Source of the DNA: a virus
Reading direction: 5' to 3' (one strand)
IMG/VR virus record: IMGVR_UViG_3300020202_000892
Span: 1-64,000 of that record
Length of the DNA stretch: 64,000 nt
The notes under the pieces are model-generated. The model was given only the letters and a program-made list of their open reading frames with translations. It was not told the DNA's origin and searched no databases. Each line of letters starts with the position of its first letter. The stretch's first letter is position 1. Of this stretch, positions 1-64,000 are shown piece after piece. The translations under genes were made by a program, and so were the position numbers.

Positions 1-55
1 AGCACCTCGTGGCCGGTACGTATTGAAGATCATTTTCACCTCACGGAGGGTCACC

Positions 56-409
56 ATGGACTGGAAGCCGGCCGACCTGGGCGATCGTGGCTCCGCTCTC
101 TGGGCCTCGGTGACCTCGAGCTACTCGCTGCGCCCGGACGAGCTCGCGATCCTGGCCGACGCGTGCCACGAGGCCGACATCATCGAGAAGTTGAAGGCCG
201 AATTCGCCTCCCGCGACCTGATCACGACCGGATCGATGGGCCAGGACGTGGCCGCCCCGCACGTGAGCGAGATCCGGCAGCATCGGATGGCGCTGGCCGG
301 CCTGCTGACCAAGCTGCGGCTCCCCGACGAGTCCGGCGCCGGCAGCGGGCGCTCGGAGGCGGGGCGCGCTCTGGTGAATCAGCGCTGGCACCCGAAGAGT
401 GCAGGATGA
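56..409 (+). CDS. terS: terminase small subunit (P27-like)
   Basis: Predicted small terminase subunit of 117 residues, which would recognise phage DNA and load it on the large subunit. The start is set at the ATG at 56 because GGAGG lies 7 bases upstream; an in-frame ATG at 23 has no ribosome site. The sequence is mostly helical, with a segment reading LRPDELAILADACHEAD and a C-terminal QHRMALAGLLTKLRLPDE, a layout usual for P27-type small terminases. It is the first gene before the large terminase. Assignment rests on position and general pattern; the DNA-binding part is not proven. Confidence 0.7.
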   Translation: MDWKPADLGDRGSALWASVTSSYSLRPDELAILADACHEADIIEKLKAEFASRDLITTGSMGQDVAAPHVSEIRQHRMALAGLLTKLRLPDESGAGSGRSEAGRALVNQRWHPKSAG

Positions 410-600
410 GCGTCATGCAGCTGCTCCCCATGCCTGAGCGTTCCGCCGACGACAACAACCGGGCGGCCGCGCAGGCCACCTACGCGATGTACCGCTCGTA
501 CGTCGATGCCGGCTTCGACAAGCGGCAGGCGATGGAGATCGTCCTCGAGCTGCTCCGCGCCGGGATGGCGGCTCAGCAGCCGCCGAAGCGCCCGAGCTAG
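406..600 (+). CDS. small hypothetical protein between terminase genes
   Basis: A 64-residue protein whose ATG overlaps the stop of the small terminase (ATGA), so it is probably translationally coupled. The middle reads AMYRSYVDAGFDKRQAMEIVLELL and looks like a helical pair. No family recognised. Lying between the two terminase genes it may be a packaging accessory, but that is only inference from position. Confidence 0.55.
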   Translation: MSVMQLLPMPERSADDNNRAAAQATYAMYRSYVDAGFDKRQAMEIVLELLRAGMAAQQPPKRPS

Positions 601-603
601 CCC

Positions 604-2358
604 ATGGCCACCGCGCTCTCCAGCCGTCACCGTGACGAGCGCGAAGAGCTGGCCGAGATCGAGCGCTACTACCGCGCCGAACTCGCGCGGCCTGCGCAGT
701 TTCCGCCGGTGGCCTGGAACCCGGTCCGGATCGGCCCGACCTGGCAGACCGATGGCCGGCACTGGCTGCTGCCCGAGCACACCCTCGGCTGGGGGTTCCT
801 CGCCTGGTGCGGGCGCTGGCTGCAGGAGAGCCGTGGCGTCGGCTGGCGATTCACGCTCGAGCAGGCTCGTTTCCTGCTGCACTGGTACGCGGTCGACGAG
901 GCCGGTCGATTCCTCTACCGCGATGGCGTGTTCCAGCGGTTGAAGGGACATGGCAAGGACCCGATCGGTGCCTGTCTGAGCGCCGGGGAGATGCTCGGCC
1001 CGGTCCGGGTGGCCGACTGGGACCGCGGAGAGCCGGTCGGCGGCGAAGTACCGGCCGCGTGGGTCCAGACGGCCGCGGTGAGCCTGAAGCAGACCAAGAA
1101 CACCATGAGGTTGTTCCCGGGCTTGTTCAGTGCGGAGGCCAAGGCCCACTTCGGTATCCAGATCGGCCGCGAGCAGGTGCACGCGCTGGGTGACGAGCGG
1201 TTCATGGAGGCCGTGACGAGCTCTCCGGCCACGCTCGAAGGGGCAAGATCGACTTTCGTGCTGCTCAACGAGACGCACCACTGGTTGTCGAACAACGAGG
1301 GCCACGAGATGGCCGCGACGATCGAGCGCAACACCACCAAGGCCAAGGGCGGGGCCGCGCGCACGCTACGCATCACCAACGCCTACGAGCCCGGTGAGGA
1401 CTCGGTCGCCGAGCGCGACCGGGAGGCCTGGGAGAAGGCGCAGAGCGGCGAGGCGATGGACGTCGGCCTGCTCTACGACTCGCTGGAGGCCCCGCCGGAG
1501 GCGCCGCTGACGCCGGAGGCCGCGCCGAGCGTGGTGGAGGCCATCCGCGGTGACTCGGTCTGGCTGGACACCGAGTCGATTGTCAAGTCGATCATCGACA
1601 TCCGCAACCCGCCCAGCCGCTCGCGCCGGTTCTGGTACAACCAGATCACCGCGGCCGAGGACGCCTGGATGGACCCACAGCAGTGGGACGCCATCGCCGC
1701 ACCGGATCAGCTGGTGCTACCCAACGAGCCGGTCGTGGCCTTCTTCGACGGCTCGAAGAGCGACGACTCCACCGGCCTGGTCGGCTGCCGCCTGAGCGAC
1801 GGGCATGTGTTCGTCATCGACTGCTGGGCGAAGCCAGCCGGCGAACGCGGCAAGAACTGGATCGTGCCGCGCCAGGAGGTCGACGAGGCGGTGTCGGCGA
1901 TGTTCGACGCCTACAAGGTGCTCGCCTTCTTCGCCGACCCCTCAGACACCCGCGATGACACCGGCGAGCGGTTCTGGGAGCCGTTCGTGGACGACTGGCA
2001 CCAGCGTTACGGCCCGCAGCTCAAGCTCTGGTCGGTGCAGTCCGGCGACCGGAAGCATTCGATCTCCTGGGACATGCGCTCGCGCGAGCACCTGAACCTC
2101 TTCACCGGCGCGGCGGAGCGCTTCGTCGCCGAGGTGGCCGCGCAGCGCTTCAGCCACGACGGCGACATGAGGTTGAGGCAGCACGTCAGGAACGCGCGCC
2201 GTCGGCCCAACGACTACGGCGTCTCACTCGGCAAGGAACACCGCGAGAGCGCCCGCAAGGTCGACCTGGCGGTGTGCGCGGTCGGCGCGCGGATGCTGCG
2301 CCGGCTCTACCAGAACAAGGACACGTCCACGAAGCAGCGAAGCGGGAAGGTGTGGTAG
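604..2358 (+). CDS. terL: terminase large subunit
   Basis: Packaging ATPase and nuclease, 584 residues. A Walker A-like loop, KGHGKDPIG, is near residue 114; the Walker B-like strand FVLLNETHH is near 217, with N where a D is more usual. An RNase H-like nuclease start, VVAFFDGSKSDDSTG, is near 377, followed by DGHVFVIDCW. The order ATPase then nuclease and the length fit large terminases of actinobacterial siphophages. It is followed after 3 bases by the portal gene. A second, unrelated large terminase lies at 30151-31716 on the other strand. Confidence 0.9.
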   Translation: MATALSSRHRDEREELAEIERYYRAELARPAQFPPVAWNPVRIGPTWQTDGRHWLLPEHTLGWGFLAWCGRWLQESRGVGWRFTLEQARFLLHWYAVDEAGRFLYRDGVFQRLKGHGKDPIGACLSAGEMLGPVRVADWDRGEPVGGEVPAAWVQTAAVSLKQTKNTMRLFPGLFSAEAKAHFGIQIGREQVHALGDERFMEAVTSSPATLEGARSTFVLLNETHHWLSNNEGHEMAATIERNTTKAKGGAARTLRITNAYEPGEDSVAERDREAWEKAQSGEAMDVGLLYDSLEAPPEAPLTPEAAPSVVEAIRGDSVWLDTESIVKSIIDIRNPPSRSRRFWYNQITAAEDAWMDPQQWDAIAAPDQLVLPNEPVVAFFDGSKSDDSTGLVGCRLSDGHVFVIDCWAKPAGERGKNWIVPRQEVDEAVSAMFDAYKVLAFFADPSDTRDDTGERFWEPFVDDWHQRYGPQLKLWSVQSGDRKHSISWDMRSREHLNLFTGAAERFVAEVAAQRFSHDGDMRLRQHVRNARRRPNDYGVSLGKEHRESARKVDLAVCAVGARMLRRLYQNKDTSTKQRSGKVW

Positions 2359-2361
2359 ATC

Positions 2362-3807
2362 GTGCTTTCCCCCCAGCAGGCCGTGAAGCTGGTCAAGGAT
2401 GAGCTCTACCCCGGCTGGGAGTCCGATCGAGACCGGCTGCGCCGCATCGACTGGTGGTACCGCTGGGAGCAGGAGGACGTCCCGATCCCGCGCATGGCCA
2501 CCTCCGAGCTCAAGCGCCTTGCGCAGCTGAGTCGGGTGCCGTGGCTGAGCCTGGTGGTCACCTCGTGCGCGCAGGCGATGTACGTCGACGGGTTCCGCTC
2601 GGAGCTCGACCGCGACGACACGCGGGCCACCCAGGAGCAGCAGTCCTCCCCGCCGTGGCGGACGTGGTTGGCCAACGGGATGGACCGCAGGCAGATCGCG
2701 CTGCACCGCGCCGCGCTGGCCTACGGCTGGAGCTTCGGCAAGGTGCTGCCCGGCGAGGACCCGGTCACCGGCCGGTCGATGTCGGTCATCCGCGGCGTGA
2801 GCCCGCGCAAGATGTTCGCCCTGTGGGACGACGTCTCCGAGGACGACTGGCCGCAGTACACGATGCAGATCATCGAGACGGTGAAGAGCGGCGCCATGCT
2901 GGTGCGGGTGCTTGACGACACCGCCGAGCACGAGCTGCGCATCGACACCGGCGGCACCGACATCGATTACCTCGGACAGCGCGGCGTGCATGACGCAGGC
3001 GTGTGCCCGGTGGTCCGCTTCGCCAACATGCTCGACCTGGAGGGTCGCAGCCCGGGTGAGGTCGAGCCACACATCCCGCTGGCCGCACGGATCAACAAGA
3101 CCAGCTACGACCGGCTGCTGACCCAGCACTTCGCCTCCTGGCGCGTTCGCTACGTGACCGGCATGGCCGAGCCGGACACCGAGGAAGACCAGATCCGCAC
3201 GAAGCTGAAGCTGCGCCAGGACGACCTGCTGATCGCCGAGGACCCCGACACGAAGTTCGGCACGCTGGAGGCCTCAGACCTGTCCGGGTTCATCGCCTCG
3301 CACCGCAACGACGTCGAGACCCTGGCCGCGGTCAGCCAGACCCCCACGCACGAGCTCACCGGGCAGATGGCCAACCTCTCGGCGGAGGCCCTGGCGGCCG
3401 CGCGGGCGAGCCTGAACCAGAAGGTCACCGAGCGGCAGAAGAGCTTCGGCGCCAGCCACGCGCAGATGTTGCGGCTCGCGGTCGCGCTCGAGGGCGACGA
3501 GCAGTACTCGACCGACCCGACCGGACGCGTCACCTGGCAGGACATGGAGATCCGTTCCATGAGCCAGGCCGCGGACGCGCTCGGCAAGATGGCCGAGATG
3601 CTGCACGTGCCGGTCACCGCGCTCTGGGCGCTCATCCCCGGCGTGGAGAAGACGGACGTCGCGGAGTGGATCAAGCTCGCCGAGGAAGGCGACCCGGTCA
3701 CGAAGATGGTCGAGCGGATGGAGCGCCAGCGCCGGACCGCCGAGATCCGTGCGCGGCAGGCCGCCACCCCGCCACCGGAGCCGGCGCGCGATGGCGTCGA
3801 CGCCTGA
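2362..3807 (+). CDS. portal protein
   Basis: A 481-residue portal protein, the ring at the capsid vertex through which DNA passes. It starts at a GTG, four bases after the terminase stop. The N-terminal part reads WWYRWEQEDVPIPRM, a pattern common in SPP1/Gp6-type portals of actinophages; the C-terminal third has long helices (residues about 380-470) and a charged, basic tail. It follows the large terminase and precedes a MuF-like gene, the standard head order. The last 17 bases overlap the next gene. Confidence 0.88.
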   Translation: MLSPQQAVKLVKDELYPGWESDRDRLRRIDWWYRWEQEDVPIPRMATSELKRLAQLSRVPWLSLVVTSCAQAMYVDGFRSELDRDDTRATQEQQSSPPWRTWLANGMDRRQIALHRAALAYGWSFGKVLPGEDPVTGRSMSVIRGVSPRKMFALWDDVSEDDWPQYTMQIIETVKSGAMLVRVLDDTAEHELRIDTGGTDIDYLGQRGVHDAGVCPVVRFANMLDLEGRSPGEVEPHIPLAARINKTSYDRLLTQHFASWRVRYVTGMAEPDTEEDQIRTKLKLRQDDLLIAEDPDTKFGTLEASDLSGFIASHRNDVETLAAVSQTPTHELTGQMANLSAEALAAARASLNQKVTERQKSFGASHAQMLRLAVALEGDEQYSTDPTGRVTWQDMEIRSMSQAADALGKMAEMLHVPVTALWALIPGVEKTDVAEWIKLAEEGDPVTKMVERMERQRRTAEIRARQAATPPPEPARDGVDA

Positions 3808-4771
3808 GGGCCGCCGCCTCACCGAGGCGCACCGCCAGGCCCAGATGGACGTGCGGGACGAGTTCCTCACCGAGTTCCTGGTGCTGTGGGCGCTACTGGA
3901 CACCGCGCGGCTGGATGAGACCGGACCGGGCTGGATCCAGGCCGTGCTGCGTGCAGTCGTCGCCTACCGACTGCTTTCGGCCGAAGTGGCGACGCAGTAC
4001 TACTGGGACTTCAGGGCCGCGGAAGCGCCGGACTCGGCCACCCGGCCCCGGATCCCGGATCTACGCGATGTTCCACGTGAAACACCGCCCCGGCCGGCCT
4101 CCCCACGGCGGGAGCACGCGGGGAGGCCGGCGCGGGAACCTCGTGACCGACGCCGCGCCGGGCGCGACCTCGAGCGGGCGATCGAGCGCTCCGGCATCCG
4201 CTGGGACTTCGACGAGAGCGCGCTTGCGCGACCGGCACGCCGGGACGTGCGCATCGAGATCCCCGACATCAACTGGACGCGGGAGAACCGCGCCACCGAG
4301 GTCTCGCTGAACGTCACCGGCCCGATCGGCCAGAAGTCCAGGATCGGCCGCGGGCGCCCGCCGTCGCAGGCCCGCGACGAGAGCTTCGTGGAGGCCTCGG
4401 GCGCCGCGTCGCGTCACGTACTCACGGGCGGGCGCGGGAGCCTGCTCACGCTGCTCAAGGCCGACTCACAGGTGCAGCGCTGGATTCGGGTGACCGACGG
4501 CGACCCGTGTGCGTTCTGCGCCATGTTGGCCGGCCGCGGTCCGGTGTACCTCACCGAGGATTCGGCGGGGTTCCGGGCACACGATCACTGCGCCTGCACC
4601 GCGGAGCCGGTCTATCACCTGGACGCACCCTGGCCCGGCCGTGCACAGGAATTCCACAGGCTGTGGAGAGAGCACATCTTCAAGCGCTACTCGGGCAAGA
4701 AGGCGATCCGGGAGTGGGAGCGGATCTATCGTCAGCTCCAACGTGAGCAGCGCCAGGTCGAGATCGCCTAG
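3791..4771 (+). CDS. MuF-like minor capsid protein
   Basis: A 326-residue protein of the MuF-like family, expected inside the head near the portal. The start chosen is the ATG at 3791 inside the portal end; a longer frame without ribosome site exists. The C-terminal signature is visible: DGDPCAFCAMLAGRGPVY followed by HDHCACTAEPVY, i.e. a Cys pair and a His/Cys cluster typical for this family (residues about 238-275). The middle (residues 80-150) is rich in Arg and Pro. Gene order portal-MuF-scaffold-capsid supports the call. Confidence 0.85.
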   Translation: MASTPEGRRLTEAHRQAQMDVRDEFLTEFLVLWALLDTARLDETGPGWIQAVLRAVVAYRLLSAEVATQYYWDFRAAEAPDSATRPRIPDLRDVPRETPPRPASPRREHAGRPAREPRDRRRAGRDLERAIERSGIRWDFDESALARPARRDVRIEIPDINWTRENRATEVSLNVTGPIGQKSRIGRGRPPSQARDESFVEASGAASRHVLTGGRGSLLTLLKADSQVQRWIRVTDGDPCAFCAMLAGRGPVYLTEDSAGFRAHDHCACTAEPVYHLDAPWPGRAQEFHRLWREHIFKRYSGKKAIREWERIYRQLQREQRQVEIA

Positions 4772-5154
4772 CACCACCGTCGGCGCCGACAGAACCAACC
4801 TTCACCATCATCGTCACGTTCGACCGTGTCCTCGACGTCGATCTGCGGCACGTCGGAGGCCGGGCTGGGCGCGGGGGTCGGCTCGGTGGCCGGCGCGACG
4901 GTCGGTCGAGGCGTCCAGCTCTCGATGACCACCGGCCGGGTCGGCGCCGGGACAGCCGTCATCGGAGGCGCGCTCGCGATCATCACGGTCACCAGCGCGA
5001 AGGCCCAGACGAAGACGTGCACGCTCCAGCGGACCGGCCGTTCCAGCGCGCGCAGAGGTCGGCCGGGAGCCGGGCCGCCGAGCCGCTCGAGCCCGGCCAG
5101 CAGTAGGCGGCCAGGTAGCGCGACGACCAGCGCCAGCAGCCGCAGCAGGTTCAC
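4768..5154 (-). CDS. reverse-strand membrane protein inside the head operon
   Basis: A 128-residue protein read against the direction of the head operon. It starts at GTG 5154; no clear ribosome site is seen. The N-terminus is hydrophobic (LLRLLALVVALPGRLLLAGL), a second segment HVFVWAFALVTVMIA follows near residue 45, then a Pro/Thr-rich stretch and an acidic then basic end (CRRRRWC). Third codon positions are strongly G or C, as in real genes of this phage, while the plus-strand frame over the same bases reads as low-complexity Ser/Arg. Its stop overlaps the MuF gene end by 4 bases. Function unknown. Confidence 0.6.
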   Translation of the reverse strand: MNLLRLLALVVALPGRLLLAGLERLGGPAPGRPLRALERPVRWSVHVFVWAFALVTVMIASAPPMTAVPAPTRPVVIESWTPRPTVAPATEPTPAPSPASDVPQIDVEDTVERDDDGEGWFCRRRRWC

Positions 5155-5179
5155 ATGTCCAGTGTCGCAGGAGGCGGCC

Positions 5180-5380
5180 ATGGCCAAGCGCCGTAAGCCG
5201 ATCCGGATCAAGAAGGCCAACCGGGGCAAGCTCCGCAAGGCCGCCGGGACGAAGAAGGGCCAGAAGATTCCGGCGAAGAAGCTGCAGAGCCTGGCCAAGT
5301 CCAAGAACCCGACCACGCGCAAGCGCGCCCAGTTCGCCCTGAATGCTCGTAAGTGGAGCAAGGGCGGCAAGAAGAAGTGA
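5180..5380 (+). CDS. small very basic protein (head region)
   Basis: A 66-residue protein with about 23 Lys/Arg, for example MAKRRKPIRIKKANRGK and KWSKGGKKK at the end. The start ATG 5180 has AGGAGG 5 bases upstream. Strong positive charge suggests nucleic-acid binding or packing with DNA in the head; similar tiny basic proteins (DUF7218-like) occur beside capsid genes of actinophages. The longer frame reaching back to 4826 is rejected because it crosses the reverse-strand gene. Confidence 0.7.
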   Translation: MAKRRKPIRIKKANRGKLRKAAGTKKGQKIPAKKLQSLAKSKNPTTRKRAQFALNARKWSKGGKKK

Positions 5381-5471
5381 CTTCCGCCTGACCAGGGCGG
5401 TTGCAGCCCCTCGCCGCAACGGCGTGGGGCTGTTCGCACTGCCCCGCAACGGGGTGATCAAGGAGGCCGCA

Positions 5472-6059
5472 ATGGCTGACGAGCAGGAGAACGAAGACCT
5501 CGGAATCAGCGAGGACGAGGCGAAGCAGCTGCTCAGCCCGCCCGCCGACGAGGAGAACGGCGACCAGGAGCCGGAGAAGTCCGAAACGGACGACCGGGAC
5601 TGGAGGGCCGAAGCCGAGAAGTGGAAGAAGCTCTCTCGGCAGAACGAGAAGACCGCGGCCGAGCGCGCCGCAGCACTGAAGAAGTACGAGGACGCGAAGA
5701 AGTCCGAGTCGCAGCGCCTGCAAGAGGAGCGCGACTCGCACCGGACTCGCGCCGAGAAGGCCGAGGCAGCGCTCAAGCGGCGCGAGATCGCCGAGCAGCT
5801 CGCCCCGGCCCACGCCACCGTCAAGCAGATCGCGCAGGTGGCCAAGCGCATCTCCGGCGAGGACGACGACGCCCTCGAAGCGGACGCCAAGGAGCTGTTC
5901 GAGCTGCTCGCGCCCGCTCCGGATTCGGAGCCGAAGCCGGGCGCCAAGACGTCCACTCGGCCGCAGCCCCGGCTCAAGGGCGGCACGGCGGAGCCGGATG
6001 AAGAGCCGGAGGAGACCGACCCGCGCAAGCTCGCGGCGCTGACCCCTCGGCGTCGCTGA
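5472..6059 (+). CDS. capsid scaffolding protein
   Basis: A 195-residue scaffold, needed to assemble the capsid and then removed. The ATG at 5472 has AGGAGG at 5461. The protein is highly charged: an acidic N-terminus (ADEQENEDLGISEDEAK), then a long coiled coil rich in Glu, Lys and Ala (residues about 40-115), then a Pro-rich linker and a basic end (KLAALTPRRR). These are the usual features of scaffolds, and the gene lies just before the major capsid gene. Confidence 0.85.
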   Translation: MADEQENEDLGISEDEAKQLLSPPADEENGDQEPEKSETDDRDWRAEAEKWKKLSRQNEKTAAERAAALKKYEDAKKSESQRLQEERDSHRTRAEKAEAALKRREIAEQLAPAHATVKQIAQVAKRISGEDDDALEADAKELFELLAPAPDSEPKPGAKTSTRPQPRLKGGTAEPDEEPEETDPRKLAALTPRRR

Positions 6060-6125
6060 CAGATCAACCGCACGGTTCCGCCACGGGCCGACTGCGGGCT
6101 CCCCACAACCTCGTAGGAGGTCCCC

Positions 6126-7349
6126 GTGGCTAACGAATTCATCAAGGCGGAGAAGATCGCCGCCCAGGCGCTGGGCATCCTGGAGCGGGAGATCATCCTC
6201 CCGGCCCTGGTGTGGCGCAACGCCGGTGGCAGCTTCCAGGGCGCGGCCGGTGACACGATCACCATCCGCGTGCCGGCGCGCACCACCGCGCGCACCCGGA
6301 CGCTGCGCGGTCAGCGGCCGCTGGCCTCCGAGGGCAACGGCATCATCACGATGGACGAGCTGTCGGAGCACTCCGTCGACGTCACGCTCGACACCGACGT
6401 CTACTCGGCCGTGCCGATCACGGACGAGAACCTCACGCTCGACATCTCCGACTTCGGTTCTCAGATCGCTGAGCCGCAGATCCGGGCGATCGCCGAGGGT
6501 GTGGAGAACGCGGTCGTCGCCGAGATGACCGGCGCCACCTACGCCACCACCATCCAGGTGCCGGCCGCCGACCCCGACCCGTTCGACTACATCGTCGACG
6601 CCAGGGTCGCGCTCAACAAGGCGAACGTCCCGCTGACGGAGCGCTACCTCGTTGCGGGCGCCGACTTCGAGGGGCTCCTGCTCAAGTCCGACGAGCTGCA
6701 CCAGGTCGACAAGGCCGGGTCCGACTCCGCGCTGCGCGACGCCACCATCGGCCGCCTGGCCGGGTTCAGCCAGGTCGTCATCTCCAACGCGCTGCCCAGC
6801 GACGTCGCGTTCGCGTTCCACCGGACCGCCTACGTGCTGAGCATGCAGGCGCCCGCTATTCCGGCTGGCGCGAGCTACGGGGCCAGTCGGTCGTTCGCCG
6901 GCCTGGCCATGCGGTGGATCAGGGATTACGACTTCCGCAACGTGCAGGACCGGAGCCTGTTCGACGTCTACATCGGGACCAACGTGGTCGCGGACGGCCC
7001 GGGTGCCGCGGAGGTGCAGACCGTCACGATCACCGGCTCCCCGACCGGTGGTCACTTCAACCTGACCTTCAAGGACCGGACCACCGACAACCTGGCGCAC
7101 AATGCCACTGCCGCCGCCGTGCAGACCGCACTGCGCGCGCTGCCCACCGTGGGGGCGAACGGTGTCACGGTTACCGGCTCGGGCGGTGGCCCCTACACCG
7201 TGACGTTCAACATCCCGGGTCCGGGCGACGTCCCGCAGATGACCGCCACGCACGCCTTCACTGGCGGCACCAGCCCGAACGTGGCGGTTGCGACCACCAC
7301 GCCGGGCACCAACGCGCTGGTGCGTGCGGTCAAGCTCGAGCTCGTCTGA
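6126..7349 (+). CDS. major capsid protein with C-terminal beta domain
   Basis: Major capsid protein of 407 residues, started by GTG 6126 with AGGAGG 5 bases upstream. Residues 1-300 resemble P22-type coat proteins of actinophages: VPARTTARTRTLRG, then ITMDELSEHSVDVTLD. From about residue 300 a separate beta-rich module is present (TVTITGSPTGGHFNLTF ... AAAVQTALRALPTVG ... TVTGSGGGPYTVTFN), a repeat type also found in tail and surface proteins. It probably forms an outer knob on the capsid. The stop overlaps the next ATG. Confidence 0.88.
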   Translation: MANEFIKAEKIAAQALGILEREIILPALVWRNAGGSFQGAAGDTITIRVPARTTARTRTLRGQRPLASEGNGIITMDELSEHSVDVTLDTDVYSAVPITDENLTLDISDFGSQIAEPQIRAIAEGVENAVVAEMTGATYATTIQVPAADPDPFDYIVDARVALNKANVPLTERYLVAGADFEGLLLKSDELHQVDKAGSDSALRDATIGRLAGFSQVVISNALPSDVAFAFHRTAYVLSMQAPAIPAGASYGASRSFAGLAMRWIRDYDFRNVQDRSLFDVYIGTNVVADGPGAAEVQTVTITGSPTGGHFNLTFKDRTTDNLAHNATAAAVQTALRALPTVGANGVTVTGSGGGPYTVTFNIPGPGDVPQMTATHAFTGGTSPNVAVATTTPGTNALVRAVKLELV

Positions 7350-7807
7350 TGGAGCCGCTCGCGAGCGTCGCGGATCTTGAGGCCAGGCTGGGACGGACGT
7401 TCGAAGGTGCGGAGGTCCCTCGGGCCGTCGCACTGCTCGACGACGCCTCGGCATTGGCTCGCGACGTCGCGGGCACCACCTGGATCGATCCCGGCACCGG
7501 TGCACTGCTGCCGGTGCCGGGATCGGTCAGGTGGGCGGTACTGCGGGCGGCCGAACGCGCTGTTCGCAACCCGGAGGGCTACTCCGCCGAGTCGGCGGGT
7601 GACTACTCCTTCCAGCGCACCGGCGTGCAGCCGGGCGTCTACCTCACCGAGGCCGAGGAGCGTGCGATCCGCAAGGCCCGCGGCAAGACCGGGCTCTGGA
7701 CCCAGCAGATCACGCGCGGTGAGAACTACGACGACACCATCTGGTTCATGGACTCGTTCGGCTCCGAGTGGATCCCGTACGAGGCCCGTTACGGGGACTG
7801 CCCGTGA
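7349..7807 (+). CDS. head-tail connector protein
   Basis: A 152-residue protein whose ATG overlaps the capsid stop codon (TGATG). The N-terminal helix pattern SVADLEARLGRTFEGAEV followed by VALLDDASALARDVAG is typical for the Gp6/Gp15-type head-tail adaptor family that sits below the portal. It is followed by three further connector genes with overlapping starts, as in other siphophages. Confidence 0.8.
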   Translation: MEPLASVADLEARLGRTFEGAEVPRAVALLDDASALARDVAGTTWIDPGTGALLPVPGSVRWAVLRAAERAVRNPEGYSAESAGDYSFQRTGVQPGVYLTEAEERAIRKARGKTGLWTQQITRGENYDDTIWFMDSFGSEWIPYEARYGDCP

Positions 7808-8157
7808 GCGTGCTACTGGACTACGGCCCGCACACCGTGAAGATCTGGATCGAGGAGGAGACCACCGACTCGCGCGGGAACGCTGTCCGCCAGCCTCGCC
7901 CGGACTCGCCGGTGACCGTGACCGGCTGCCTGATGCTGCCGATGGCCTCTACCCGGGGCGCGTTTCCGGCGATCGACGTCCGGCAGGGCCAGCGGGTCGA
8001 TGCCGCCTGGCGGTTCATGGCTCGTGAGGCCCCGCTGGGTTGGTGGGCACGGCTCGAGTTCGAGGGCAAGGTCATGACCGTCCTCGGCGGTCCGCTGATC
8101 TACGGCGCGTCGGCGGCCACCCGGCACATCTCCTGCACCTTGGTAGAGGAGCGCTGA
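7804..8157 (+). CDS. head closure (stopper) protein
   Basis: A 117-residue protein started by GTG 7804, which overlaps the previous stop (GTGA). It is beta-rich, begins VSVLLDYGPHTVKIW and ends with TRHISCTLVEER, and sits at the second connector position, where siphophages encode the head completion/stopper protein. Assignment by position and size. Confidence 0.65.
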   Translation: MSVLLDYGPHTVKIWIEEETTDSRGNAVRQPRPDSPVTVTGCLMLPMASTRGAFPAIDVRQGQRVDAAWRFMAREAPLGWWARLEFEGKVMTVLGGPLIYGASAATRHISCTLVEER

Positions 8158-8158
8158 C

Positions 8159-8449
8159 GTGGCCGAGATCTACCTGACCGACAGGGAGATGAACTACCTC
8201 ATCTCCCACATGTCCGGGGTGCGCTCGGTGATCCGGCGAACCGCGTATGCCGGAGCGGCACGGGCCGAGGCCGTCCTCGCCGCGCACCGGTACCAGGGCC
8301 ATGCCCGGATCACGGTCACGAGCGGCGACGTGGACTACTTCGTCAATCTCGACGACACCCGCGGCCAGAGTGCCGCTGCGGCCATCGAGTACGGCCGCCG
8401 CCGCGGTGGAGTGACTTCCGGCATCCACGCCCTGCGGAGCGCCTTCTGA
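8159..8449 (+). CDS. tail completion-type protein (DUF5403-like)
   Basis: A 96-residue protein starting at GTG 8159. It contains YLTDREMNYLISHMSGV, a basic Ala-rich helix, and RITVTSGDVDYFVNLDD, then GRRRGGVTSGIHAL near the end. This matches the general pattern of the small proteins found between the stopper and tail terminator (HK97 gp10 / DUF5403 type). The stop overlaps the next ATG. Confidence 0.6.
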   Translation: MAEIYLTDREMNYLISHMSGVRSVIRRTAYAGAARAEAVLAAHRYQGHARITVTSGDVDYFVNLDDTRGQSAAAAIEYGRRRGGVTSGIHALRSAF

Positions 8450-8880
8450 TGCCCCGCTTCAGCGTGGACTACCTCGACGTCCTGCTCGAGCTGCTGCGCC
8501 TGGATCTGACGTTCCCCGACGTCACGGTGATGTCCCGGATCCCCGACCACATCACCGAGTACCTGCCGCTCGTCGTGATCCGCCGCGTCGGCGGGAGCTC
8601 TGACTACCCGGACTTCTTCGACGTCCCCTGGATCAACGTGCAGTGCTGGTGCGACGGACAGGGCCCCTCGGGTGACCCGTTCCGCGATGCCGGCGACCTC
8701 GCCGACGACGTGCGCCGGGTGCTCTGGGAGGCCTGGAAGAACCAGCGGGTCGTGCCAGCCCTCGGCTGGATCGGCTGGATCCGCGAGTCCTCCGCGCCGC
8801 AGGAGGTCTCCGACGTCGACCGGCCCTTCCTCGGTCGCTACGCGGCCACCTACGAGCTGCGGGTCCGACCCGCCGCTTGA
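8449..8880 (+). CDS. tail terminator protein
   Basis: A 143-residue protein, ATG overlapping the previous stop. It starts with a hydrophobic helix (YLDVLLELLRLDLTF), continues with YLPLVVIRRVGG and NVQCWCDG, and ends with a beta strand ATYELRVRP. Size, strand pattern and position before the major tail protein fit the ring that ends tail growth and joins it to the head. Confidence 0.75.
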   Translation: MPRFSVDYLDVLLELLRLDLTFPDVTVMSRIPDHITEYLPLVVIRRVGGSSDYPDFFDVPWINVQCWCDGQGPSGDPFRDAGDLADDVRRVLWEAWKNQRVVPALGWIGWIRESSAPQEVSDVDRPFLGRYAATYELRVRPAA

Positions 8881-8938
8881 GTCCCGCACGACCTGCCACG
8901 GGTCGCCTGCGGTCGTTCCCCACACCTAGGAGGTATCC

Positions 8939-9484
8939 GTGGCACTGATCGACTCTGCCGTGCTCATCCCGGGCACCGGGCGGCTCTACACCGCCCCGTC
9001 CGAGACTGCGATCCCGGCCAACCTCACCGCGCCCCCCGCACCCTGGGAAGACCTCGGCCACACCAGCCGGGAGGACGGTCTCACGATCACCCGTGATGGC
9101 GGGGACAGTGAGACCGTCGGAACCTGGCAGAACCCGGTGCTCCGCGAGCGGCGCGAGCCGACCACGTTCGCCATCACCGCGTTCCTGCACCAGGTCACCA
9201 ACGAAGTGCTCGAGATGTTCTTCGGCCCGGGAGACGTGGACACGGCCGACCGATTCGGTGTCACGTCCTCGACGGCGACCATCGAGCGCGCGCTCTACGT
9301 CAGGATCATCGACGGCACCAACGAAGTCGGCTTGTACGTGCCGAAGGTCTCGATCTCCTCGGACGACGACATCGAGGTCGACGTCGAGAACTTCCTGGCC
9401 TTCCCCGTGCGGATGACCGTCCTGCAGGTGACCGGCTCCAACCTGATGGAGTGGATCGGCCCCGAGCTGGGCCTCGCCCCGTGA
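8939..9484 (+). CDS. major tail tube protein
   Basis: A 181-residue tail tube protein with GTG start and AGGAGG at 8929. It begins ALIDSAVLIPGTGRLYTAP and contains the typical beta-rich core (DGLTITRDGGDSETVGTWQ, ALYVRIIDGTNEVGLYVP, VSISSDDDIEVDVENFL). It is followed by a strong terminator, consistent with a gene expressed at high level. Confidence 0.85.
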   Translation: MALIDSAVLIPGTGRLYTAPSETAIPANLTAPPAPWEDLGHTSREDGLTITRDGGDSETVGTWQNPVLRERREPTTFAITAFLHQVTNEVLEMFFGPGDVDTADRFGVTSSTATIERALYVRIIDGTNEVGLYVPKVSISSDDDIEVDVENFLAFPVRMTVLQVTGSNLMEWIGPELGLAP

Positions 9485-9486
9485 TC

Positions 9487-9535
9487 GATCGGCGGGCGGC
9501 CTACCCCCGAACCGGGCCGCCCGCCGATCTTCTCT
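9487..9535 (+). terminator. Rho-independent terminator after the major tail gene
   Basis: A perfect 15-bp hairpin: GATCGGCGGGCGGCC (9487-9501) pairs with 9515-9529 around a 13-base loop and is followed by TTCTCTTGTT. It lies directly behind the major tail stop and before the chaperone genes, so it probably lowers transcription of the downstream tail genes relative to capsid and tube genes. Confidence 0.85.
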
Positions 9536-9566
9536 TGTTCTGGTTCGGGGAGAGGTTCGGGAGAAC

Positions 9567-10043
9567 ATGACTACTCGCACCACCAAGGGGCCGGTGAAGG
9601 CGCCCAGCAAGACCGCCGAGGTCCTGTCCATCGTCGACCAGCTCGGCGAGGACGCCGAGCAGCTGGAGACGCCCACCGAGTACCCGCCCGGCACGCCGGA
9701 GTTCAAGGTGATGCTGGCCATCCGGCCCCGCACCCGCCGCGCCGAGTTCAAGCGGCTGCTCGCCGAGATCACCGAGCGCAGCGGCGTTGCCCGCGAGCAA
9801 CAGAAGCAGATGGCCCAGCTCAAGGACCGGCCGGACGACGAGCGCGGTGCCGCGCTGTTCCGGCTCTCCGCCGCTCTGGACGAGGTGCTCGAGGTCGTCG
9901 AGTCCGCGTTGCGTCTGGTCGCGGTGGACGTCGAGAAGTTCGACGCCTGGGCGGCCGATGTCGCCGACGAAGACCTGCAGATCACCTGGGCCGTCTACCA
10001 GACCCGGTCTCAGCCGGGGGAAGCGCCCAGCTCGACGAGCTGA
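9567..10043 (+). CDS. tail assembly chaperone, short (G) product
   Basis: A 158-residue protein that coats the tape measure during tail assembly. It starts at ATG 9567 with GGGAGAAC upstream. The N-terminus is Thr/Lys-rich and disordered; the core reads EFKVMLAIRPRTRRAEFKRLL, followed by long helices. In most rounds translation stops at 10043; a minus-one frameshift at 10016-10022 gives a longer product. Confidence 0.8.
   Translation: MTTRTTKGPVKAPSKTAEVLSIVDQLGEDAEQLETPTEYPPGTPEFKVMLAIRPRTRRAEFKRLLAEITERSGVAREQQKQMAQLKDRPDDERGAALFRLSAALDEVLEVVESALRLVAVDVEKFDAWAADVADEDLQITWAVYQTRSQPGEAPSSTS
10016..10022 (+). promoter_or_regulatory. minus-one ribosomal slippery site GGGGGAA
   Basis: The heptamer G-GGG-GAA lies in the zero frame of the chaperone gene (codons CCG GGG GAA). 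After a one-base backward slip the reading continues GGA AGC GCC into the downstream frame, giving GSAQLDELIEEHGRAILFDLQ, a sequence typical of the second half of chaperone fusions. This is the classic tail-chaperone frameshift. Confidence 0.8.
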
Positions 10044-10405
10044 TCGAGGAGCACGGGCGGGCGATCTTGTTCGATCTCCAGGAACGCGGAGTTGATCTCC
10101 GTGACCTGTGGCGGCCGAACAGCGGGGTCACGCCTCGTTACGTGCTCTGGCTCGTCGGGCAGCTTCCCCAGTCCTCCGCCTTCGCCGCCTCGCTGCGCGG
10201 CGGGTCGGAGTTCCGGCCGTGGACGGTCGAGGCGCACGTCCTGGCGTTGATCGCCAACCTGCTGCAGGCGGCGAACCGGCAGCGCGCCGGCAAGCGCAGT
10301 AGCCAACCCATCGTCAAGCCGCCGAAGTCGCAGCAACAGCAGAAGCCGCGCGTGCTGCCGGTCGCCGAGATCATGCGTCGCCAGGCGCACGGAAGCACAA
10401 CTTGA
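10019..10405 (+). CDS. tail assembly chaperone, T part (made only as G-T fusion)
   Basis: This frame has no good start of its own and is expressed as the C-terminal part of a roughly 279-residue G-T fusion starting at 9567. It contains LDELIEEHGRAILFDLQ, GVDLRDLW, RYVLWLVGQLPQSSAFAASL, and a basic Gln/Lys-rich end (KPPKSQQQQKPRVLP). The fusion binds the tape measure encoded directly downstream. Confidence 0.78.
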   Translation, partial: GSAQLDELIEEHGRAILFDLQERGVDLRDLWRPNSGVTPRYVLWLVGQLPQSSAFAASLRGGSEFRPWTVEAHVLALIANLLQAANRQRAGKRSSQPIVKPPKSQQQQKPRVLPVAEIMRRQAHGSTT

Positions 10406-10426
10406 TCACTAGCCGGGAGGTGACGC

Positions 10427-13400
10427 GTGACCGGTCCCGGCGGTGATGAGGTTGGCAGGGTCAGCATTCGAGTGGTGCCCGATACGTCGGGATTCCGTCA
10501 GCGACTGGAGCGCGCTCTCGAGTCTGCCGAGTCCGGCCTCGAGGTCACGATCCCGGTCGACTTCGACGTCGACACTGCGGGCCTGCGCAGCCAGCTCGAG
10601 GCGCTGGAGCTCTCGCAGATCACCATCCCGGTCGACCTCGACCTGCAGACCGCCACCTTCCGCGCTCAGCTTGAGGCGCTGGACAACAGCCGCGTCACCA
10701 TCCCGGTCGACCTCGACCTGCGCGACGAGGCGCGGATCAACGCGGTGCTCGCTCGGCTGGCCCGGCGCACCATCAACATCACCGCCCGGTTGCACGGGGT
10801 GAACCAGGCGATCGCCCGGCTCACCGCGCTGGATGCGGTCGTGCGCCGGCTCGACGGCCGCCGGATCAACATCAACATTGATCTGGATGCCGGGGCCGCT
10901 ACGGCACAGCTCGCTGCGCTCAACGCGGCGATGGCCGCCACCTCGGGCAACGCGGTGGCGATGGGTGCGGTCACCCGCAGCTCGATGGGCGGGATGACCG
11001 GCGCCATCATGACGGCCGTCGGGGCGATGTTGCTGCTGCCGCCGATCGCGGCCGCCATCGCCGTGGCCGGAGCTGGGATCACCGCGGCCTGGGGGGCGGT
11101 CTCGACCGCGATCTTGGCCCTCCCGCCCGCGCTGCTCCTGCTCATTGGCCCGATCGCCGCCGTGGCGACTGGTCTGGACGGGATCAAGGCTGCCGCGAAG
11201 ACGATCAAGCCCGAGTTCGACGCGATGCAGAAGGCCGTTTCGGCGACCTTCGAGCAGCGTATGATCCCGATCTTCGAGCGGCTGACCCAGACCTTCCCGC
11301 GACTGACCAACGGGATGCGGGGGACGGCGGTCTCGCTCTCCGACATCGCGCTGCGGATGACGGAGATGCTCACCTCGGCGGCGGGGCTCGAGCGGATCGA
11401 CCTGGTCTTCGCCAACATCAACAGGACGTTGGGTGACCTGTCGCCCGGCGTCTCCGCGCTCGTCGACTCGATCTTGATCCTGGGGTCGCAGTCGTCGATC
11501 TTCGACGTGTTGTCCGGCACGATCAACACCTTCGCCACCGCGTTTCGGCAGATGGTCATCGACGTCAGCGGCGCGGGTGGCACTCTCGATGCGGCGATGC
11601 GGGGGCTGCAGGGCACGCTGCAGGCGCTGGCGCTGGGCTTCGTCGACCTGGTGCGCAACGGCTTGGAGGTCTTCGCTGCTGCCGCGCCGGGCGTGAACGC
11701 TCTGATCACCGAGATGACCGGGTTCTTCAACCGGTTCAACTGGACCAGCCTGGGCGCGTCGGTCGGAGGCGTGTTCCAGGGACTGGCGACCGCCATTGCG
11801 GGCGTGCCGGTGGGCACCATCCGCGACATCGAAGCCGCGTTCGCCGGCCTCAGCCAGGTCTTCCAGAGCGCCGACTTCCAGGCGCAGATCCAGACCATGA
11901 TCGGGGCCATCCCCGAGGCGATCACCATGATCGGCGACCTGACCAGGGTGTTCGGTCAGGTCGGCGCAGGCGTGGCCACCGCCATCGATGCCTACGGCCG
12001 AGTGCGGGACGCCCTTGGTCAGGTCGACTCTGCAGTGCGTACCGTGCTGCCCAGCTTCGATCTGTTCGGCACGATCATCCGGGCCATCCCGGGCGTGAAC
12101 CTCGCTCCGTTGCTCAGCGATGTGGCCGCCAAGTACAACGAGCTCACCGGCACGGTCACGACGGGCTCCGAGCAGGCCGGGGCCGCCGCAGCCGCGGGTA
12201 TGCAGGGCGTCGGTGACGACGCTTTCAACGCCGCCCAGAGCGCCATGGCCCCGGTCCCCGGCGCCGTCGAACAGGGGCTCGCCCCGGTGGGGCCCGCTGT
12301 CACGCAAGGGCTTACCCCGGCTGCTCAGGCGCTGGCCACTGCGCTGAGCCAGATGCCGCCGGTGATCCAGGAGGGCTTCGCCGGTCTGGCTCCGGCCGCC
12401 GCAGCCGGGATGGCGGTGCTGTCCTCGGCGATCATCGACGGTGGCGCGGACATGCAGGCCGGGTTGTCCTCGACCTTCGGGATCTTGGCCACCACTGCCA
12501 CCGACGGGATGACCGGCCTGAACGCGGCCGTGACCGCAGGGTTCGCCCTGATGTCGGCCGCGGTCACCACGGGGATGGCCGGTACCACGCTCGCGATCGC
12601 CACCGGGACGGCCCAGTGGACGGTCGCGATCATGACCGGGATGACCGCCATCACCTCGGTGATCACCGCGCAGAGTGCACAGTGGACAGTCGCGATGACC
12701 ACCGCGATGACCGCGCTGGCCACGACGATCAGCACCGGCTTCCAGATGCTCGCGGTGCAGGCCACCGTCGGCATGCAGGCGGTCACCCTGGCGATCTCGG
12801 CCGAGACGGCGAACTGGGTCGTGGCCCTCATGACCGCCAACACCGCGATGTTGGCCACCGTGACCGCTGGCTTCGCGCTGCTCGGTGCGGCCGCCACCAC
12901 GGGGATGGCCGCCGTGACCCTGGCCATCGCCGTCGGCACGGCGCAGTGGGCCGTCGCGGTGATGACCGGGATGACCGCGCTGCAGCTGGTGGTGACCGCC
13001 GGATTCCTTCAGCTGGCCGTGGCGGCGACCGCGGGCATGCTGCAGGTGCAGCTCGCGATCACCGCGGGCGTGCTCGGTTGGCAGTTGGCGATCCAGCAGG
13101 GCTTCCTGCTGATGATCACGACCATGCAGCTCGGGTTCCTGCAGATGTCGGCGATCGCGACCCAGGGCATGCTGCTCTTCTCGCAGGCGATCTTGAACGG
13201 GTTCGCGCTCGTCGTACCCGCGGTGCAGCAGGGCATGCTCTTGATCGTCCTCGCGGTGCAGCAAGGCTTCCTCCAGATCGTCGCAGCGGTGACCGCCGGC
13301 ATGGCCCAGGTGACGGCCGCGCTGCAGCTGAACTGGGTCGTCGCCGTGGCTGCGACCACCACCGCGATGGCTCAGATGGTCGCCGTGGTGACTGCAGGCA

Positions 13401-14059
13401 TGGCCCAGATGGTCGCGGCCAGCACTCAGGGCTGGGCCCAGATGACCGCCTCTGCAGTACAGGGCACCCAGCAGATGGTCGCTGCGGTGACCAACGGCGC
13501 GAACCAAATGGTGGCCGCGCTGCAGTCTGCGATCTCGCGCTGCGTCGCGATCTTGAACGCCGCGGTGGGCCAGTTCCGTCAGGCCGGCGTGAACATGGGT
13601 GCTGCACTCGCTGCCGGCCTGGAGAGCCAGGTGGGCCGCGTACAGGCGGCCGCCAACCGGCTCGCCCAGGCTGCTGCAGCTGCAACTCGAGCGGCGGCAG
13701 GGATCCGCTCGCCCTCTCGGGTGTTCATCCAGCTCGGTGAGTACCTCGGCGAGGGGCTCGCAGTCGGTATGCGCAACTCCGAGACCGAGGTGGAGCGGGC
13801 CGCGCGCTCGATGCTCGACACCGTGGTCTCCGGCGTGTCAGGGATCGAGGACGTGTTCACCGGTGACTCCTGGGCCGCCGACCTGAGCGCGCGAGCGAAC
13901 GCCGAACTGGCGCAGTACGACGTCGATCCGGCCACCGCCGGTGCTGCGCAACGCGCTGTCGAGATCGTGCAGAACTTCAACGTGCCGAGCGCGGAGCGGG
14001 CCAGTGACAAGGCCGCGCACCAGATGCGCCGGCTGGAGCGGCTGGGGCTGTTCGCATGA
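10427..14059 (+). CDS. tail tape measure protein
   Basis: A 1210-residue tape measure, setting tail length, with a GTG start after GGGAGGTGA. The N-terminal 150 residues have three related segments containing ITIPVDLDLQ or VTIPVDLDL. Hydrophobic segments follow at about residues 180-255 (GAIMTAVGAMLLLPPIAAAIAVAGAGI). Residues about 600-1080 are a long run of degenerate repeats of the type TGMxAVTLAIxxGTAQWxVAxMTGM. The C-terminus (RSPSRVFIQLGEYLGEGLAVG) is a common tape-measure end motif. The stop overlaps the distal tail gene. Confidence 0.9.
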   Translation: MTGPGGDEVGRVSIRVVPDTSGFRQRLERALESAESGLEVTIPVDFDVDTAGLRSQLEALELSQITIPVDLDLQTATFRAQLEALDNSRVTIPVDLDLRDEARINAVLARLARRTINITARLHGVNQAIARLTALDAVVRRLDGRRININIDLDAGAATAQLAALNAAMAATSGNAVAMGAVTRSSMGGMTGAIMTAVGAMLLLPPIAAAIAVAGAGITAAWGAVSTAILALPPALLLLIGPIAAVATGLDGIKAAAKTIKPEFDAMQKAVSATFEQRMIPIFERLTQTFPRLTNGMRGTAVSLSDIALRMTEMLTSAAGLERIDLVFANINRTLGDLSPGVSALVDSILILGSQSSIFDVLSGTINTFATAFRQMVIDVSGAGGTLDAAMRGLQGTLQALALGFVDLVRNGLEVFAAAAPGVNALITEMTGFFNRFNWTSLGASVGGVFQGLATAIAGVPVGTIRDIEAAFAGLSQVFQSADFQAQIQTMIGAIPEAITMIGDLTRVFGQVGAGVATAIDAYGRVRDALGQVDSAVRTVLPSFDLFGTIIRAIPGVNLAPLLSDVAAKYNELTGTVTTGSEQAGAAAAAGMQGVGDDAFNAAQSAMAPVPGAVEQGLAPVGPAVTQGLTPAAQALATALSQMPPVIQEGFAGLAPAAAAGMAVLSSAIIDGGADMQAGLSSTFGILATTATDGMTGLNAAVTAGFALMSAAVTTGMAGTTLAIATGTAQWTVAIMTGMTAITSVITAQSAQWTVAMTTAMTALATTISTGFQMLAVQATVGMQAVTLAISAETANWVVALMTANTAMLATVTAGFALLGAAATTGMAAVTLAIAVGTAQWAVAVMTGMTALQLVVTAGFLQLAVAATAGMLQVQLAITAGVLGWQLAIQQGFLLMITTMQLGFLQMSAIATQGMLLFSQAILNGFALVVPAVQQGMLLIVLAVQQGFLQIVAAVTAGMAQVTAALQLNWVVAVAATTTAMAQMVAVVTAGMAQMVAASTQGWAQMTASAVQGTQQMVAAVTNGANQMVAALQSAISRCVAILNAAVGQFRQAGVNMGAALAAGLESQVGRVQAAANRLAQAAAAATRAAAGIRSPSRVFIQLGEYLGEGLAVGMRNSETEVERAARSMLDTVVSGVSGIEDVFTGDSWAADLSARANAELAQYDVDPATAGAAQRAVEIVQNFNVPSAERASDKAAHQMRRLERLGLFA

Positions 14060-14886
14060 CCGAGGCGCTCACGATCAACGGGGTGTCACTGGACACCTAC
14101 GCGCTCATGCTCGGTGACATCTCTGGCCTGATGATGGTGCCGCAGCGACGCGGCGACAACGTCACGGTGCCCAACAGACACGGCCGGATCCGCACGCTGG
14201 GCAAGAAGTTCGAGGCCAACGAGCTGACGTTGCCGTTGCGGATCTGGGGCTCGAACCCGGACGGCTCGATCCCCAGCGGCAGCAACGAGCAGCTCGAGTT
14301 CTTCAAGCGCCGCGACGAGCTACTTCAGCTGCTCTATTCCGACCCGATGCTGATCAAGTACACCCGGCCGAACGGGCACACCGTGCAGACGCGCGGCGAG
14401 GTGCTCGACGTCCTGGACTTCACCAGGCGCTACACCGAGCCGACCGCGCAGGTGAACGTCGCGATCGAGATCTACGACGCGTTCTGGGAGGACGAGGACA
14501 CCGTCAGCCAGAACGTCGGCGGGGTGACCGGCACCATCACCCCGCTGACCGCTTTCGTCGGCGGCACCGCCCCGACCTCGGACCTCATCATCACGGTGTT
14601 CGGGCCCTGCAACAACCCGATGTTCGCGCTCGGGAACACCTGGGTGAAGTACAGCGGGGTGATCGCCGCCGGGCGCCAGCTCACCATCGACACCGGCGAG
14701 TGGCAGGTCGGCCCCGGCTCCGGCACAGCGTGGGTCCCTGAAATCCGCCTTGTCGAGCAGGGCCAGCCGGGCGCGTGGTTCGAGATCGACCCGGCCATCG
14801 TCCCGTTCCAGGTCACCTTCACCCACACCACGGGCGGGAGCGCCTCGGCCTCGATCGCCGGCAGAAGGAAGTACCTCAGCCCTTAG
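14056..14886 (+). CDS. distal tail (Dit-like) protein
   Basis: A 276-residue protein whose ATG overlaps the tape-measure stop. It begins with beta strands (ALTINGVSLDTYALMLGDI) and contains RHGRIRTLGKKFEANELTLPLRIWG and RPNGHTVQTRGEVLDVLDFTRRY, the pattern of the hub-forming Dit family, with a C-terminal jelly-roll-like part from about residue 155. Position right after the tape measure is diagnostic. Confidence 0.8.
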   Translation: MTEALTINGVSLDTYALMLGDISGLMMVPQRRGDNVTVPNRHGRIRTLGKKFEANELTLPLRIWGSNPDGSIPSGSNEQLEFFKRRDELLQLLYSDPMLIKYTRPNGHTVQTRGEVLDVLDFTRRYTEPTAQVNVAIEIYDAFWEDEDTVSQNVGGVTGTITPLTAFVGGTAPTSDLIITVFGPCNNPMFALGNTWVKYSGVIAAGRQLTIDTGEWQVGPGSGTAWVPEIRLVEQGQPGAWFEIDPAIVPFQVTFTHTTGGSASASIAGRRKYLSP

Positions 14887-15077
14887 TGAGGCGCGGCGTC
14901 GAGCGTGACGCGTCCGTCAGGCCGTAGCGCTCCACAGCGCAGCGGTGGCGGCGTACACGGGCACGCCTGCCATGGCCGATTGCAGCAGCTACAGCGTTGC
15001 TCCCCGAACTCGTCCTCGACGGATGTTCGCCCGCACGCTGGGCAGAAGCGCCACGTCCCCACCTCGTACGGGTCCAT
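14883..15077 (-). CDS. reverse-strand zinc-ribbon protein inside the tail operon
   Basis: A 64-residue protein on the minus strand, between two rightward tail genes. It begins MDPYEVGTWRFCPACGRT and carries two Cys pairs (CPAC and CSCC) spaced like a zinc ribbon, then CPCTPPP. Its TAA overlaps the TAG of the distal tail gene. A GGGGAG ribosome-like site lies before the ATG at 15077. Function unknown; such zinc ribbons often bind nucleic acid or another protein. The opposite frames over this stretch look non-coding. Confidence 0.6.
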   Translation of the reverse strand: MDPYEVGTWRFCPACGRTSVEDEFGEQRCSCCNRPWQACPCTPPPLRCGALRPDGRVTLDAAPH

Positions 15078-15116
15078 ACCCCGAGTCTCCCCGATCTCCG
15101 CTCCCCAGGAGGAACT

Positions 15117-15680
15117 GTGCACGGAACCGATGTCGCGCGTGGCGGTGAGCCGGGGCGCCCGATCGTCCACCGCATCGTCGGGCCGAAGGACGCCGCCCTG
15201 GAGCGCGCGCAGGCCGACGGGCTGCAGGTGCTCACTGGCCGCTACAGCGTCGAGAAGTACGACGCGGCCTCCGGCGACCTGTACGAGGTCATCACGCTGC
15301 CGCCGAACCTGTTCCTCACCGCGGGCATCACCAAGCTGTGGAACCTCGTCGCCGGGGTCAGCTCGACCCACCTGGACGCGACGAACACCCGCCTCGCGGT
15401 TGGCGACTCATCCACCGCAGCAGCGGCCGGGCAGACCGACCTGCTGGGCACGAACACCTTTCGCAAGCTCGTGTCCGGTGCGCCGGTGATCAGCACCAAC
15501 CAGATCACCTTCAGCTCGTCGTTCGCCACCGGTGAGGCCAACTTCGCCTGGTTGGAGGTCGGGGTCGGGGACGCAGCGTCGGGCCAACTCATCTCGCGGA
15601 CCGCGATCAACTCGCCTGGCTTGGGCACCAAGGTCAACACCGCGGTGTGGGTGCTCAACTGGACGCTCAGCATTTCGTAG
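15117..15680 (+). CDS. minor tail protein
   Basis: A 187-residue protein; GTG 15117 is chosen because AGGAGG lies at 15107. The middle reads LFLTAGITKLWNLVAGVSS, then ATNTRLAVGDSSTAAAAGQ, a pattern frequent in baseplate/fibre proteins of actinophages. The remainder is beta-rich with a strongly hydrophobic end (TAVWVLNWTLSIS). It precedes the large hub/fibre gene. Confidence 0.65.
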   Translation: MHGTDVARGGEPGRPIVHRIVGPKDAALERAQADGLQVLTGRYSVEKYDAASGDLYEVITLPPNLFLTAGITKLWNLVAGVSSTHLDATNTRLAVGDSSTAAAAGQTDLLGTNTFRKLVSGAPVISTNQITFSSSFATGEANFAWLEVGVGDAASGQLISRTAINSPGLGTKVNTAVWVLNWTLSIS

Positions 15681-15722
15681 TTGATCTTCGTCATAACTCT
15701 GTATAACGAGGGGCGGTAGTCA

Positions 15723-18700
15723 GTGGCGACGTTCGGCAAGACCACGGACGGCGCCAGTATCTCCGGATCCAGTGCGAACCGGGTCTGGGTCTCGGCGGGG
15801 ACGCCTGCTGAGACAGGCACCGTGCAGACCGGCCACGTTCGGCTGCTGGTGCAGGCCGGCCTCCCCGCGGCCTTCAACACGCGATTTGTGATCTACGCGG
15901 ATAGCGCTGGCTCGCCGGGCGCGCTACTGGCCCAGTCGGACGTCCTCTCCATCCCGACGAGCGCGACCACTGAGTCCGAGCGGGTCTACACCTTCTCCGG
16001 TGGCCAGCAGATCACGGTCAACTCGGGCACGCAGTACTGGATCGGCCTCGCGTGGGACGACCCGGACCCTGGCGGCACGCTGCAGATCCAGATCTCCCGG
16101 GACAACACGGCCACCAGCCGCTACGAGCAGACCGCCACGGCCGGTCCGACGCCGCCCAACCCCTACGGCTCCCCGACCGCGAACAACACCGGGCCGATCG
16201 ATGCCTACGTGACGTTCTCGACCGGCCCCACGGTCGTTGGCGGCAGCGACTCGGCCACCGGCAGCAGCGGCACCGCCAGCACCACGGCCACGCTCACCCC
16301 GAGCGCCGACACCGCCACCGGCGCGGAATCCGGCGCGCTCACGCTGCCCGGCAGCGACTCCGGCACCGGTGCGGAGACCGGCTTCGTCGCCGAAGAGAAG
16401 CTCGGTGGCGACACCGGCGCGGGCGCCGAGACTTATGACAGCTCCGCTACCGTCACCTCGGGCGAGGCGGCCGGGGGACAAGAGCTGGGCAACACCTCGG
16501 CCGCCCTCGACCCGCCGACGACCGAGACCGGTGCGGGTGCCGAAGAGGGTCACATCGCGATCCCGGGCGCAGACTCGGCCGCTGGCACCGACGCGCACGC
16601 CCCGCCGACCCTGGTCACGGTCACCACCGGCGACGGTGGCACCGGCGCTGAGGGCGGCTACGTCGAGACGTTGTTCGGCGACCTGATCATCAGCCTGAAG
16701 GCGATCGACCCGGACACCGGCGAGCTGGTCGAGCTGCCGGATTACGAGGCGCTGGACTTCAGCCGCGAACGCAACTCCAAGGGCGCGATCCGGTTCCAGT
16801 ACCCGATCGATGGCAAGAGCTTCGACCTGCTCCGCTCGACGATCACGGCGGATCGGGACCTGGAGTTCGAGCTGTGGACCAACGGCACGCAGGTGGGCGC
16901 GATGCGCGGCCTGCTGCAGGAGGCCTCCGGGGATGACGTCGTCGCCGACGACGATGGCGAGGACGGCAGCTGGCAGTTCGCGGGCTCGTTCCTGGAGGTC
17001 TACGCCGACGAGGCGGTGGTGTTCCCGCAGGACCGCGGGACGCTGATCACCGACCCGGACACCGGCAAGCAGACCTGGTCGAACGCCAAGCGCGAGCTGA
17101 TCGTCTACGCCGACACCCCCGGCGAGTTGATGCTGCTCCTGCTCGACCAGGCCCAGGACCGCGGTGCGCTGGTCGACGTCGTCGCCGACTTCACCACCAC
17201 GCACGACAGCAACGGCGTGGCCTGGGAAGGCGTGCTCACCGCCAAGTTCAGCCCGGGCTCGACCTACGCCCAGATCCTGGACCGGCTGGTCAAGCTGCAC
17301 CTGGTCGAGTGGGCCCTCGTCTGGGACTCCACGCTGCAGCAGAAGACGTTCAAGCTCTGGAACCCCGAGGGGCGCGGCGCCGACCTGACCGTCGGTCCGC
17401 GGCCGGTCGTGCTGCGCCGGGGCCGCAACCTCCTGGACGCGCCACGGAAGTGGTCGGTGCGCGACTCGGTCACCACGCTGCTCGCCGGAGGGGCGGAAGG
17501 CCTCTACGACGACGAGACCGACCCCACCGCGCTGGCCCGCCGCGACCGGCGCATCGAGTCCTACGTCTCGCTGAACAACATCACCGACGAGGAAGCCTTG
17601 CTGGGCTTCGCGCAGGCCGAACTGGCGACCGTGACGCCGGGCCTGCAGTCGGTCGAGCACGGCATCGGCATGCTCCCGGGCGAGCCGCGGCCGATCGTGG
17701 CCTTCGACATCGGCGACTGGGTCTACAGCCAGTCCGGGGTCGAGCCGGAGCGGCTGCGTGTGGTGCAGTGGACGCTGAGCGTCGACATCAACCGGTCGTT
17801 GTCCGGCACGGTCTCGCTCAACACCACCGTCCAGGACGAGATCGAGCGGTTGCGTGAGCAGCTGGACGCGATCTCCTCCGGCGAGGTGGCAACGGGCGCC
17901 AGCGAGCCGGGAGCCGACACCGAAGACCTCACCCCGCCCGCCGCACCCGAGGGCGTGGTCGCCTCCTCGATCGCCTACCAGGATCCCGTGCAGGGTCTGG
18001 GCCAGACGCTGGCGTTCGTGACCGTCGGCTGGCAGCCGGTCACGGTCAATGCGGACGGCTCGGACTCGCCGCTGGTGCAGTGCGCCGTCTTCGTCAAGGA
18101 CAAGCTCGAGGACGAGATCGCGAACCCGCCCGGCCCGGACGACCCGACGCTCGACCCGGCGACCTGGCTGTGGGAGGACTGCCCGCGGATCGTGCAGGAC
18201 TTCGCCGCCCCGCTGCGCGCGCTCTGGGTCGCGGCCGGCTCACCCGCGGACCGGATCGCCTGGCTGACCGCCTACATCGCCGAGGAGTCGCAGACCCCCA
18301 CCGCGGCCGACGACGTCGCCGGCTACCGGGTGCGTTACGCCTACCTGGGCCTGTCGCAGGTCGGCGGCCTGCCCTCCAGTGATCCCTTTCCCGACGACGA
18401 GCGCTTCTACTACGAGGCCACGCCGCCGGAGGGCACCAGCTCCAACTCCTACAGCTTCGGCGGGGTCGAGGGCGGCAGTCGACTGCGGATCGAGGTCTGC
18501 GCGTTCGACCGGACCGGCAACCAGGGCCCGTGGACGACCATCGCGCACGACTCGAGCAACGACGCCACCCCGCCGCCGGTGCCGAGCACGCCGACGATCA
18601 AGACCTGGTTCCGCACGCTCGACGTGACCTGGGACGGCCTCGGGTCCGAGGGCGAGGTCATGCCCTTCGACTTCTTCGCCGTGCGGGTGTGGATCGGCCA

Positions 18701-20444
18701 GGGCGCCGACATGACGCTGCCCACCACCGAGCCGCAGTACGCGACCCCGTTCGACCCACTGGAGACCGGCCCGCAGTTCGTCGGCACGCTGAGCGCGTCG
18801 GGCACCTGGAACGTGCCGGATCTGCCCTACGGCGTCGGGTACTACGCCGTCTTGCAGTCGATCGACTACGCCGGCAACCCGAGTACGCGCTCCGCCGTGG
18901 CCGGGCCGGTGACCGCAGAGCAGTTGTTCAGCGACGACCTGCGCGACTTCATCATCAATCACCCGGACATGATCGATTCGTCGGTCATCCGAACGGCGCA
19001 CATCGCCAACGCGCAGATCATCAACGCCCTGATCGCCGACGCCACGATCCAGGCGGCGAAGATCGGCACGGTCAGCGCCGGGTCGATCGTGACCGGCACG
19101 ATGACCGCCACCATCACGGTGTCGGGCTCGCTGTGGACCTCGCTCGACAGCAACGCCACCCGGCTCGGCTTCTCGGCTGCCGGGCTGCAGCTGTTCAAGA
19201 CCAACAGCCCGAGCGCGGGATCTACGCTGGTCGGCGAGTGGAAGACCAGCGACGGTTCGATGCTGGTCACCGGCACCTATCGCTCCGCGGTGTCGGGCGA
19301 GCGGGTCCACATCGACCCGGACGGCAGCTTCCGGCTCTACCCGACGTCGGGCACGAACTACAGCCAGATCTCCAACGTGGCCGGCGAGGCGATCTGGCGC
19401 GGCCCGCTGGACGGCAGCCAGCGCTCCGGCCGGGTGAACGTGAACACGCTCGGGGTCGGTCTGAACTTCTCGGCTGAGGCGAACCTGCTGGAGAACATCA
19501 GGGCGGAGTTCCTGGTGCTCGACCGGCAGACCAGAATGACGGCGCCGTTCCAGAACTTCCAGGTGGACAACCGGTTCACCTCGCCGGTCGGCGGCAACCG
19601 GCGCATCCAGTTCTCCTGGCTCGACTCCGACGGCGACTTCGTATCCAACTCCGGCCTGAGCTACGGCATCTCCAGCTCGGGCTCCTGGGGCGGCTTCTAC
19701 GGCAACGACACCGGATGGGCCCTGAAGGCGATCGGGCCCGAGGGCAGCGGCGATGACGGCCGGTTCGTGGTCACCACGGGCTCGCTGGCCAACTACGGTG
19801 TCGGCCTCGCCACGTTCTGGGAGGTCCCCTCCTCCGCTGATGTGAAGGAGGACATCGAGGACGCCCGCGCGGTGCTCGATCCGATGGAGACGGTCAGGAA
19901 CGCCCGCGCGCGCAAGTACCGCTACCAGTGGCGACCGCAGAACGACACCCCGAACATCGGGATCATCGCCGAAGAGCTGCCCGAGGTACTGCAACGCAAG
20001 GTCATCGAGGACGACGGCACCGAGACCACCACGGTCGACATCGGGTCGCTCGCTGGCGTGGTGTGGGGAACGCTCAACCAGATCCTCGATCAGGAGATCG
20101 TGTCGACCAGTGCGATCGCAGTGCTCGACGCCAGCGGCTTCTTCCCGCCGAACATCTTCCCGGCCGACGCCACCGTCGAGGTGCCGGTTACCTGGGAGTC
20201 GACGCCGCCCGCCGCCCCTACCGGTGGTTTCGTGCAGGTGCACTCGTCGTTCGTCTGGGCCAGCCGCGTCACCGCGTGGATCAAGACCGGCTCGACGACG
20301 GAGACCGGCTGCACGGTGGTGTTCAAGAACATCAGCGGCAGCGCATTCCCCACCAGCCCGTCGAACGACAACACCCGAGTGAGCGCGACCGCGATCGGTC
20401 TCGGCCTCTACACCCCGCCCTACGTCCCGCCGGAGGAACCGTGA
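15723..20444 (+). CDS. tail hub/fibre protein with Gp37-like and S74-like domains
   Basis: A 1573-residue structural protein, GTG start with GAGGGG upstream. Residues 1-165 form a beta domain; 170-315 are Gly/Ala/Ser/Glu-rich repeats with GTGAE-like units; from about 318 (FGDLIISLKAIDPDTGELVE) to about 700 it resembles the Gp37-like central hub; several Ig/FN3-like parts follow. Near residue 1370 SADVKEDIEDARAVLDP and, later, NIGIIAEELPEVL match the intramolecular chaperone (peptidase S74) type. About 150 residues follow this domain. The protein probably builds the tail tip and a trimeric fibre. Confidence 0.75.
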   Translation: MATFGKTTDGASISGSSANRVWVSAGTPAETGTVQTGHVRLLVQAGLPAAFNTRFVIYADSAGSPGALLAQSDVLSIPTSATTESERVYTFSGGQQITVNSGTQYWIGLAWDDPDPGGTLQIQISRDNTATSRYEQTATAGPTPPNPYGSPTANNTGPIDAYVTFSTGPTVVGGSDSATGSSGTASTTATLTPSADTATGAESGALTLPGSDSGTGAETGFVAEEKLGGDTGAGAETYDSSATVTSGEAAGGQELGNTSAALDPPTTETGAGAEEGHIAIPGADSAAGTDAHAPPTLVTVTTGDGGTGAEGGYVETLFGDLIISLKAIDPDTGELVELPDYEALDFSRERNSKGAIRFQYPIDGKSFDLLRSTITADRDLEFELWTNGTQVGAMRGLLQEASGDDVVADDDGEDGSWQFAGSFLEVYADEAVVFPQDRGTLITDPDTGKQTWSNAKRELIVYADTPGELMLLLLDQAQDRGALVDVVADFTTTHDSNGVAWEGVLTAKFSPGSTYAQILDRLVKLHLVEWALVWDSTLQQKTFKLWNPEGRGADLTVGPRPVVLRRGRNLLDAPRKWSVRDSVTTLLAGGAEGLYDDETDPTALARRDRRIESYVSLNNITDEEALLGFAQAELATVTPGLQSVEHGIGMLPGEPRPIVAFDIGDWVYSQSGVEPERLRVVQWTLSVDINRSLSGTVSLNTTVQDEIERLREQLDAISSGEVATGASEPGADTEDLTPPAAPEGVVASSIAYQDPVQGLGQTLAFVTVGWQPVTVNADGSDSPLVQCAVFVKDKLEDEIANPPGPDDPTLDPATWLWEDCPRIVQDFAAPLRALWVAAGSPADRIAWLTAYIAEESQTPTAADDVAGYRVRYAYLGLSQVGGLPSSDPFPDDERFYYEATPPEGTSSNSYSFGGVEGGSRLRIEVCAFDRTGNQGPWTTIAHDSSNDATPPPVPSTPTIKTWFRTLDVTWDGLGSEGEVMPFDFFAVRVWIGQGADMTLPTTEPQYATPFDPLETGPQFVGTLSASGTWNVPDLPYGVGYYAVLQSIDYAGNPSTRSAVAGPVTAEQLFSDDLRDFIINHPDMIDSSVIRTAHIANAQIINALIADATIQAAKIGTVSAGSIVTGTMTATITVSGSLWTSLDSNATRLGFSAAGLQLFKTNSPSAGSTLVGEWKTSDGSMLVTGTYRSAVSGERVHIDPDGSFRLYPTSGTNYSQISNVAGEAIWRGPLDGSQRSGRVNVNTLGVGLNFSAEANLLENIRAEFLVLDRQTRMTAPFQNFQVDNRFTSPVGGNRRIQFSWLDSDGDFVSNSGLSYGISSSGSWGGFYGNDTGWALKAIGPEGSGDDGRFVVTTGSLANYGVGLATFWEVPSSADVKEDIEDARAVLDPMETVRNARARKYRYQWRPQNDTPNIGIIAEELPEVLQRKVIEDDGTETTTVDIGSLAGVVWGTLNQILDQEIVSTSAIAVLDASGFFPPNIFPADATVEVPVTWESTPPAAPTGGFVQVHSSFVWASRVTAWIKTGSTTETGCTVVFKNISGSAFPTSPSNDNTRVSATAIGLGLYTPPYVPPEEP

Positions 20445-20689
20445 CCGAACAGAGCGACACCGAGCCGAAGATCGATCTGGGCGAGATCCTCGCGGAGATG
20501 GACGAACTCGGTCGCGCGAAGTTCGACGCCGCGCTGGAGCGGGTGAAGTCGCGCAAGCTCGCCGAGGTGAACCAGGCGTTGCAGGCCCGGATCCGCGAGC
20601 TGGAGGGCCAGGCACAGCTCAACGGCGTTGCCACGCGCATGGCCGCTGAACTCGCCAAGCACGATCGCCCGGCAGTCGACCGTGGCTGA
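20441..20689 (+). CDS. small coiled-coil protein of the tail module
   Basis: An 82-residue protein starting at GTG 20441, overlapping the fibre stop (GTGA), with GGAGG 4 bases upstream. It is nearly all helix: LGEILAEMDELGRAKFDAAL and LAEVNQALQARIRELEGQ are heptad-like. It may be a fibre-associated or assembly protein; no family recognised. Confidence 0.6.
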   Translation: MTEQSDTEPKIDLGEILAEMDELGRAKFDAALERVKSRKLAEVNQALQARIRELEGQAQLNGVATRMAAELAKHDRPAVDRG

Positions 20690-21032
20690 TGACCCGTTCG
20701 TCTCCGACGAGGAGATGCCCTACCGGCACAACCCCATCCGCAACCTGCCGTGGCTGGACACCAAGACCGAGCTCGAGGTGTTCCAGCACCGGGCCGGGCA
20801 GTCGATCCGGCTCGCCGAGTGGTGCGAGGGGGAGGTCGCCTTCACCGACCAGCTCGTGGTGCGGGTGCCGGGCACGCCGCCCTCGATCGCGCGGCTGGGC
20901 GACTTCGTGGTGACCGACGGCGAGCGGTACTGGGTGGAGCCGGCTGACGGCTTCTTCCTGCGCTACTGGCCGACGGGCCGCGACCCGGGCTGGTCGCACC
21001 GCTGCTACATGAACTGGGAGGAGCAGTCGTGA
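20682..21032 (+). CDS. hypothetical tail-module protein
   Basis: A 116-residue protein, GTG at 20682 overlapping the previous gene by 8 bases. It contains RHNPIRNLPWLDTKTELEVF, GDFVVTDGERYWVEPADGFF and YWPTGRDPGWSHRCYMNWE. Rich in aromatic residues and probably compact. No family recognised; context says tail or baseplate accessory. Confidence 0.6.
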   Translation: MADDPFVSDEEMPYRHNPIRNLPWLDTKTELEVFQHRAGQSIRLAEWCEGEVAFTDQLVVRVPGTPPSIARLGDFVVTDGERYWVEPADGFFLRYWPTGRDPGWSHRCYMNWEEQS

Positions 21033-21391
21033 CGACCCCGCTGGGCACCGACACCGTGCACTACACCTGGCGGATCGAGGCGGGCGAGCGCGAGCGGCTC
21101 CAGATCCCGATCTTCGGTGCGGACGGCACCACGCCGCAGGACGTCACCGACTACACGGTCGACGCGAAGATCAGGACGGAGCAGGGCGGCGAGGTGCTCT
21201 ACACCTTTCCGGCCGAGCACATCGAGATCACCGACAACGTCATCGAACTGCGGATCCCTGGCCCGACCTCTGCCGCCTGGACCTGGACGGTCGGCTGGTG
21301 GCGAGTCGTGATCACCGCCCCGGAGCCCGACCCCACTGATCCGGACTCCAGCCGGGTCGTGCAAGGCGCCTTCATCGTCGACCCCGACTGA
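21029..21391 (+). CDS. baseplate-type protein, N-terminal BppU-like
   Basis: A 120-residue beta-rich protein starting at GTG 21029 (GTGA overlap). It reads TVHYTWRIEAGERERLQIPIF, then VTDYTVDAKIRTEQGG and VGWWRVVITAPEPD. The two-sheet pattern with an aromatic WTWTVGWW strand resembles N-terminal adaptor domains of phage baseplate proteins. The assignment is tentative. Confidence 0.55.
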   Translation: MTTPLGTDTVHYTWRIEAGERERLQIPIFGADGTTPQDVTDYTVDAKIRTEQGGEVLYTFPAEHIEITDNVIELRIPGPTSAAWTWTVGWWRVVITAPEPDPTDPDSSRVVQGAFIVDPD

Positions 21392-21418
21392 TCCCCCGAC
21401 TGATTCCCGGAGCTCCCC

Positions 21419-21829
21419 ATGGCACTGTCTCTCGCCACCACGGCGCGCAACGCGATGTGCGACGCGCTGGTCGACCTGATCGACGCCGGTGCGGCCGCAG
21501 GCACCATCCAGATCCGCACCGGCACCCGCCCGGCCAACCCCAACACCGCGGCGACCGGCACCCTGCTGGCCACCGTGACGCTGATCGACCCGGCCTTCGG
21601 CTCGGCGGCCTCCGGCGTGGCCACGCTGAGCGACCCTGTCGCGGTCACCGCGGTGGCGACCGGCACGGCGACGTGGTTCCGTGCACTGGACTCCAACAGC
21701 AATGCCGTGATGGACGGCGATGTGACGGCGACCGGCGGTGGCGGCGACCTGACGCTGGCCACCACGTCGATCACCTCGGGGCTCTCGGTGGACATCACCG
21801 GCGGCACGGTCACGGTGCCCGTTTCCTGA
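21419..21829 (+). CDS. minor tail protein
   Basis: A 136-residue protein with an N-terminal helix (LATTARNAMCDALVDLIDAG) followed by beta strands (TIQIRTGTRPANPNTAATG, ATVTLIDPAFGSAASG). This layout, a short helix then a beta sandwich rich in Thr and Gly, is common in minor tail proteins of actinophages. It has no overlap with its neighbours; GGAGC lies upstream. Confidence 0.6.
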   Translation: MALSLATTARNAMCDALVDLIDAGAAAGTIQIRTGTRPANPNTAATGTLLATVTLIDPAFGSAASGVATLSDPVAVTAVATGTATWFRALDSNSNAVMDGDVTATGGGGDLTLATTSITSGLSVDITGGTVTVPVS

Positions 21830-21874
21830 GGCCACCAGGCAACCAACCGCGGGCCGACGAGCGAGGGGTGAGGC

Positions 21875-24163
21875 GTGAGCTTCCCGACCCGGAGCCAGTT
21901 CACGACCTCCAGCCAGCCCTCGCTCACCTCGCCGACCAACACCTACACGTTCGGCGTGGCGTGCGTGGCCGGGAACTTGATCGCCATCTGCCTGGCGGGC
22001 GACAAGAACACCGGCACGATCAGCGTCACCGACAACATAGGCACCAACGGCGGGTTGAACCCGTGGATCATCGAGGTGTCGGTTCCGGGCACCTCGGTTT
22101 CCACCTACGTCGCCTGGAAGGTCGCCGTCGGCGGCGAGACGGTCGTCACCGTCACCACCTCGGCCAACTCGACCACCGGTAACACCGGCTACGGCGAGGA
22201 GCAGGTCGACGACGGGGCGGGCGCCTGGACGGTGGTCGCGAAGGCGGTCCCGGCCTACAGCGACACCTCCGTCACGTCCACGAGTTCCGGCACGACCGAC
22301 ACCGCCGACTACGACGGGCGGGCGCTGGCCGTGGGCGCCATCGACTCGATGTCCAACCTCACCTCCGACACCGGGCCGACCTTCACCAACTTCACCCGGA
22401 TCAACGTCCCTACCCGCCCGTCCGGCTCCGGCGGCGGGAACGCTGGATGCTACGTCGGCGAGGCGAACCTGGCGGCCGGAGCCACCACGTCCACCACGTT
22501 CGCCACCAACGGCGGCAGTGACCAGCTGTTCGCTGCCATCGCCGCGTTCGGGCGCGTGGAGGCATCGTCCACCACCGGCTCGCTCTCAGCCACCGCGCCG
22601 AAGCCGACGAGCGCAATCAGCGGTACGGTCAGGGCGACCGGCGCGATGGATACCGCCTCACCACGGCCCACCACGTCGGTTGCAGGGACGGTGACGGCGA
22701 CTGCGGCCATCGCGGGTACCACCCCCCGGCCCGCGGCCGCAGTCACCGGCACCGTTGGCCACGTCGCCACGCTCTCGGCCACCGCACCGATGCCGACCGG
22801 CTCGATCGTCGGCGACGTCCGCGCGACCGGGGCGCTCGCCGGGGTGTCGCCGAAGCCGACCGCAGCGCTGACCGGCACCGCCGAGGCGCCGCCGTTGCCC
22901 AGCGAGGTGCTCGACCTGTCCTACTGGCATCTCACCACGCCGGAGGACAGCGGCGAGGGGGACGCCGAGCAGATCGATCAACCCGAGTTGGCCACCTACT
23001 CCTCGGCGAACTTCTACGTCGACGAGCAGGGCCGGGTCGTCTGCCGCGCGCCGGTGAACGGATTCACCACCTCCGGCGCCAGCGGCGCGACCCGCATGGA
23101 GCTGCGGCAGCGGCGCAAGGGCACCTACGCACTGGCCGCCATCGACCCGCACGCGGCCGGGCGCTGGCAGATGACCGGCACCTCCTATGTGGACGCCACC
23201 TCCATCACCGGCGGGTCGGCGCCGCGCAAGGAGGGGATCTTCGCCCAGATCCACGGAGCCGGCGACTCGCCGATCCCGCTGATCCTGGCAGCGGAGTACC
23301 ACGTCGCCACCCCGCGCGTGCGGATCTACAAGAACGGCCCCGGGTTCGACAACCCGGTCACGGGCATCGACCCGGACACGCCGATCAGTTATCGGATCCG
23401 CATCGAGAACGACCGGCTGAAGCTCTGGGTGATCGCCGGACTGCACACCGACCTGCCGCCGATCACCAGCACCGCCCCCTACGACTGGCCGATCTCGGAC
23501 TTCACCGATGACAGCGGCTGGTACTACAAGGATGGTGCCTACAACAAGACGCTGGTCACGAGCGGGTCGAGCGGCGAGTTCATCTCGAAGATCGCTCACC
23601 TGGAGATCCTCGAGCCGGCCGACGCCGACCCGTCCGTTGCCTCTGGCCCACTCGTTGCGATCACCCCGAAGCCGACCGCGGTGTTCGCAGCGACGATCAC
23701 CGACGCCGCCCAGTTCTCGGGCACGACACCGTCGCCGAGTGCGAGCTTGAGCGGCACAGTGGTCGCGGCAGGCACGCTGTCGGCCACCACCCCGCGAGTC
23801 ACCGGCGCCATCGACGCCACCGGCGAAGCGCGCGGACCGCTGGCTGCGGTCACACCGTCGCCGAGCATCGCGCTGAGCGGCACGGTGACCGCGGGAGGAA
23901 CGCTTTCCGGAGCTCTGCCGCTCCCGGTCGCAGCGCTCGCCGGGGACGTCGCCACGTTGACCGGGGTGCTCGCTGCCGTCACGCCACTGCCTCGCGCCGC
24001 GCTTCACGGCCAGGCAGGGGGCGACGGCTCCATCGAAGCGGGAACACCGACGCACGTTTCCGCTGTGCGGGTCGGCTCGTTGACGCGTGAGAGGGGGCCG
24101 CAGGCGGGCGTGCCACGAAAGGTGGTGACGGCCGGTGCGGGATCGCCAAGAGCAACCGACTGA
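21875..24163 (+). CDS. tail fibre with alginate-lyase-like (PL7) domain
   Basis: A 762-residue fibre, GTG start. Residues 1-225 form a beta domain. Two blocks of a repeat of about 27 residues (type LSATAPKPTSAISGTVRATGA) lie at about 230-340 and 595-720. Between them, from DLSYWHLTTPEDSGEG near 350 to about 590, is a domain with PL7 hallmarks: RMELRQ near 408, QIHG near 458 and YYKDGAYNK near 550. It probably cuts an acidic surface polysaccharide during adsorption. The residues after 720 are basic and differ in style. Confidence 0.72.
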   Translation: MSFPTRSQFTTSSQPSLTSPTNTYTFGVACVAGNLIAICLAGDKNTGTISVTDNIGTNGGLNPWIIEVSVPGTSVSTYVAWKVAVGGETVVTVTTSANSTTGNTGYGEEQVDDGAGAWTVVAKAVPAYSDTSVTSTSSGTTDTADYDGRALAVGAIDSMSNLTSDTGPTFTNFTRINVPTRPSGSGGGNAGCYVGEANLAAGATTSTTFATNGGSDQLFAAIAAFGRVEASSTTGSLSATAPKPTSAISGTVRATGAMDTASPRPTTSVAGTVTATAAIAGTTPRPAAAVTGTVGHVATLSATAPMPTGSIVGDVRATGALAGVSPKPTAALTGTAEAPPLPSEVLDLSYWHLTTPEDSGEGDAEQIDQPELATYSSANFYVDEQGRVVCRAPVNGFTTSGASGATRMELRQRRKGTYALAAIDPHAAGRWQMTGTSYVDATSITGGSAPRKEGIFAQIHGAGDSPIPLILAAEYHVATPRVRIYKNGPGFDNPVTGIDPDTPISYRIRIENDRLKLWVIAGLHTDLPPITSTAPYDWPISDFTDDSGWYYKDGAYNKTLVTSGSSGEFISKIAHLEILEPADADPSVASGPLVAITPKPTAVFAATITDAAQFSGTTPSPSASLSGTVVAAGTLSATTPRVTGAIDATGEARGPLAAVTPSPSIALSGTVTAGGTLSGALPLPVAALAGDVATLTGVLAAVTPLPRAALHGQAGGDGSIEAGTPTHVSAVRVGSLTRERGPQAGVPRKVVTAGAGSPRATD

Positions 24164-24224
24164 CCCCCGACCTGGAGGACTGATCCCTGCGTGCACGTGA
24201 CCGGCCGAGCGTGGGGGGTCGTCC

Positions 24225-24515
24225 ATGTCCGTCGAGCTGATCTCGGCGATCTTCACCGGGTTGACCGGCCTGCTGGCCGCCGTCGCCGCCGTGCTCGCCA
24301 ATCGCGCGCGCCGGGTGAGCGAGGACGGCCGGTACTACCGCCGCCAGGCCCGCGACCTGCAGCGCAAGCTCCTGGCTGCGCTTGGGCACATCAACCTGCT
24401 CGAGGAGCACCTGATCCACGCACGCCGCCCTGTTCCCGCACGTCCCGAGATCCTGGAGTCGGACGACGACGATGACGGGACACCACAGCCTGCGGGTGCC
24501 CATGCCGCCACATGA
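24225..24515 (+). CDS. membrane protein with acidic tail
   Basis: A 96-residue protein: N-terminal membrane segment (ISAIFTGLTGLLAAVAAVLA), then a basic amphipathic helix (NRARRVSEDGRYYRRQARDL) and an acidic end with DDDDD. It opens a group of membrane and secreted proteins before the lysis genes. No family recognised. Confidence 0.6.
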   Translation: MSVELISAIFTGLTGLLAAVAAVLANRARRVSEDGRYYRRQARDLQRKLLAALGHINLLEEHLIHARRPVPARPEILESDDDDDGTPQPAGAHAAT

Positions 24516-24534
24516 GTCGATCTTGAGTGACGGT

Positions 24535-25320
24535 ATGCACCGTCGCGACGACAAGCCGGCCGCGCGCTGGCCGGTCGCTGCTGTCGCCCTGCTCGGCATC
24601 GTCGCAGTGGTCATCGGCATCTTCGCCACCAGCGGCGCCGGCCAGGTCGAAGACCAGCGGGACACTGCGGTCGAGCAGGTGCGTGACCTCGGGCGCGACG
24701 TGGCGGCGGCGTGCGCGCGCGGGGAGGTCATCCAGTCCCCCGACGGCCGGAATCTGTGCGCGCGGGCCGCCGAGGCGCAGTCCGACCCGATCCCTGGCGC
24801 CGTGCAGGGTGAACCCGGTCGGCCGCCGACGCTCGAGGAGATCGAGGCCGCGGTGGCCGCCTACCTGGCGCGCAACCCGCCGCCGGCCGGGCGCCCTCCC
24901 ACCACGGAAGAGGTAGCTGCTGCCGTCGCGGAGTACCTCACAGCCAACCCGCCAGAGCCCGGCCGACCGCCGACCGCCGAGGAGATCTCCAACGCGGTCA
25001 CGGCCTACTTCGCCGCCAACCCGGTGCGCGACGGCGAGGACGGGCAGGACGGCAGGGACGGTGTGGACGGCAAGGATGGCGAACCGGGCCGTCCACCGAC
25101 CCAGGAGGAGATCGACGCGGCCGTCGCGGCCTACCTCGCCGAGAACCCGCCGCCGCCCGGCCCGACGTGCCCGCCCGGTTCCACGCTGCGGCCGGTGTTG
25201 TTCGCCAGCGGGGAGCGCGGCCTCGGCTGCGTGACCGAAGAGACCCCGCCGACGACGGAGGCCCCACCGCCGACGACCGACGCAGAGGAACCCGACGGGG
25301 GACTGCTCGATGGTGGATGA
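24535..25320 (+). CDS. membrane-anchored repeat protein with collagen-like segment
   Basis: A 261-residue protein; ATG 24535 is preferred since it follows the preceding stop, but an in-frame ATG at 24472 is possible. One membrane segment lies near the start (WPVAAVALLGIVAVVIGIFA). Four copies of a unit reading roughly GRPPTxEEIxxAVAAYLAxNPP follow, interrupted by a collagen-like stretch (DGEDGQDGRDGVDGKDGEPG). The C-terminus has Cys residues and a Pro/Thr-rich end. It looks like a surface or tail-hinge protein; the exact role is unknown. Confidence 0.6.
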   Translation: MHRRDDKPAARWPVAAVALLGIVAVVIGIFATSGAGQVEDQRDTAVEQVRDLGRDVAAACARGEVIQSPDGRNLCARAAEAQSDPIPGAVQGEPGRPPTLEEIEAAVAAYLARNPPPAGRPPTTEEVAAAVAEYLTANPPEPGRPPTAEEISNAVTAYFAANPVRDGEDGQDGRDGVDGKDGEPGRPPTQEEIDAAVAAYLAENPPPPGPTCPPGSTLRPVLFASGERGLGCVTEETPPTTEAPPPTTDAEEPDGGLLDGG

Positions 25321-25669
25321 CCGCTCGCCGATGCTGCAGATGGACGGGATCCGCATCGCCACGCTGGCCGTGCTGTCCCTGGTCACCATCACCGTGGTCG
25401 CCCTGGGCGTGTTCCTGGTGACCTACGTGCAGGACCAGCGACTGATCAACGAGTGCTATCAGCGCCAGATCGTCGCGCTCACCGACTGGGCCGACAACGC
25501 GGTGCAGGCCGGCAAGGCCGACCGACAGGCGCAGCGAGAGCTGTTGCTGGCCCGCGCCAACACGCCCGAAGACCGCCAGGCCGTGCTCGATCGCTACCTG
25601 GCGCAGCTCGACGAGGCCGATCGCACCCGGCGCTCGGCCCCGGTCCCCGAACAACGATGTGCTCGCTGA
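25310..25669 (+). CDS. single-pass membrane protein
   Basis: A 119-residue protein, ATG overlapping the previous gene end. A membrane segment (IATLAVLSLVTITVVALGVFL) at residues 15-37 is followed by a charged helical domain (QRQIVALTDWADNAVQAGK). It could be a spanin-like or holin-accessory protein, but nothing specific is recognised. Confidence 0.55.
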   Translation: MVDDRSPMLQMDGIRIATLAVLSLVTITVVALGVFLVTYVQDQRLINECYQRQIVALTDWADNAVQAGKADRQAQRELLLARANTPEDRQAVLDRYLAQLDEADRTRRSAPVPEQRCAR

Positions 25670-25707
25670 GGCGTCTCTCCCAGAGGGGGACGTCGTTAAG
25701 GAGAGGC

Positions 25708-26340
25708 ATGAAGAAGATCGCTCTGACCGTCGGCGCTGTGCTGGCGCTGTCCCTCGGGACGGCACCGCTCGCGTTCGCGGACGAACGCGACTGCACCCGC
25801 GCACAGCGTGAGGTGGCCCGTGTCGAGCTCCGACTGGCCGGGTTGGTCACCGAGGAGCGCAACGCCGAGCGCGCTGCTCTCGAGGCCGCACAGGCCGCGC
25901 TGAACACCGCGCAGGACGCCCTGCGCAACGCCGCCCCGGGCGTCGACCTGGGCCCGCTGCGGGCCCAGGTCGACACCGCTCGGGAGGCACGCGACGCCGC
26001 ACGCGAGGTGCTGAACACCGACTCGCGCCGGCTGGTGGACGTGCGCGCCGATCTCACGGCCGCCATCGCGGTCCGGGACAAGGCGTGCGGCGACACCCCG
26101 CCGACGACCGCGCCCACCACGACGCCTGCGCCGACCACCACCCCCGCGCCGGCCGATGACGTCGACTGCGCCGAGGTCTCGGACGCGCGCGCTCAGCAGA
26201 TCCTGGACGCCGACAAGAGCGACCCGCACAACCTCGACGACGACAACGACGGGGTCGCCTGCGAGGAGGACGTCACGGTCGTGCGCGATCGGGTGGTCGT
26301 TCCCCAGGGCGGTGTGCAGACCGACGGCGGGGTGGAGTGA
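25708..26340 (+). CDS. secreted coiled-coil protein with Excalibur domain
   Basis: A 210-residue protein; ATG 25708 with AAGGAGAG upstream replaces a longer frame. It has a Sec signal peptide (MKKIALTVGAVLALSLGTA, cleavage after PLAFA), a helical coiled-coil region (about 25-125) and a Pro/Thr linker. The C-terminal Excalibur calcium-binding motif (LDDDNDGVACEED) follows VDCAEVSDARAQQIL. Excalibur domains are typical of extracellular proteins of bacteria. Its stop overlaps the sortase start, so the two are coupled. Confidence 0.78.
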   Translation: MKKIALTVGAVLALSLGTAPLAFADERDCTRAQREVARVELRLAGLVTEERNAERAALEAAQAALNTAQDALRNAAPGVDLGPLRAQVDTAREARDAAREVLNTDSRRLVDVRADLTAAIAVRDKACGDTPPTTAPTTTPAPTTTPAPADDVDCAEVSDARAQQILDADKSDPHNLDDDNDGVACEEDVTVVRDRVVVPQGGVQTDGGVE

Positions 26341-26990
26341 CCTCTCGCAAACTGCTCGTTCTCGTGCTCGGTGCCGTGCTCGCACTCAGCGGGTGCGGCA
26401 CCGAGTTCGTGGAGGGCCAGACCACCCAGCCACGGCCCACGCACGAGCCGGACGCTGAGCTCGACCCCGTCACGGTGGTCAACCCGACCGCGGTCGGCAT
26501 CCCGAAGCTCGGCGCGTGGTCCACGCTGATCCCGCTCGGCCTCACCGAGCATGACTGTCCGGCCGACACGCCGTGCCTGCAGCCGCCCCCGGCCGACCAG
26601 CCGATGCAGGCGGGGTGGTACGCCGGTGCGGATCCGCGCATCCCTGAGGGCGACGGCGACGAGTACCAGCCGGGTGAGCCCGGTCCCGCGGTCATCGCCG
26701 GGCACGTCAACGGCTCCGGGGGCCAGGACGGGATCTTCGCCAAGCTGCACGAGCTCGCGCCTGGTGACCAGATCGTGGTTGAGCGCAACGACGAGTCCAC
26801 CCCGCAACCCCCGTTGACGTTCGTGGTCGACGCGGTGGCCAGCTTCCCGAAGAACCAGTTCCCCACCGAGGACGTGTACGGGTCCACCGACACCCCGGAG
26901 CTGCGCCTGATCACCTGCGGCGGCGAGTTCGACCGCGGGGCCGGGCACTACCGGGACAACGTCGTGGTCTGGGCGTCGCTGGTCTCGTGA
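26337..26990 (+). CDS. class F-type sortase with lipoprotein signal
   Basis: A 217-residue transpeptidase of the sortase family, GTG start. A lipoprotein signal (LVLGAVLALSGC) anchors it outside the membrane. The catalytic set is visible: His in AGHVNGSGG (about residue 122), Cys in LRLITCGGEFD (about 194) and Arg in GHYRDNVVVWA (about 206). The wording PAVIAGHVN and LITCGG is typical for class E/F sortases of actinobacteria. Sortases join proteins to the cell wall through LPXTG-like signals; no such signal was found in the other proteins here. Confidence 0.82.
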   Translation: MTSRKLLVLVLGAVLALSGCGTEFVEGQTTQPRPTHEPDAELDPVTVVNPTAVGIPKLGAWSTLIPLGLTEHDCPADTPCLQPPPADQPMQAGWYAGADPRIPEGDGDEYQPGEPGPAVIAGHVNGSGGQDGIFAKLHELAPGDQIVVERNDESTPQPPLTFVVDAVASFPKNQFPTEDVYGSTDTPELRLITCGGEFDRGAGHYRDNVVVWASLVS

Positions 26991-27148
26991 ACTGGCGCTG
27001 GGGTTGGCGGTGCGTGAGCTGTCACCACCGCAAGGACGCGCACTGGCTGCACAAGGGCCCCTGCCTGGTCTGCTACTGCCCGCGCTACTGCCCGCCGTGG
27101 TGGGTGTTGGTGAAGAACGCGATCCGGAGGTGGTGGCGTGCTGCCTGA
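26987..27148 (+). CDS. small Cys- and Trp-rich protein
   Basis: A 53-residue protein starting at GTG 26987, which overlaps the sortase stop. It reads VNWRWGWRCVSCHHRKDAHW and continues with CLVCYCPRYCPPWW. Two Cys pairs plus two His suggest a zinc ribbon; the C-terminus is basic and Trp-rich. It is too short for most gene callers, but the overlap at both ends supports it. Confidence 0.5.
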   Translation: MNWRWGWRCVSCHHRKDAHWLHKGPCLVCYCPRYCPPWWVLVKNAIRRWWRAA

Positions 27149-27380
27149 GGCCGAGGTCTACCGGCGGTGGCTGGTCTTCGCCGCGCTGCTGCCCTACGCG
27201 GTGCACCACGACCATCGGGCCGAGCGTGAGGCCTACGAGCGCCGGATGTCACAGGAGCGCGCGGCACGCCTGCTGAACCGCATCCCGGTCCAGCGCGCAC
27301 CCATCGAACCCCGGCGGGCCCTGAGCGGCCTGCCGTCCCGTCCGAACACCGCTCGGGGGATGAGGAGCAGGCGCCCATGA
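27138..27380 (+). CDS. small basic hypothetical protein
   Basis: An 80-residue protein, GTG 27138, overlapping the genes on both sides. It starts with an amphipathic helix (EAEVYRRWLVFAALLPYAVH) and continues with a basic stretch (ERMSQERAARLLNRIP-type) and an Arg-rich end. No family recognised. Confidence 0.5.
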   Translation: MLPEAEVYRRWLVFAALLPYAVHHDHRAEREAYERRMSQERAARLLNRIPVQRAPIEPRRALSGLPSRPNTARGMRSRRP

Positions 27381-27775
27381 CCTGGATCGACGACTACCTG
27401 CCGGTCAGCCGCGGGGAGCTGAATCGCCGCCTGAAGAGCCTCTGGGACTACGCCCTGTCCCAGACGGAGCACATCACGAAGATCGGAGAGACCGCCATGG
27501 CACGTGTAGACGAGGTGGTGGCCCGCCTCGGCGCGGCTACCGACGAGATCGCGCGCGACCTGGACGCGCTGCGTCAGGAAGTCGCCGGACTCGACGAGTC
27601 GGTCGCGGCGAAGTTCGAGCCGCTGGTGAACCGACTCGAGCAGATGGGGCAGGACCCGCAGAACCCGGTGCCGGACGCGCCGGTCGACGGCGACGCGGGT
27701 GCCGGCACCGACGGCGAGGGCCCCGAGGTCGTCAACCCGACCCCGGACGCGCAGGACAACCCCGACAACCGCTGA
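27377..27775 (+). CDS. helical hypothetical protein with acidic tail
   Basis: A 132-residue protein, ATGA overlap with the gene before. It has a coiled-coil core (ARVDEVVARLGAATDEIARD and LDALRQEVAGLDESVAAKF) and a Pro/Asp-rich, probably disordered end. Downstream, a 7-bp hairpin (27795-27819) without a T run lies before the next gene. No function assigned. Confidence 0.55.
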   Translation: MTWIDDYLPVSRGELNRRLKSLWDYALSQTEHITKIGETAMARVDEVVARLGAATDEIARDLDALRQEVAGLDESVAAKFEPLVNRLEQMGQDPQNPVPDAPVDGDAGAGTDGEGPEVVNPTPDAQDNPDNR

Positions 27776-27844
27776 CACATCCGATCTGGGGCGTCCCGCC
27801 GTTGCTCCCCAGCGGCGGGGCGTCCCTCCTTCACGAGGGGAGCC

Positions 27845-28114
27845 GTGGAGTTGGGCGACTGGTACCAGGACCGCGACGGCAACTGGCAGTACGACGAGGG
27901 CGCACCCACGCCCAGCACCGAGGCGACCCAGATCCGGCCCCGCACCCGGGCCGTGCTGGACGCGATCCACGGCGACGCGCCGACCCCGCCGGACGTGCCG
28001 CGAGCCGGCGACATCGGAGACTGGATCGACCCCAACGCACCGGACCCCACGCCGCCCGAGGTGACCGATCCGCAGGATCCGAGCTACGTGCACCCCTGGT
28101 TCGGTGACCGGTGA
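27845..28114 (+). CDS. small acidic protein upstream of endolysin
   Basis: An 89-residue protein with GTG start and GAGGGGAG upstream. It begins MELGDWYQDRDGNWQYDEG and is rich in Asp and Pro. Its stop overlaps the endolysin GTG, so the two are likely coupled. No family recognised. Confidence 0.55.
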   Translation: MELGDWYQDRDGNWQYDEGAPTPSTEATQIRPRTRAVLDAIHGDAPTPPDVPRAGDIGDWIDPNAPDPTPPEVTDPQDPSYVHPWFGDR

Positions 28115-28899
28115 GCCTGCTGCGGAAGTACGAGCCGGCGACCCGGGCCACTGGCGGCCCCGCGCCGGGCGCGAAGGCGCTGATGGCCTGGTTCCTGGGT
28201 AACTTCGCTCACCAGGGCGGCACCAACCTCGGCATCTACAACAACCGCACGGTGCGCGGCGGCTCGACCAAGAGCCTGCACGCGGAGGGGCGCGCCTGCG
28301 ACTTCGGCATCCGCCCACACGGCGCGGAGTACGGCACGCTGCTGGCCGAGCGACTGCGCTCCGTCTCGGGTGAGCTGGGCATCCAGCTGATCATCTGGAA
28401 CCGGCGCATCTGGTCGGGTGCCTACCCCGACGCGGGCTGGCGCCGCTACACCGGGACGAACCCGCATCTGGATCACCTGCATGTCGAGCTGACCCGAGAG
28501 GCAGCTGCGAGCCTGACCCCACAGCACATCCAGGCCGTGCTGTCGCCGCCGCGTCACCCCCGCGGCCCTGCACCCGTTGTGCAGGCGAAGGCTCCCCCGC
28601 CCCCCGTCTCGAAGGACACCTGCATGATCATCAAGGCGCAGCCCGACAAGTCCAAGCCGGAGTACGTCGCCGCCCTGCTGACCGGCTTCAACTTCGTCGG
28701 CCTCGGCCGCACCGAGACGCCAAGCGATCAGCAGGCCAAGGACATGGGCCTGCCCGTGCTCTGGGTCGAGTACGCCACGTACCAGGAATTCGACCGGCGC
28801 AGCCACGTGATGCTCGGCGACGGGGCGCCTCGGGTCAATCGGCTCGGCGACCAGTCGGCCGCCGCGACGAGCCCCCCAAACTCCCCCAGCCCGTCATAG
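28111..28899 (+). CDS. lysA: endolysin, M15-type peptidase
   Basis: A 262-residue lysis enzyme, GTG start. The N-terminal half carries the zinc peptidase pattern of the M15/VanY-like group: SLHAEGRACDFGI (His and Asp ligands, about residues 56-66) and NPHLDHLHVEL (second His pair, about 118-125). A Pro/Ala linker is followed by a C-terminal part (KPEYVAALLTGFNFVGLGRT) that may bind the wall. It would cut peptide bonds in peptidoglycan. Two holin-like genes follow. Confidence 0.82.
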   Translation: MSLLRKYEPATRATGGPAPGAKALMAWFLGNFAHQGGTNLGIYNNRTVRGGSTKSLHAEGRACDFGIRPHGAEYGTLLAERLRSVSGELGIQLIIWNRRIWSGAYPDAGWRRYTGTNPHLDHLHVELTREAAASLTPQHIQAVLSPPRHPRGPAPVVQAKAPPPPVSKDTCMIIKAQPDKSKPEYVAALLTGFNFVGLGRTETPSDQQAKDMGLPVLWVEYATYQEFDRRSHVMLGDGAPRVNRLGDQSAAATSPPNSPSPS

Positions 28900-28928
28900 C
28901 GGCGGGCGCGCTCCCTGAGGAGGACTCC

Positions 28929-29219
28929 ATGACCGAGTCGAGCTACGACCCCCCGGTCGACCCCAACCCGGGCGTACCCGACCACGCCGCGCCCGCGGTG
29001 AAGACGGAGGGACTCTCGCCCAAGGCGCTGGCCTCCTCGGCCGTCGGGCTGGGCGTCGGCATCCTGATCGCCGTGCTGAACGCGGTGCAGGACAACGACC
29101 TGCTCGGCACGCTGCCCCCGGCGCTGCAGGTGATCCTGCTCGCCGCCATTCCCCCGGTGCTGACGTTCCTGGCCGCCTACGGCGCGTCCCCCGGCAACGT
29201 CACCGTGAAGAGGAGCTGA
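28929..29219 (+). CDS. holin-like protein, two membrane segments
   Basis: A 96-residue protein, ATG 28929 with GAGGAGG upstream. It has a Pro/Asp-rich N-terminus and two membrane segments: ALASSAVGLGVGILIAVLNA and LQVILLAAIPPVLTFLAAYG. It ends with a short basic tail. Directly after the endolysin, this is the best holin candidate. Confidence 0.75.
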   Translation: MTESSYDPPVDPNPGVPDHAAPAVKTEGLSPKALASSAVGLGVGILIAVLNAVQDNDLLGTLPPALQVILLAAIPPVLTFLAAYGASPGNVTVKRS

Positions 29220-29221
29220 CC

Positions 29222-29386
29222 ATGTTCGCTGTCGCCTCGGCGATTGCCGCGCTGCTGTGCTTCCTGCTGGCGTTCATCCTTGGCCTCGCAGGTACGGAGA
29301 TCGGTGTCGACCTGGTCACGCTCGGGTTCGTGTTCGTGGCCACGTGGATGCTGGTGACCAGCCTGCCCGCCCGAGCTGTCAGGTGA
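29222..29386 (+). CDS. second small holin-like membrane protein
   Basis: A 54-residue protein starting three bases after the previous stop. It has two membrane segments (MFAVASAIAALLCFLLAFIL and LVTLGFVFVATWMLVTSL) and ends in Arg. Pairs of small membrane proteins after the endolysin are frequent in actinophages; this one may be a second holin or antiholin. Confidence 0.6.
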   Translation: MFAVASAIAALLCFLLAFILGLAGTEIGVDLVTLGFVFVATWMLVTSLPARAVR

Positions 29387-29446
29387 TCTTCACTTTGCCC
29401 CGCACCGTCAGGTAGGCTCGACCCCAATCGAGTGTCCTCTCGGTTC

Positions 29447-29486
29447 GAACAGGCCCCCTCCGCTCCGGCGTTGAGGGGGCCTGTTC
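29447..29486. terminator. strong terminator between the late operon and the leftward operon
   Basis: A perfect 14-bp hairpin, GAACAGGCCCCCTC (29447-29460) with 29473-29486, loop of 12 bases, followed by GTCATGTCC. It lies between the last rightward lysis gene and the end of the leftward operon. The symmetric stem can stop transcription from both sides, though the T run is weak. Confidence 0.75.
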
Positions 29487-29659
29487 GTCATGTCCGGAAG
29501 TTGACCGCGCGCCCGGACCGATGTCAGCTGCCGGTGCGCCGCGCTACCCCGAGCTCGCCTGGCCGGGCTCACTCGGATCGGTCGACGCCCCCTCGGACCC
29601 CGGCGGCGCCGCTCGCTGACTGCAGCACTCCGACGCGGCCCTCAGAACGCACGTGCCGG
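29487..29659. other. intergenic stretch between convergent operons
   Basis: About 170 bases after the terminator and before the stop of the leftward gene at 29660. I see no convincing reading frame, hairpin or promoter. A copy of the leftward ribosome-site motif (CGAGAGGACAC on the minus strand at 29431-29442) lies just upstream without a gene behind it, possibly the remnant of a lost gene. Confidence 0.4.
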
Positions 29660-29887
29660 TCAGCGTAGCCGGAAGCGCCGCACGCCGTCCTCACGCACGG
29701 TGCCGTCCCACTCGTAGATCAGCGGGGCGGGTAGTTCGAGCGACGCGTGGGGGTGCTTGTAGAGCTCCATGGATTCGAGCAGCGTTGGCCCCACCGGCAG
29801 GCGGAGGATTTTCGGCATCGTCCCGTCGGGGACGGCGAGCAGGGTGCCGTCCTTGATGCCACCGATCAGCTCGATAGTGATGCTCAC
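29660..29887 (-). CDS. small hypothetical protein
   Basis: A 75-residue protein, the last gene of the leftward operon. It reads SITIELIGGIKDGTLLAVPD, then LRLPVGPTLLESMELYKH, LIYEWDGTVREDGVRRFRL. A beta-rich, compact type common in actinophages. Its GTG start overlaps the stop of the upstream gene. Confidence 0.6.
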   Translation of the reverse strand: MSITIELIGGIKDGTLLAVPDGTMPKILRLPVGPTLLESMELYKHPHASLELPAPLIYEWDGTVREDGVRRFRLR

Positions 29888-30081
29888 CGGATCGACCTGG
29901 CCACGTAGCGGGCGCTCATCGCCGCGGTGTAGAGCGTGCAGCCGACCGAGCCGTGACAGATCGTCGCCTGGCAGTGACCGGACAGGTCGGGCGTGTGCTC
30001 GCGGATCATCCGGTCGATGTTCTCCAGCGGGCTGAAACGCTGCAGGGTTCTCACGATCATGAGCATGTCCGCGGCGTCCAC
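29884..30081 (-). CDS. small hypothetical protein
   Basis: A 65-residue protein; GTG 30081 is chosen because GGAGAGG lies 6 bases upstream. It contains MLMIVRTLQRFSPLENIDRM, and two Cys residues near the C-terminus (CQATICHGSVGC). No family recognised. Confidence 0.5.
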   Translation of the reverse strand: MDAADMLMIVRTLQRFSPLENIDRMIREHTPDLSGHCQATICHGSVGCTLYTAAMSARYVARSIR

Positions 30082-30150
30082 TGGAGACCTCTCCGTCGAG
30101 TTATCTGACGATCGTCGCACAGGTGGCAGCGCGTTACACCCGTGTCGCGC

Positions 30151-31716
30151 TCAGCTCTTGCCCAGTGCCCAGCGCAGCGCGCCGGTGGTCGCGTCGACGA
30201 GGTCGTCGTTGATCCGCGGACTCGGGAACATGACCATTTCGCGCTCCAGCTCCACGAACTCCTTGGCATGGAAGACGCGGTCGGTCTCGTACCACTGTAG
30301 TGCCTGCTCGACCCGGGCCTGCTTCGAGCTCGATGCCCAGTCGGTGATCAGATCCAGCCCGCGCGGCAGCCGAGCGTGTGACGGGTTGAGCATCTCCTTC
30401 CACAGGTCGCCGCCGTTGTTCACCTCGACGATGACCGTGCGCAGCGTCGGCTTGCGCGCGTGCAGGCGGTGGATCCGCTGGCGCAGCTGCTCGGCCGAGA
30501 TCCGGAAGGCCTGCGCATACTCGATCACTGCGCGCTGCCGAGCCGGGTCGCGGCCGACGATGACCATCGCCGTGCGGTCCGACGTCGCCTTCTTCGTGAC
30601 CGCGCCGTCGATGAACAGGCAGTGCTCCCAGATCCCGCCGAAGCTCTCCGACGTCCGTCGCTTGAACATGTCCTCCCTCCAGAAGCTGCCGGCGTCCTCG
30701 CCGAACGGTGAGGGGTCGAGCAGGTAGTTGAGCTGGAACTCGCGTGGCGTCTCATCCTTGGCGTTGCGGCGCAGGTTCTCGCCGAGGTGGGTCTCGGTCA
30801 GCGGCCAGCGCTCCGGCCACAGCGAGCGCTCCTCGCCGGTGTCCGGGTCGATCCGGATCCCGGGGAACAGCCGCACCGTGATCTCGTTGTTCGCTACCCA
30901 GTCGATGTGGCGCCGTCCGCGGCCATGCTCGGCGACCCGGTGCATCACCGAGTCGTAGGAGGTAGTGGTGCCGGCTAGGAGGAACGCGGCGTGCGGGGCA
31001 CCCATCGGGAGCACCGCCGCCTTGATCGCCGTCTCGATCTTGGACTTCTCCTTCTCCGGCAGCACCTCTTCGAGCGGCTCGATGTCGTCGCACACGAGCA
31101 TGTCTGGGCGCGCGGAGCCGGACTTCTTGCCCAGCGTGTTCGAGCCCAGGCCCGCGGCGGCGATCGTCGCCCCGCCCCGGACCACCAACCGGTTGGTGTC
31201 GGAGGAGCCCGCGCGGCGGGCCGGTCGCAGGTGCGCGTAGTCCTGCAACAGCAGGTCGTTCTCGGCCAGCTCCCGGCGCAGGTTGGCCAACTGGTCGCGT
31301 GCCATGTTGTCGTTGTAGCTGAAGGCCATGAAGTACTCGCGGTGCCCGTGCGCCAGCGCCCACAGCGGCAGAATGAGGAAGCACCACGAGCTCTTCCCGA
31401 CGCCGCGCGGCCCGACCCACGCCTCTCGCCAGCGCACCGGCTCGATCCAGTGCTTGCCGGCGCGCGACAGCGCCAGGTGCATCTCGTTGAAGGTGGCCAG
31501 CGGTGGCGTGGTGCCCTGCAGCTTCAGGTGGTCCGAGAGGTAGACGATCGCGAAGTTCAGTGGCGACTTGCGTGTGGACCGCTTGCGGTAGTCCGCCGAG
31601 GTGTCGACCAAGCGCGACCAGAGCGGCGAGACTTCCTTGCGGAACCATGGATTCCACGGACCCCGCGGTGCGCGCACCGTCGGCCGTGGTGGCGGGGGGA
31701 CCAGCGCGAGGGTCAC
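30151..31716 (-). CDS. second terminase large subunit
   Basis: A complete, 521-residue large terminase, read leftwards 30 kb away from the first one. GTG 31716 has GGAGG 8 bases upstream. A classical Walker A (VGPRGVGKSSW, about residue 103) and Walker B (DMLVCDDIEPLEE) are intact. The nuclease half begins HCLFIDGAVTKKATSDRTAM and ends with RINDDLVDATTGALRWAL, carrying the expected acidic residues. It shares no obvious similarity with the product of 604-2358. A ParB-like gene and a small-terminase-like gene lie upstream in the same operon. Confidence 0.85.
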   Translation of the reverse strand: MTLALVPPPPRPTVRAPRGPWNPWFRKEVSPLWSRLVDTSADYRKRSTRKSPLNFAIVYLSDHLKLQGTTPPLATFNEMHLALSRAGKHWIEPVRWREAWVGPRGVGKSSWCFLILPLWALAHGHREYFMAFSYNDNMARDQLANLRRELAENDLLLQDYAHLRPARRAGSSDTNRLVVRGGATIAAAGLGSNTLGKKSGSARPDMLVCDDIEPLEEVLPEKEKSKIETAIKAAVLPMGAPHAAFLLAGTTTSYDSVMHRVAEHGRGRRHIDWVANNEITVRLFPGIRIDPDTGEERSLWPERWPLTETHLGENLRRNAKDETPREFQLNYLLDPSPFGEDAGSFWREDMFKRRTSESFGGIWEHCLFIDGAVTKKATSDRTAMVIVGRDPARQRAVIEYAQAFRISAEQLRQRIHRLHARKPTLRTVIVEVNNGGDLWKEMLNPSHARLPRGLDLITDWASSSKQARVEQALQWYETDRVFHAKEFVELEREMVMFPSPRINDDLVDATTGALRWALGKS

Positions 31717-31892
31717 GTCTCCCGCCTCCACTCACTCTCGGATCGTTCGTATAGCCGGTACAGCGACGGGTTCTCGTATGGGCAGGTGAGCAGCCTGCGT
31801 CGCGCCTCCTGCTCGTTGGAGGTCTCGCACCACACTCGGCCATCAGCCCCGGAGACCCGCCACCATCGGCCGGGCACCCACTCCGCGGTCAT
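31713..31892 (-). CDS. small hypothetical protein
   Basis: A 59-residue protein, ATG 31892, overlapping the second terminase start and the upstream gene's stop. It reads TAEWVPGRWWRVSGADGRVW and ENPSLYRLYERSESEW. Rich in Trp, Arg and Glu. No family recognised; likely coupled in translation to the terminase. Confidence 0.55.
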   Translation of the reverse strand: MTAEWVPGRWWRVSGADGRVWCETSNEQEARRRLLTCPYENPSLYRLYERSESEWRRET

Positions 31893-32245
31893 GCCGGCAC
31901 GTCCCAGGTGTGCTGGCAGAACACGCACTCGCGCCGGTAGTGCTCGGCGGCCCCGGCCGCGCTCCGCCAGGTGAAGACCTCGTCCACGCTGCCGTCCGGG
32001 TGCTCGATCACCTTGACCGGCGTCGGGGGCTTCGCCGGGACGAGATCGAGCGAGTGGTGGCCCATGCCCCGGCACGACGGGCAGATCACCATCGGGTCAG
32101 CAGGCTCGATCCCGAGTGGCTGGGTGAACGGTGCGGGCTTCAGCTCGTCGGCGACGGCTCGCCGCTCTGCTCGCCACTCCCAGATCGCGCCCACGGCGAA
32201 CAGGGTCAGGATGATGGCCAGCGTGACGATCTCGGCCGCGCTCAT
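31889..32245 (-). CDS. membrane protein with zinc ribbon
   Basis: A 118-residue protein, ATG 32245. The N-terminus is a membrane segment (AAEIVTLAIILTLFAVGAIW). A CPSC pair near residue 55 and a CVFC pair near residue 111 could form a zinc ribbon facing the cytoplasm. Both ends overlap neighbours by four bases. Function unknown. Confidence 0.6.
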   Translation of the reverse strand: MSAAEIVTLAIILTLFAVGAIWEWRAERRAVADELKPAPFTQPLGIEPADPMVICPSCRGMGHHSLDLVPAKPPTPVKVIEHPDGSVDEVFTWRSAAGAAEHYRRECVFCQHTWDVPA

Positions 32246-32553
32246 GATCGCACCCCGTCCGCCCACCACTGCACGTCCTGTCGCTGCAGCGTCGGGAATC
32301 TCGACGGCTCGGCCTCCAGCTGCACCACGACCTCGTCCTCGCCGGTGATGCGCTCAGGCCCGATCTCGACGAGGCCCCAGTAGTGGATCTGTCGGTCCGC
32401 GCGGAAGACCGCGATCCAGCCCGGCACGAGCACGTGATTCGGGTCGATGCCGTGATGCCGTAGCCAGGCGCACCACTTCTCACGCTGGCCCAGGGAGGAC
32501 CCGAACCAGGTGCGCCAGTCGATGACGAACAGCTCGTTCCAGTCACCCCTCAC
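32242..32553 (-). CDS. hypothetical protein
   Basis: A 103-residue protein; GTG 32553 is preferred (GGGAGG 8 bases upstream). It contains WNELFVIDWRTWFGSSLGQ, KWCAWLRHHGIDPNHVLVPG and IHYWGLVEIGPERITG. Aromatic-rich, mixed alpha/beta. No family recognised. Confidence 0.6.
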   Translation of the reverse strand: MRGDWNELFVIDWRTWFGSSLGQREKWCAWLRHHGIDPNHVLVPGWIAVFRADRQIHYWGLVEIGPERITGEDEVVVQLEAEPSRFPTLQRQDVQWWADGVRS

Positions 32554-32762
32554 GGAGACCGCCTCCCGCGGATGTAGCGCCAGTACGCAGCCCGGCGGCT
32601 CCTGGCCTCGGCCCGCACGCATTCGACGACCCGCTCGAGCCACGTCGGCGCGTCACCGCGGATCGGGACGTCGCGGCGGGCCAGCAGTTCGCCGACGCAG
32701 ACTGCCAGGTACAGCGCGACCACGCCGAGCACGCAGGTTGCCGCGACCAGGAGCCAGATCAC
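32550..32762 (-). CDS. small membrane protein
   Basis: A 70-residue protein with an N-terminal membrane segment (MIWLLVAATCVLGVVALYLA) and a basic C-terminus (ARSRRAAYWRYIRGRR). Overlaps both neighbours by four bases. No function assigned. Confidence 0.55.
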   Translation of the reverse strand: MIWLLVAATCVLGVVALYLAVCVGELLARRDVPIRGDAPTWLERVVECVRAEARSRRAAYWRYIRGRRSP

Positions 32763-33673
32763 GACGCCTTCGCCGCCTCGCGCTCCTTGCGCGTCTTGGA
32801 GTACGGCGTCACCACCGGGTTGTCCTCCGAGACCGGCTCGCCGTCCTGCTCGCGGGCGATCTTGAGCCTGGGGATCTGGTCGGAGGACTGCAGACCGCCC
32901 TTCGGCAGCTGCACGCGGTACACCGGGATGTGCTGCACCCAGTCGTTCCAGGTGCGTACCAGTAGGTAGAAGTACTCGTTGCGGTTCACCCGCAGGTCTT
33001 CGCGCCGACGGCGGATCACCCAGTTGCGCAGCGCGGCGATCGCGTCGCCCTCCTGCAGGCCGTAGCCCAGCCGCAGCTTCTCGAAGAACTCGTTGATCAC
33101 GAAGGCGTCCGAGTCGCGCGATGCGATCACGTGCACCGCACCCACCACAGCCGGCGAGATGGGCACCAGCTTCATCATGGAGTCGCCCACCGTGGTGCCG
33201 CGATCAATCAGCGCGGTGTTCTCCGGTCGCTGGTAGTAGGCCAACAGCTCCGAGTGCGACAGCCGGAACTTGGTGTCCAGCATGTTGCGCAGGTCGTAGC
33301 GCACGAGCATGTTCGTCACCGCGGCGGCCCTCGGCGGGTTGGGCACCTCGTACATCGTGAACACGTCGGACGCCGTGCGCTTCTTGCCGACATCCATGTA
33401 CGGCTGCGACTCATCAGCCAGGTTCGTGACCAGCACAAACTTCTGCGTGGTCTTGCTCAGCACTACTGCCTGCAGCCGATTCTGACCGTCCAACAGCCGA
33501 CCAGTCACGCCCACTCGGATCGGATCGCCGACGAAGCGCCACTTCCCGGCCTCCATCTGCCGGCGGTAGAGCTCGACCAACGAGAAGTCCATCTTGCGGT
33601 TGCGCTCGTTGTGCTCCAACAGCTCCAGAGCGCGCTCCGGGCCGATCTTAACGACCTCAATCTTCGGGTCCAT
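32759..33673 (-). CDS. ParB-like nuclease domain protein
   Basis: A 304-residue protein with a CGAGAGGACA ribosome site before ATG 33673. The first 80 residues match a ParB-like domain: ALELLEHNERNRKMDFSLVE, then WRFVGDPIRVGVTGRLLDG followed by QNRLQAVVLS, which corresponds to the DGxHRL-type core. The remaining part is helical and ends basic. Such proteins occur in many phages near packaging genes; a DNA-binding or nicking role is likely but not shown. Confidence 0.72.
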   Translation of the reverse strand: MDPKIEVVKIGPERALELLEHNERNRKMDFSLVELYRRQMEAGKWRFVGDPIRVGVTGRLLDGQNRLQAVVLSKTTQKFVLVTNLADESQPYMDVGKKRTASDVFTMYEVPNPPRAAAVTNMLVRYDLRNMLDTKFRLSHSELLAYYQRPENTALIDRGTTVGDSMMKLVPISPAVVGAVHVIASRDSDAFVINEFFEKLRLGYGLQEGDAIAALRNWVIRRRREDLRVNRNEYFYLLVRTWNDWVQHIPVYRVQLPKGGLQSSDQIPRLKIAREQDGEPVSEDNPVVTPYSKTRKEREAAKAS

Positions 33674-33688
33674 GATCTTGTCCTCTCG

Positions 33689-34036
33689 TCAGGTCTTCTG
33701 CACTCGTAGTGGGGGTGGCTTGGGGAAGCGGTAGGGCCAGTGCGGACCGGGCACGTAACCGGTACCGCCACAGGGGATGCACGGCCGTGGCTCCCAGCTG
33801 TCCTCCGCCCCGTCATAGCGGTCGGACGGGTCGAGCTTGCCCGTGCCCTCGCACACCGGGCAAACATCCGGCGGCGCGAACGGGCATTCGTAGCTATAGG
33901 TGTCCTCACCAAGCCATTGGCCGCCAACCAGCCGCACCGACTCGTGGCGCAGCTGGCGCTCCCAGTAGCCGCACTTGCCGCGCACGATCGTGAGCAGCGA
34001 AGTGCGGTAGAGGAAGTCGTCCAACAGCCCGCTCAT
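33689..34036 (-). CDS. zinc-finger protein with DnaJ-type CxxCxGxG motifs
   Basis: A 115-residue protein, ATG 34036. Two motifs CPVCEGTGK and CIPCGGTGY (about residues 60 and 87) match one DnaJ-type zinc centre. The N-terminal half has a helix (GLLDDFLYRTSLLTIVRGKC). No J domain is present. Likely an RNA/protein-binding accessory. Confidence 0.6.
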   Translation of the reverse strand: MSGLLDDFLYRTSLLTIVRGKCGYWERQLRHESVRLVGGQWLGEDTYSYECPFAPPDVCPVCEGTGKLDPSDRYDGAEDSWEPRPCIPCGGTGYVPGPHWPYRFPKPPPLRVQKT

Positions 34037-34125
34037 GGCGACCTGCACAGCGAGATGCGCTCGGCGAAGCGTGCGAACACCCGGTCGGGTACGACGTAGA
34101 GCCGTGAGGGGCCGAGGTGGATCAT
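34033..34125 (-). CDS. very small protein (30 residues)
   Basis: A 30-residue frame, ATG 34125, with four-base overlaps on both sides: its ATG overlaps the stop of the upstream gene and its stop overlaps the downstream start. It reads MIHLGPSRLYVVPDRVFARF. The tight junctions are the only support. Confidence 0.4.
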   Translation of the reverse strand: MIHLGPSRLYVVPDRVFARFAERISLCRSP

Positions 34126-34499
34126 GGCCCGGCGATCTCCTTCTCGATGCGCGCCACGACGTCGGCCAGCTCTAGCGCGTAGCGGTCGCTCACGCTGTCG
34201 TCTGCCTTCACGAACTGGCGCGCCGCGGTCAGCAGCTCGTTTCGCTGGCGCTCCATGTCGGCCTTCGCCTTGGCCTCGTACCGCTGCAGCCGCTCCAGCA
34301 ACGCCTTCCGCTGCTCGCGTGCCTTCTCGGTGACCTCCGTGGTCACCGTCTCCAGGCTCCGGATCAGGCCGGCCATGTAGGTGAGATGCACGGCGGCCCG
34401 CTCCTTGAGTCCGGCCTCGTGACCACGCTGCACGTCGCACAGCTCCTCGGCCAGCTTCATGGCCTGGTCGGCGGCCTCTTCCAGCCAGCCGGTCACCAT
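34122..34499 (-). CDS. coiled-coil protein
   Basis: A 125-residue, almost entirely helical protein (EEAADQAMKLAEELCDVQRG, VTEKAREQRKALLERLQRYE). Charged and rich in Glu, Lys, Arg and Ala. It overlaps the next gene upstream by 7 bases. Could be a small structural or packaging factor; no family recognised. Confidence 0.55.
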   Translation of the reverse strand: MVTGWLEEAADQAMKLAEELCDVQRGHEAGLKERAAVHLTYMAGLIRSLETVTTEVTEKAREQRKALLERLQRYEAKAKADMERQRNELLTAARQFVKADDSVSDRYALELADVVARIEKEIAGP

Positions 34500-34897
34500 G
34501 CCCCCGGGTACGCACCAACGCCGCCCAGCGCCATCCGCGCCTTCGAGATGTTGAGCAGCATCGTGGTGCCGCTCTCCAGACTGACGAATCCCTCGTCGAT
34601 GCCCTCCTGCACCCGGTCGCGCAACTGGGTCAGGTGCTCCAGCTCCTCGGCGCGCAGCTTCTCGCGCTCGGTCATCTGGCGCTGCAGATGCTCGGACGAG
34701 GGCTGCGGGTGGAACTGCAGGGGCGGGCCGGTCACCCGCAGCTCGCCAGCCCGAGAGGGGACCCCCATCGGCTCCTTCAGCCGCGGCTTGTCCTCCACCG
34801 GGTCCTCGTCGGCGAGCGTGCGCGACGGGGGTGGTTCGAGCAGCTCCGCCTTCGCCTCCCGGTACTCCTCGTCGTCCCTAGTCCATGAGTCCGTCAT
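34493..34897 (-). CDS. hypothetical protein next to terminase-like HTH
   Basis: A 134-residue protein. The N-terminal 75 residues are Pro/Glu-rich and probably disordered; the C-terminal part is helical (EREKLRAEELEHLTQLRDRV, GTTMLLNISKARMALGG). Its start lies within the upstream gene (20-base overlap), with GGAG upstream. It may form a complex with that HTH protein. Confidence 0.5.
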   Translation of the reverse strand: MTDSWTRDDEEYREAKAELLEPPPSRTLADEDPVEDKPRLKEPMGVPSRAGELRVTGPPLQFHPQPSSEHLQRQMTEREKLRAEELEHLTQLRDRVQEGIDEGFVSLESGTTMLLNISKARMALGGVGAYPGAW

Positions 34898-35396
34898 TAC
34901 TCTCCATCTCCTCCATCTCCTGCTCGTGCTGGGTGACCCGGCGCAGCTCCTCCAGGATCGCCATATCCGGGTGCGCGGTCTCGGCGACCGAGAACTCCGT
35001 CTTGTTGGTCGGCGCCACCGCGGCGTTGGTCAGCCGGGAGATCTCCTTCGACAGCGACAGCAGCAGCTTCATGCCGACGTCGAACGGGATCTCCGCGCGC
35101 TCCACCGCGGCCCGGGTGGACTCCTGATAGTGCTCGAGCTTGCCGAGCTGGGTGAGGCGCACGTGCTCGGCGGCGTAGATGTCGAGCACCTTCTCCTGGC
35201 GCCGGACGTCGTTGACCCACTTCACGATCGTGACGTGCGAGACGTAGATCTTGCGCTCGGCCTGCCACTTCTTCGAGATCGACCGCGAACCCATATCCTG
35301 GGTGTCCATCAGCTGCCAGGCCTCGACTGCCAGCTCCGCTCGCTCCTCGGCCGTGAGCGAGCCGCGCTTGAGGCGCTCTCCGTCGCTCACAGTCAC
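34878..35396 (-). CDS. HTH protein resembling a terminase small subunit
   Basis: A 172-residue protein starting at GTG 35396 (GAGG 6 bases upstream). An N-terminal HTH region reads SRSISKKWQAERKIYVSHVT followed by IVKWVNDVRRQ; the rest is long helices (LTQLGKLEHYQESTRAAVER, LLLSLSKEISRLTNAAV). HTH plus oligomerising helix is the small-terminase layout, and it is in the operon of the second large terminase. This pairing is inference. Confidence 0.55.
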   Translation of the reverse strand: MTVSDGERLKRGSLTAEERAELAVEAWQLMDTQDMGSRSISKKWQAERKIYVSHVTIVKWVNDVRRQEKVLDIYAAEHVRLTQLGKLEHYQESTRAAVERAEIPFDVGMKLLLSLSKEISRLTNAAVAPTNKTEFSVAETAHPDMAILEELRRVTQHEQEMEEMESNDGLMD

Positions 35397-35456
35397 CGAA
35401 AACCTCGATCATCATCGCTGTAAGTTAACGGGTCTGAGCCCGTGTGCGGTCCGTGA

Positions 35457-35597
35457 TCAGCGCAGGTAGACCGCGTAGAACAGGGTCAGCCCGGTGGTCA
35501 GGTGGCCCAGGGACGTCCTGCGGTGGTGGCGGCCGCGGTAGCCCCACCTGCGCCACCCGGTGCGGAGCTCGATGCGGGTGCCGTCGAGAAGGGTCAT
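35457..35597 (-). CDS. small basic protein (46 residues)
   Basis: A 46-residue frame, ATG 35597 overlapping the stop of the upstream gene (ATGA). It reads MTLLDGTRIELRTGWRRWGY and ends with a hydrophobic helix (TGLTLFYAVYLR). Strong third-position GC supports coding. Confidence 0.45.
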   Translation of the reverse strand: MTLLDGTRIELRTGWRRWGYRGRHHRRTSLGHLTTGLTLFYAVYLR

Positions 35598-35920
35598 CAG
35601 TCCCTCCCCGGCGTGGCCAGCGGCGCGTTGGCCGCCTGCAGCCGCTCCAGCAACGCCTTGGCGTCGGCCTCGCGCTTCGCCTTGCGCTCCGGCGTCAGCT
35701 CGGTCACCCGGACGTCGATGTCAACCTCGAACTCGCGACCGTCGCGCACCACGGTGAACGGCCAGTCGCCCTCGTCGTCCTCGTCGTCGCCAGCCCAGGT
35801 GTAGCCGTACAGGCCAGACGAGCCGTAGCCGATGCGACCGACGACCTCGGTGTCGATCGCGTTGACGAAGTCGCTCTCGACGTCGTGCTCGGTGAAGGCG
35901 GGCTTCTCGGCGGGGCTCAT
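35597..35920 (-). CDS. acidic hypothetical protein
   Basis: A 107-residue protein, ATG 35920. It contains EHDVESDFVNAIDTEVVGRI, an acidic run WAGDDEDDEGDW, and RDGREFEVDIDVRVTELTPE, then a helical tail rich in Ala and Lys. No family recognised. Confidence 0.55.
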   Translation of the reverse strand: MSPAEKPAFTEHDVESDFVNAIDTEVVGRIGYGSSGLYGYTWAGDDEDDEGDWPFTVVRDGREFEVDIDVRVTELTPERKAKREADAKALLERLQAANAPLATPGRD

Positions 35921-36126
35921 TCCGCGTACGCCTTCGCCAGGTCGCCCAGCGCCTCGCGCAGGTCCTCGGGAAGCAGCAGCTCGACCATGTACGGCTCGTC
36001 CTGGCACAGCTTCACCCAGGCCTGCGCGACACGCGCACCGGCGTCGAGCTTGGCCGCGCCATCGCGCAGGTGGGCAGCGGGGCGGGGCGGGTTGCGGCGC
36101 TGGGGGGCGGCCTTCGGTTCGGTCAT
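35917..36126 (-). CDS. small hypothetical protein
   Basis: A 69-residue protein with basic N-terminus (PKAAPQRRNPPRPAAHLRDG) and an acidic helical end (MVELLLPEDLREALGDLAKA). Four-base overlaps on both sides. No family recognised. Confidence 0.5.
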   Translation of the reverse strand: MTEPKAAPQRRNPPRPAAHLRDGAAKLDAGARVAQAWVKLCQDEPYMVELLLPEDLREALGDLAKAYAE

Positions 36127-36464
36127 CGGTTCCTCTCTCGGGGAGCGGGCGGCACCGTCGGGTCGCCACCGTCATCGTCTTCCAGATCCCAGCCACCCTC
36201 GCCATCGGCGCGGATCTGCTGATTCATGCGCTTGGTCTCGAGGTCGTGCTGGTGTTCTTGCTCGGTCAGGTAGGCGATCACGGTCGGGACGCCGAACACG
36301 ACGCACCCGACCAGCGGCGCCACCCACGGGCCGCCCAGCCCCAGGATCGAGATCGCGCCGATGGAGCTGACCATGAAGCCGAGGTAGAAGAACCAGCGGA
36401 TGAACTGCTGGCCGATCGACCTCGCGCGGCACATCGGGCAGATCCTGGAGCTGAGCTTGGCCAT
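36123..36464 (-). CDS. membrane protein, two segments, N-terminal CxxC
   Basis: A 113-residue protein: CPMC near the start, two membrane segments (FYLGFMVSSIGAISILGLGG, WVAPLVGCVVFGVPTVIAYL) and a charged cytoplasmic tail. Possibly a small membrane-remodelling or exclusion protein; no evidence beyond topology. Confidence 0.55.
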   Translation of the reverse strand: MAKLSSRICPMCRARSIGQQFIRWFFYLGFMVSSIGAISILGLGGPWVAPLVGCVVFGVPTVIAYLTEQEHQHDLETKRMNQQIRADGEGGWDLEDDDGGDPTVPPAPRERNR

Positions 36465-36470
36465 GGACGA

Positions 36471-36755
36471 TCAGCCCTCCACAGTCGGCATGCGGTGGTG
36501 GTCCGGCTCGACGTCAAGCCGGACGCGGCCGTTCTCCGGCACCGCGGCGACGCGCTCGATGAGCACCTCGCTCGGGTCGACGCTGTGCAGCTCCAGCAGC
36601 TCGCGGGCGTGCCGGCGCAGCTGCCGGATGGCGGAGGCCGCCTTCGCGTCGCTGCGATCGAGCGAGTTGGCCGCGTCCCAGCAGGCAGCGGCCACCGTCT
36701 CCGCGGTGCCGTCGCTCTTGGCGACAGCCAGATCGGTGGCCCTGGTGATGGCCAT
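36471..36755 (-). CDS. hypothetical protein
   Basis: A 94-residue protein; ATG 36755 follows a CGAGAGGACA ribosome site. It reads ITRATDLAVAKSDGTAETVA, ANSLDRSDAKAASAIRQLRR and VLIERVAAVPENGRVRLDVE. Helical then beta. No family recognised. Confidence 0.55.
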   Translation of the reverse strand: MAITRATDLAVAKSDGTAETVAAACWDAANSLDRSDAKAASAIRQLRRHARELLELHSVDPSEVLIERVAAVPENGRVRLDVEPDHHRMPTVEG

Positions 36756-36783
36756 GATCAGTGTCCTCTCGTGTGTTGTGGAA

Positions 36784-37125
36784 TCAGCCGCGTTCGGGCG
36801 GCTCGTCTCGATCCTGGCGTTCCTGCTCGTCACGCTGGATGTCCTCGTGCAGCCGGCGCAGACCCTCATGTCCGTGCCCGCGGTCGCGCCAGCCCTCTTC
36901 CTCGTCGAGCTCTCGGGCCAGCGCCTCGACCTCCGTCTCGCTCATCCTCGGCGCCATCAGTACGCGGGTGGCCAGCGCCAGCAGCGCGCCGAGCAGGCCG
37001 ATCGCACCGCCGACCAGCCCCCACAACGGAGACCGGCCGCTGAGCACGTACAGCACGCCCAGGATGGCGGAGGGGACGAGTGTGGCGACGACGAAGGGCG
37101 CCAGCGTGCGGAGAGCTCGACTCAC
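36784..37125 (-). CDS. membrane protein
   Basis: A 113-residue protein with two membrane segments (LAPFVVATLVPSAILGVLYV and LWGLVGGAIGLLGALLALAT) and a charged C-terminal tail (RLHEDIQRDEQERQDRDEPP). GTG start overlapping the upstream stop. Confidence 0.55.
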   Translation of the reverse strand: MSRALRTLAPFVVATLVPSAILGVLYVLSGRSPLWGLVGGAIGLLGALLALATRVLMAPRMSETEVEALARELDEEEGWRDRGHGHEGLRRLHEDIQRDEQERQDRDEPPERG

Positions 37126-37397
37126 GTGCCCTCCTCTCGGCGACGGTCCCGGACCGCCGGACGGTGCGTGCGCAGCCGGACCCGCTTCGAGCCGTAGCGG
37201 TGGAACGCGTTGTAGAGCTGGGAGCGCGCTCGGATGCCCGACACCTTCTGCAGGTCGGCCGGGTCGGCACGCTCAGCGTCGTAGAGCTCGGTCATGAACT
37301 TGTCGCGCTCCTCGACGGCCTTCGCGTACTTCTCGACCTCCGCACACCGGCGCTCCAGCTCCGCGCGGTCCTCGTCCGACATCGTCACGTGAGTCAT
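37122..37397 (-). CDS. hypothetical helical protein
   Basis: A 91-residue protein. Two starts are possible: ATG 37397 (MTHVTMSDED) and ATG 37382. A possible minus-strand -10 box TACGAT overlaps the first, so the second may be the true, near-leaderless start. The protein is helical (RAELERRCAEVEKYAKAVEE) with a basic end. Confidence 0.5.
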   Translation of the reverse strand: MTHVTMSDEDRAELERRCAEVEKYAKAVEERDKFMTELYDAERADPADLQKVSGIRARSQLYNAFHRYGSKRVRLRTHRPAVRDRRREEGT

Positions 37398-37438
37398 CGT
37401 AGCCTGTCCCATACACTGAACACTAGTGGGTGGGTGGA

Positions 37439-37699
37439 TCATCCTGCGCGCCTGGTCAGGGACCTCGCGAGAGAGCGGCCGCCGAGGTACCCCAGACGCC
37501 ACCCCTCGTTCACCGCGTGCGCCCGGTCGCGGGCGTCCAGCTTGAACCGGATCTCACGGACGTGGCGCTTCACGGTCTCCTCGGCGATGTGCAGCAAGCG
37601 GCCGATCTCGGCGTTGGTGCGACCCTGCGCGACCAGGTCGAGCACGTCGCACTGGCGCGCGGTGAGCTGGTCGGGGCGCCGAGCGGTGTAGCGAGCCAT
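37439..37699 (-). CDS. LuxR/GerE-type HTH regulator
   Basis: An 86-residue protein that is essentially one GerE DNA-binding domain: LTARQCDVLDLVAQGRTNAE, IGRLLHIAEETVKRHVREIR, FKLDARDRAHAV. No receiver or ligand domain is present, so it is a stand-alone regulator, perhaps of this operon or of the host. The ATG at 37699 lies one base away from the upstream gene end. Confidence 0.8.
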   Translation of the reverse strand: MARYTARRPDQLTARQCDVLDLVAQGRTNAEIGRLLHIAEETVKRHVREIRFKLDARDRAHAVNEGWRLGYLGGRSLARSLTRRAG

Positions 37700-38275
37700 C
37701 TACGCTTCCTCACCCAGCAGCGCCCGCCCGATGGCCTCGACCTCGTCCGCGGGCAGTTGTGTCGCGGCGCCGCAGACCGCTTCGAGGTGACGTGCAAGCG
37801 CCTCGCGTCCACGCGACCAGGCCACGTCTGCGGCACGACCAAGCCGGGCCGGCCAGTCGATCGGGGCGGGCTCGTCGTACACGGAGTCCTCCGGGGAGTT
37901 CCAATCCTCGGCCCACAGTCGGGACACGTAGGCACGCTCATCGCTCACCCGCCCTCCGTCCTCGTCCGCGTGCGCGCGGGCCAGCGCGTCGAGCAGCCGC
38001 GCGCCCTCCGGCGGTGGCGCGGAGAAGTTCCGCGTCCGCCACCACCGCACCACGGCCTCGGCCGCCTCGTCCCGGGCGCGGAGCCGCTCGTTCTCGGCGG
38101 TCAGCTTCACCACGTCGTCCGTGAGCTGCTGGTCGGACGCCCACAGCGCCCGCAGCTCCCCGACCACGGCCGCGGCCATCTCGTTGGACAGTGAGCAGAT
38201 CCGGGCCGGGTCCTGCAGCGCGTCCGCGAGCCTGGCCTCGGCCCGGGCGAGAGCCGAGGTCATGTCCGGGGTCAT
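37700..38275 (-). CDS. hypothetical helical protein
   Basis: A 191-residue protein, ATG 38275. The first 90 residues form helices (TSALARAEARLADALQDPAR, LTDDVVKLTAENERLRARDE), the rest mixed, with WPARLGRAADVAWSRGREAL and an acidic end. No family recognised. Confidence 0.55.
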   Translation of the reverse strand: MTPDMTSALARAEARLADALQDPARICSLSNEMAAAVVGELRALWASDQQLTDDVVKLTAENERLRARDEAAEAVVRWWRTRNFSAPPPEGARLLDALARAHADEDGGRVSDERAYVSRLWAEDWNSPEDSVYDEPAPIDWPARLGRAADVAWSRGREALARHLEAVCGAATQLPADEVEAIGRALLGEEA

Positions 38276-38496
38276 CGGTCGAGCGCCTTCCGTGCGATCG
38301 CGAACGTCCGGCACGGGTCCGGGTAGCCGTCCGCGTCGCACTGTGCGCAGTACGGCGGACCGGCCGGGTCGTCGTCCACGATCTGGTGCATGTCGCGGAT
38401 CTCCGTGAGCGCTGCCCGCAGCTGTCGCACCTCGGCCGCGAGCAAACGGTGTACCTCGTCCGACCGCTCCGGCGTCAGCGCCTCGTCCACGTTCAC
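38272..38496 (-). CDS. small protein with Cys pair
   Basis: A 74-residue protein; GTG 38496 has GGAGG four bases upstream. It has a helix LLAAEVRQLRAALTEIRDMH and PPYCAQCDADGYPDPC, likely metal binding. Overlaps neighbours on both sides. Confidence 0.5.
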   Translation of the reverse strand: MNVDEALTPERSDEVHRLLAAEVRQLRAALTEIRDMHQIVDDDPAGPPYCAQCDADGYPDPCRTFAIARKALDR

Positions 38497-38741
38497 GACT
38501 CCTCCTCGATCGGCCGGACCACCTCGGCCCGGACGTGCAGCAGCAGCGCGCCGATGTCGATGCACGGGATGTCGTCGTCCATGCGCGTCTTCGGATCGGC
38601 GGGCAGGTAACCGCCATGCGAGGCGTCGTAGGTCCAGACCTCCCCGGCGCGCGGGCCGTCGACCACCACGACGTCGGCGAGCTCCTCGGCCAGCGTCTCG
38701 GCCACGGGCTCGCCGGGCGGGGGCTCGGTGGGGTCGATCAC
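38493..38741 (-). CDS. hypothetical protein
   Basis: An 82-residue protein; GTG 38741 has GGAGG upstream. It contains ETLAEELADVVVVDGPRAGE, VWTYDASHGGYLPADPK and IDIGALLLHVRAEVVRPIE. No family recognised. Confidence 0.5.
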   Translation of the reverse strand: MIDPTEPPPGEPVAETLAEELADVVVVDGPRAGEVWTYDASHGGYLPADPKTRMDDDIPCIDIGALLLHVRAEVVRPIEEES

Positions 38742-38953
38742 GAACCAGCCTCCTGGATCACCACGAGCTCGGCGGGGTCCTCCCAGTACCGCTGCCCGTC
38801 GTCCCACGCGATCATGACGTCGCTGTAAGGGTCGATGGGTCCGCCGTGCGCCTCGTTGCGCTCCTCGTCGGTCGGCTCGACCACCTCGCCGTGGATGTCG
38901 TCCAGGGCGACGTTCTCCTCCGCGTAGGTCACCTTGTCACCGATCTTCATCAC
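38738..38953 (-). CDS. small beta-rich protein
   Basis: A 71-residue protein beginning MMKIGDKVTYAEENVALDDI. The early GDKV and later IAWDDGQRYWEDPAELVV suggest an SH3-like barrel. It starts at GTG 38953 or ATG 38950. No function assigned. Confidence 0.5.
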   Translation of the reverse strand: MMKIGDKVTYAEENVALDDIHGEVVEPTDEERNEAHGGPIDPYSDVMIAWDDGQRYWEDPAELVVIQEAGS

Positions 38954-39321
38954 GCCGCTCCCGTCAGGGCCAGGGTGTTCACCAGGGCGTTCGCCTGGTC
39001 GACAGCAGCCAGGATCTTCTCCGGGTCGCTCTCGCCACGCACCCGGGCCACCTCGATCTTCTGGATCTGCTCGAAGTGGCGGCCGGATCGGCGCACCTTG
39101 CGCACCGACACCACCACGTGCTCACCGGGGCTGTAGACCCCGTAGCCGTAGTCGCGGCCGTCGGAGCCGATGTGTACCTCCCACACGGGGGTGACCTTCG
39201 CCAGAGCGCGCTTGCGACGACCATCGCCACCCATCTCTCTCGCGTGGAGGCCGAGGCCGAACCCGGCCATCGCGCACATCGCCAACGCGCAGATCATCAA
39301 CACGAAGGGGATCTCGATCAT
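38950..39321 (-). CDS. membrane-anchored hypothetical protein
   Basis: A 123-residue protein, ATG 39321. One N-terminal membrane segment (IPFVLMICALAMCAMAGFGL) is followed by a basic stretch and a beta/helix domain (VWEVHIGSDGRDYGYGVYSP, KIEVARVRGESDPEKILAAV). No family recognised. Confidence 0.55.
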   Translation of the reverse strand: MIEIPFVLMICALAMCAMAGFGLGLHAREMGGDGRRKRALAKVTPVWEVHIGSDGRDYGYGVYSPGEHVVVSVRKVRRSGRHFEQIQKIEVARVRGESDPEKILAAVDQANALVNTLALTGAA

Positions 39322-39590
39322 GACAACCGACTCATTTCGCTGAGTAACTTGCTGACGGATCCGAACAGCTCCTGCAGCGTGGCAAGCACGGCGTCGCGCT
39401 CGGCTAGCAGCTTCGCGGCGTCGGCCTCGACGTCGGCCACCAGGGCGCGGAGCTCGCGGATCGTGCGCTCCTGCGACTCCACCTCGTCGGCGAGCTCGTT
39501 GATCCAGTCGGCGGCGATGTGGTCGCCGATCTCGTTAGCCTCGGTCGCCGCCGCATACGCGCGCGCCTTGACCAGGTCGACGACCGTCAT
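39318..39590 (-). CDS. coiled-coil protein
   Basis: A 90-residue helical protein; ATG 39590 with GAGAGGACA upstream. It reads TVVDLVKARAYAAATEANEI, then SQERTIRELRALVADVEADA, AKLLAERDAVLATLQEL. Possibly dimeric. No family recognised. Confidence 0.55.
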   Translation of the reverse strand: MTVVDLVKARAYAAATEANEIGDHIAADWINELADEVESQERTIRELRALVADVEADAAKLLAERDAVLATLQELFGSVSKLLSEMSRLS

Positions 39591-39601
39591 GACGTGTCCT
39601 C

Positions 39602-39799
39602 TCAGTGCCACGGGCTGGGGCACGTGCCGTTGCGGACGGTCAGGCCGCAGGTCTTGCCGTTGCCGAGCACAACCGCGCAATCCCTCGGAGCGGCCTCGGG
39701 ATTGGCGGCCAGCTCGGCGTTGATCCGCCGCTGGCAGGAGCACTGGCCGCGGTGGCCACAGATGTTCTTGCCGTTGCGCTTGGGCTGTCGGTAGGCCAT
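39602..39799 (-). CDS. Cys/His-rich small protein
   Basis: A 65-residue protein, ATG 39799, first gene behind the promoter at 39831-39859. It contains ICGHRGQCSCQRRINAELAA and CAVVLGNGKTCGLTVRNGTC: six Cys and two His, likely one or two zinc sites. Basic N-terminus (AYRQPKRNGKN). Confidence 0.55.
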   Translation of the reverse strand: MAYRQPKRNGKNICGHRGQCSCQRRINAELAANPEAAPRDCAVVLGNGKTCGLTVRNGTCPSPWH

Positions 39800-39822
39800 C
39801 TGGTGTCCTCTCGTCTCGCTGT

Positions 39823-39859
39823 CAGTGTCCAGAGTAATGAACACAGGACACTGCGTCAA
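39823..39859 (-). promoter_or_regulatory. leftward promoter with inverted-repeat operator
   Basis: On the minus strand TTGACG (39854-39859), 17 bases, TACTCT (39831-39836). The inverted repeat CAGTGTCC/GGACACTG (39823-39830 and 39846-39853) brackets the -10 box, as an operator would. It drives the gene at 39799 and those below. The same design recurs at 41334-41370. Confidence 0.7.
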
Positions 39860-39930
39860 CTGGGCGGGGGCTTCGGGTTGGTCGGGGGCCGGGTCGTCTT
39901 GGCCGGCATCTCCTGCTCGTCGTCGGGCAT
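39856..39930 (-). CDS. very small Pro-rich protein (24 residues)
   Basis: A 24-residue frame, ATG 39930 with GGGAGGTGACC upstream. It reads MPDDEQEMPAKTTRPPTNPK. Its end overlaps the -35 box of the promoter downstream. Ribosome site and codon use support it; nothing else does. Confidence 0.35.
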   Translation of the reverse strand: MPDDEQEMPAKTTRPPTNPKPPPS

Positions 39931-39932
39931 GG

Positions 39933-40094
39933 TCACCTCCCCCGGTCCGCCCGCTCGCGCTCCTCGTCCTCGCTCAGCGCGCCGGAGTCCGGGTCCGTCT
40001 CGACCCGTCCGCGCGAGCCCGGGATACGAGCTCGCTCGGCCCGGGTGCGCTCCACTGCGGCGTGCACCTTGGCCATCAGCTCCTCGTCGGTCAC
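39933..40094 (-). CDS. small charged protein
   Basis: A 53-residue protein from GTG 40094, overlapping the DUF4236 gene stop. It begins VTDEELMAKVHAAVERTRAE and is rich in Arg and Glu. No family recognised. Confidence 0.45.
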   Translation of the reverse strand: MTDEELMAKVHAAVERTRAERARIPGSRGRVETDPDSGALSEDEERERADRGR

Positions 40095-40267
40095 CGGCGC
40101 CGCCTCCCCCTCGAGCGCCAGTTCACCGGGCCCGGCAGGTCGACGCTGTGCCGGCGCGTGCGCGGGTTCCAGGACCAGCGCCCGACCTTCAGGCCCCAGC
40201 TCACGCCGTTCTGCGTGGCGGTCACCCGCAGCGGGCCGAGCCGGAGGTTCTTGCGGAAGTGGAACAT
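40091..40267 (-). CDS. DUF4236-like small protein
   Basis: A 58-residue protein, ATG 40267: MFHFRKNLRLGPLRVTATQN, then GVSWGLKVGRWSWNPRT. The start FxFRKxxxLGPxRVxxxxxGVS is the recognisable core of the DUF4236 family, short beta-hairpin proteins of unknown role. It ends in a run of Arg. Confidence 0.55.
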   Translation of the reverse strand: MFHFRKNLRLGPLRVTATQNGVSWGLKVGRWSWNPRTRRHSVDLPGPVNWRSRGRRRR

Positions 40268-40270
40268 GGC

Positions 40271-40456
40271 TCAGTCCCCCGCCAGGCCTTCGAGGATCTC
40301 CTTCGCGCGCGGGTCGGTGCTGTTGAGCAGCTGACCCGACGTCCTCAGGAACAGCTCGTGGTCCTCGCTCCCCCGGCGCAGCGCCAGCTCGGCCTGCGCG
40401 CCGAGGTTGCCCCCGATCTCGCGAGCGGCCTTGTACGCCCTGTCCTTCTTGCTCAT
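40271..40456 (-). CDS. small helical protein
   Basis: A 61-residue protein, ATG 40456, overlapping the upstream stop. It reads SKKDRAYKAAREIGGNLGAQ, AELALRRGSEDHELFLRTSG, then KEILEGLAGD. No family recognised. Confidence 0.5.
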   Translation of the reverse strand: MSKKDRAYKAAREIGGNLGAQAELALRRGSEDHELFLRTSGQLLNSTDPRAKEILEGLAGD

Positions 40457-40605
40457 CCCCTCGTCCTCTCCTTGTCGCGCTCGTTGGCCAGTGCCTCGCA
40501 GAAGTCGGCCACCCGGGGCGCCTTGCCCCAGACCCACAGCTGCGTCGGCACGCCGCCCGGGACGTTGTCCCAGACCCAGGCCACGAGCTTCTCCAGTCGC
40601 GTCAT
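40453..40605 (-). CDS. small hypothetical protein
   Basis: A 50-residue protein, ATG 40605: TRLEKLVAWVWDNVPGGVPT, QLWVWGKAPRVADFCEALAN. Overlaps both neighbours. No family recognised. Confidence 0.45.
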   Translation of the reverse strand: MTRLEKLVAWVWDNVPGGVPTQLWVWGKAPRVADFCEALANERDKERTRG

Positions 40606-40727
40606 CCCTCTCCGTCCTCTCGATCCGCTTCCTCGACCGCGGTGATCTGCTGGCGCATCCGGACCCACTCGATCGGGTCCTCGGCCCGAAGCCGCTCCAG
40701 CTCCGCGGCCAGCTCCTGGCGGGTCAC
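40602..40727 (-). CDS. small helical protein
   Basis: A 41-residue protein from GTG 40727, with GAGGGGACCAC just before: VTRQELAAELERLRAEDPIE, then WVRMRQQITAVEEADRED. Overlaps both neighbours. No family recognised. Confidence 0.45.
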   Translation of the reverse strand: MTRQELAAELERLRAEDPIEWVRMRQQITAVEEADREDGEG

Positions 40728-40945
40728 GTGGTCCCCTCGCGCTCGATCTCCATGCCGACCTCGATGGCCACCCGCAGCAGCGCCTCCAGCTCCGACGGGG
40801 TGACCTTCACCTGCGCGCTCTGCGGAGTGCCGTCGACGTTGACGAACCGGTGCGCTGGCATCCGCTCGCCGAACGCGTAGGCCAGCTCGCCCGCGGTGTC
40901 GGCCACCAGCTCGTTGATCTGCTCCTGCGTCGCGCTCACCGCCAT
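40724..40945 (-). CDS. hypothetical protein
   Basis: A 73-residue protein: AVSATQEQINELVADTAGEL, HRFVNVDGTPQSAQVKVTPS, ELEALLRVAIEVGMEIERE. Helix-strand-helix. ATG at 40945 inside the preceding gene end. Confidence 0.5.
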   Translation of the reverse strand: MAVSATQEQINELVADTAGELAYAFGERMPAHRFVNVDGTPQSAQVKVTPSELEALLRVAIEVGMEIEREGTT

Positions 40946-41307
40946 GCCTCCTCGTCTGCACCGACGCGCTCGAACACCCGCCGGGCCAGCGCCTGCACAT
41001 CGATCCCCACCGCGCCGTAATCGGCCAGGTAGGCCAGTAAGGCATGTGAGATCTGGTCGGCCGGTTCGGTCTCGATCTCGCGGCGCAGCCGGTTGGCCGG
41101 AGCCAGCGTGACCTCGCCCCAGCGCGCGGACGCAGCCGTGAAAGCGTCGACCAGGTCCGCGTACGGGCCGGTCTCGCCGGACTCGTCGCGGACGTACCAG
41201 CGGCTGCCCTCCTCGCAGATCACGTGCGTGTTGGCCTCGTTCGTCCAGAGCGCGCCGTAGAAGCCGGTCGGGTCCTCGGGAGTCTCGATCTTCTGCAGCT
41301 CGATCAT
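40936..41307 (-). CDS. hypothetical protein
   Basis: A 123-residue protein, ATG 41307, directly behind the promoter at 41342-41370 and a GAGAGGACA site. It reads ELQKIETPEDPTGFYGALWT, NEANTHVICEEGSRWYVRDE, then helices including QISHALLAYLADYGAVGIDV. No family recognised. Confidence 0.55.
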   Translation of the reverse strand: MIELQKIETPEDPTGFYGALWTNEANTHVICEEGSRWYVRDESGETGPYADLVDAFTAASARWGEVTLAPANRLRREIETEPADQISHALLAYLADYGAVGIDVQALARRVFERVGADEEAWR

Positions 41308-41332
41308 GGCTCGATGTCCTCTCGTCTCGCTG

Positions 41333-41416
41333 TCAGTGTCCAGTGTACTGCAGATAGGACACTAGCGCAAGGACGGCGTTCAGCGGCGCGTCGGATTCCA
41401 GGAACGGAACGCTCAC
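41333..41416 (-). CDS. very small protein (27 residues) overlapping a promoter
   Basis: A 27-residue frame, GTG 41416 overlapping the upstream stop: VSVPFLESDAPLNAVLALVS. It runs through the promoter of the next gene, so it may simply be a passively open frame. Confidence 0.3.
   Translation of the reverse strand: MSVPFLESDAPLNAVLALVSYLQYTGH
41334..41370 (-). promoter_or_regulatory. second leftward promoter with the same operator
   Basis: Minus-strand TTGCGC (41365-41370), 17 bases, TACACT (41342-41347), with AGTGTCC/GGACACT at 41335-41341 and 41357-41363 around the -10 box. The leader down to the ribosome site (GACAGCGAGACGAGAGGACA) is identical to that of the promoter at 39831-39859, so the two are probably controlled by one repressor. 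Confidence 0.7.
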
Positions 41417-41694
41417 TGGATCTCCACGAAACGGACCTTGCCGAGGTGGATCAGCACACTCGGTGTGCCGTCCTCGCGGGCGATCGTGAACATCTGGCCC
41501 TCCGGCGAGTTCCACGCCTCTCCGATGCCGCGACGAATCTGACCGATCATGGCCTCTGGGAAGGTCACGCCGACGTCGCCGCCGCCGTCGAAGTGGAAGA
41601 CGACGCGGCGCATTCCTGGCTTCGGAGGCTCCTGGATCGGCGCGGGCCCGCGGCGGATGCTCATCGGGCGGGGGCGCTCGCGGTCGGGGCTCAT
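41413..41694 (-). CDS. hypothetical protein
   Basis: A 93-residue protein, ATG 41694. Basic N-terminus, then RRVVFHFDGGGDVGVTFPEA and GQMFTIAREDGTPSVLIHLG, a beta-rich core. No family recognised. Confidence 0.55.
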   Translation of the reverse strand: MSPDRERPRPMSIRRGPAPIQEPPKPGMRRVVFHFDGGGDVGVTFPEAMIGQIRRGIGEAWNSPEGQMFTIAREDGTPSVLIHLGKVRFVEIQ

Positions 41695-41969
41695 GACGCT
41701 GCCCTTCGGGTCGGGGTGGTGCCGACGACGGCGGGGAGGACCCCGAGCGCCTTGGCCAACTTCTCGCGCGTGGCCTTGCTCAGCGGTACGTCCTGGATCA
41801 TGCCGAGCACGGTCCCGACCGCGTCATCGAGCGAGACCATCGGCTCGATGATGTCGATGTCGCGGAACTGCTCGGCGACCGTGCCGTCGGGCTCGACGAC
41901 GAACACCGGGCCACGGTCGCCGAACTGCGCGTAGAGCTCCACGTCGGTCGCTCGGACCTCCCAGCTCAT
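41691..41969 (-). CDS. hypothetical protein
   Basis: A 92-residue protein, ATG 41969. It reads SWEVRATDVELYAQFGDRGP, VFVVEPDGTVAEQFRDIDII, then helical LSKATREKLAKALGVLPAVV. Overlaps both neighbours by four bases. Confidence 0.55.
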   Translation of the reverse strand: MSWEVRATDVELYAQFGDRGPVFVVEPDGTVAEQFRDIDIIEPMVSLDDAVGTVLGMIQDVPLSKATREKLAKALGVLPAVVGTTPTRRAAS

Positions 41970-42235
41970 GACCACTTCTCTCCTCGGTCGGACGGGCTCT
42001 CGATGGGATCGGGGAAAGGCTGGCGGATGTCGCGACCGGGGAAGCAGGCCTCGCAGAGCTCGAGCCGGCGCGCATCCCCCGCCTTGCCGAACGTGCTCAT
42101 GAACCCGGCGAGGTAGCCCTCCGCCCCGCAGGCCGCGGTCCAGTCGGTGAAGGCCACACCGTGCTGGTTGGCCCACTTCGAGAACGAGGTCACGCGGTGG
42201 CAGGGGTAGCCCGCGATCGGGGTCAGGGCGCTCAC
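41966..42235 (-). CDS. hypothetical protein
   Basis: An 89-residue protein, GTG 42235. It contains FSKWANQHGVAFTDWTAACG, AEGYLAGFMSTFGKAGDARR and LCEACFPGRDIRQPFPD. One Cys pair. No family recognised. Confidence 0.5.
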   Translation of the reverse strand: MSALTPIAGYPCHRVTSFSKWANQHGVAFTDWTAACGAEGYLAGFMSTFGKAGDARRLELCEACFPGRDIRQPFPDPIESPSDRGEKWS

Positions 42236-42498
42236 CGGGCACCGGCCTGGCGGCGGAACTGCCGCGCGCGGTCCATGTCGCGACCGGCGGCCATGTTCGC
42301 GGCGTACACGAAGATCTCCGGCACCAGGTCGCCCGCCGACTTCGCGGCATCGGAGAACATCCGGGCGCGCATCTCGTGCAGGTCGGCGAGCCTGGTGCAG
42401 CGCAGCCGCTCGGCCTTCGCCGGGCTCGACGGCATGACGATGGCCTCCGCAATCGCGATCGTCACCTGGTCCACGGTCTCCAGCTTCGTCGTCTCCAT
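42232..42498 (-). CDS. hypothetical helical protein
   Basis: An 88-residue protein, ATG 42498, first gene behind the promoter at 42528-42556. It reads ETTKLETVDQVTIAIAEAIV and AERLRCTRLADLHEMRARMF. No family recognised. Confidence 0.55.
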   Translation of the reverse strand: METTKLETVDQVTIAIAEAIVMPSSPAKAERLRCTRLADLHEMRARMFSDAAKSAGDLVPEIFVYAANMAAGRDMDRARQFRRQAGAR

Positions 42499-42527
42499 CG
42501 CCTCGTCCCTCCGTCGCTGTCCTCTGT

Positions 42528-42556
42528 ACAGTACACCCTACAGTGCCGGGTCGCAA
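42528..42556 (-). promoter_or_regulatory. third leftward promoter
   Basis: Minus-strand TTGCGA (42551-42556), 17 bases, TACTGT (42528-42533). A different near-palindrome, TGTACAGTACA (42525-42535), covers the -10 box in place of the GTGTCC repeats. Confidence 0.6.
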
Positions 42557-42604
42557 GAGGGGCCGCACCCGCTCCCCAGCGGCGCGGCCCCTCGCCGTGG
42601 CGGC

Positions 42605-42721
42605 CTACTTCTTCGGGCCCTGATGCTTCGCGTCGCGCTGACGTCCCGCGTCAGCCCTCGTCGGGACCGGTGGGTGCTTGTCCGCCAGCTTCTGGTTGTA
42701 CGTCCGGGTGTCCTTGGCCAT
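42605..42721 (-). CDS. small basic protein (38 residues)
   Basis: A 38-residue protein, ATG 42721 with GGGAGGTGACC directly before it. It reads AKDTRTYNQKLADKHPPVPT and ends GPKK. Lys/Arg-rich and hydrophilic. The good ribosome site supports it. Confidence 0.5.
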   Translation of the reverse strand: MAKDTRTYNQKLADKHPPVPTRADAGRQRDAKHQGPKK

Positions 42722-42848
42722 GGTCACCTCCCTCACGTGTCGCATCGATCCATCGCAGCTCGCGGGCCCAGCCGGTGTCGATCAGGATCTGCTCGGCCTC
42801 CCAGTCGAGATCGAGCAGCTCCCACCAACTGGGCCGGCGAGCATTCAC
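42651..42848 (-). CDS. hypothetical protein, overlaps next gene
   Basis: A 65-residue frame, GTG 42848 overlapping the upstream stop. The first 45 residues look genuine (RRPSWWELLDLDWEAEQILI, DTGWARELRWIDATRE). The last 24 codons overlap the basic protein at 42605-42721 in another frame, so the true end or the exact relation of the two is uncertain. Confidence 0.4.
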   Translation of the reverse strand: MNARRPSWWELLDLDWEAEQILIDTGWARELRWIDATREGGDHGQGHPDVQPEAGGQAPTGPDEG

Positions 42849-43018
42849 CAGGGCACCGCAGAGACCATCACGACGGCACCCGCGCCGATGAGCAGGAACT
42901 GCAGGCAACCGGCGTGCTCGTTCTCCGACTTGGCCAGCGTGGCCAGCAGCGCGCCGATGATGACCATCAGCGCGCCGACGCAGAACGCGACCAGCCGGAA
43001 GATGTCGACGGTGATCAT
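42845..43018 (-). CDS. membrane protein, two segments
   Basis: A 57-residue protein, ATG 43018. Two membrane segments: FRLVAFCVGALMVIIGALLA and CLQFLLIGAGAVVMVSAVPW, joined by a charged turn. Overlaps both neighbours by four bases. Confidence 0.55.
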   Translation of the reverse strand: MITVDIFRLVAFCVGALMVIIGALLATLAKSENEHAGCLQFLLIGAGAVVMVSAVPW

Positions 43019-43143
43019 TCAGCCTCGAGCTCCTTGAGCACAGCCTTCGTGCCGACGTAGTCCTCGCCGGAGTGGAAGCCGTGCCACACCTTGTCCAGGG
43101 GCCAGTCAAAGTCGAGCGGCACCCTCTTGATCTCGCGTCCCAT
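43015..43143 (-). CDS. small protein (42 residues)
   Basis: A 42-residue protein, ATG 43143: MGREIKRVPLDFDWPLDKVW, then HGFHSGEDYVGTKAVLKELE. The pattern REIKRVPLDFDWP is found in many phage proteins of unknown role. Its stop overlaps the next ATG. Confidence 0.5.
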   Translation of the reverse strand: MGREIKRVPLDFDWPLDKVWHGFHSGEDYVGTKAVLKELEAE

Positions 43144-43174
43144 GATCTTGTTCAGTGTCCTCTCGGGGTGGGGC

Positions 43175-43309
43175 TCAGCTCTTGCGCTTCAGCTCGCGGT
43201 CCTGGTGGCGGGCGGCCATCTTCGCCTCCTCGGCCGCCTTCTTGCGTGCCTCTTCGATCATCTTCTCGGCCAGCGCGAGCTGCTCGTCGCCGATCTCGTC
43301 GTTCGCCAC
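43175..43309 (-). CDS. small helical protein (44 residues)
   Basis: A 44-residue protein, GTG 43309 with AAAGGACACC upstream. It reads ANDEIGDEQLALAEKMIEEA and continues as a Lys/Glu/Ala-rich helix with a basic end. Good ribosome site; no family recognised. Confidence 0.45.
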   Translation of the reverse strand: MANDEIGDEQLALAEKMIEEARKKAAEEAKMAARHQDRELKRKS

Positions 43310-43377
43310 GGTGTCCTTTCGTTGGTGCTCCCGCCGAGCCGCGTGTGGGGAGACAGCGGCCCGGCGGGAAGCCTGGG

Positions 43378-43743
43378 TCAGACCTGGTCGTGCTCGGTGA
43401 CCGCGCCGTCGGTGGCGGCCTCGATGACCTCCCACAACTGGGCGGGGGTCATGACGCCGGTCGAGTAGAAGACCTTCGCGGCCTCGTAGATGTCGAACCC
43501 GAGGAGCTCGGCTGCGACCGCGTGGACTTCACGACCGTCGACGAGGTCGGAGGCGTACGCCACCCCGTCGTACCCGTTGTTCCAGTGCAACTGCAGCCCC
43601 TCGTCCACGACGGTGTGGCCGGCGAGGCAGAACGTGGTCCTGCAGCCGGGCAGCTGCTGTGCGTAGGTGCCCATATAGAGGGTCTCGGGCTCGGCCTCGA
43701 TCTGCTTCATGACCCGGCGGATCCGGGCGATGTCGTAGGGCAT
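43378..43743 (-). CDS. hypothetical protein, first gene of the leftward operon
   Basis: A 121-residue protein; ATG 43743 with CGAGAGGACACC upstream. It reads PYDIARIRRVMKQIEAEPET, YMGTYAQQLPGCRTTFCLAG, LLGFDIYEAAKVFYSTGVMT and PAQLWEVIEAATDG. The segment with C-G..CLAGH is common in an actinophage family of unknown role. It is the first gene transcribed leftwards from the divergent promoter at 43781-43815. Confidence 0.6.
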   Translation of the reverse strand: MPYDIARIRRVMKQIEAEPETLYMGTYAQQLPGCRTTFCLAGHTVVDEGLQLHWNNGYDGVAYASDLVDGREVHAVAAELLGFDIYEAAKVFYSTGVMTPAQLWEVIEAATDGAVTEHDQV

Positions 43744-43780
43744 CTTCGGTGTCCTCTCGTCGGTGCTCATAACCTCGTTG

Positions 43781-43815
43781 TGGACAAAGGTACCGATTGC
43801 GCGTACATTCGTCAA
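43781..43815. promoter_or_regulatory. face-to-face divergent promoters
   Basis: Minus strand: TTGACG (43810-43815), 17 bases, TACCTT (43787-43792). Plus strand: TGGACA (43781-43786), 17 bases, TACATT (43804-43809). The two promoters occupy the same 35 bases, so only one polymerase can bind at a time. The plus start would be at about 43816, two bases before the GTG of the HTH gene, which is therefore nearly leaderless. Confidence 0.7.
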
Positions 43816-43817
43816 CT

Positions 43818-44036
43818 GTGAAGGCAAGAGACATCGGAGCGAACATCCGGAGGGAGCTGTTCCGGCAGGAGCAGACCGCCGTGTGGCTCGCGGAGCGACT
43901 GCAGTATCCCGGTGGCGCGCGAGCACTACGACGGCGGCTCCGGGGCGAGGTCGAGTTCACCGGCACCGAGCTGGTGGACGTGGCCCGCGTGCTGGGTGTC
44001 TCCGTCGACCACCTGACCCGAGAGGACGAGAAGTGA
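43818..44036 (+). CDS. small HTH regulator
   Basis: A 72-residue protein started by a near-leaderless GTG at 43818. It reads VKARDIGANIRRELFRQEQT, AVWLAERLQYPGGARALRRR, then VDVARVLGVSVDHLTRED, a lambda-repressor-like HTH. Located at the divergent promoter, it is a good candidate for the switch between the leftward and rightward operons. Confidence 0.7.
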   Translation: MKARDIGANIRRELFRQEQTAVWLAERLQYPGGARALRRRLRGEVEFTGTELVDVARVLGVSVDHLTREDEK

Positions 44037-44335
44037 GCAAGCTCTACCGCAAGAAGCCGGTCGTGATCCAGGCCGTGCAGTTCCTGCCGAACGACGAGGT
44101 CGCGCTGAACGGGCTGCTGGCCTGGCTGGGCGAGCTGGGCGCGCACTACGCGCTCACCGACCCGATGGACACCTGGGAGCTGGAGATCCGCACCCTCGAG
44201 GACGGTCACGACGGGCGGGCCAAGCACGTGGCCAGCGCCGGTGACTGGATCATCCGCGGCGTGACCGGCGAGGTCTACGCCTGCAAGCCGGACATCTTCG
44301 AGGCCACGTACGAGAAGGTCGAGGACACGCAGTGA
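44033..44335 (+). CDS. conserved phage protein (SKLYRKKPVVIQAVQF type)
   Basis: A 100-residue protein, GTG 44033 overlapping the previous stop. It begins SKLYRKKPVVIQAVQFLPND and ends GDWIIRGVTGEVYACKPDIF, a widespread phage family of unknown function, easily recognised by both ends. The family occurs in many tailed phages. Confidence 0.7.
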   Translation: MSKLYRKKPVVIQAVQFLPNDEVALNGLLAWLGELGAHYALTDPMDTWELEIRTLEDGHDGRAKHVASAGDWIIRGVTGEVYACKPDIFEATYEKVEDTQ

Positions 44336-44601
44336 TCAAGGACAAGACCGTGGCGGAGCCGGAGACCTTCGATCTCGTGCTGCCGGATGAGCCACCGGTG
44401 GGATCGGTGGTCATCGACCACTACGGCCGCGCGTGGCAGCGGCTGGCCGGGTCGCTCTTCGGCGCGCACTGGCACGTGACCGGGAAGCTGACCTCGTTCA
44501 TCCCGGACCTGGCCGACGCGCCGCTGCTGCGCTGGGGCCACCTGCTCCTGCAGCGTGGCCCGGTGACGCTGGTCTTCACCCCCGAGAAGGGCGGGGCCTG
44601 A
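44332..44601 (+). CDS. hypothetical protein
   Basis: An 89-residue protein with GTG start, overlapping both neighbours. It contains PVGSVVIDHYGRAWQRLAGS, HWHVTGKLTSFIPDLADAP and LLQRGPVTLVFTPEKGG; mostly beta strands. Confidence 0.55.
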   Translation: MIKDKTVAEPETFDLVLPDEPPVGSVVIDHYGRAWQRLAGSLFGAHWHVTGKLTSFIPDLADAPLLRWGHLLLQRGPVTLVFTPEKGGA

Positions 44602-44867
44602 TGCCGATGTACGAGCACCAGGGCGTGAAGGTGACGCTGGTCGTCGAGGTCGACGGTCACCGGCTCGCTTTCGAGCAGACCGGCAAGGCCACCGGCGCGC
44701 GCTACCACGGCGCCGACCCGCAGCACGGTTACGACGTCACCGACACGCTGGAGTACTGCATCCGGGATGCCGTCACCCAGGCTGCTGACCGCGTGGTTGG
44801 GCGAGCGCGAACGTTCCTGGCTCGCGCCTACCCGATCTGTACCGACAACCGAGAGGACACGAAGTGA
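44601..44867 (+). CDS. hypothetical protein
   Basis: An 88-residue protein, ATG overlapping the previous stop (TGATG). It reads YEHQGVKVTLVVEVDGHRLA and YDVTDTLEYCIRDAVTQAAD. Beta then helix. No family recognised. Confidence 0.5.
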   Translation: MPMYEHQGVKVTLVVEVDGHRLAFEQTGKATGARYHGADPQHGYDVTDTLEYCIRDAVTQAADRVVGRARTFLARAYPICTDNREDTK

Positions 44868-45724
44868 AGAGGATCGCCGAGTTCTGGGGCGTGGCGCTGG
44901 TCGTCGCCCTGATGTTCATCGCCGGCTGCGCGAACATGCAGACCGAGGCCGACGAGCAGGGCCTGCGCTACAGCGGTGGGTGGCTGTTCGCCGAGGCCCC
45001 CGCGTTCATGGAATGCCAGGCCCCGTCACGTCAGAGCTATGGCGCCGACGCGGGCGACAACACCTACGTCTACCCGGCCGGCCAGCGCACCCTGAAGTTC
45101 TCGGCCGACCCCGGCAGCGACGCCCCTCCGATCACCGTCTCGGCCCCCTCGCCGGGTGGAGGTCAACCCATCGTGCTCACCGTGTCCGGGGTTGTGACCT
45201 TCACTCCGAACTTCGGCGACTGCGCGACGTTCCAGCAGTTCCACGAGCAGATCGGCCGCAAGTTCAGCGCGTGGACCCCGGAGGGCTGGACGAACTTGAT
45301 CAGGACCTACATCAAGGACCCGACCGACCGCGCGGCCGACAACGAGGCGCTGCGGTTCGACTGGGTGACCCTGGCCAGCAACGCCGACGCGAAGGCCCAG
45401 TGGGAGCGCGCGGTGGCCGACACGCTGCCCTCGATGATCCGCCAGCTCGCGGGGGGCGACTACTTCATGATCAACGGCGTGCTGCTGCAGCGACCGGAGC
45501 TCCCCGCCGACGTCACCGCGGCGATCCAGCGCACCGAGGCCGCGCGCCAGGAGGCCCAGACCGCTGAGCAGGTGCGTCGGGCTGCCGAGACATTCCCCGG
45601 CGGGGTGGCGGCCTACCAGGCGTTCCAGCAGCAGCAGGCGATCAACGACGCGATCCGCAGCGGCAATGTCAAGGTGCTCCCCGTCCCGCAGGGCTCGCCG
45701 ATCATCGTGAACCCGGGGGGCTGA
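44864..45724 (+). CDS. SPFH/band 7-like lipoprotein
   Basis: A 286-residue protein, GTG start after a CGAGAGGACACGAA site. The signal VALMFIAGC is a lipobox, so it is probably a membrane lipoprotein. Residues 40-280 resemble band 7/SPFH proteins of actinophages: YVYPAGQRTLKFSADPGSDA, VTLASNADAKAQWERAVADT, AAIQRTEAARQEAQTAEQVR, FPGGVAAYQAFQQQQAINDA. Such proteins form membrane-associated assemblies; a role in infection is not known. Confidence 0.7.
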   Translation: MKRIAEFWGVALVVALMFIAGCANMQTEADEQGLRYSGGWLFAEAPAFMECQAPSRQSYGADAGDNTYVYPAGQRTLKFSADPGSDAPPITVSAPSPGGGQPIVLTVSGVVTFTPNFGDCATFQQFHEQIGRKFSAWTPEGWTNLIRTYIKDPTDRAADNEALRFDWVTLASNADAKAQWERAVADTLPSMIRQLAGGDYFMINGVLLQRPELPADVTAAIQRTEAARQEAQTAEQVRRAAETFPGGVAAYQAFQQQQAINDAIRSGNVKVLPVPQGSPIIVNPGG

Positions 45725-45726
45725 TC

Positions 45727-46011
45727 ATGAGCAGCATGACGCTGGTGCTCCTCGCGCTGGCCCTCGCGATCGGGAGCATGATCATCAACACGGTGCAAGC
45801 CTACGTCGAGCGTCGGGCCATGAAGGTGTTCACCGAGGCACTGGAGCTGATGGTCCCGGTGATGGAGGACGTCCGCCGGATCGAACCTCACCTCGACGAG
45901 TCGGTGGAGCTGGCCATGATCCGGACGGCCGAGCTGCTGCCCACCGCGCGCCGGATGGCCAACGGCTACGTCACGCCGTTCGGCCTCTTCCCGCGCCGAA
46001 AGGGGAGCTGA
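45727..46011 (+). CDS. single-pass membrane protein
   Basis: A 94-residue protein: MTLVLLALALAIGSMIINTV spans the membrane, then a helical cytoplasmic domain (MKVFTEALELMVPVMEDVRR). Following an SPFH-like lipoprotein, it may act with it. Confidence 0.55.
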   Translation: MSSMTLVLLALALAIGSMIINTVQAYVERRAMKVFTEALELMVPVMEDVRRIEPHLDESVELAMIRTAELLPTARRMANGYVTPFGLFPRRKGS

Positions 46012-46012
46012 G

Positions 46013-46312
46013 ATGCACGGAGTCACCCCTGAGCCGCCACCCGGCTCCGAGCACTACCGCGAGGGCTGGCGAGACGGGTACGAGCAGAAGGGCCTGGACA
46101 TGGCCGCGCTCGCCGAGGCGATGAACGTCCCGGCGGCGGGCTGGTCGGGCGCCTGGGCCGAGCTGACCGGCTACGTGGACGGCGCGCGCCTCGAAGGCGG
46201 GACCATCGACCCCGCCGCGCTGGCCGAGTACCTCGTCGAGCTGAAGCGCAAGGCGCTGGCCCCGGTCCGCGAGTGGATGCAGTCGGTCGTCGACGAGAGG
46301 CGGGAGAGCTGA
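46013..46312 (+). CDS. hypothetical protein
   Basis: A 99-residue protein. It reads GSEHYREGWRDGYEQKGLDM, then helices (AEYLVELKRKALAPVREWMQ). No family recognised. Confidence 0.5.
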   Translation: MHGVTPEPPPGSEHYREGWRDGYEQKGLDMAALAEAMNVPAAGWSGAWAELTGYVDGARLEGGTIDPAALAEYLVELKRKALAPVREWMQSVVDERRES

Positions 46313-46313
46313 G

Positions 46314-46637
46314 ATGCGCGTACTGGCGATGGTCCTCATCGTGCTCGCGGTCATCGTCGTCCTCGTCGGTCTCGCCGCCTTGATCTGGGGCGGGCTGCGA
46401 TCCTGGCGCACCCGGCGAGCACAGCGCACCGACCGAAGGGTGGCTTGGACGCCCTACTGCACGCCAGTCGGCACCCGCCTGGAGATCGGCGTGGAGCGGC
46501 GCACCGAGGACGATCGGGAGCTGGGCAAGGTCCACATGCACACCGTGCCGGCCTGGATCGAGCTGGAGGTGCTCGTCGCGATGAATGACGCCGAGCAGCG
46601 TGCGCGGCAGTACAACGAGGCGAAGGTGGGGATGTGA
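46314..46637 (+). CDS. membrane-anchored protein
   Basis: A 107-residue protein with an N-terminal membrane segment (VLAMVLIVLAVIVVLVGLAA) and a charged C-terminal domain (HMHTVPAWIELEVLVAMNDA). No family recognised. Confidence 0.5.
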   Translation: MRVLAMVLIVLAVIVVLVGLAALIWGGLRSWRTRRAQRTDRRVAWTPYCTPVGTRLEIGVERRTEDDRELGKVHMHTVPAWIELEVLVAMNDAEQRARQYNEAKVGM

Positions 46638-47143
46638 TGGACGCGGACGAGATTTACGCCGAGGACGTGAACTGGCGGGCGACCGCAGGGGAGCTGCAGC
46701 GCGAGGTGACCCGGCTCGCGAACGAGCTGCGTCTACTGAAGGTGCGGTCGGAGTACACCGAACGGAACCACCAGCAGCTGTGCAAGGCGCTGGAGCCGCT
46801 GTGCCCGTGCGACTACAACCCGGAGACCACTGACGGGCCGCAGCAGGACTGCCCACTGCACGGTGACGGCATCACGTTCGTCGGTCAGCACCGAGCGCTA
46901 CAGAGCGAGAACATCGAGCTACGTCGTGAGCTCGAAGCGCGTCGGGCCACCGTCACCACCGGCGGGCCGGGCGTGCCGTTCACCGAGACATGGGAGAACG
47001 GCCCGAACTCGCGCCCGCCGACCGCCCCGCCGGAGCCCGTGGTCGTGCAGCTGCCAACCCCCGACAAGGGGGCGACGAAATGCAACTGCGGCGGGGTCCT
47101 GAGCCACGCCGAGAACTGTCCGGAGTGGGTGCTGCCGCACTAG
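46637..47143 (+). CDS. zinc-binding coiled-coil protein
   Basis: A 168-residue protein, ATG 46637 overlapping the previous stop. A coiled coil (ATAGELQREVTRLANELRLL) is followed by CPCDYNPETTDGPQQDCPLH, a second helix, and CNCGGVLSHAENCPEWVLP. The Cys/His sets suggest two zinc sites. It is the last gene before the terminator. Confidence 0.55.
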   Translation: MDADEIYAEDVNWRATAGELQREVTRLANELRLLKVRSEYTERNHQQLCKALEPLCPCDYNPETTDGPQQDCPLHGDGITFVGQHRALQSENIELRRELEARRATVTTGGPGVPFTETWENGPNSRPPTAPPEPVVVQLPTPDKGATKCNCGGVLSHAENCPEWVLPH

Positions 47144-47153
47144 CTCGGCGCGT

Positions 47154-47191
47154 GACGAAGGCCCCGGGTCGCGAGATCCGGGGCCTTCGTC
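47154..47191. terminator. bidirectional terminator between convergent operons
   Basis: A perfect 14-bp stem: GACGAAGGCCCCGG (47154-47167) with 47178-47191, followed by GTTGG. It lies between the convergent ends of the rightward operon (47143) and the leftward RusA gene (47229), and is symmetric enough to act from both sides. Confidence 0.8.
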
Positions 47192-47228
47192 GTTGGTGCC
47201 CTACGGAGGGCTCCTGTCGCCAGCGGGG

Positions 47229-47714
47229 TCAGGCTATCGTCCGCACCCGGATCCGGGCGCCGGGGGTCTCGTCGAGCTCGGCCTCGCGCTTGCTGCCGAC
47301 CCATCGCACCACCTGTGCGTCGTCGGCCCACACGATCGTGGTGAGCGAGTCCCACACCGCGCGCTCGAGCTTGTCCCCGTCGGGCTTGCGGGTGTGCGGG
47401 TCGGTGCGGCCCTTGGGCGCGGACTTGCGCCGAGGCATCACGAAGTCGATCTCCACGTGCACGGGCGCGGTGGTCGGACCCCGGTCCCACACCTGGCCGA
47501 TCTCGTCCCGCACGTAGGCCTGCCACGCGCGCTGGTTCTTGCTGTTGGTCGGGATCGCCACCGCTCGGCCGGTCTTGTTGTGTCTGACCGCGATCAGGCT
47601 GCCCTTGGTGGTCGGGGTGCCCGGAACGAACACGTCCAGGTCCCAGGCCGGCTGTGTCGGCTCGGCGGGGGTCCACTCCGTGGGGCCGCACCCCAGATCC
47701 AGCGGCGTGGTCAT
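47229..47714 (-). CDS. rusA: RusA-like Holliday junction resolvase
   Basis: A 161-residue nuclease that cuts four-way DNA junctions during recombination or before packaging. It carries the RusA signature: FVPGTPTTKGSL near residue 30, then HTRKPDGDKLERAVWDSLTT (catalytic acidic residues) and VWADDAQVV near the end. The start at 47714 overlaps the upstream gene by four bases. Confidence 0.85.
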   Translation of the reverse strand: MTTPLDLGCGPTEWTPAEPTQPAWDLDVFVPGTPTTKGSLIAVRHNKTGRAVAIPTNSKNQRAWQAYVRDEIGQVWDRGPTTAPVHVEIDFVMPRRKSAPKGRTDPHTRKPDGDKLERAVWDSLTTIVWADDAQVVRWVGSKREAELDETPGARIRVRTIA

Positions 47715-47893
47715 GACGCCTTCCGTTCCGCGCGCTCGGCGCGTAGTCGTTGCCAGTGGTCGGTGAGCCGGGCTCGTTCGACCGCGTCGCGGTGACGGCG
47801 CTGTACCTCGCGCCAGCGCTGGCGGGCCACCACCTGATCAGCCGGGCAGGTGCAGCCGTAGCCGACCGGCCAGCTGCAACGCTCGCAGATCAC
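47711..47893 (-). CDS. small zinc-finger protein
   Basis: A 60-residue protein from GTG 47893: ICERCSWPVGYGCTCPADQV, then an Arg-rich helix. Four Cys in the first 15 residues indicate a metal site. Overlaps both neighbours. Confidence 0.55.
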   Translation of the reverse strand: MICERCSWPVGYGCTCPADQVVARQRWREVQRRHRDAVERARLTDHWQRLRAERAERKAS

Positions 47894-48237
47894 GGCTCGA
47901 TCATCTCCAGCCGCACCGACTCGGTGGTCTTGGTGAAGCGCTCGGCCAGCTCGGGCTCCTTGGCCTTGAGCGCCGTGGTGTCGATCCGGCGCGTGGTGAC
48001 CGTGCGGACCCGCACCAGGAGCTGGCCGTCGACCGCGCCGAACTCGGCGTTGCGCTCGGCGACGTACCCGACGATCTCGTCGCGGGTCTCCTTGAGCCGC
48101 TCGGCGATGTCGCGCTCCATCTCCTTGAGCTTGCGGTAGCGCGCGACCCGGTCGGCGATCGGGTAGACGTCGACCGTCGCGGCGGTCTCCTCGGCGTTCT
48201 CGACGTTCTCCGGGGCATCCAGCTTGCCCAGCGTCAT
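47890..48237 (-). CDS. hypothetical protein of the recombination operon
   Basis: A 115-residue protein, ATG 48237. It has an acidic N-terminus, a coiled coil (RYRKLKEMERDIAERLKETR) and a beta-rich end (FGAVDGQLLVRVRTVTTRRI). It lies between RusA and a Cas4-like nuclease, suggesting a DNA metabolism role. Confidence 0.55.
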   Translation of the reverse strand: MTLGKLDAPENVENAEETAATVDVYPIADRVARYRKLKEMERDIAERLKETRDEIVGYVAERNAEFGAVDGQLLVRVRTVTTRRIDTTALKAKEPELAERFTKTTESVRLEMIEP

Positions 48238-48995
48238 GACGGTTCCTTCCCGGGGCACAGGCCGTCGGCCTCGGCGCCCTTGAACTCGCAGAAGTAGCAG
48301 GCGCCGCCCGGGGTGGCCGGGACGCGCAGCGGGTGCACGCCCAGCTGCACGAACTCCTGCACCTGGCGCATGCGCTTGAGCGCGCGCAGCGCGGCGTCCA
48401 GGTCGAACGGCTCGGACCAGATATGCAGGTCGCTCAGGCGCTTGGACCGGCCGAAGAAGCCGATCCCGACCTTGTTGACCTTGTAACCGAGACGCAGATA
48501 CCCGAGGCCGTAGCAGTGCGCCTGGGTGCGGTAGGTCTCGCTCGGGCCCTCGGTCGTGTACTTGCGGTACTGCGTCTCGCCGAGGATCTTCCAGTCCAAC
48601 ACCGTGCCGGTCGGCTCGTGGAAGCAGTCGCACGACCCACTCAGCCCGAAGCCGACGTCGACCCGGCGCTCCAGGTGCCACGGCGGCGCGGTGCCGGCCT
48701 GACGAGCGAGGTTGTTGGCGTGGGTGAAGGCGTCCGCCAGCCAGGCGTGCGTGGCCGTGCCGATGATCGAGGGCCACGGGTCGTGCAGGTCGCGAGAGCG
48801 CTCGACGGCCGGGGACATCTTGTAGGCCAGCTGGCGCGCGCACGGGGTGCCGACCTCGGAGGGGCCCACGGCGCGCTGCAGGTTGCGGGGGGCGTTGGTC
48901 GCGAAGTTGCGGATCGTGTGGATGATCTCGGCGCGCAACCCGGTCTGATCCGGGTGCTGCACCTGCTTGGGGGGCGGCAGGCTACCGAGCGCCAT
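48234..48995 (-). CDS. Cas4/RecB-like PD-(D/E)XK nuclease
   Basis: A 253-residue nuclease of the Cas4/RecB type. It shows GPSEVGTPCARQLAYK (first Cys of an iron-sulphur cluster), LSGSCDCFHEPTGTVLDWKI (Asp and Lys of the nuclease core) and the C-terminal Cys set CYFCEFKGAEADGLC. The pattern Cys-nuclease core-CxxC-C is typical of cluster-binding 5'-3' exonucleases of actinophages, often part of recombination or replication. Confidence 0.82.
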   Translation of the reverse strand: MALGSLPPPKQVQHPDQTGLRAEIIHTIRNFATNAPRNLQRAVGPSEVGTPCARQLAYKMSPAVERSRDLHDPWPSIIGTATHAWLADAFTHANNLARQAGTAPPWHLERRVDVGFGLSGSCDCFHEPTGTVLDWKILGETQYRKYTTEGPSETYRTQAHCYGLGYLRLGYKVNKVGIGFFGRSKRLSDLHIWSEPFDLDAALRALKRMRQVQEFVQLGVHPLRVPATPGGACYFCEFKGAEADGLCPGKEPS

Positions 48996-49227
48996 CGAGG
49001 TCCCCGATCTGAGTGGAGAGGGCGCCCAGCGCGTCGTAGAGCTCGTTCGACTGCAGCCGCACCGTGTGGCGCGGGGCCGGCGGCATCTCCACCCACGCCG
49101 ACCGCACGTCGTCGGCCAGCCCGTACAGCCGACGCACCTCGGCGGCGAGCGCGGCCGTCACCGGGTCGCCTTCCATGGTGTTCGCGATCTGCAGCGCCCA
49201 CCTCACGCTGATTCCGGCGGCCATCAC
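48982..49227 (-). CDS. hypothetical protein
   Basis: An 81-residue protein, overlapping the nuclease start. It reads AAEVRRLYGLADDVRSAWVE, QSNELYDALGALSTQIGDLD. Helical. No family recognised. Confidence 0.5.
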   Translation of the reverse strand: MMAAGISVRWALQIANTMEGDPVTAALAAEVRRLYGLADDVRSAWVEMPPAPRHTVRLQSNELYDALGALSTQIGDLDGAR

Positions 49228-49409
49228 GCGCTCCGGATCGGCGCGACCAGCTCGTCGAGCGCGCCCGCCTTCACCGCGGTGACGAACTCACGCAGCTCCG
49301 CGCCGGTGACGGCCACGTTGACGTGCCGGTTGATCGTGCTGTGGATCCGGAACCAGTCGGCGCCGATGGGCACGATCTCGACGAACGTGGGTTCGCTGTG
49401 GATCTTCAT
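49224..49409 (-). CDS. small hypothetical protein
   Basis: A 61-residue protein; ATG 49409 with GGGAGGACAC upstream. It reads KIHSEPTFVEIVPIGADWFR and VNVAVTGAELREFVTAVKAG. Strands then a helix. No family recognised. Confidence 0.55.
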   Translation of the reverse strand: MKIHSEPTFVEIVPIGADWFRIHSTINRHVNVAVTGAELREFVTAVKAGALDELVAPIRSA

Positions 49410-49428
49410 GTGTCCTCCCGGACGGAGG

Positions 49429-49466
49429 AGGCCCGGTAGCCGAGAGGGGACGCGGCTACCGGGCCT
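49429..49466 (-). terminator. intercistronic hairpin, possible attenuator
   Basis: A 13-bp perfect inverted repeat AGGCCCGGTAGCC (49429-49441) with 49454-49466. It lies six bases behind the stop of the 49472-50167 gene and before the next ribosome site. No T run follows in the minus direction, so it may lower rather than stop transcription, or protect the upstream mRNA. Confidence 0.55.
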
Positions 49467-49471
49467 CTGGC

Positions 49472-50167
49472 TCACTTCAGGGCGGCGATCGCAGCCTCGA
49501 GGTCGGCATCGGACATCGCGGGCTGCGCGGGAGCGGCGTTCCCACCCGTATCCGAACCGCCCTGGGCGGCCAGTGCCGCCGCGAGCTGGGCCTGCAGCGC
49601 CTCAATCGCGGCGTTGCCGTTGGTGACCGGGTTGGTGACCTTCTGCGCGAGCGGCTGAGCCTGCACCGCCCGCGCACCACCCTGCAGCGCGGCCAGCGCG
49701 GCGGCCATCGGGTCGACGGTCGGCGCACCGGCGGTGGCGACCTGCTCGGCCTCGTGCTTCGCGCGCTCCTGGTCGACGCGGGTGGGGTACTTCGCATCCC
49801 AGGCGCCGGCCAACTGCAGCGCCGGGCCCTCCAGCGGGACGAGCACGTAGTAGGAGTTGCCCGCGGCCGAGCTTGTCGCCTGGATCATCACCGGGAGCCG
49901 AGTCGGCTCGGTCCCGTCGGTGGGCACGTGCTCCTTGATCGCGTCGACCATCGCCCCGCCACCCCAGATCACCGAGATGTGCACGGTGTCGGCCAGCAGG
50001 TCGACCACGTCGACGATCACGACGTCCTTGGGGTTGGGGAAGCGCTGGGTCGTGAAGTTGGCGCGGAACTCGCGCGGGACCACGATCAGCGGCTTGCCCG
50101 CGTTGACTCGCGGGTCGAACGAAGAGGCCTTGCCCTTCGCCTTGAGCGTGTAGGTGCCGAGTGCCAT
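49472..50167 (-). CDS. hypothetical protein, candidate ssDNA-binding type
   Basis: A 231-residue protein: an N-terminal beta domain (TYTLKAKGKASSFDPRVNAG, PKDVVIVDVVDLLADTVHIS, VMIQATSSAAGNSYYVLVPL) of about 130 residues, then an Ala/Gln-rich linker and an acidic C-terminal helix (SDADLEAAIAALK). OB-like core plus flexible acidic tail would fit a single-strand-binding protein, and the operon context (nuclease, helicase, resolvase) agrees, but no clear family match is seen. Confidence 0.5.
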   Translation of the reverse strand: MALGTYTLKAKGKASSFDPRVNAGKPLIVVPREFRANFTTQRFPNPKDVVIVDVVDLLADTVHISVIWGGGAMVDAIKEHVPTDGTEPTRLPVMIQATSSAAGNSYYVLVPLEGPALQLAGAWDAKYPTRVDQERAKHEAEQVATAGAPTVDPMAAALAALQGGARAVQAQPLAQKVTNPVTNGNAAIEALQAQLAAALAAQGGSDTGGNAAPAQPAMSDADLEAAIAALK

Positions 50168-50261
50168 CTGGCCCTCTCCCGTCTCTTGTGGATCTCTCTC
50201 GCGTCTCTGTCACTCTGACCACAGTCTCTACGACTGCGACGTATGTATCTTACCACGGTTG

Positions 50262-52532
50262 TCACGCAGACGGTACCGTCACCTGCTGCATCACCCACGC
50301 TCCGAGGCCGTCCACATTGGTCTGGTACTGCCCGACGGTGATCACATCGGCGACGTAGCCCGCAGTGGCGTCATCCGGGATCTCGTGGTGTGGATCGACC
50401 CGGCGAGCGACCGCGCGAGCCGGTGCCCCGGGGGCGGACTCCTTGCGTCGCCACGAGGCGTTCGGGTCGATCAGGTTGACCGCGCCGGATTCATCGGCGG
50501 CGCGCTGAACGATCAGCCGATACGCGTCGTCCTCGCTGCGCAGCACGCCGGAGATCGTGTCCACCACGCCGGTCTTGGCCACCTGGATCACCGGCTGCCA
50601 CGCAGTACCGCCGTCCGGGGCTGGCACCGCGACGGCGACCAGCAACGCGGCCACCTCGGCCTTCGAGGCCCGGAACAGGCTCGCCCCGTTGCCGGAATCG
50701 GCCCCGGAGTGCACCGGCAGCCACAGGTGCCCGGCGCCGGAGCGGAAGCACCAGCCGTGCCGCGCGGGGTGGCTCGGGCGGCGCGAGCGCGGCCCGCCGC
50801 GGACCTTGAGCCCCTGCACCTCACCAGGGGCCGGCGGCGTGTAGTGCTCGCCCTCCTCGCCGAACAGCTCCCCGCGCACCGTGCCGACGTAGCCGGTCAC
50901 CATCGCGCGCGCGACCTCACCCTCGGGCTCCTCGCGTAGCGCGGTCAGGGCGTCGCGCATCCCGTCCTTGAGCACCTCGAGCCGGCCAAGGACCAGCCGC
51001 GCCGCGGCGACCTCCTCGGCCAGATGCGACTCGGTGGCCGAGAGCTCGTCGAGCGGCTGCTCCTGGGTGGCCTGCAGACCTCGGTCGACGGCCGTGGTGG
51101 TGTGGTCGAAGACCTGCGGGAGCAGCGGCTCGGCGCGCTGCACGAACTCGTCCAGGCCAGGCAGCTTCTTGACCAGTGCCTCGGCCGTGAGGCGCATCTG
51201 CTCGACGGCGCGCTCGGCGCGCTCCTGGGTGGTGCGGGCGTGGGCGACGTGCGCCGTGATCCGGTCCAGACGGCCTTGGCGGGCGCGCGCGGTGCGGTCG
51301 AGCAGCTCGACGAGGTTCTCGTCCCGGCTCGCGGTGAGCACCTCGTGGTCGGTCAGCGCCTCGATCCCGACCAGCGTGTGCCCGTCGGAGGCGCCCGCGA
51401 CGTCGAGCACGATCGCGTGGTCCTTGCCCGGGGCCGGGCGCAGCGCGCGACCGATCGCCTGCCGGAAGAAGATGCGGCTCTTGGTGGGCCGGGCCAGCAC
51501 CACCGTGTCGATCTCCGGGATGTCGAAGCCCTCGCCGATGATGCCCACGTTGGACAGCCAGCGGATCTCGTCGTTGCGGAAGGCTTTGATCACCTTGTCC
51601 CGCTCCGGGGTGGCCATCGTGCCGTCCACGTGCCCGCAACGCTCACCCATCGCGGTGACCCGCTCGGCCAGGTAGCGCGAGCTGGCCACGGTCGGTGCGA
51701 AGATCGCGCCCTTGCGCCCGGCGAGCTCGGTGGCGATCGCCTCGGCCACGATGTCGAACGCGCCGGAACGCTCCATCGCCGCGGCCAGGTCGGCCTCCCG
51801 GAAGTCGACCGCGCCCGAGCGCATCGAGGTGGGCACCTCCGACAGGTCCAGCCCGTCCACGATCAGGTGCCGCAATTGCGGCGGGACGAGGTAGCCCGCA
51901 CCGGGCGCGCACTCCTTCTCGCCACCGGCGCCGTCGTCTGCGTGCGTGATCAACCACGAGATGTCGATTGAAGCGACGATCGCCTCGAAGATGTCGGAGA
52001 AGTCGCGGTGGTCCTCGCGGAACGGGGTCGCGGTCACCCCCAGCGTGCGAATGCCGGAGAACGCGCCCAGCGCGGTGAGCACGCGCTTGAACATGTCCGC
52101 GGCGAAGTGGTGCGCCTCGTCGCAGATGATCAGGCTGGGGTCCGGGAAGACGGCCATCGTCGAGCGCGAGGCCAGGGTCTGCACGGTGGACACCAGCACG
52201 TCGGCCCGGCGCCAGGTGGCCAGCGCCTTGGCGCGGCGCGTAGATCGTTCCGGACCCGGGGAGCCGATCACCGTCGCCACGCGGAGATCGGGGTTCGCCC
52301 GGGAGAAGTGCCCGGCGGCCTGGGTGACCAGCTCGCGGCGGTGCGCCAGCAGCACGACCGGCCCGGCGTCGCGGTGGTGGGACAGGTGCCGGCGCGCGAC
52401 GTCGCCGAAGATCACGCTCTTCCCGGCCCCGGTGGCCGCGGAGATCGCGGGGCGCATCATCCCGGCGTCCCACGCGGAGAAGATCGCCTCGACGGTGCGC
52501 AGCTGGTAGGGCCGCAGGGTAGGTGCGGTCAT
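50262..52532 (-). CDS. SF2 (DEAD/DEAH-type) DNA helicase
   Basis: A 756-residue helicase; the ATG at 52532 overlaps the upstream stop. Motifs in order: Q-like LRPYQLRTVEAIF, motif I AATGAGKSVIFG, II LIICDEAHHF, III GVTATPF, V near SNVGIIGEGFDIPEIDTVVL, VI QAIGRALRP. The remaining 350 residues are helical and then beta-rich and are unusual for the family. It resembles the helicases encoded next to Cas4-like nucleases in actinophages. Confidence 0.85.
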   Translation of the reverse strand: MTAPTLRPYQLRTVEAIFSAWDAGMMRPAISAATGAGKSVIFGDVARRHLSHHRDAGPVVLLAHRRELVTQAAGHFSRANPDLRVATVIGSPGPERSTRRAKALATWRRADVLVSTVQTLASRSTMAVFPDPSLIICDEAHHFAADMFKRVLTALGAFSGIRTLGVTATPFREDHRDFSDIFEAIVASIDISWLITHADDGAGGEKECAPGAGYLVPPQLRHLIVDGLDLSEVPTSMRSGAVDFREADLAAAMERSGAFDIVAEAIATELAGRKGAIFAPTVASSRYLAERVTAMGERCGHVDGTMATPERDKVIKAFRNDEIRWLSNVGIIGEGFDIPEIDTVVLARPTKSRIFFRQAIGRALRPAPGKDHAIVLDVAGASDGHTLVGIEALTDHEVLTASRDENLVELLDRTARARQGRLDRITAHVAHARTTQERAERAVEQMRLTAEALVKKLPGLDEFVQRAEPLLPQVFDHTTTAVDRGLQATQEQPLDELSATESHLAEEVAAARLVLGRLEVLKDGMRDALTALREEPEGEVARAMVTGYVGTVRGELFGEEGEHYTPPAPGEVQGLKVRGGPRSRRPSHPARHGWCFRSGAGHLWLPVHSGADSGNGASLFRASKAEVAALLVAVAVPAPDGGTAWQPVIQVAKTGVVDTISGVLRSEDDAYRLIVQRAADESGAVNLIDPNASWRRKESAPGAPARAVARRVDPHHEIPDDATAGYVADVITVGQYQTNVDGLGAWVMQQVTVPSA

Positions 52533-52672
52533 CGGTCGACCGGCTGCCACTCGTGACCGTCCCAGCGCCAGATCCGACCCCTCCAGCGCCGGAGAGCTCC
52601 GTCGGATCGGATCACCGCGAAGTCGTGCGGTGGGATGTCGTGGGGCGGGCGTTCGTCATCGGGGGCCGTCAT
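52529..52672 (-). CDS. small protein (47 residues) upstream of the helicase
   Basis: A 47-residue frame, ATG 52672, with its stop overlapping the helicase ATG (ATGA). It reads TAPDDERPPHDIPPHDFAVI then LRRWRGRIWRWDGHEWQPV. Coupling to the helicase supports translation. Confidence 0.5.
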   Translation of the reverse strand: MTAPDDERPPHDIPPHDFAVIRSDGALRRWRGRIWRWDGHEWQPVDR

Positions 52673-52788
52673 CGGCCGTCTCCTCCTGCAGAGGGTGGTC
52701 TCGTCTCACTGGTGCCAGTCGTGGCATTCGTCCACATGGTAGCATCTGACCGCAACGAGGCGCAAAGAGCGGACAAACTGGAGGTAGG
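52673..52788. promoter_or_regulatory. divergent intergenic region with leftward promoter candidate
   Basis: 116 bases between the leftward helicase operon and the rightward replication genes. On the minus strand TTGCGC, 18 bases, TACCAT (about 52734-52763) is a fair promoter. For the plus strand TAGCAT (from 52740) could be a -10 box but the -35 box is weak. GGAGGTAGG serves as ribosome site of the 52789 gene. Confidence 0.45.
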
Positions 52789-52989
52789 ATGCCCGTCATG
52801 GAGGCAGTCATGGAGCGGTGGATGGGCCGGAACGAGGCGGCGGCGTACCTCAAGGTCAGCGTTCGGACGTTCGACCGGCTGGTGCGCGAGGGCAAGGTCC
52901 ACAAGTTCTCGGCGACGGGCCGGCGGCAGGCACTGTTCGACCGCCAGCAGCTCGACGCCTACGTGCAGAGCCAGAGGCAGAAGCCATGA
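52789..52989 (+). CDS. excisionase-type (HTH_17) DNA-binding protein
   Basis: A 66-residue protein; ATG 52789 after GGAGGTAGG. It contains WMGRNEAAAYLKVSVRTFDR, LVREGKVHKFSATGRRQALF, DRQQLDAYVQ: the MerR/excisionase-like HTH. With no integrase in the window it more likely regulates the adjacent replication operon than excision. Confidence 0.75.
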   Translation: MPVMEAVMERWMGRNEAAAYLKVSVRTFDRLVREGKVHKFSATGRRQALFDRQQLDAYVQSQRQKP

Positions 52990-53294
52990 CCGAGCTGTCG
53001 CCCACCCAGGTCGCGCTGCGCGAGCTCACGATGCTCACGAAGTGCTATTGCGACGGAGAGCATCCGCGGCTGGGGCACAACTGCAGCTTCCGGCCCGACG
53101 TCCTGACGCTGGTGACCAACATCGGCAACGTGCTCAAGCTCTGCGATGAGCGCAGCGGGCTGTGGGACGACGGTCGCATCCCGGCCGAGGACGTCCGGCG
53201 CACGCTGCTGGGGCTGTCCACAGGAGACGGCGGCGCAACCGATGACCCGCCGTGGAGTAACGAGGAGGGGGAGGGGCCTTCCATGCCGGGATAG
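52986..53294 (+). CDS. hypothetical protein before the replication fusion
   Basis: A 102-residue protein, ATG overlapping the previous stop. It reads SPTQVALRELTMLTKCYCDG, EHPRLGHNCSFRPDVLTLVT, then RIPAEDVRRTLLGLSTGD. Three Cys and two His. No family recognised. Confidence 0.5.
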   Translation: MTELSPTQVALRELTMLTKCYCDGEHPRLGHNCSFRPDVLTLVTNIGNVLKLCDERSGLWDDGRIPAEDVRRTLLGLSTGDGGATDDPPWSNEEGEGPSMPG

Positions 53295-53366
53295 GCTCAC
53301 CGACACCTCACGCCGCGACGCTCCCCAACGTCCCGCGGCGGGGGTGCTGCCGACCTCCAGACGTGA

Positions 53367-53413
53367 GACGGCCGGATCCGGGTGCTGGCAACACCTGGTC
53401 GGATCCGGCCGTC
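53367..53413 (+). repeat. large hairpin upstream of the replication gene
   Basis: GACGGCCGGATCCG (53367-53380) pairs perfectly with 53400-53413; inside, GGTG/CACC (53381-53384, 53392-53395) adds four pairs. The hairpin ends 29 bases before the ATG at 53443. No T run follows. It may act in the mRNA leader, as an attenuator or a protein site. Confidence 0.55.
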
Positions 53414-53442
53414 GACGCCTCAGCAGAAAGCGCAGGTACAGC

Positions 53443-56400
53443 ATGTCATACCCCGACCCGTCGCACGACGAGGTCCCGCAACACGTCACTCCGTTCAGCC
53501 CTCTGGCTTCGGAGAAGTTCCGCCGCTCCGGTCTGGACGAGGACTTCGTTCGGTCCATGGGAGTGCGCCCGGTCCTGACCCCCGACGACCTCCCCGAGGG
53601 GATCCGGGGGGAGAACTACGCGCCCGTGCCGGGGGTGCTGTTCCCGTGGTCGGACGGCCCCGACTCGGAGAAGGTCTGGCAGTACCGACCCGACAAGCCG
53701 GTGGAGGAGGGGCTCAAGTACGTCTTCCCCAAGGGCCGCCACCAGCCGTTCGGACTGGTTCGCCCGGCCAGCCGGTACCCGCAGCGCATCGCGATCGTCG
53801 AGGGCACGTTGCAGAGCCTGGTCATGGCGCGCTACGCGCCGGATGACGTGGCGGTCTACGCCATCCCCGGCTGCTGGGGTTGGTCACACGAGGAGAAGCC
53901 GGCATCGGGCCTGGGCGTGGTCGACGGGTCGGACGTGTACGTCTTCCTGGACGCGGATGCCGGCACGAAGATCGACGTCTACACCGCGGGGGCCGAGCTG
54001 GAGAAGGCGTTGCGCGCACGCGGCGCGGCGGATGTCTGGTTCGCCCGGCTGCCGGTGCGCGGGTCCAACGGGGTCGACGACTTCCTCGGCTCGGTGGAAC
54101 CGGAGGGGCGGGCGAAGGCGGTCGGCGCGCTGCTGGAAGGTGCGAAGCACAAGCCGGCCGACGCGAAGCCGAAGGGCAAGACGCGTCGGGGGAACGACCT
54201 GTTCCCGACCAACGACACCATCCTCGCCACCACCTGGGCCGACCAGAACCGCGACGTGTTCCGGTGGCTGGCCGACGACGAGGGGTGGATGCGGTTCCGG
54301 TTGGGTCGGTGGGAGGAGACCGGGCCGAGCGTGGTCGGCTCCTCGGTGGGCGTGTTCCTGGCCGGAGTCGCCGAGGCCTACCAGGCCGAGGGTGATGACG
54401 ACGAGGTCAAGACGTTGCTCTCGCAGAGCAAGCTCGCCGCGGTGCGCGCACGGGCCAGCGCCTACGACGCGATCCACGTGCAGCGCGCCCAGCTCGACCG
54501 GCACCCGCGGCTGTGGAACGCAGGTAACGGGGTGATCGACCTCGAGTCCGGCGGGTTCTTCGAGCACGACCCGAACCTGATGATGACCACCGGTTCGGAT
54601 GTGCCCTACCTGCCGGACGCGGCGTGCCCACGGTTCGACGAGTTCTTCGCCGACATCCTCCCCGACGAGGAGGTGCGCGCGTTCCTGCTGCGGCTGTTCG
54701 GCGTGGCGATGTTCGGCGAGGTGCGCGGGGACGCGCAGATCTTCCCGGTGCTCATCGGCGAGGGACGCAACGGCAAGGGCGCGCTCGTGCGGATCATGGA
54801 GAAGCTGTTCGGTCGGCACGCGGTGAAGGTGTCAGCCTCGGCGCTGCTGGAGCGCAAGTTCGAGGCGCACTCCCAGGAGGTGATCAAGCTCCGCGGGAAG
54901 CGCCTGGCGACGGCCGAGGAGACCTCGCAGAACGCCCGCTGGGACACCGCGCGGATCAAGAGCTGGACCGGCGGGGACACGCTGGTCGGCCGGTTCATGA
55001 TGCAGAACGACGAGGAGTTCGTCCCGTCGCACACCCTGCTGATGTCGACCAACCACCGGCCGAACGTGTCGATGGACGAGTCGGCGTTCTGGATGCGCTA
55101 CCGGGAGGTCCCCTTCACCGTCTCCGTCGAGGGGCGCGAGGACCCCACGCTCGAGCCGCACATCATCGGCCAGGAGCTGCCCGGGGTGCTCAACCGCCTG
55201 TTGGCTGGCGTCCGGGACTACCTGGATCGCGGGCTCGCGGCACCGGCCGCGGTGGTGGTGGCCACCGAGGAGGCCCGCGCCGAGACCAACCGCCTGGCGA
55301 TCTTCGCCGAGGAGATGCTGGTCGTCACGAACGACGAGAACGACCGCGTCCTGCACGCCGACATGCGCGACCGCGCCGAGAAGTGGTGGTCACAGCACGT
55401 GAGGAACGAGCCGTTCCCGTCGGACCGCGGACGGGGCAAGTTCGTCCCGCTGCTGCGCTCCGCGCTCGGTCTCGTCGAGGGCGTCGTGGGCAACCCGCGG
55501 CCCATCGGGAAGGGCAGCGGGCAGCGCACCACGTGGGTCGGGGTGCGGTGGCTCGGGGACGGCGGAGGGGGCTCCAGGGGGTCTGCCCCATTGCTTCCGC
55601 TCAATAGGGCAGACCTGGCCCCGGCGGCCCCTGCACCGGCCGAAGGTCACGAGAAGGTCACGGAGGCGCCGGAGGGGGGTCTGCCCCATTCCGACGGGGG
55701 GTCTGCCCTAAAGTCTGCCCCATCAAATGATCTTGACGATGACAACATCGCAGGTCAAGAGGTGGTTTCTGAACGGTCTGCCCCATCTGCCCCAAGAAAG
55801 GTCCTTGTCTCGCATATAGGAAGAGATGAAGAGGGGTACTTGAACGGTTCAGAAGGTGATGTGTGTGTCGTAGGGGCGAGTACAGATAGGGCAATAGGGC
55901 AGACGGCCCCCCATGGGGCAGCCCCGGCGGCGCTCGGCGACCCCGTCGTCTTCGACCTGGAGACCGCCGACGCCGAGCACCTGTACGACCACCCGGACCC
56001 CCGCGGGTTCGTCAGGATCGCCGGTCGGACCACCCCTGACGGAGTGGTCGTCGACGCCGGTCCGGACGCCGTCATCGAGGCGGTGCTCTCGTCACGCCGC
56101 GTGATCGGGCACAACGTCGTGCACTTCGACCTGCCCGCGCTGGCTCGAGTCGACGGGAGGGTCGACGTGCTCACGATGACGCGCGATCGCCGCGTGCTCG
56201 ACACCATGATCACCGAGTCGGTGCTGCACCCGATCCTGAACGACAAGTCGGCGGGCGCGGTCGCGAAGGCCGCGAAGTGGTTCAAGCTCGACGCGGTGTG
56301 CGAGCGTCGTGGCATCGGCGGGAAGGTCGACGAGATCGCTCGGCTGGCGAAGCTGCACGGCGGGTTCGATCAGATCCCGGTCGACGACCCGGACTACCGG

Positions 56401-57732
56401 ACCTACGTCGCGGGGGACGTCGGAGCCGCCCGGATGCTCGCCGCCCTGCAGGCCTCCGAGATTGCCGCGCTTCCGCAGGCGCAGCAGGACTACCTCTGGC
56501 GCGAGCACCGTGTGCACGCGATCGCGGCGACCATGGGAGCGCAGGGCTTCCTCGTGGATCAGGAGCTGCTGCAGCGTCGGTTCTGGACCGGCTACAACCG
56601 CAAGAACGACCTGAGCCGCGCGCTGATCGCCCGCTACGGCATCCCGACCGTGAAGGCCGACGGCAAGCGCGCGGAGTCCCCAGCGGCCACCAAGGGCGGC
56701 AAGGAGGCCATCCTGGCCGCGTTCGCCTCGCTCGGGGTGGACGTCGACACGATGGAGCGCACGCCCAAGGGCGCGATCGCGTTCGGCAAGGTGCCGATGG
56801 AGAATCTCGCCGAGGCCTACGCCGAGCACGCATGCGCCGAGGAGATCACCGCGCTGGCCGAGCTGGTGGCCGACGTGAACGGGGTGCGCACCGTCTACGG
56901 CACGGCTCTGGAGGCGCTGCGGGCCGACGGCCGGGTGCACCCGGAGGTGGCGACCCTGCAGGCGTCCGGCCGGTGGTCGGTGCGCAAGCCGGGGCTGACC
57001 GTGTTCGGGAAGCGCAACGGGCGCCATGTTGAGCGTGCGGTCTTCCGGGCCGCGGAGGGCAACGCGCTGTTCGCGATCGACCTGTCCCAGATCGACGCGC
57101 GGGCGATCGCGGTGCACTCCCAAGATCACGACTACCTGGACCTGTTCCTGCCCGGCCGCGACGCGCACGAGATCGTGGCCCGGATGGTGTGGGGTGACGC
57201 GGTCTACGACTCCGACCGCAAGCGCTACCGGCAGGAGATCAAGGCGATCACCCACGGGCTCCCGTACGGCATGGGGGTGCCGAAGCTGGCCGCGCACGCG
57301 AAGGTGTCCGAGGAGCTCGCACGCCGGGTGGTCGACACGATGAACGAGCGCTTCCCCCGGCTGCAGGCTTGGAAGGACGAGGTCCGCGAGGAGGTGCGCG
57401 CCGGCAAGCCGCTGGACAACGGGTTCGGCCGGGTCATGCTCGCCGACCCGGATCGGGCTTACACCCAGGCGCCCGCGCTGATGGGCCAGGGCACCGCTCG
57501 AGACCTGATGATGGAGGCGTTGCTGCGGCTGCCCGACTTCGCCGTGCGGATGCTGCGCGCCCAGGTGCACGACGAGGCCGTGTTCGAGGTCCCGCTCGTG
57601 CTGGCCGACCAGATCGTCCCGAGGATCGAGCAGGCGTTCAACTTCGAGTGGGCGCCCCCCGGCGCCTCGCGTCCGGTGCAGATCGTGGCGGAGGCGGGCA
57701 AGCTGGGGGTCTCGTGGGCCGAGTGCTACTAG
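53443..57732 (+). CDS. primase-helicase-exonuclease-DNA polymerase A fusion
   Basis: A 1429-residue replication protein in one frame; ATG 53443 has only a weak AGG site. Order: toprim-like primase region (RIAIVEGTLQSL near residue 116, VYVFLDADAGTK, NGVDDFLG), D5/P4-type SF3 helicase (GEGRNGKGALV near 439, LATAEETSQ, LLMSTNHRPN), a linker (about 704-830), 3'-5' exonuclease (VFDLETADAEH near 835, VIGHNVVHFDLPAL, YVAGDVGAARM) and family A polymerase (FAIDLSQIDARAIA near 1210, KAITHGLPYGMG, AQVHDEAVFEV near 1372). It could prime, unwind and copy DNA as one polypeptide. Confidence 0.88.
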   Translation: MSYPDPSHDEVPQHVTPFSPLASEKFRRSGLDEDFVRSMGVRPVLTPDDLPEGIRGENYAPVPGVLFPWSDGPDSEKVWQYRPDKPVEEGLKYVFPKGRHQPFGLVRPASRYPQRIAIVEGTLQSLVMARYAPDDVAVYAIPGCWGWSHEEKPASGLGVVDGSDVYVFLDADAGTKIDVYTAGAELEKALRARGAADVWFARLPVRGSNGVDDFLGSVEPEGRAKAVGALLEGAKHKPADAKPKGKTRRGNDLFPTNDTILATTWADQNRDVFRWLADDEGWMRFRLGRWEETGPSVVGSSVGVFLAGVAEAYQAEGDDDEVKTLLSQSKLAAVRARASAYDAIHVQRAQLDRHPRLWNAGNGVIDLESGGFFEHDPNLMMTTGSDVPYLPDAACPRFDEFFADILPDEEVRAFLLRLFGVAMFGEVRGDAQIFPVLIGEGRNGKGALVRIMEKLFGRHAVKVSASALLERKFEAHSQEVIKLRGKRLATAEETSQNARWDTARIKSWTGGDTLVGRFMMQNDEEFVPSHTLLMSTNHRPNVSMDESAFWMRYREVPFTVSVEGREDPTLEPHIIGQELPGVLNRLLAGVRDYLDRGLAAPAAVVVATEEARAETNRLAIFAEEMLVVTNDENDRVLHADMRDRAEKWWSQHVRNEPFPSDRGRGKFVPLLRSALGLVEGVVGNPRPIGKGSGQRTTWVGVRWLGDGGGGSRGSAPLLPLNRADLAPAAPAPAEGHEKVTEAPEGGLPHSDGGSALKSAPSNDLDDDNIAGQEVVSERSAPSAPRKVLVSHIGRDEEGYLNGSEGDVCVVGASTDRAIGQTAPHGAAPAALGDPVVFDLETADAEHLYDHPDPRGFVRIAGRTTPDGVVVDAGPDAVIEAVLSSRRVIGHNVVHFDLPALARVDGRVDVLTMTRDRRVLDTMITESVLHPILNDKSAGAVAKAAKWFKLDAVCERRGIGGKVDEIARLAKLHGGFDQIPVDDPDYRTYVAGDVGAARMLAALQASEIAALPQAQQDYLWREHRVHAIAATMGAQGFLVDQELLQRRFWTGYNRKNDLSRALIARYGIPTVKADGKRAESPAATKGGKEAILAAFASLGVDVDTMERTPKGAIAFGKVPMENLAEAYAEHACAEEITALAELVADVNGVRTVYGTALEALRADGRVHPEVATLQASGRWSVRKPGLTVFGKRNGRHVERAVFRAAEGNALFAIDLSQIDARAIAVHSQDHDYLDLFLPGRDAHEIVARMVWGDAVYDSDRKRYRQEIKAITHGLPYGMGVPKLAAHAKVSEELARRVVDTMNERFPRLQAWKDEVREEVRAGKPLDNGFGRVMLADPDRAYTQAPALMGQGTARDLMMEALLRLPDFAVRMLRAQVHDEAVFEVPLVLADQIVPRIEQAFNFEWAPPGASRPVQIVAEAGKLGVSWAECY
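55581..55920. repeat. GGGGCAGAC iteron cluster in the fusion linker
   Basis: About nine copies of GTCTGCCCC(A) or its complement GGGGCAGAC, some with one G fewer, at 55581, 55607, 55679, 55701, 55713, 55776, 55786, 55897 and 55914. Seven read TCTGCCC, the rest the opposite way in part. Between them the DNA is clearly richer in A and T than its surroundings. The block codes for the low-complexity linker between helicase and exonuclease. It looks like an origin with iterons. Confidence 0.6.
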
Positions 57733-57747
57733 TGTTACCCTGATCAT

Positions 57748-57969
57748 GTGGCACACGTGGTCGACGAGGGGCTCGGCAACTCCCGGCGGGTTCCGTGGGA
57801 GGACTACACCGACGGGCGGGTCTGGGAGCTGGTCGCGGGCGAGGACTACGACCAGGACGACGAGCACGCGCGCCGTGCCGCGAAGGCCTGGGCGTATCGC
57901 CGTGGAGCGGAGTTCCGTACCTCGGTACCCTCGCCCGGCCGGCTGCGCGTGCAGTTCGTTCCCCGCTGA
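57748..57969 (+). CDS. hypothetical protein after the polymerase
   Basis: A 73-residue protein from GTG 57748. It reads NSRRVPWEDYTDGRVWELVA, GEDYDQDDEHARRAAKAWAY, TSVPSPGRLRVQFVPR. The pattern P-W-E-D-Y-x-D-G-x-x-W is seen in small actinophage proteins of unknown role. A small hairpin CCCCG/CGGGG spans its stop. Confidence 0.55.
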   Translation: MAHVVDEGLGNSRRVPWEDYTDGRVWELVAGEDYDQDDEHARRAAKAWAYRRGAEFRTSVPSPGRLRVQFVPR

Positions 57970-57978
57970 AGTCGGGGG

Positions 57979-58008
57979 TTGCGGGGGGACGGCGTAGCGC
58001 GCTACAGT
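57979..58008 (+). promoter_or_regulatory. candidate promoter of the RNA array
   Basis: TTGCGG (57979-57984), 18 bases, TACAGT (58003-58008). It is the only fair promoter between the polymerase gene and the tRNA/Y-RNA array and points to it. Transcription would begin near 58015. Confidence 0.45.
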
Positions 58009-58017
58009 AGTTGCAAT

Positions 58018-58177
58018 GCCGCAAGGCAGAATCGCCCGGGAGCTGGCCTCGCCCGGGACAGACGGAGCAGATGGCTGACGGTCGGGAACAGAGGGCCTCG
58101 TGGTGGGGGCCCGCGGGAACGACCGGGAGGAGCGGGTGCCAGGTCACGGCTCACCACCGTGGACGGTGCCCTCCTCC
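58018..58177 (+). ncRNA. structured leader upstream of the RNA array
   Basis: No convincing reading frame. Hairpins visible: GCC-GCAA-GGC (58018-58027); CCCGGG with CCCGGG (58035-58057); GGTCG with CGACC (58080-58124) enclosing GGGCC/GGCCC; and GGAGGAG (58126-58132) with CTCCTCC (58171-58177) enclosing GTC-ACGG/CCGTG-GAC. It ends 7 bases before the first tRNA. It does not match the repeated Y-like element; it may be a separate RNA or a processing leader. Confidence 0.45.
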
Positions 58178-58184
58178 TCCGAAC

Positions 58185-58255
58185 GCCCCGCTGGTGTAGC
58201 GGTAGCACGCCTGCCCCTCAAGCAGGTGGCACGGGTTCAACTCCCGTGCGGGGTA
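58185..58255 (+). tRNA. tRNA-Glu (anticodon CUC)
   Basis: A full cloverleaf of 71 bases: acceptor GCCCCGC/GCGGGGT, D-arm GTG/CAC with GG in the loop, anticodon stem CCTGC/GCAGG with loop CCCTCAA (anticodon CTC), T-arm ACGGG-TTC-CCCGT. CCA is not encoded. It reads the frequent GAG codon. The first Y-like element begins three bases behind it, so both must be cut from one transcript. Confidence 0.9.
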
Positions 58256-58258
58256 CGA

Positions 58259-58405
58259 GGATGGGCCGGAGGAGCTCGGTTAACTGTTAATCCATGTGTC
58301 GCTGGTTCGAGTCCAGTCGGTGCTCCGTAGCCATTCGGACGCGCTGTAGCTCAGTTGGTAGAGCAATGGCCCGCAAGGGTATCCGGATCCGCAACACGCC
58401 CGACC
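58259..58405 (+). ncRNA. Y RNA-like unit 1, with permuted tRNA module
   Basis: Closing stem GGATGGGC (58259-58266) with GCCCGACC (58398-58405), one mismatch. Internal loop CGGA/CAACAC, then TCGG/CCGG. The apical part is a permuted tRNA: T-arm GCTGG-TTCGAGT-CCAGT (58301-58317), acceptor CGGTGC (58318-58323) with GCGCTG (58341-58346), extended by TCCG/CGGA and closed by a loop TAGCCATT that contains CCA; then D-arm GCTC-AGTTGGTA-GAGC (58349-58364). CCAT and ATGG pair where the anticodon stem would be. A GCAA-capped hairpin follows. Confidence 0.75.
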
Positions 58406-58423
58406 CCTATAACTGGATATCGA

Positions 58424-58525
58424 AGGACGGGCCGATCGCCATCGGTTATCCGCTGCCAGGGCTTCGGCCCATTGTTCTGGGGTTCTAGCGGGCCCCGCCC
58501 GGTGGTGCAGCGCCACGCCCGTCCT
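58424..58525 (+). ncRNA. Y RNA-like unit 2, divergent apical part
   Basis: Closing stem AGGACGGGC (58424-58432) with GCCCGTCCT (58517-58525), nine perfect pairs. Second stem CCATCGG (58439-58445) with CCGGTGG (58499-58505), seven pairs. The apical part has GGGC-TTCG-GCCC and a stem GGGG/CCCC (58479-58482, 58493-58496) around TTCTAGC, only faintly like a T-arm. No D-arm or acceptor is seen. The internal loop differs from the others on both sides. Confidence 0.65.
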
Positions 58526-58538
58526 CCAACTACATAAC

Positions 58539-58630
58539 GAACGGGCCGGATGTCATCGGTTCTCGGCTGGAAGGCCCGAAAGGGCTTGCCGTTTCGATCA
58601 CGGCGCCCGGTGTCAGCAACACGCCCGTTC
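58539..58630 (+). ncRNA. Y RNA-like unit 3, hairpin plus T-arm
   Basis: Closing stem GAACGGGC (58539-58546) with GCCCGTTC (58623-58630): relative to unit 2, a G-C pair is replaced by A-U with both bases changed. Internal loop CGGA/CAACAC. Second stem CATCGG (58554-58559) with CCGGTG (58607-58612). Apical part: GAAA-capped hairpin (58571-58587) and a canonical T-arm GCCGT-TTCGATC-ACGGC (58588-58604). No D-arm or acceptor stem. Confidence 0.72.
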
Positions 58631-58648
58631 GCCATAACTCGATATCGA

Positions 58649-58786
58649 AGGACGGGCCGGAGGGTAGTTCGGTTACCCCTTGAGGAGGGCGTAGTTCGGG
58701 TTCGAATCCCGGTCCCCGACCCAACGTGTCGGGGATGGTGTAACGGCAGCACGCGCAAACCCCGGACCCCACAACACGCCCGTCCT
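58649..58786 (+). ncRNA. Y RNA-like unit 4, best permuted tRNA module
   Basis: Closing stem AGGACGGGC (58649-58657) with GCCCGTCCT (58778-58786). Internal loop CGGA (58658-58661) and ACAACAC (58771-58777). Second stem GGG-TA-GTTCGG with CCGGACCCC, nine pairs and a two-base bulge. Apical part: T-arm TCGGG-TTCGAAT-CCCGG (58696-58712), acceptor TCCCCGAC (58713-58720) perfectly paired with GTCGGGGA (58728-58735) and closed by the loop CCAACGT, which begins with CCA; then a Gln-tRNA-like D-arm GTG-TAACGGCAG-CAC. GCG/CGC pairs stand for the anticodon stem. Confidence 0.8.
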
Positions 58787-58790
58787 GTTC

Positions 58791-58866
58791 GCCTCGCTGG
58801 TCCAACGGATCACGACGCATCCCTACGGAGGATGAGATCCGGGTTCAACTCCTGGGCGGGGCACCA
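58791..58866 (+). tRNA. tRNA-Arg (anticodon ACG)
   Basis: A 76-base gene including CCA (58864-58866): acceptor GCCTCGC/GCGGGGC, short D-stem GTC/GAC with GG in the loop, anticodon stem CATCC/GGATG with loop CTACGGA (anticodon ACG), T-arm CCGGG-TTCAACT-CCTGG. Unlike the Glu tRNA it encodes CCA. It lies between Y-like units 4 and 5. The D-arm has a mismatch, so folding is a little less regular than usual. Confidence 0.82.
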
Positions 58867-58937
58867 GGCCCCTGGGGGTGCGCCGGTGATGCCGAGCGTT
58901 ACGCACTCGCCCGGCAGGTAGCCGCCCCAGGGGCCTG
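58865..58937 (+). ncRNA. long hairpin overlapping the CCA of tRNA-Arg
   Basis: CAGGCCCCTGGGG (58865-58877) pairs perfectly with 58925-58937 (13 bp). Inside are GTGCG/CGCAC and GCCGG/CCGGC options that exclude each other in part. Its 5' strand begins with the last two bases of the tRNA CCA, so hairpin formation and tRNA 3' end formation compete. It could be a processing signal or an independent RNA; it does not match the Y-like consensus. Confidence 0.55.
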
Positions 58938-58956
58938 CTGATAACTCGATAATGAA

Positions 58957-59066
58957 GAGTGGGCCGGAGACGGTCGGTTATCCTCACTCGAAATGAGGGT
59001 CGCCCGGTTCGATTCCGGGGTCGCCTGGTTGGCAGTCCTTTTCCGGCAGTCACAACACGCCCATTC
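58957..59066 (+). ncRNA. Y RNA-like unit 5, anticodon-like hairpin plus T-arm
   Basis: Closing stem GAGTGGGC (58957-58964) with GCCCATTC (59059-59066): C-G of the other units is T-A here, a paired change. Internal loop CGGA and ACAACAC are unchanged. Second stem GACGGTCGG (58969-58977) with CCGGCAGTC (59043-59051), eight of nine pairs. Apical part: CCTCA-CTCGAAA-TGAGG, a five-pair, seven-base-loop hairpin like an anticodon arm, then T-arm CCCGG-TTCGATT-CCGGG (59003-59019), then a small GCC/GGC hairpin. Confidence 0.75.
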
Positions 59067-59086
59067 TGCTTACAACCGAATATCGA

Positions 59087-59150
59087 AGACGGGCCGGATG
59101 CGATCGGTTCTCCTCTAACAGATCCCCGGTCGCAACTAACACGCCCGTCT
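59087..59150 (+). ncRNA. Y RNA-like unit 6, minimal hairpin
   Basis: Closing stem AGACGGGC (59087-59094) with GCCCGTCT (59143-59150). Internal loop CGGA (59095-59098) and ACTAACAC. Second stem TGCGATCGG (59099-59107) with CCGGTCGCA (59126-59134), nine perfect pairs. The apex is an 18-base loop without tRNA-like parts. This 64-base unit shows the conserved core alone and ends 26 bases before the Ro60 start codon. Confidence 0.78.
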
Positions 59151-59176
59151 CCTACAACGAGAGGACGCTTTTCACC

Positions 59177-60805
59177 ATGTCGAACGACCCGCTCACGCTC
59201 GTCTCCACGCGGCGCACGCCGCAGAGCGAGCCGGACCCCGCGGTCGCCGACCGGCAGAAGCGCAACGCCGCCGGTGGGTACGCGTTCAAGGCCTCCGACG
59301 AGGTCAGCATCCACCGCTTCCTGACGCTCGGCACGACCGGTGGCACGTACTACACCGGCGAGGCGGACCTCACCAAGGCCAACGCGGAGGTGGTCCTCGC
59401 GGCCGCCCGTGAGCGTGGCGAGTGGCTGGTCGAGCGCGTGGTCGAGGTGTCGGTCGCCGGTCGGGCCCCGAAGCAGAACCCCGGGATCTTCGCGCTCGCC
59501 GCGGTCGCCGGGGTGGGCGACGAGCCCGCCCGCAAGGCCGCGCTGGCCGCGCTCGGGCGGGTCTGCCGTACCGGCACGACGCTCTTCCTGTTCGCCCGCT
59601 ACGTGGAGCAGTTCCGCGGGTGGGGGCGCGGGTTGCGGCGTGCGGTCGGCGCCTGGTACCTCGACCGCCCGGTCGACGACGTGGCCTACCAGGCCGTGAA
59701 GTACCGCCAGCGCGAGGGCTGGAGCCACCGCGATCTGCTGCGGCTGGCGCACCCGGAGCCGGATGCGGACGACGAGGCTCGGCGCGCGCTCTTCCGGTGG
59801 ATCGTGGACGGCGAGCTGCGCGACGAAGCGCCGGTACTCGTGCACGCGTTCCACGAGGCGCAGACCGCCGACCGCGAGTCACTGGTCTCGCTCGTGGCCG
59901 ACCACGCACTGAGCTGGGAGATGCTGCCGGACGCGTCCCGTACCCCCGAGGTGTGGCGCGCGCTGCTCATCAAGGGGATGCCGCTGGGTGCGTTGCTCCG
60001 GCAGCTTCCGACGCTGACCCGCCTCGGCGTGCTCGACGACACGGACATGCAGCTGACCGTTCGCCAGCAGCTCAGCGACCCGAAGAAGCTGCACAAGGCC
60101 CGGGTGCACCCGGTCAACGTGCTGGTGGCACAGAAGACCTACGCGTCCGGGCGCAGCATGCGGGGCGACTCGACCTGGACCCCGAAGCGCAAGATCATCG
60201 ACGCCCTCGACGCCGCGTTCTACGCCGCGTACGGCGCGGTGGAGCCCGCGAACAAGCGGACGCTGATCGCTCTGGATGTGTCCGGGTCGATGGGGTCGCC
60301 AGTGTCCGGGATGCCGCTGAGCGTCCGGGAGGCGGCTGCGGCGATCTCGTTGGTCACCCTGGCCACCGAGCCCGCGTGCGACATCGTCGGGTTCACTGGT
60401 GGGGGGCTCTGGCGGCGAGCCAGTGCGTCGGTCGGTGAGGCGATCAGTGAGCTGACGATCTCGCCCCGGCAGCGGCTGGACGACGTGGTCCGCTACACGT
60501 CCAACCTGCCGTTCGGCTCGACCGACTGCGCGCTTCCGATGATCTGGGCCGAGCGGAACGGCCGGGACTACGACACCATCATCGTGATCACGGATAACGA
60601 GACGTGGGCGGGCAACACCCATCCCCACCAGGCGTTGGAGGCCTACCGGCGCAAGGTCGGGCACGACGTCCGGCAGATCGTGATCGGGATGACCGCCAAC
60701 GACGTGTCGATCGCCGACCCGAACGACCCGCTCACGCTGGACGTTGCCGGCTTCGACTCGGCCGTGCCGAACCTCGTTGCCGACTTCTCCCGCGGGACGG
60801 TCTGA
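59177..60805 (+). CDS. rsr: Ro60/TROVE-vWA protein (Rsr ortholog)
   Basis: A 542-residue ring protein of the Ro60 family, which binds Y RNAs and misfolded RNAs; the length is close to that of known members. ATG 59177 follows CGAGAGGACG. Residues 1-340 are helical repeats (TROVE), with the typical YAFKASDEVSIHRFLTLGTT and GGTYYTGEADLTKANA. The C-terminal von Willebrand A domain has an intact metal site: ALDVSGSMGSP near 365, TLATEPACDIVGFTGG and IVITDNETWAG near 470. It lies directly behind six Y-like RNA units, its probable ligands. Confidence 0.93.
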   Translation: MSNDPLTLVSTRRTPQSEPDPAVADRQKRNAAGGYAFKASDEVSIHRFLTLGTTGGTYYTGEADLTKANAEVVLAAARERGEWLVERVVEVSVAGRAPKQNPGIFALAAVAGVGDEPARKAALAALGRVCRTGTTLFLFARYVEQFRGWGRGLRRAVGAWYLDRPVDDVAYQAVKYRQREGWSHRDLLRLAHPEPDADDEARRALFRWIVDGELRDEAPVLVHAFHEAQTADRESLVSLVADHALSWEMLPDASRTPEVWRALLIKGMPLGALLRQLPTLTRLGVLDDTDMQLTVRQQLSDPKKLHKARVHPVNVLVAQKTYASGRSMRGDSTWTPKRKIIDALDAAFYAAYGAVEPANKRTLIALDVSGSMGSPVSGMPLSVREAAAAISLVTLATEPACDIVGFTGGGLWRRASASVGEAISELTISPRQRLDDVVRYTSNLPFGSTDCALPMIWAERNGRDYDTIIVITDNETWAGNTHPHQALEAYRRKVGHDVRQIVIGMTANDVSIADPNDPLTLDVAGFDSAVPNLVADFSRGTV

Positions 60806-60814
60806 GCGAGGTCC

Positions 60815-61048
60815 ATGATGGACGCGCGAGCGATGCGCGCCCGGGAGGAGCACCGGCTGGCCGGCGAGTCCGAGCGACTTGCCGGCCAGCACCGTGCGCA
60901 GCGAGACCACCTGATCCGCGAGCTGCGCGCCGAGGGGTGGAGCTACACCCGGATCTCGCACGCCGTGGGTTGCGGGTGGGAGCTCGTCCGCGCGGTGTGC
61001 AAGAACCGGGTCGGTCCCGGCACCCGCAGTCGACATCGGGAGGGCTGA
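60815..61048 (+). CDS. small HTH-like protein
   Basis: A 77-residue protein, ATG 60815 (or 60818), ten bases behind the Ro60 stop. Helical N-terminus (REEHRLAGESERLAGQHRAQ) then a putative HTH (LRAEGWSYTRISHAVGCGWE, LVRAVCKNRVG). Possible regulator or RNA-binding partner; position behind Ro60 is suggestive only. Confidence 0.55.
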   Translation: MMDARAMRAREEHRLAGESERLAGQHRAQRDHLIRELRAEGWSYTRISHAVGCGWELVRAVCKNRVGPGTRSRHREG

Positions 61049-61240
61049 GCCTGGGCACTGCGCGTCAACCCTGGGTCCAATCTGGGGAAGGGCGGTCATG
61101 ATCCCGCCTGACTGGGGGAGCCGTACCTGCGCGCAGTGCCCTTCCCCCGGCTTCCGTGCTGTTCAGGCAGGTCACGGATATCATCTCGGCACGCGCCGGA
61201 CGCTCCCCACGTTCCCCGGTGCGTGGAGGTGTGCTTGCCC
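61049..61240 (+). other. intergenic stretch of about 190 bases
   Basis: No convincing frame or hairpin. A GGAGGT ribosome site at 61225-61230 belongs to the next gene. A promoter could be present (TTCAGGCAGG region) but no good box pair is seen. Confidence 0.35.
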
Positions 61241-61990
61241 GTGTCCACCGCGCTCGCAGAACCGCCCCGCACCACCCCTTCCGAGCATCGTTGCCTGCTC
61301 TGCCCGCCGCTGCGCCCGCGCCGTCCCGACGCCGGCTATCGCACCTGCAGCGGATGCCTCGACCGCGTCCGCGAGCGGCTCACCGAGGTGGGCGCCCGTT
61401 ACGCCGTGCTCGACCCGCGCCCGGGGGCCCAGGGCGACGACGGAGGACCACGGCCACCCGGCTTCGGCTCCCGGTCCCCGGCTTCCGACCACGTGATCGC
61501 GGTGATGGACTGGCGCTCGAACCGGACCGCCCGCGTCTGGCGCGGTGTCGACGGCCGGATCCACCAGGAGTCCGATCGGCCGGCGCTGTCGGTGCTCGCA
61601 GAGCTGTTCACCCTCGCCCGACACGTCGCCGACGCGCGCGGCATGGATGGCCCGGCGCGCCTGACCGTCGCCGACATCGCCCGGTGGCTCGACGGTCAGC
61701 TGGACTGGGTGACCCGACAGAGCGGTGTGACCGCGTTCGATCGTGTGCTGCGCGAGCTCGTCTCCCAGCTGCGCCCACTGACCGGCGAGCCGCGCCCCAA
61801 GCGCGTCGGTCTGTGCCCGAACACCATCGACGAGGGTGAGACCACCCGGGAGTGCCGCACGCCGCTCTACGCGCCGCTCAAGGGCGACGAGATCCGGTGC
61901 TGGGCATGCGGTCGGCGGTGGCCGCGGGAGGAGTGGCTAAACCTCGGCCGCACGCTTCCGCCTCCGCCCCGGCGGCAGGTGGCCTCGTGA
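61241..61990 (+). CDS. zinc-binding protein of unknown function
   Basis: A 249-residue protein; GTG 61241 is favoured by GGAGGT ten bases upstream. N-terminal CLLCPPLRPRRPDAGYRTCS with CSGC forms one zinc site; the C-terminal GLCPNTIDEGETTRECRTPL and RCWACGRRWPREEWL form a second. Between them lie helices (LSVLAELFTLARHVADARGM). Similar two-zinc proteins occur in actinophages near replication genes. Confidence 0.6.
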   Translation: MSTALAEPPRTTPSEHRCLLCPPLRPRRPDAGYRTCSGCLDRVRERLTEVGARYAVLDPRPGAQGDDGGPRPPGFGSRSPASDHVIAVMDWRSNRTARVWRGVDGRIHQESDRPALSVLAELFTLARHVADARGMDGPARLTVADIARWLDGQLDWVTRQSGVTAFDRVLRELVSQLRPLTGEPRPKRVGLCPNTIDEGETTRECRTPLYAPLKGDEIRCWACGRRWPREEWLNLGRTLPPPPRRQVAS

Positions 61991-62085
61991 GCAGCGGCCT
62001 GGCGGTACCGCGCCCGGATGGCGGGTGGACGGTCTACCTGTTCGAGAACGGGTTGCTCGTCCGCGTGCTGGACGTGGACCCCTGA
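61987..62085 (+). CDS. very small protein (32 residues)
   Basis: A 32-residue frame, GTG 61987 overlapping the previous stop (GTGA): VSSGLAVPRPDGGWTVYLFE, then NGLLVRVLDVDP. The overlap and beta-hairpin-like sequence support it. Confidence 0.4.
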   Translation: MSSGLAVPRPDGGWTVYLFENGLLVRVLDVDP

Positions 62086-62093
62086 GCGCGCCC

Positions 62094-62276
62094 GTGGACG
62101 AGCGGACGCCGGTGTGGGTCACCTCCGACATGGCCGCGTACTGGCTACGGACGACCTACCACGTGGAGATCACAGCGGCGGCCGTCCGGAAGTGGGCCGA
62201 GCGCGGGTACCTGCGCAGGCGATACGACCTGTGGGAGGTCGTGGAGGTCGCCCGCGAGCGCGGCGTGATCCAGTAG
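62094..62276 (+). CDS. small MerR-like HTH protein
   Basis: A 60-residue protein from GTG 62094: VTSDMAAYWLRTTYHVEITA, AAVRKWAERGYLRRRYDLWE, VVEVARERGVI. A winged-helix HTH as in excisionase or MerR-type proteins. No ribosome site of good quality is seen. Confidence 0.6.
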   Translation: MDERTPVWVTSDMAAYWLRTTYHVEITAAAVRKWAERGYLRRRYDLWEVVEVARERGVIQ

Positions 62277-62345
62277 GCTCGTGACGTAGAACGGCCCGGC
62301 GGTGCTGCGAACACCCCGGGCCCGGCCAGCTGAGTAGGAGCTGAC

Positions 62346-62801
62346 ATGTCCGACGATACGTGCTGCGCGCGCCTTCCGGAGGGTGAGACCTGCGGGAGAG
62401 CCCCGTTCGACGCGAGTCTGCCGTTCCCGCTGTGCACGAACCACCTGTTCGCCATCCAGCGGTGGGACTTCCGGGAGGCCGCCGAGCGCTTCCGCGAGCA
62501 GCACCCGCAGCCGGTGGTCGTTCGCCCTGATCGCTCGATCGTCTACTACGTCCGAGTGGGTGACCGGGTCAAGATCGGTACGACGGTCAAGACGGTTCGC
62601 CAGCGATTCCAGGGGCAGCTTCCGCCGGACGCACAGGTGCTCGCTACCGAGCCGGGTTCGTACGAGGTGGAGCGGCGCCGGCATCGGCAGTTCCGGCACC
62701 TGCAGGACGCGAACGAGTGGTTCCACGGTGGACCGGAGCTCTGGGAGCACATCGCACAGCTGCGCGAGGAGCACGGCACGCCCGATGACCTGGTGGAATA
62801 G
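62346..62801 (+). CDS. MUG113/GIY-YIG-like protein
   Basis: A 151-residue protein, ATG 62346 with AGGAGC upstream. N-terminal Cys set (DDTCCARLPEGETC, CTNHLF) and a C-terminal domain SIVYYVRVGDRVKIGTTVKT, then YEVERRRHRQFRHLQDANEW: the KIG, E and ExxxH..F..EWF features of the MUG113/T5orf172 branch of GIY-YIG nucleases. Nuclease activity is likely but unproven. Confidence 0.72.
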   Translation: MSDDTCCARLPEGETCGRAPFDASLPFPLCTNHLFAIQRWDFREAAERFREQHPQPVVVRPDRSIVYYVRVGDRVKIGTTVKTVRQRFQGQLPPDAQVLATEPGSYEVERRRHRQFRHLQDANEWFHGGPELWEHIAQLREEHGTPDDLVE

Positions 62802-62900
62802 CCCGCAACTTGACCATGTCTTCCGGGGCTGTCACACTCCCATCGCAGTCGGCAGAGGTGTCTCTACCGGCCGCGATACGCATGATCGTCACCACACAAC

Positions 62901-62931
62901 GAACCCCGCCACCGTGCGAGTGGCGGGGTTC
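62901..62931. terminator. bidirectional terminator
   Basis: GAACCCCGCCAC (62901-62912) pairs with GTGGCGGGGTTC (62920-62931), 12 bp, loop 7. It separates the rightward operon ending at 62801 from the leftward WhiB gene ending at 62940. T runs are weak, but the position between convergent genes is clear. The 130 bases between 62801 and the gene below hold nothing else. Confidence 0.75.
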
Positions 62932-62939
62932 GCCTGCGT

Positions 62940-63185
62940 TCAGGCCGCGTAGGCCGGCGCCCGGCGCTCTTCCGGCAGCGTGCCGCCGAGGACCGCCCAG
63001 GCGTCACCGCGCTCGAGCGCGTCCGCCAGGCACAGCTCGCGGACCGGGCACTGAGCGCAGACCGCCTTGGCCTGTGCGGCCTGGCGCTCGTTGCCCTCGC
63101 CCTCCCAGACGTCGCCGACCGGGTAGAACAGCTCCGGGTCGACATCGCGGCAGGAGGCGCGCGCACGCCAGTCGATCATGGTCAT
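62940..63185 (-). CDS. whiB: WhiB-family iron-sulphur regulator
   Basis: An 81-residue WhiB-like protein with the four cluster cysteines: SCRDVDPELFYP, then VCAQCPVRELCLADAL, followed by GDAWAVLGGTLPEER, where the usual GVWGG is GVLGG-like (AVLGG). WhiB proteins are found only in actinobacteria and their phages and bind host sigma factor. The start at 63185 has GGGGGG upstream. Confidence 0.88.
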   Translation of the reverse strand: MTMIDWRARASCRDVDPELFYPVGDVWEGEGNERQAAQAKAVCAQCPVRELCLADALERGDAWAVLGGTLPEERRAPAYAA

Positions 63186-63226
63186 AGTGCTCGCCCCCCT
63201 TCCGTGAGACGTCGTCGGAGGCCGCG

Positions 63227-63316
63227 GTGCGACTCCCGGAGTGGTGGAGCGCGGCCGTGGTGATCGCGCTCGTGGCCGCTGTCCCGATCTTCGTGATCAT
63301 CTGGTTCTGGTCCTAG
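63227..63316 (+). CDS. small membrane protein (29 residues)
   Basis: A 29-residue frame, GTG 63227 with GGAGG upstream: VRLPEWWSAAVVIALVAAVP, then IFVIIWFWS. One membrane segment. It is convergent with the HTH gene at 63313, whose end it overlaps by four bases. Confidence 0.45.
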   Translation: MRLPEWWSAAVVIALVAAVPIFVIIWFWS

Positions 63317-63636
63317 GCTTCCGGTGCCGTCCGGCCGCCCTTGATCTTGTAGTACGCCGACTTGTTCACGCCGACGCATCCGCGCATCTGCTCGTGACCC
63401 AGCCCGAGCTCGACCCCGCGGTCGATCGTCTTCCGGATCTTCCGGATGACCTGGTCGTAGTTGTGCCGCCCGGCCGAGGTCATGTAGCCCTTGCGGGCGA
63501 CGATCTCGGCGCGTTCGGCGCCCAGCTCGGCGAGCTGCTCCAGCACGGTGGCCTGCCGGACGTTGGGTTGCTCGACCCGCTTCCCGTACTGCTTCGGCCA
63601 GCTCTTGCGGGTGCTGGTCGGTGTCCGTGTTTCCAT
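63313..63636 (-). CDS. HTH regulator, leaderless
   Basis: A 107-residue protein, ATG 63636. The N-terminus is basic (ETRTPTSTRKSWPKQYGKRV), the rest helical with a likely HTH (EQLAELGAERAEIVARKGYM; RGCVGVNKSAYYKIKGGRT). The start codon coincides with the expected transcription start, so the mRNA is probably leaderless. Two operator-like sites overlap its promoter. Confidence 0.6.
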   Translation of the reverse strand: METRTPTSTRKSWPKQYGKRVEQPNVRQATVLEQLAELGAERAEIVARKGYMTSAGRHNYDQVIRKIRKTIDRGVELGLGHEQMRGCVGVNKSAYYKIKGGRTAPEA

Positions 63637-63673
63637 ACCTGCAAGTGTAGTACACCTGCAGGTGTGTCGTCTA
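63637..63673 (-). promoter_or_regulatory. promoter with palindromic operator
   Basis: Minus strand TAGACG (63668-63673), 18 bases, TACACT (63644-63649). The perfect palindrome ACACCTGCAGGTGT (63652-63665) fills the spacer; a second, imperfect copy (ATACCTGCAAGT, 63635-63646) covers the -10 box and the start codon. This is the usual design of a self-regulated repressor. Confidence 0.65.
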
Positions 63674-63692
63674 GGGCTTCCGGGAGGTCGCT

Positions 63693-63845
63693 GTGGTGGT
63701 GCTGGGTCTGATCCTGCTCGTCCTCGGCCTGCTGCTGGGGATCTCGCTGCTGTACTACCTCGGCGCGATCCTGCTCGTGATCGGCGTGATCTTCTTCGCC
63801 CTGGGCGCTTCCGGGCGCCCGGTGGGCGGCAGGCAGTGGTACTGA
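63693..63845 (+). CDS. DUF6131-like membrane protein
   Basis: A 50-residue protein, GTG 63693 with GGGAGG upstream. It reads VVVLGLILLVLGLLLGISLL, YYLGAILLVIGVIFFALGAS, GRPVGGRQWY. Two membrane segments with YYxGxIL between them and the GRxVGGR end are characteristic of this small family, common in actinobacteria. Confidence 0.7.
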   Translation: MVVLGLILLVLGLLLGISLLYYLGAILLVIGVIFFALGASGRPVGGRQWY

Positions 63846-63852
63846 GCTTCCG

Positions 63853-64000
63853 GTGATCCGCTGGCTCCGGCGCTTCCACCTGCTGATGATGTTCGTCTGG
63901 CTGGTGCTCGCCGTGCCGGGGATCATCTGGTGGAAAGAATCGATCTTGTTCGTAATCATCCTGTCGCTGTACGCCAACTTCGCCGGTGAGTTCTCCGCGT
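63853..64000 (+). CDS. membrane protein, cut by the window end
   Basis: Partial gene from GTG 63853; 49 codons are visible. It has two membrane segments (FHLLMMFVWLVLAVPGIIWW and ILFVIILSLYANFAGEFSA). The phrase SLYANFAGE is a hallmark of a widespread actinophage membrane protein. The C-terminus is outside the window. Confidence 0.65.
   Translation, partial: MIRWLRRFHLLMMFVWLVLAVPGIIWWKESILFVIILSLYANFAGEFSA

Follow-up and report, generated by a model that had tools for sequence, protein, structure and literature searches.

Six Y RNA-like units with differing heads in tandem before the Ro60 gene of an actinobacterial phage

Introduction

Why would a phage place six Y RNA-like units one after another, with heads that differ, directly in front of a gene for a Ro60 protein? 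Ro60 and Y RNAs, both ancient, are relevant to human autoimmunity. In Deinococcus radiodurans, the stem of a Y RNA binds Rsr, and a region of the RNA that contains a T-arm-like hairpin binds PNPase, giving a machine that degrades RNA (PMC6181284, PMC8394870). The tRNA-modifying enzymes DusA and TruB act on YrlA (PMC8394870). Y RNAs near Ro60 are already known from many bacteria and from mycobacteriophages, according to work cited in PMC12282133. The same article reports abundant early transcripts 5' of an Rsr-like gene in Listeria phage CKA15, proposed to be Y RNAs, and the Rsr-like protein itself in purified particles.

Here, the setting is a window of 64 kb, that is, the whole stretch of DNA analysed, taken from a virus record of IMG/VR that is 69,919 bases long. 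Because it encodes a terminase, a portal, a tape measure and a primase/DNA polymerase A protein, the virus is a tailed phage; it is an actinobacterial one.

Layout of the locus

Between 58185 and 61048 on the + strand, a tRNA-Glu gene, four Y units, a tRNA-Arg gene, a GC-rich hairpin, two more Y units, the Ro60 gene and an HTH-like gene follow one another (Table 1). All six Y units (U1 to U6) lie on this strand within 58259-59150, immediately 5' of Ro60; tRNA-Glu adjoins U1, and tRNA-Arg sits between U4 and U5. The units span 64-147 nt, and U6, at 64 nt, is the shortest in the window. Junctions that hold no tRNA have a related linker (CCTATAACTGGATATCGA, CCATAACTCGATATCGA, GCTGATAACTCGATAATGA, GCTTACAACCGAATATCGA), shorter between U2 and U3, while the gaps at the tRNA-bounded junctions are 2 and 4 nt. 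The GC hairpin at 58867-58936 gave no convincing match to a model.

Table 1. Features of the locus. R1 and R2 are covariance models derived from short-headed and tRNA-like units, respectively.
Feature	Position	Strand	Remarks
Operator-like palindrome CGTA-GCGCGC-TACA, then GT	57993..58008	+	One mismatch against TGTA-N6-TACA; suggestive only
tRNA-Glu(CTC), no encoded CCA	58185..58256	+	3' end 2 nt 5' of the U1 helix
U1, Y unit, permuted-tRNA head (T-arm 58301, D-arm 58347)	58259..58405	+	R2 69.2 bits, E 8e-12
U2, Y unit, non-tRNA head, degenerate Ro60 loop	58424..58525	+	R1 32.9 bits, E 8e-5; R2 32.1 bits, E 1.5e-4
U3, Y unit, head of a hairpin plus a T-arm-like hairpin (58588)	58538..58631	+	R1 39.8 bits, E 2.5e-6
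U4, Y unit, permuted-tRNA head (T-arm 58696, acceptor-like stem UCCCCGA/UCGGGGA, D-arm 58736)	58649..58786	+	R2 76.4 bits, E 3e-13
tRNA-Arg(ACG)	58791..58866	+	Begins 4 nt 3' of U4
Strong GC hairpin directly 3' of tRNA-Arg, not a Y unit	58867..58936	+	Fold z -4.2
U5, Y unit, head of a T-arm (59003) plus a second hairpin	58956..59067	+	R2 58.1 bits, E 1.3e-9; R1 47.0 bits
U6, Y unit, short head, nearest to Ro60	59087..59150	+	R1 58.6 bits, E 2e-10; fold z -4.2
Ro60 (TROVE + vWA), 542 aa	59177..60805	+	Pfam domains; MIDAS and contact residues kept
Small HTH-like protein, 77 aa, directly 3' of Ro60	60815..61048	+	Kept in phage and actinobacterial loci

The Ro60 gene, whose start codon lies 26 nt beyond the end of U6, encodes a full-length protein with a TROVE ring and a vWA domain (Pfam TROVE 1e-43, vWA_Ro60 2.9e-57), and D. 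radiodurans Rsr (2nvo) matches its residues 15-542 at 2e-106. The protein retains the MIDAS motif DVSGS at 367, together with K175, R179 and H192. These are the equivalents of K170, R174 and H187 in Xenopus Ro, which we take to be the residues that contact Y RNA. Neither RtcB nor RtcA families were present among the neighbouring window proteins scanned, and the locus does not have the form of an rtcBA RNA-repair operon.

The six units as Y RNA-like elements

A scan for the core motif plus its stems finds the six units on the + strand of the window and no other place, against 0.4 per shuffled window. The same scan was applied to a reference set of Ro60 loci, of which 79 are viral and 76 genomic. 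In the viral loci it gives 75 matches upstream of Ro60; the remainder of that strand gives 2, the opposite strand 4 and shuffled sequence 4. For bacterial loci the corresponding figures are 117, 6, 5 and 3. (An earlier and stricter core motif, AACA, was dropped; the 3' strand of the core is actually CAY-G, so that most other loci escaped it.)

Alignments built without the window gave independent models: A1, with 23 short-headed units, underlies R1, and A2, with 45 tRNA-like units from other loci, underlies R2. Run over the 64 kb, R2 recovers exactly the six units, at 76.4, 69.2, 58.1, 42.2, 36.3 and 32.1 bits (E from 3e-13 to 1.5e-4); its next-best match has E = 0.14. The array of six units and the complete Ro60 gene reported by the first-pass annotation are confirmed. 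In phages rich in tRNA genes, R2 also produces partial matches (about model positions 28-108), which look like tandem tRNA pairs rather than Y units; the T-arm of one tRNA followed by the D-arm of the next mimics this part of the model.

That annotation would have been refuted had covariance been no better than in shuffled sequence. The R2 matches and both alignments show otherwise. In A1, 94.0% of cells are paired, compared with 72.6% after shuffling and 32-44% after sliding, and in A2 95.4%, compared with 74.1% and 34-47%. Cells with double changes number 78 in A1 (21.9 shuffled) and 313 in A2 (102 shuffled). All these figures correct only incompletely for kinship among the sequences; in neither alignment did any of 500 shuffles reach the observed values. 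Within the window, when the 5' and 3' stem halves are swapped among the six units, only 6 of 720 arrangements equal the observed pairing. Single-sequence folding is less telling, with z from -0.03 (U1) to -4.2 (U6) and weak values for U1, U2, U4 and U5. Such folding energy is not decisive, and the evidence lies in the comparative model.

A comparison with Rfam was also recommended at first pass. U1 alone is listed against YrlA (RF02553), at 35.7 bits (E 1e-5); this falls below the gathering threshold of 69 bits, and the units are therefore not filed under RF02553. At gathering thresholds the search returns the two tRNAs only, so Rfam by itself would miss the array.

Each unit begins with 5-9 contiguous pairs that form a basal helix; next come an internal loop, in which CGGA usually stands opposite CAACAC, a second helix closing in UCGG/CCGG, the sequence GGUU(A/C)NC, and finally the head. 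The basal helix, the conserved loop and the second helix that define a Y RNA are present in all six, the loop of U2 being degenerate. The core had been described as the same throughout. This holds for U1 and U3-U5, where CGGA stands opposite (A/G)CAACAC, but not for U2, which has CGAU opposite GCGCCAC, or for U6, which has CUAACAC.

The heads are of several kinds. Those of U1 and U4 are permuted tRNAs: a T-arm, an acceptor-like stem and a D-arm, the 3' half coming before the 5' half, with no anticodon arm. Only these two units carry the set of T, acceptor and D arms that marks the YrlA subtype. In U3 and U5 the T-arm, whose T-loop is a standard one (UUCGAUC and UUCGAUU, respectively), is not accompanied by a D-arm. 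U2 and U6 have neither arm, and are not members of the YrlA subtype. The comparative models and these head types support the proposal that the phage has a family of Y RNAs with differing heads for its own Ro60.

How unusual is the array?

The first-pass annotation took one or two Y RNAs to be the ordinary case, and a diversified array to be new. That expectation does not survive comparison. Units were counted as model plus scan matches, and the loci used were those with 1.5 kb or more upstream (62 viral and 68 bacterial). Among the viral loci, 16 have no unit, 8 have one, 7 two, 19 three, 9 four, 2 five and 1 six; among the bacterial loci, 2 have none, 11 one, 28 two, 10 three and 17 four. Three or more are therefore present in 31 of 62 viral and 27 of 68 bacterial loci. 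Arrays of 2-4 units are common at phage and actinobacterial Ro60 loci, and reach 5-6. Six ties with the maximum found, since locus L020 also has six by model plus scan; Rhodococcus phage Trina has six model matches across 3.5 kb. Diversified arrays are, in short, what actinobacteria and their phages normally have, and this lowers the novelty of the one in the window.

The arrangement is shared as well. Phages and Actinobacteria have in common the order of array, then Ro60, and in 31 of 43 viral and 57 of 64 bacterial loci the last unit ends no more than 120 nt from the Ro60 match. At multi-unit loci, the unit adjacent to Ro60 is often short and mostly lacks a D-arm: 34 of 60 units nearest Ro60 lack a tRNA module and 5 have both arms, while 56 of 108 earlier units have both T and D arms, in a tally whose score cut excludes U1, a unit that the covariance models recover. 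The window, where U6 is shortest, agrees.

Junctions with tRNA genes

The set examined for contacts with tRNA genes comprised 103 Y units from viral loci and from phage isolates. Seven of them, spread over six records, have their start at -2 to 0 nt from the 3' end of a tRNA, and five end 0-3 nt 5' of one, with unit boundaries that, being derived from the models, are accurate to a few bases only. A tRNA on the 5' side is either at -2 to 0 nt (the seven cases) or more than 57 nt away, the next closest being at 58 nt, and none lies between. The window is among the six phage records with a unit starting at a tRNA 3' end, and displays both sides of the junction. In Gordonia phage Sixama, tRNA-Arg, Y, tRNA-Gln, Y and tRNA-Ile follow one another nearly spacer-free.

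Because the ends of units abut tRNAs, it is suggested that the Y RNAs are cut out by tRNA-processing enzymes; on the simplest inference, tRNA 3'-end processing and RNase P would set their ends. The punctuation of mitochondrial transcripts by tRNAs is a comparable processing scheme.

An operator-like palindrome and a small HTH gene

The palindrome TGTA-N6-TACA stands within 120 nt 5' of the first unit in 33 of 104 loci, where about 0.6 would be expected. When spacers of 2-12 are allowed in the same region, 33 of the 35 palindromes have exactly 6. The palindrome overlaps TACA(G/C)T, a sequence compatible with a -10 box; the window has TACAGT.

A small HTH gene lies 3' of Ro60 in 50 loci. It is present in 32 of the 33 loci with the operator and in 14 of the 71 others (Fisher 1e-14, a value inflated by shared ancestry), and the association holds separately in viral (p 1e-7) and bacterial loci (p 4e-8). 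Searches of Pfam and PHROGs gave only sub-threshold matches for the 77-aa family, and no confident family assignment. In the window the HTH gene is present; the operator, at 57993-58006, carries one mismatch and stands 250 nt from U1, compared with the usual 3-40. By our own estimate, chance would supply a one-mismatch operator in 300 bases about one time in ten, so the site is weak evidence by itself. For the 177-nt stretch between this site and tRNA-Glu, z is -1.0, which does not point to another structured RNA.

What might the array do?

Four explanations deserve weighing. One makes the units decaying tRNA genes, or chance hairpins of a GC-rich phage. The tRNA pieces in the heads, and the weak fold scores of four units, are what it can point to; it has already been refuted by the model test, through covariance model matches, covariation and the excess of scan matches upstream of Ro60, and is now scarcely credible. 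A cis-acting role, with the units forming a leader by which Ro60 regulates either its own mRNA or transcript stability, is also quite improbable. The last unit does lie close to the Ro60 start codon, and a short gap is usual. However, units occur 3' of Ro60 or among distant tRNA genes (L053, L058, L082, L131, L140 and phage Sixama), and a leader has no need for tRNA-like heads that covary.

The tRNA-like heads might, alternatively, be decoys that titrate host tRNA enzymes, chiefly anti-phage anticodon nucleases, with Ro60 serving only to stabilise them. The phage encodes tRNAs of its own, U1 and U4 imitate the T, acceptor and D arms without the anticodon arm, and the tRNA-like domain of YrlA has been suggested as a competitive inhibitor of an anticodon nuclease in Salmonella (PMC7790460). 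Yet arrays are equally common in actinobacterial chromosomes and in phages, and because chromosomal loci carry the same kind, anti-defence is not their general role. Further, U2 and U6 have no T-arm, and the Ro60 stem is kept in every unit. We consider this explanation unlikely; a decoy role may be confined to U1 and U4 as candidates.

The reading that we prefer, with a probability of roughly 0.6, is that the locus is a self-regulated Ro60 RNP operon whose Y RNAs have exchangeable adaptor heads, probably steering RNA turnover. The sequence itself shows the units, their fold, the Ro60 gene, the conserved gene order, the contacts with tRNAs and the link between operator and HTH gene. The contact residues kept by Ro60, the modification of YrlA and the CKA15 transcripts also speak for this reading. 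Transcription, processing, binding, partners and function might run as follows. A single transcript would carry tRNA-Glu, the six Y RNAs, tRNA-Arg, Ro60 and the small HTH protein. Processing of tRNA ends would fix the Y RNA ends beside tRNAs, and cleavage in short AU-rich linkers would open the other junctions. The shared stem with its internal loop would dock each Y RNA on the outer face of the Ro60 ring. Heads with a T-arm or a permuted tRNA could bring factors that recognise the tRNA elbow, or PNPase-like exonucleases, while the short-headed U6 might merely occupy or gate the ring. The resulting Ro60 particles would direct the degradation or protection of structured RNA (rRNA, tRNA) in infection, and the small HTH protein would control the operon via the promoter palindrome. 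We infer, then, that all six RNAs bind the phage Ro60, that differing heads carry differing partners, and that structured RNA is in consequence turned over or quality-controlled differently during infection.

Several observations count against this operon reading. A scan of 57600-61100 for sigma-70-type promoters was negative, and no + strand terminator was found there. The window operator has its mismatch and its 250-nt distance, the U2 loop deviates from the Ro60-loop consensus, and RYPER, the complex of Rsr, Y RNA and PNPase, was demonstrated in Deinococcus, not in actinobacteria or phages.

A wider version is possible, although we hold it to be doubtful: that actinobacterial phages and their hosts share one self-regulated cassette of operator, tRNA-punctuated multi-headed Y array, Ro60 and HTH regulator. 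Its Y RNAs, freed by tRNA-processing enzymes, would serve as exchangeable adaptors on one ring. Were it true, a phage could load various host enzymes onto Ro60. Hundreds of isolated phages have Ro60/Y loci and tractable hosts; the diversified heads amount to natural variants presented on a single protein, and regulation and processing can be tested directly at the operator, at the HTH gene and at the tRNA junctions.

Comparison with known systems

The kind of system is already known, and the window holds an instance at the upper end of size. Three features were not found described: Y units bounded by tRNAs, the palindrome before the array, and the palindrome-linked HTH gene after Ro60. The tRNA-bounded units and the cassette of operator and putative HTH regulator make up most of the new content.

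Close likenesses are seen in the Ro60 loci of Mycobacterium, Gordonia, Rhodococcus and Streptomyces phages, where the Y units share the orientation of Ro60 and often adjoin tRNAs; some (Farewell gp37, BearBQ gp42) also have the small HTH gene after Ro60. Most of these have fewer units, and the window Ro60 is less than 60% identical to all of theirs. The protein in these phages is annotated as "Ro-like RNA binding protein."

YrlA and the other bacterial Y RNAs (RF02553; Salmonella YrlA and YrlB, Mycobacterium smegmatis, Deinococcus) resemble the units in their basal stem and internal loop, in the permuted head of T-, acceptor- and D-arms, and in their Ro60 neighbourhood; the window differs in its actinobacterial-type core, its six unlike heads, and the two units flanked by tRNA genes. 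The Salmonella rsr-yrlBA-rtcBA operon likewise joins Ro60 and Y RNAs, whereas the window has no adjoining RtcB/RtcA, and a small HTH protein in place of RtcR. RYPER of D. radiodurans shares the Ro60 family and the type of RNA; there, a single Y RNA has been studied, and here six RNAs present different heads.

Y RNA units and tRNAs

Here, as in some other Ro60 loci, Y RNA-like units (U1-U6 in the window) adjoin tRNA genes directly, with 0-4 nt between them. Among these directly abutting cases is Gordonia phage Sixama, with the order tRNA-Y-tRNA-Y-tRNA. At seven loci, the tRNA-like heads of YrlA-type Y RNAs are reported as tRNAs by tRNA finders, and an annotated tRNA-Asn of Microbacterium phage SM23 falls within a Y unit. 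In L053, L058, L082, L131 and L140, the Y units lie downstream of Ro60, not upstream.

Where Y units in the window lack tRNA borders, a linker close to ATAACTCGATATCGA recurs between them; it is a candidate processing site. A strong hairpin (z -4.2) separates tRNA-Arg from U5. Between the operator-like palindrome and tRNA-Glu (58009-58184, ~175 bases), no obvious gene is present, and folding does not clearly exceed that of shuffled sequence.

Positions of features (L-numbers, collected Ro60 loci with their own coordinates)
Feature	Locus	Position
tRNA-Glu then U1	window	58185-58259
U4 then tRNA-Arg	window	58786-58791
Y unit/tRNA abutment	L162	5105-5596
Y unit/tRNA abutment	L164	1096-1310
Y unit/tRNA abutment	L165	1525-1716
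Y unit/tRNA abutment	L166	367-587
Y unit/tRNA abutment	L067	3015-3206
YrlA-type head called tRNA	L006	3353-3430
YrlA-type head called tRNA	L012	2642-2715
YrlA-type head called tRNA	L028	3819-3896
YrlA-type head called tRNA	L030	3498-3572
YrlA-type head called tRNA	L032	3614-3688
YrlA-type head called tRNA	L074	2362-2437
YrlA-type head called tRNA	L163	2177-2243
Repeated linker, four copies	window	58406-58423, 58632-58648, 58937-58955, 59068-59086
Hairpin directly 3' of tRNA-Arg, 5' of U5	window	58867-58936
Palindrome, TGTA-N6-TACA type (one mismatch), 5' of array	window	57993-58006
Small HTH-family gene, directly 3' of Ro60	window	60815-61048

A probable regulator

Nearby, a single 1,528-codon frame (53146-57732) joins D5_N and DUF5906 (primase/helicase) with DNA polymerase A domains, and a few genes beyond the HTH gene a small protein (62346-62801) carries a MUG113 domain. 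The HTH gene belongs to a family without a name. This family, following Ro60, and TGTA-N6-TACA, preceding the array, occur together in phages and actinobacteria alike (L004, L006, L100, L114, L159, L168 and further loci). Such co-occurrence suggests that the small HTH protein is likely a dedicated regulator, with the palindrome as its partner site.
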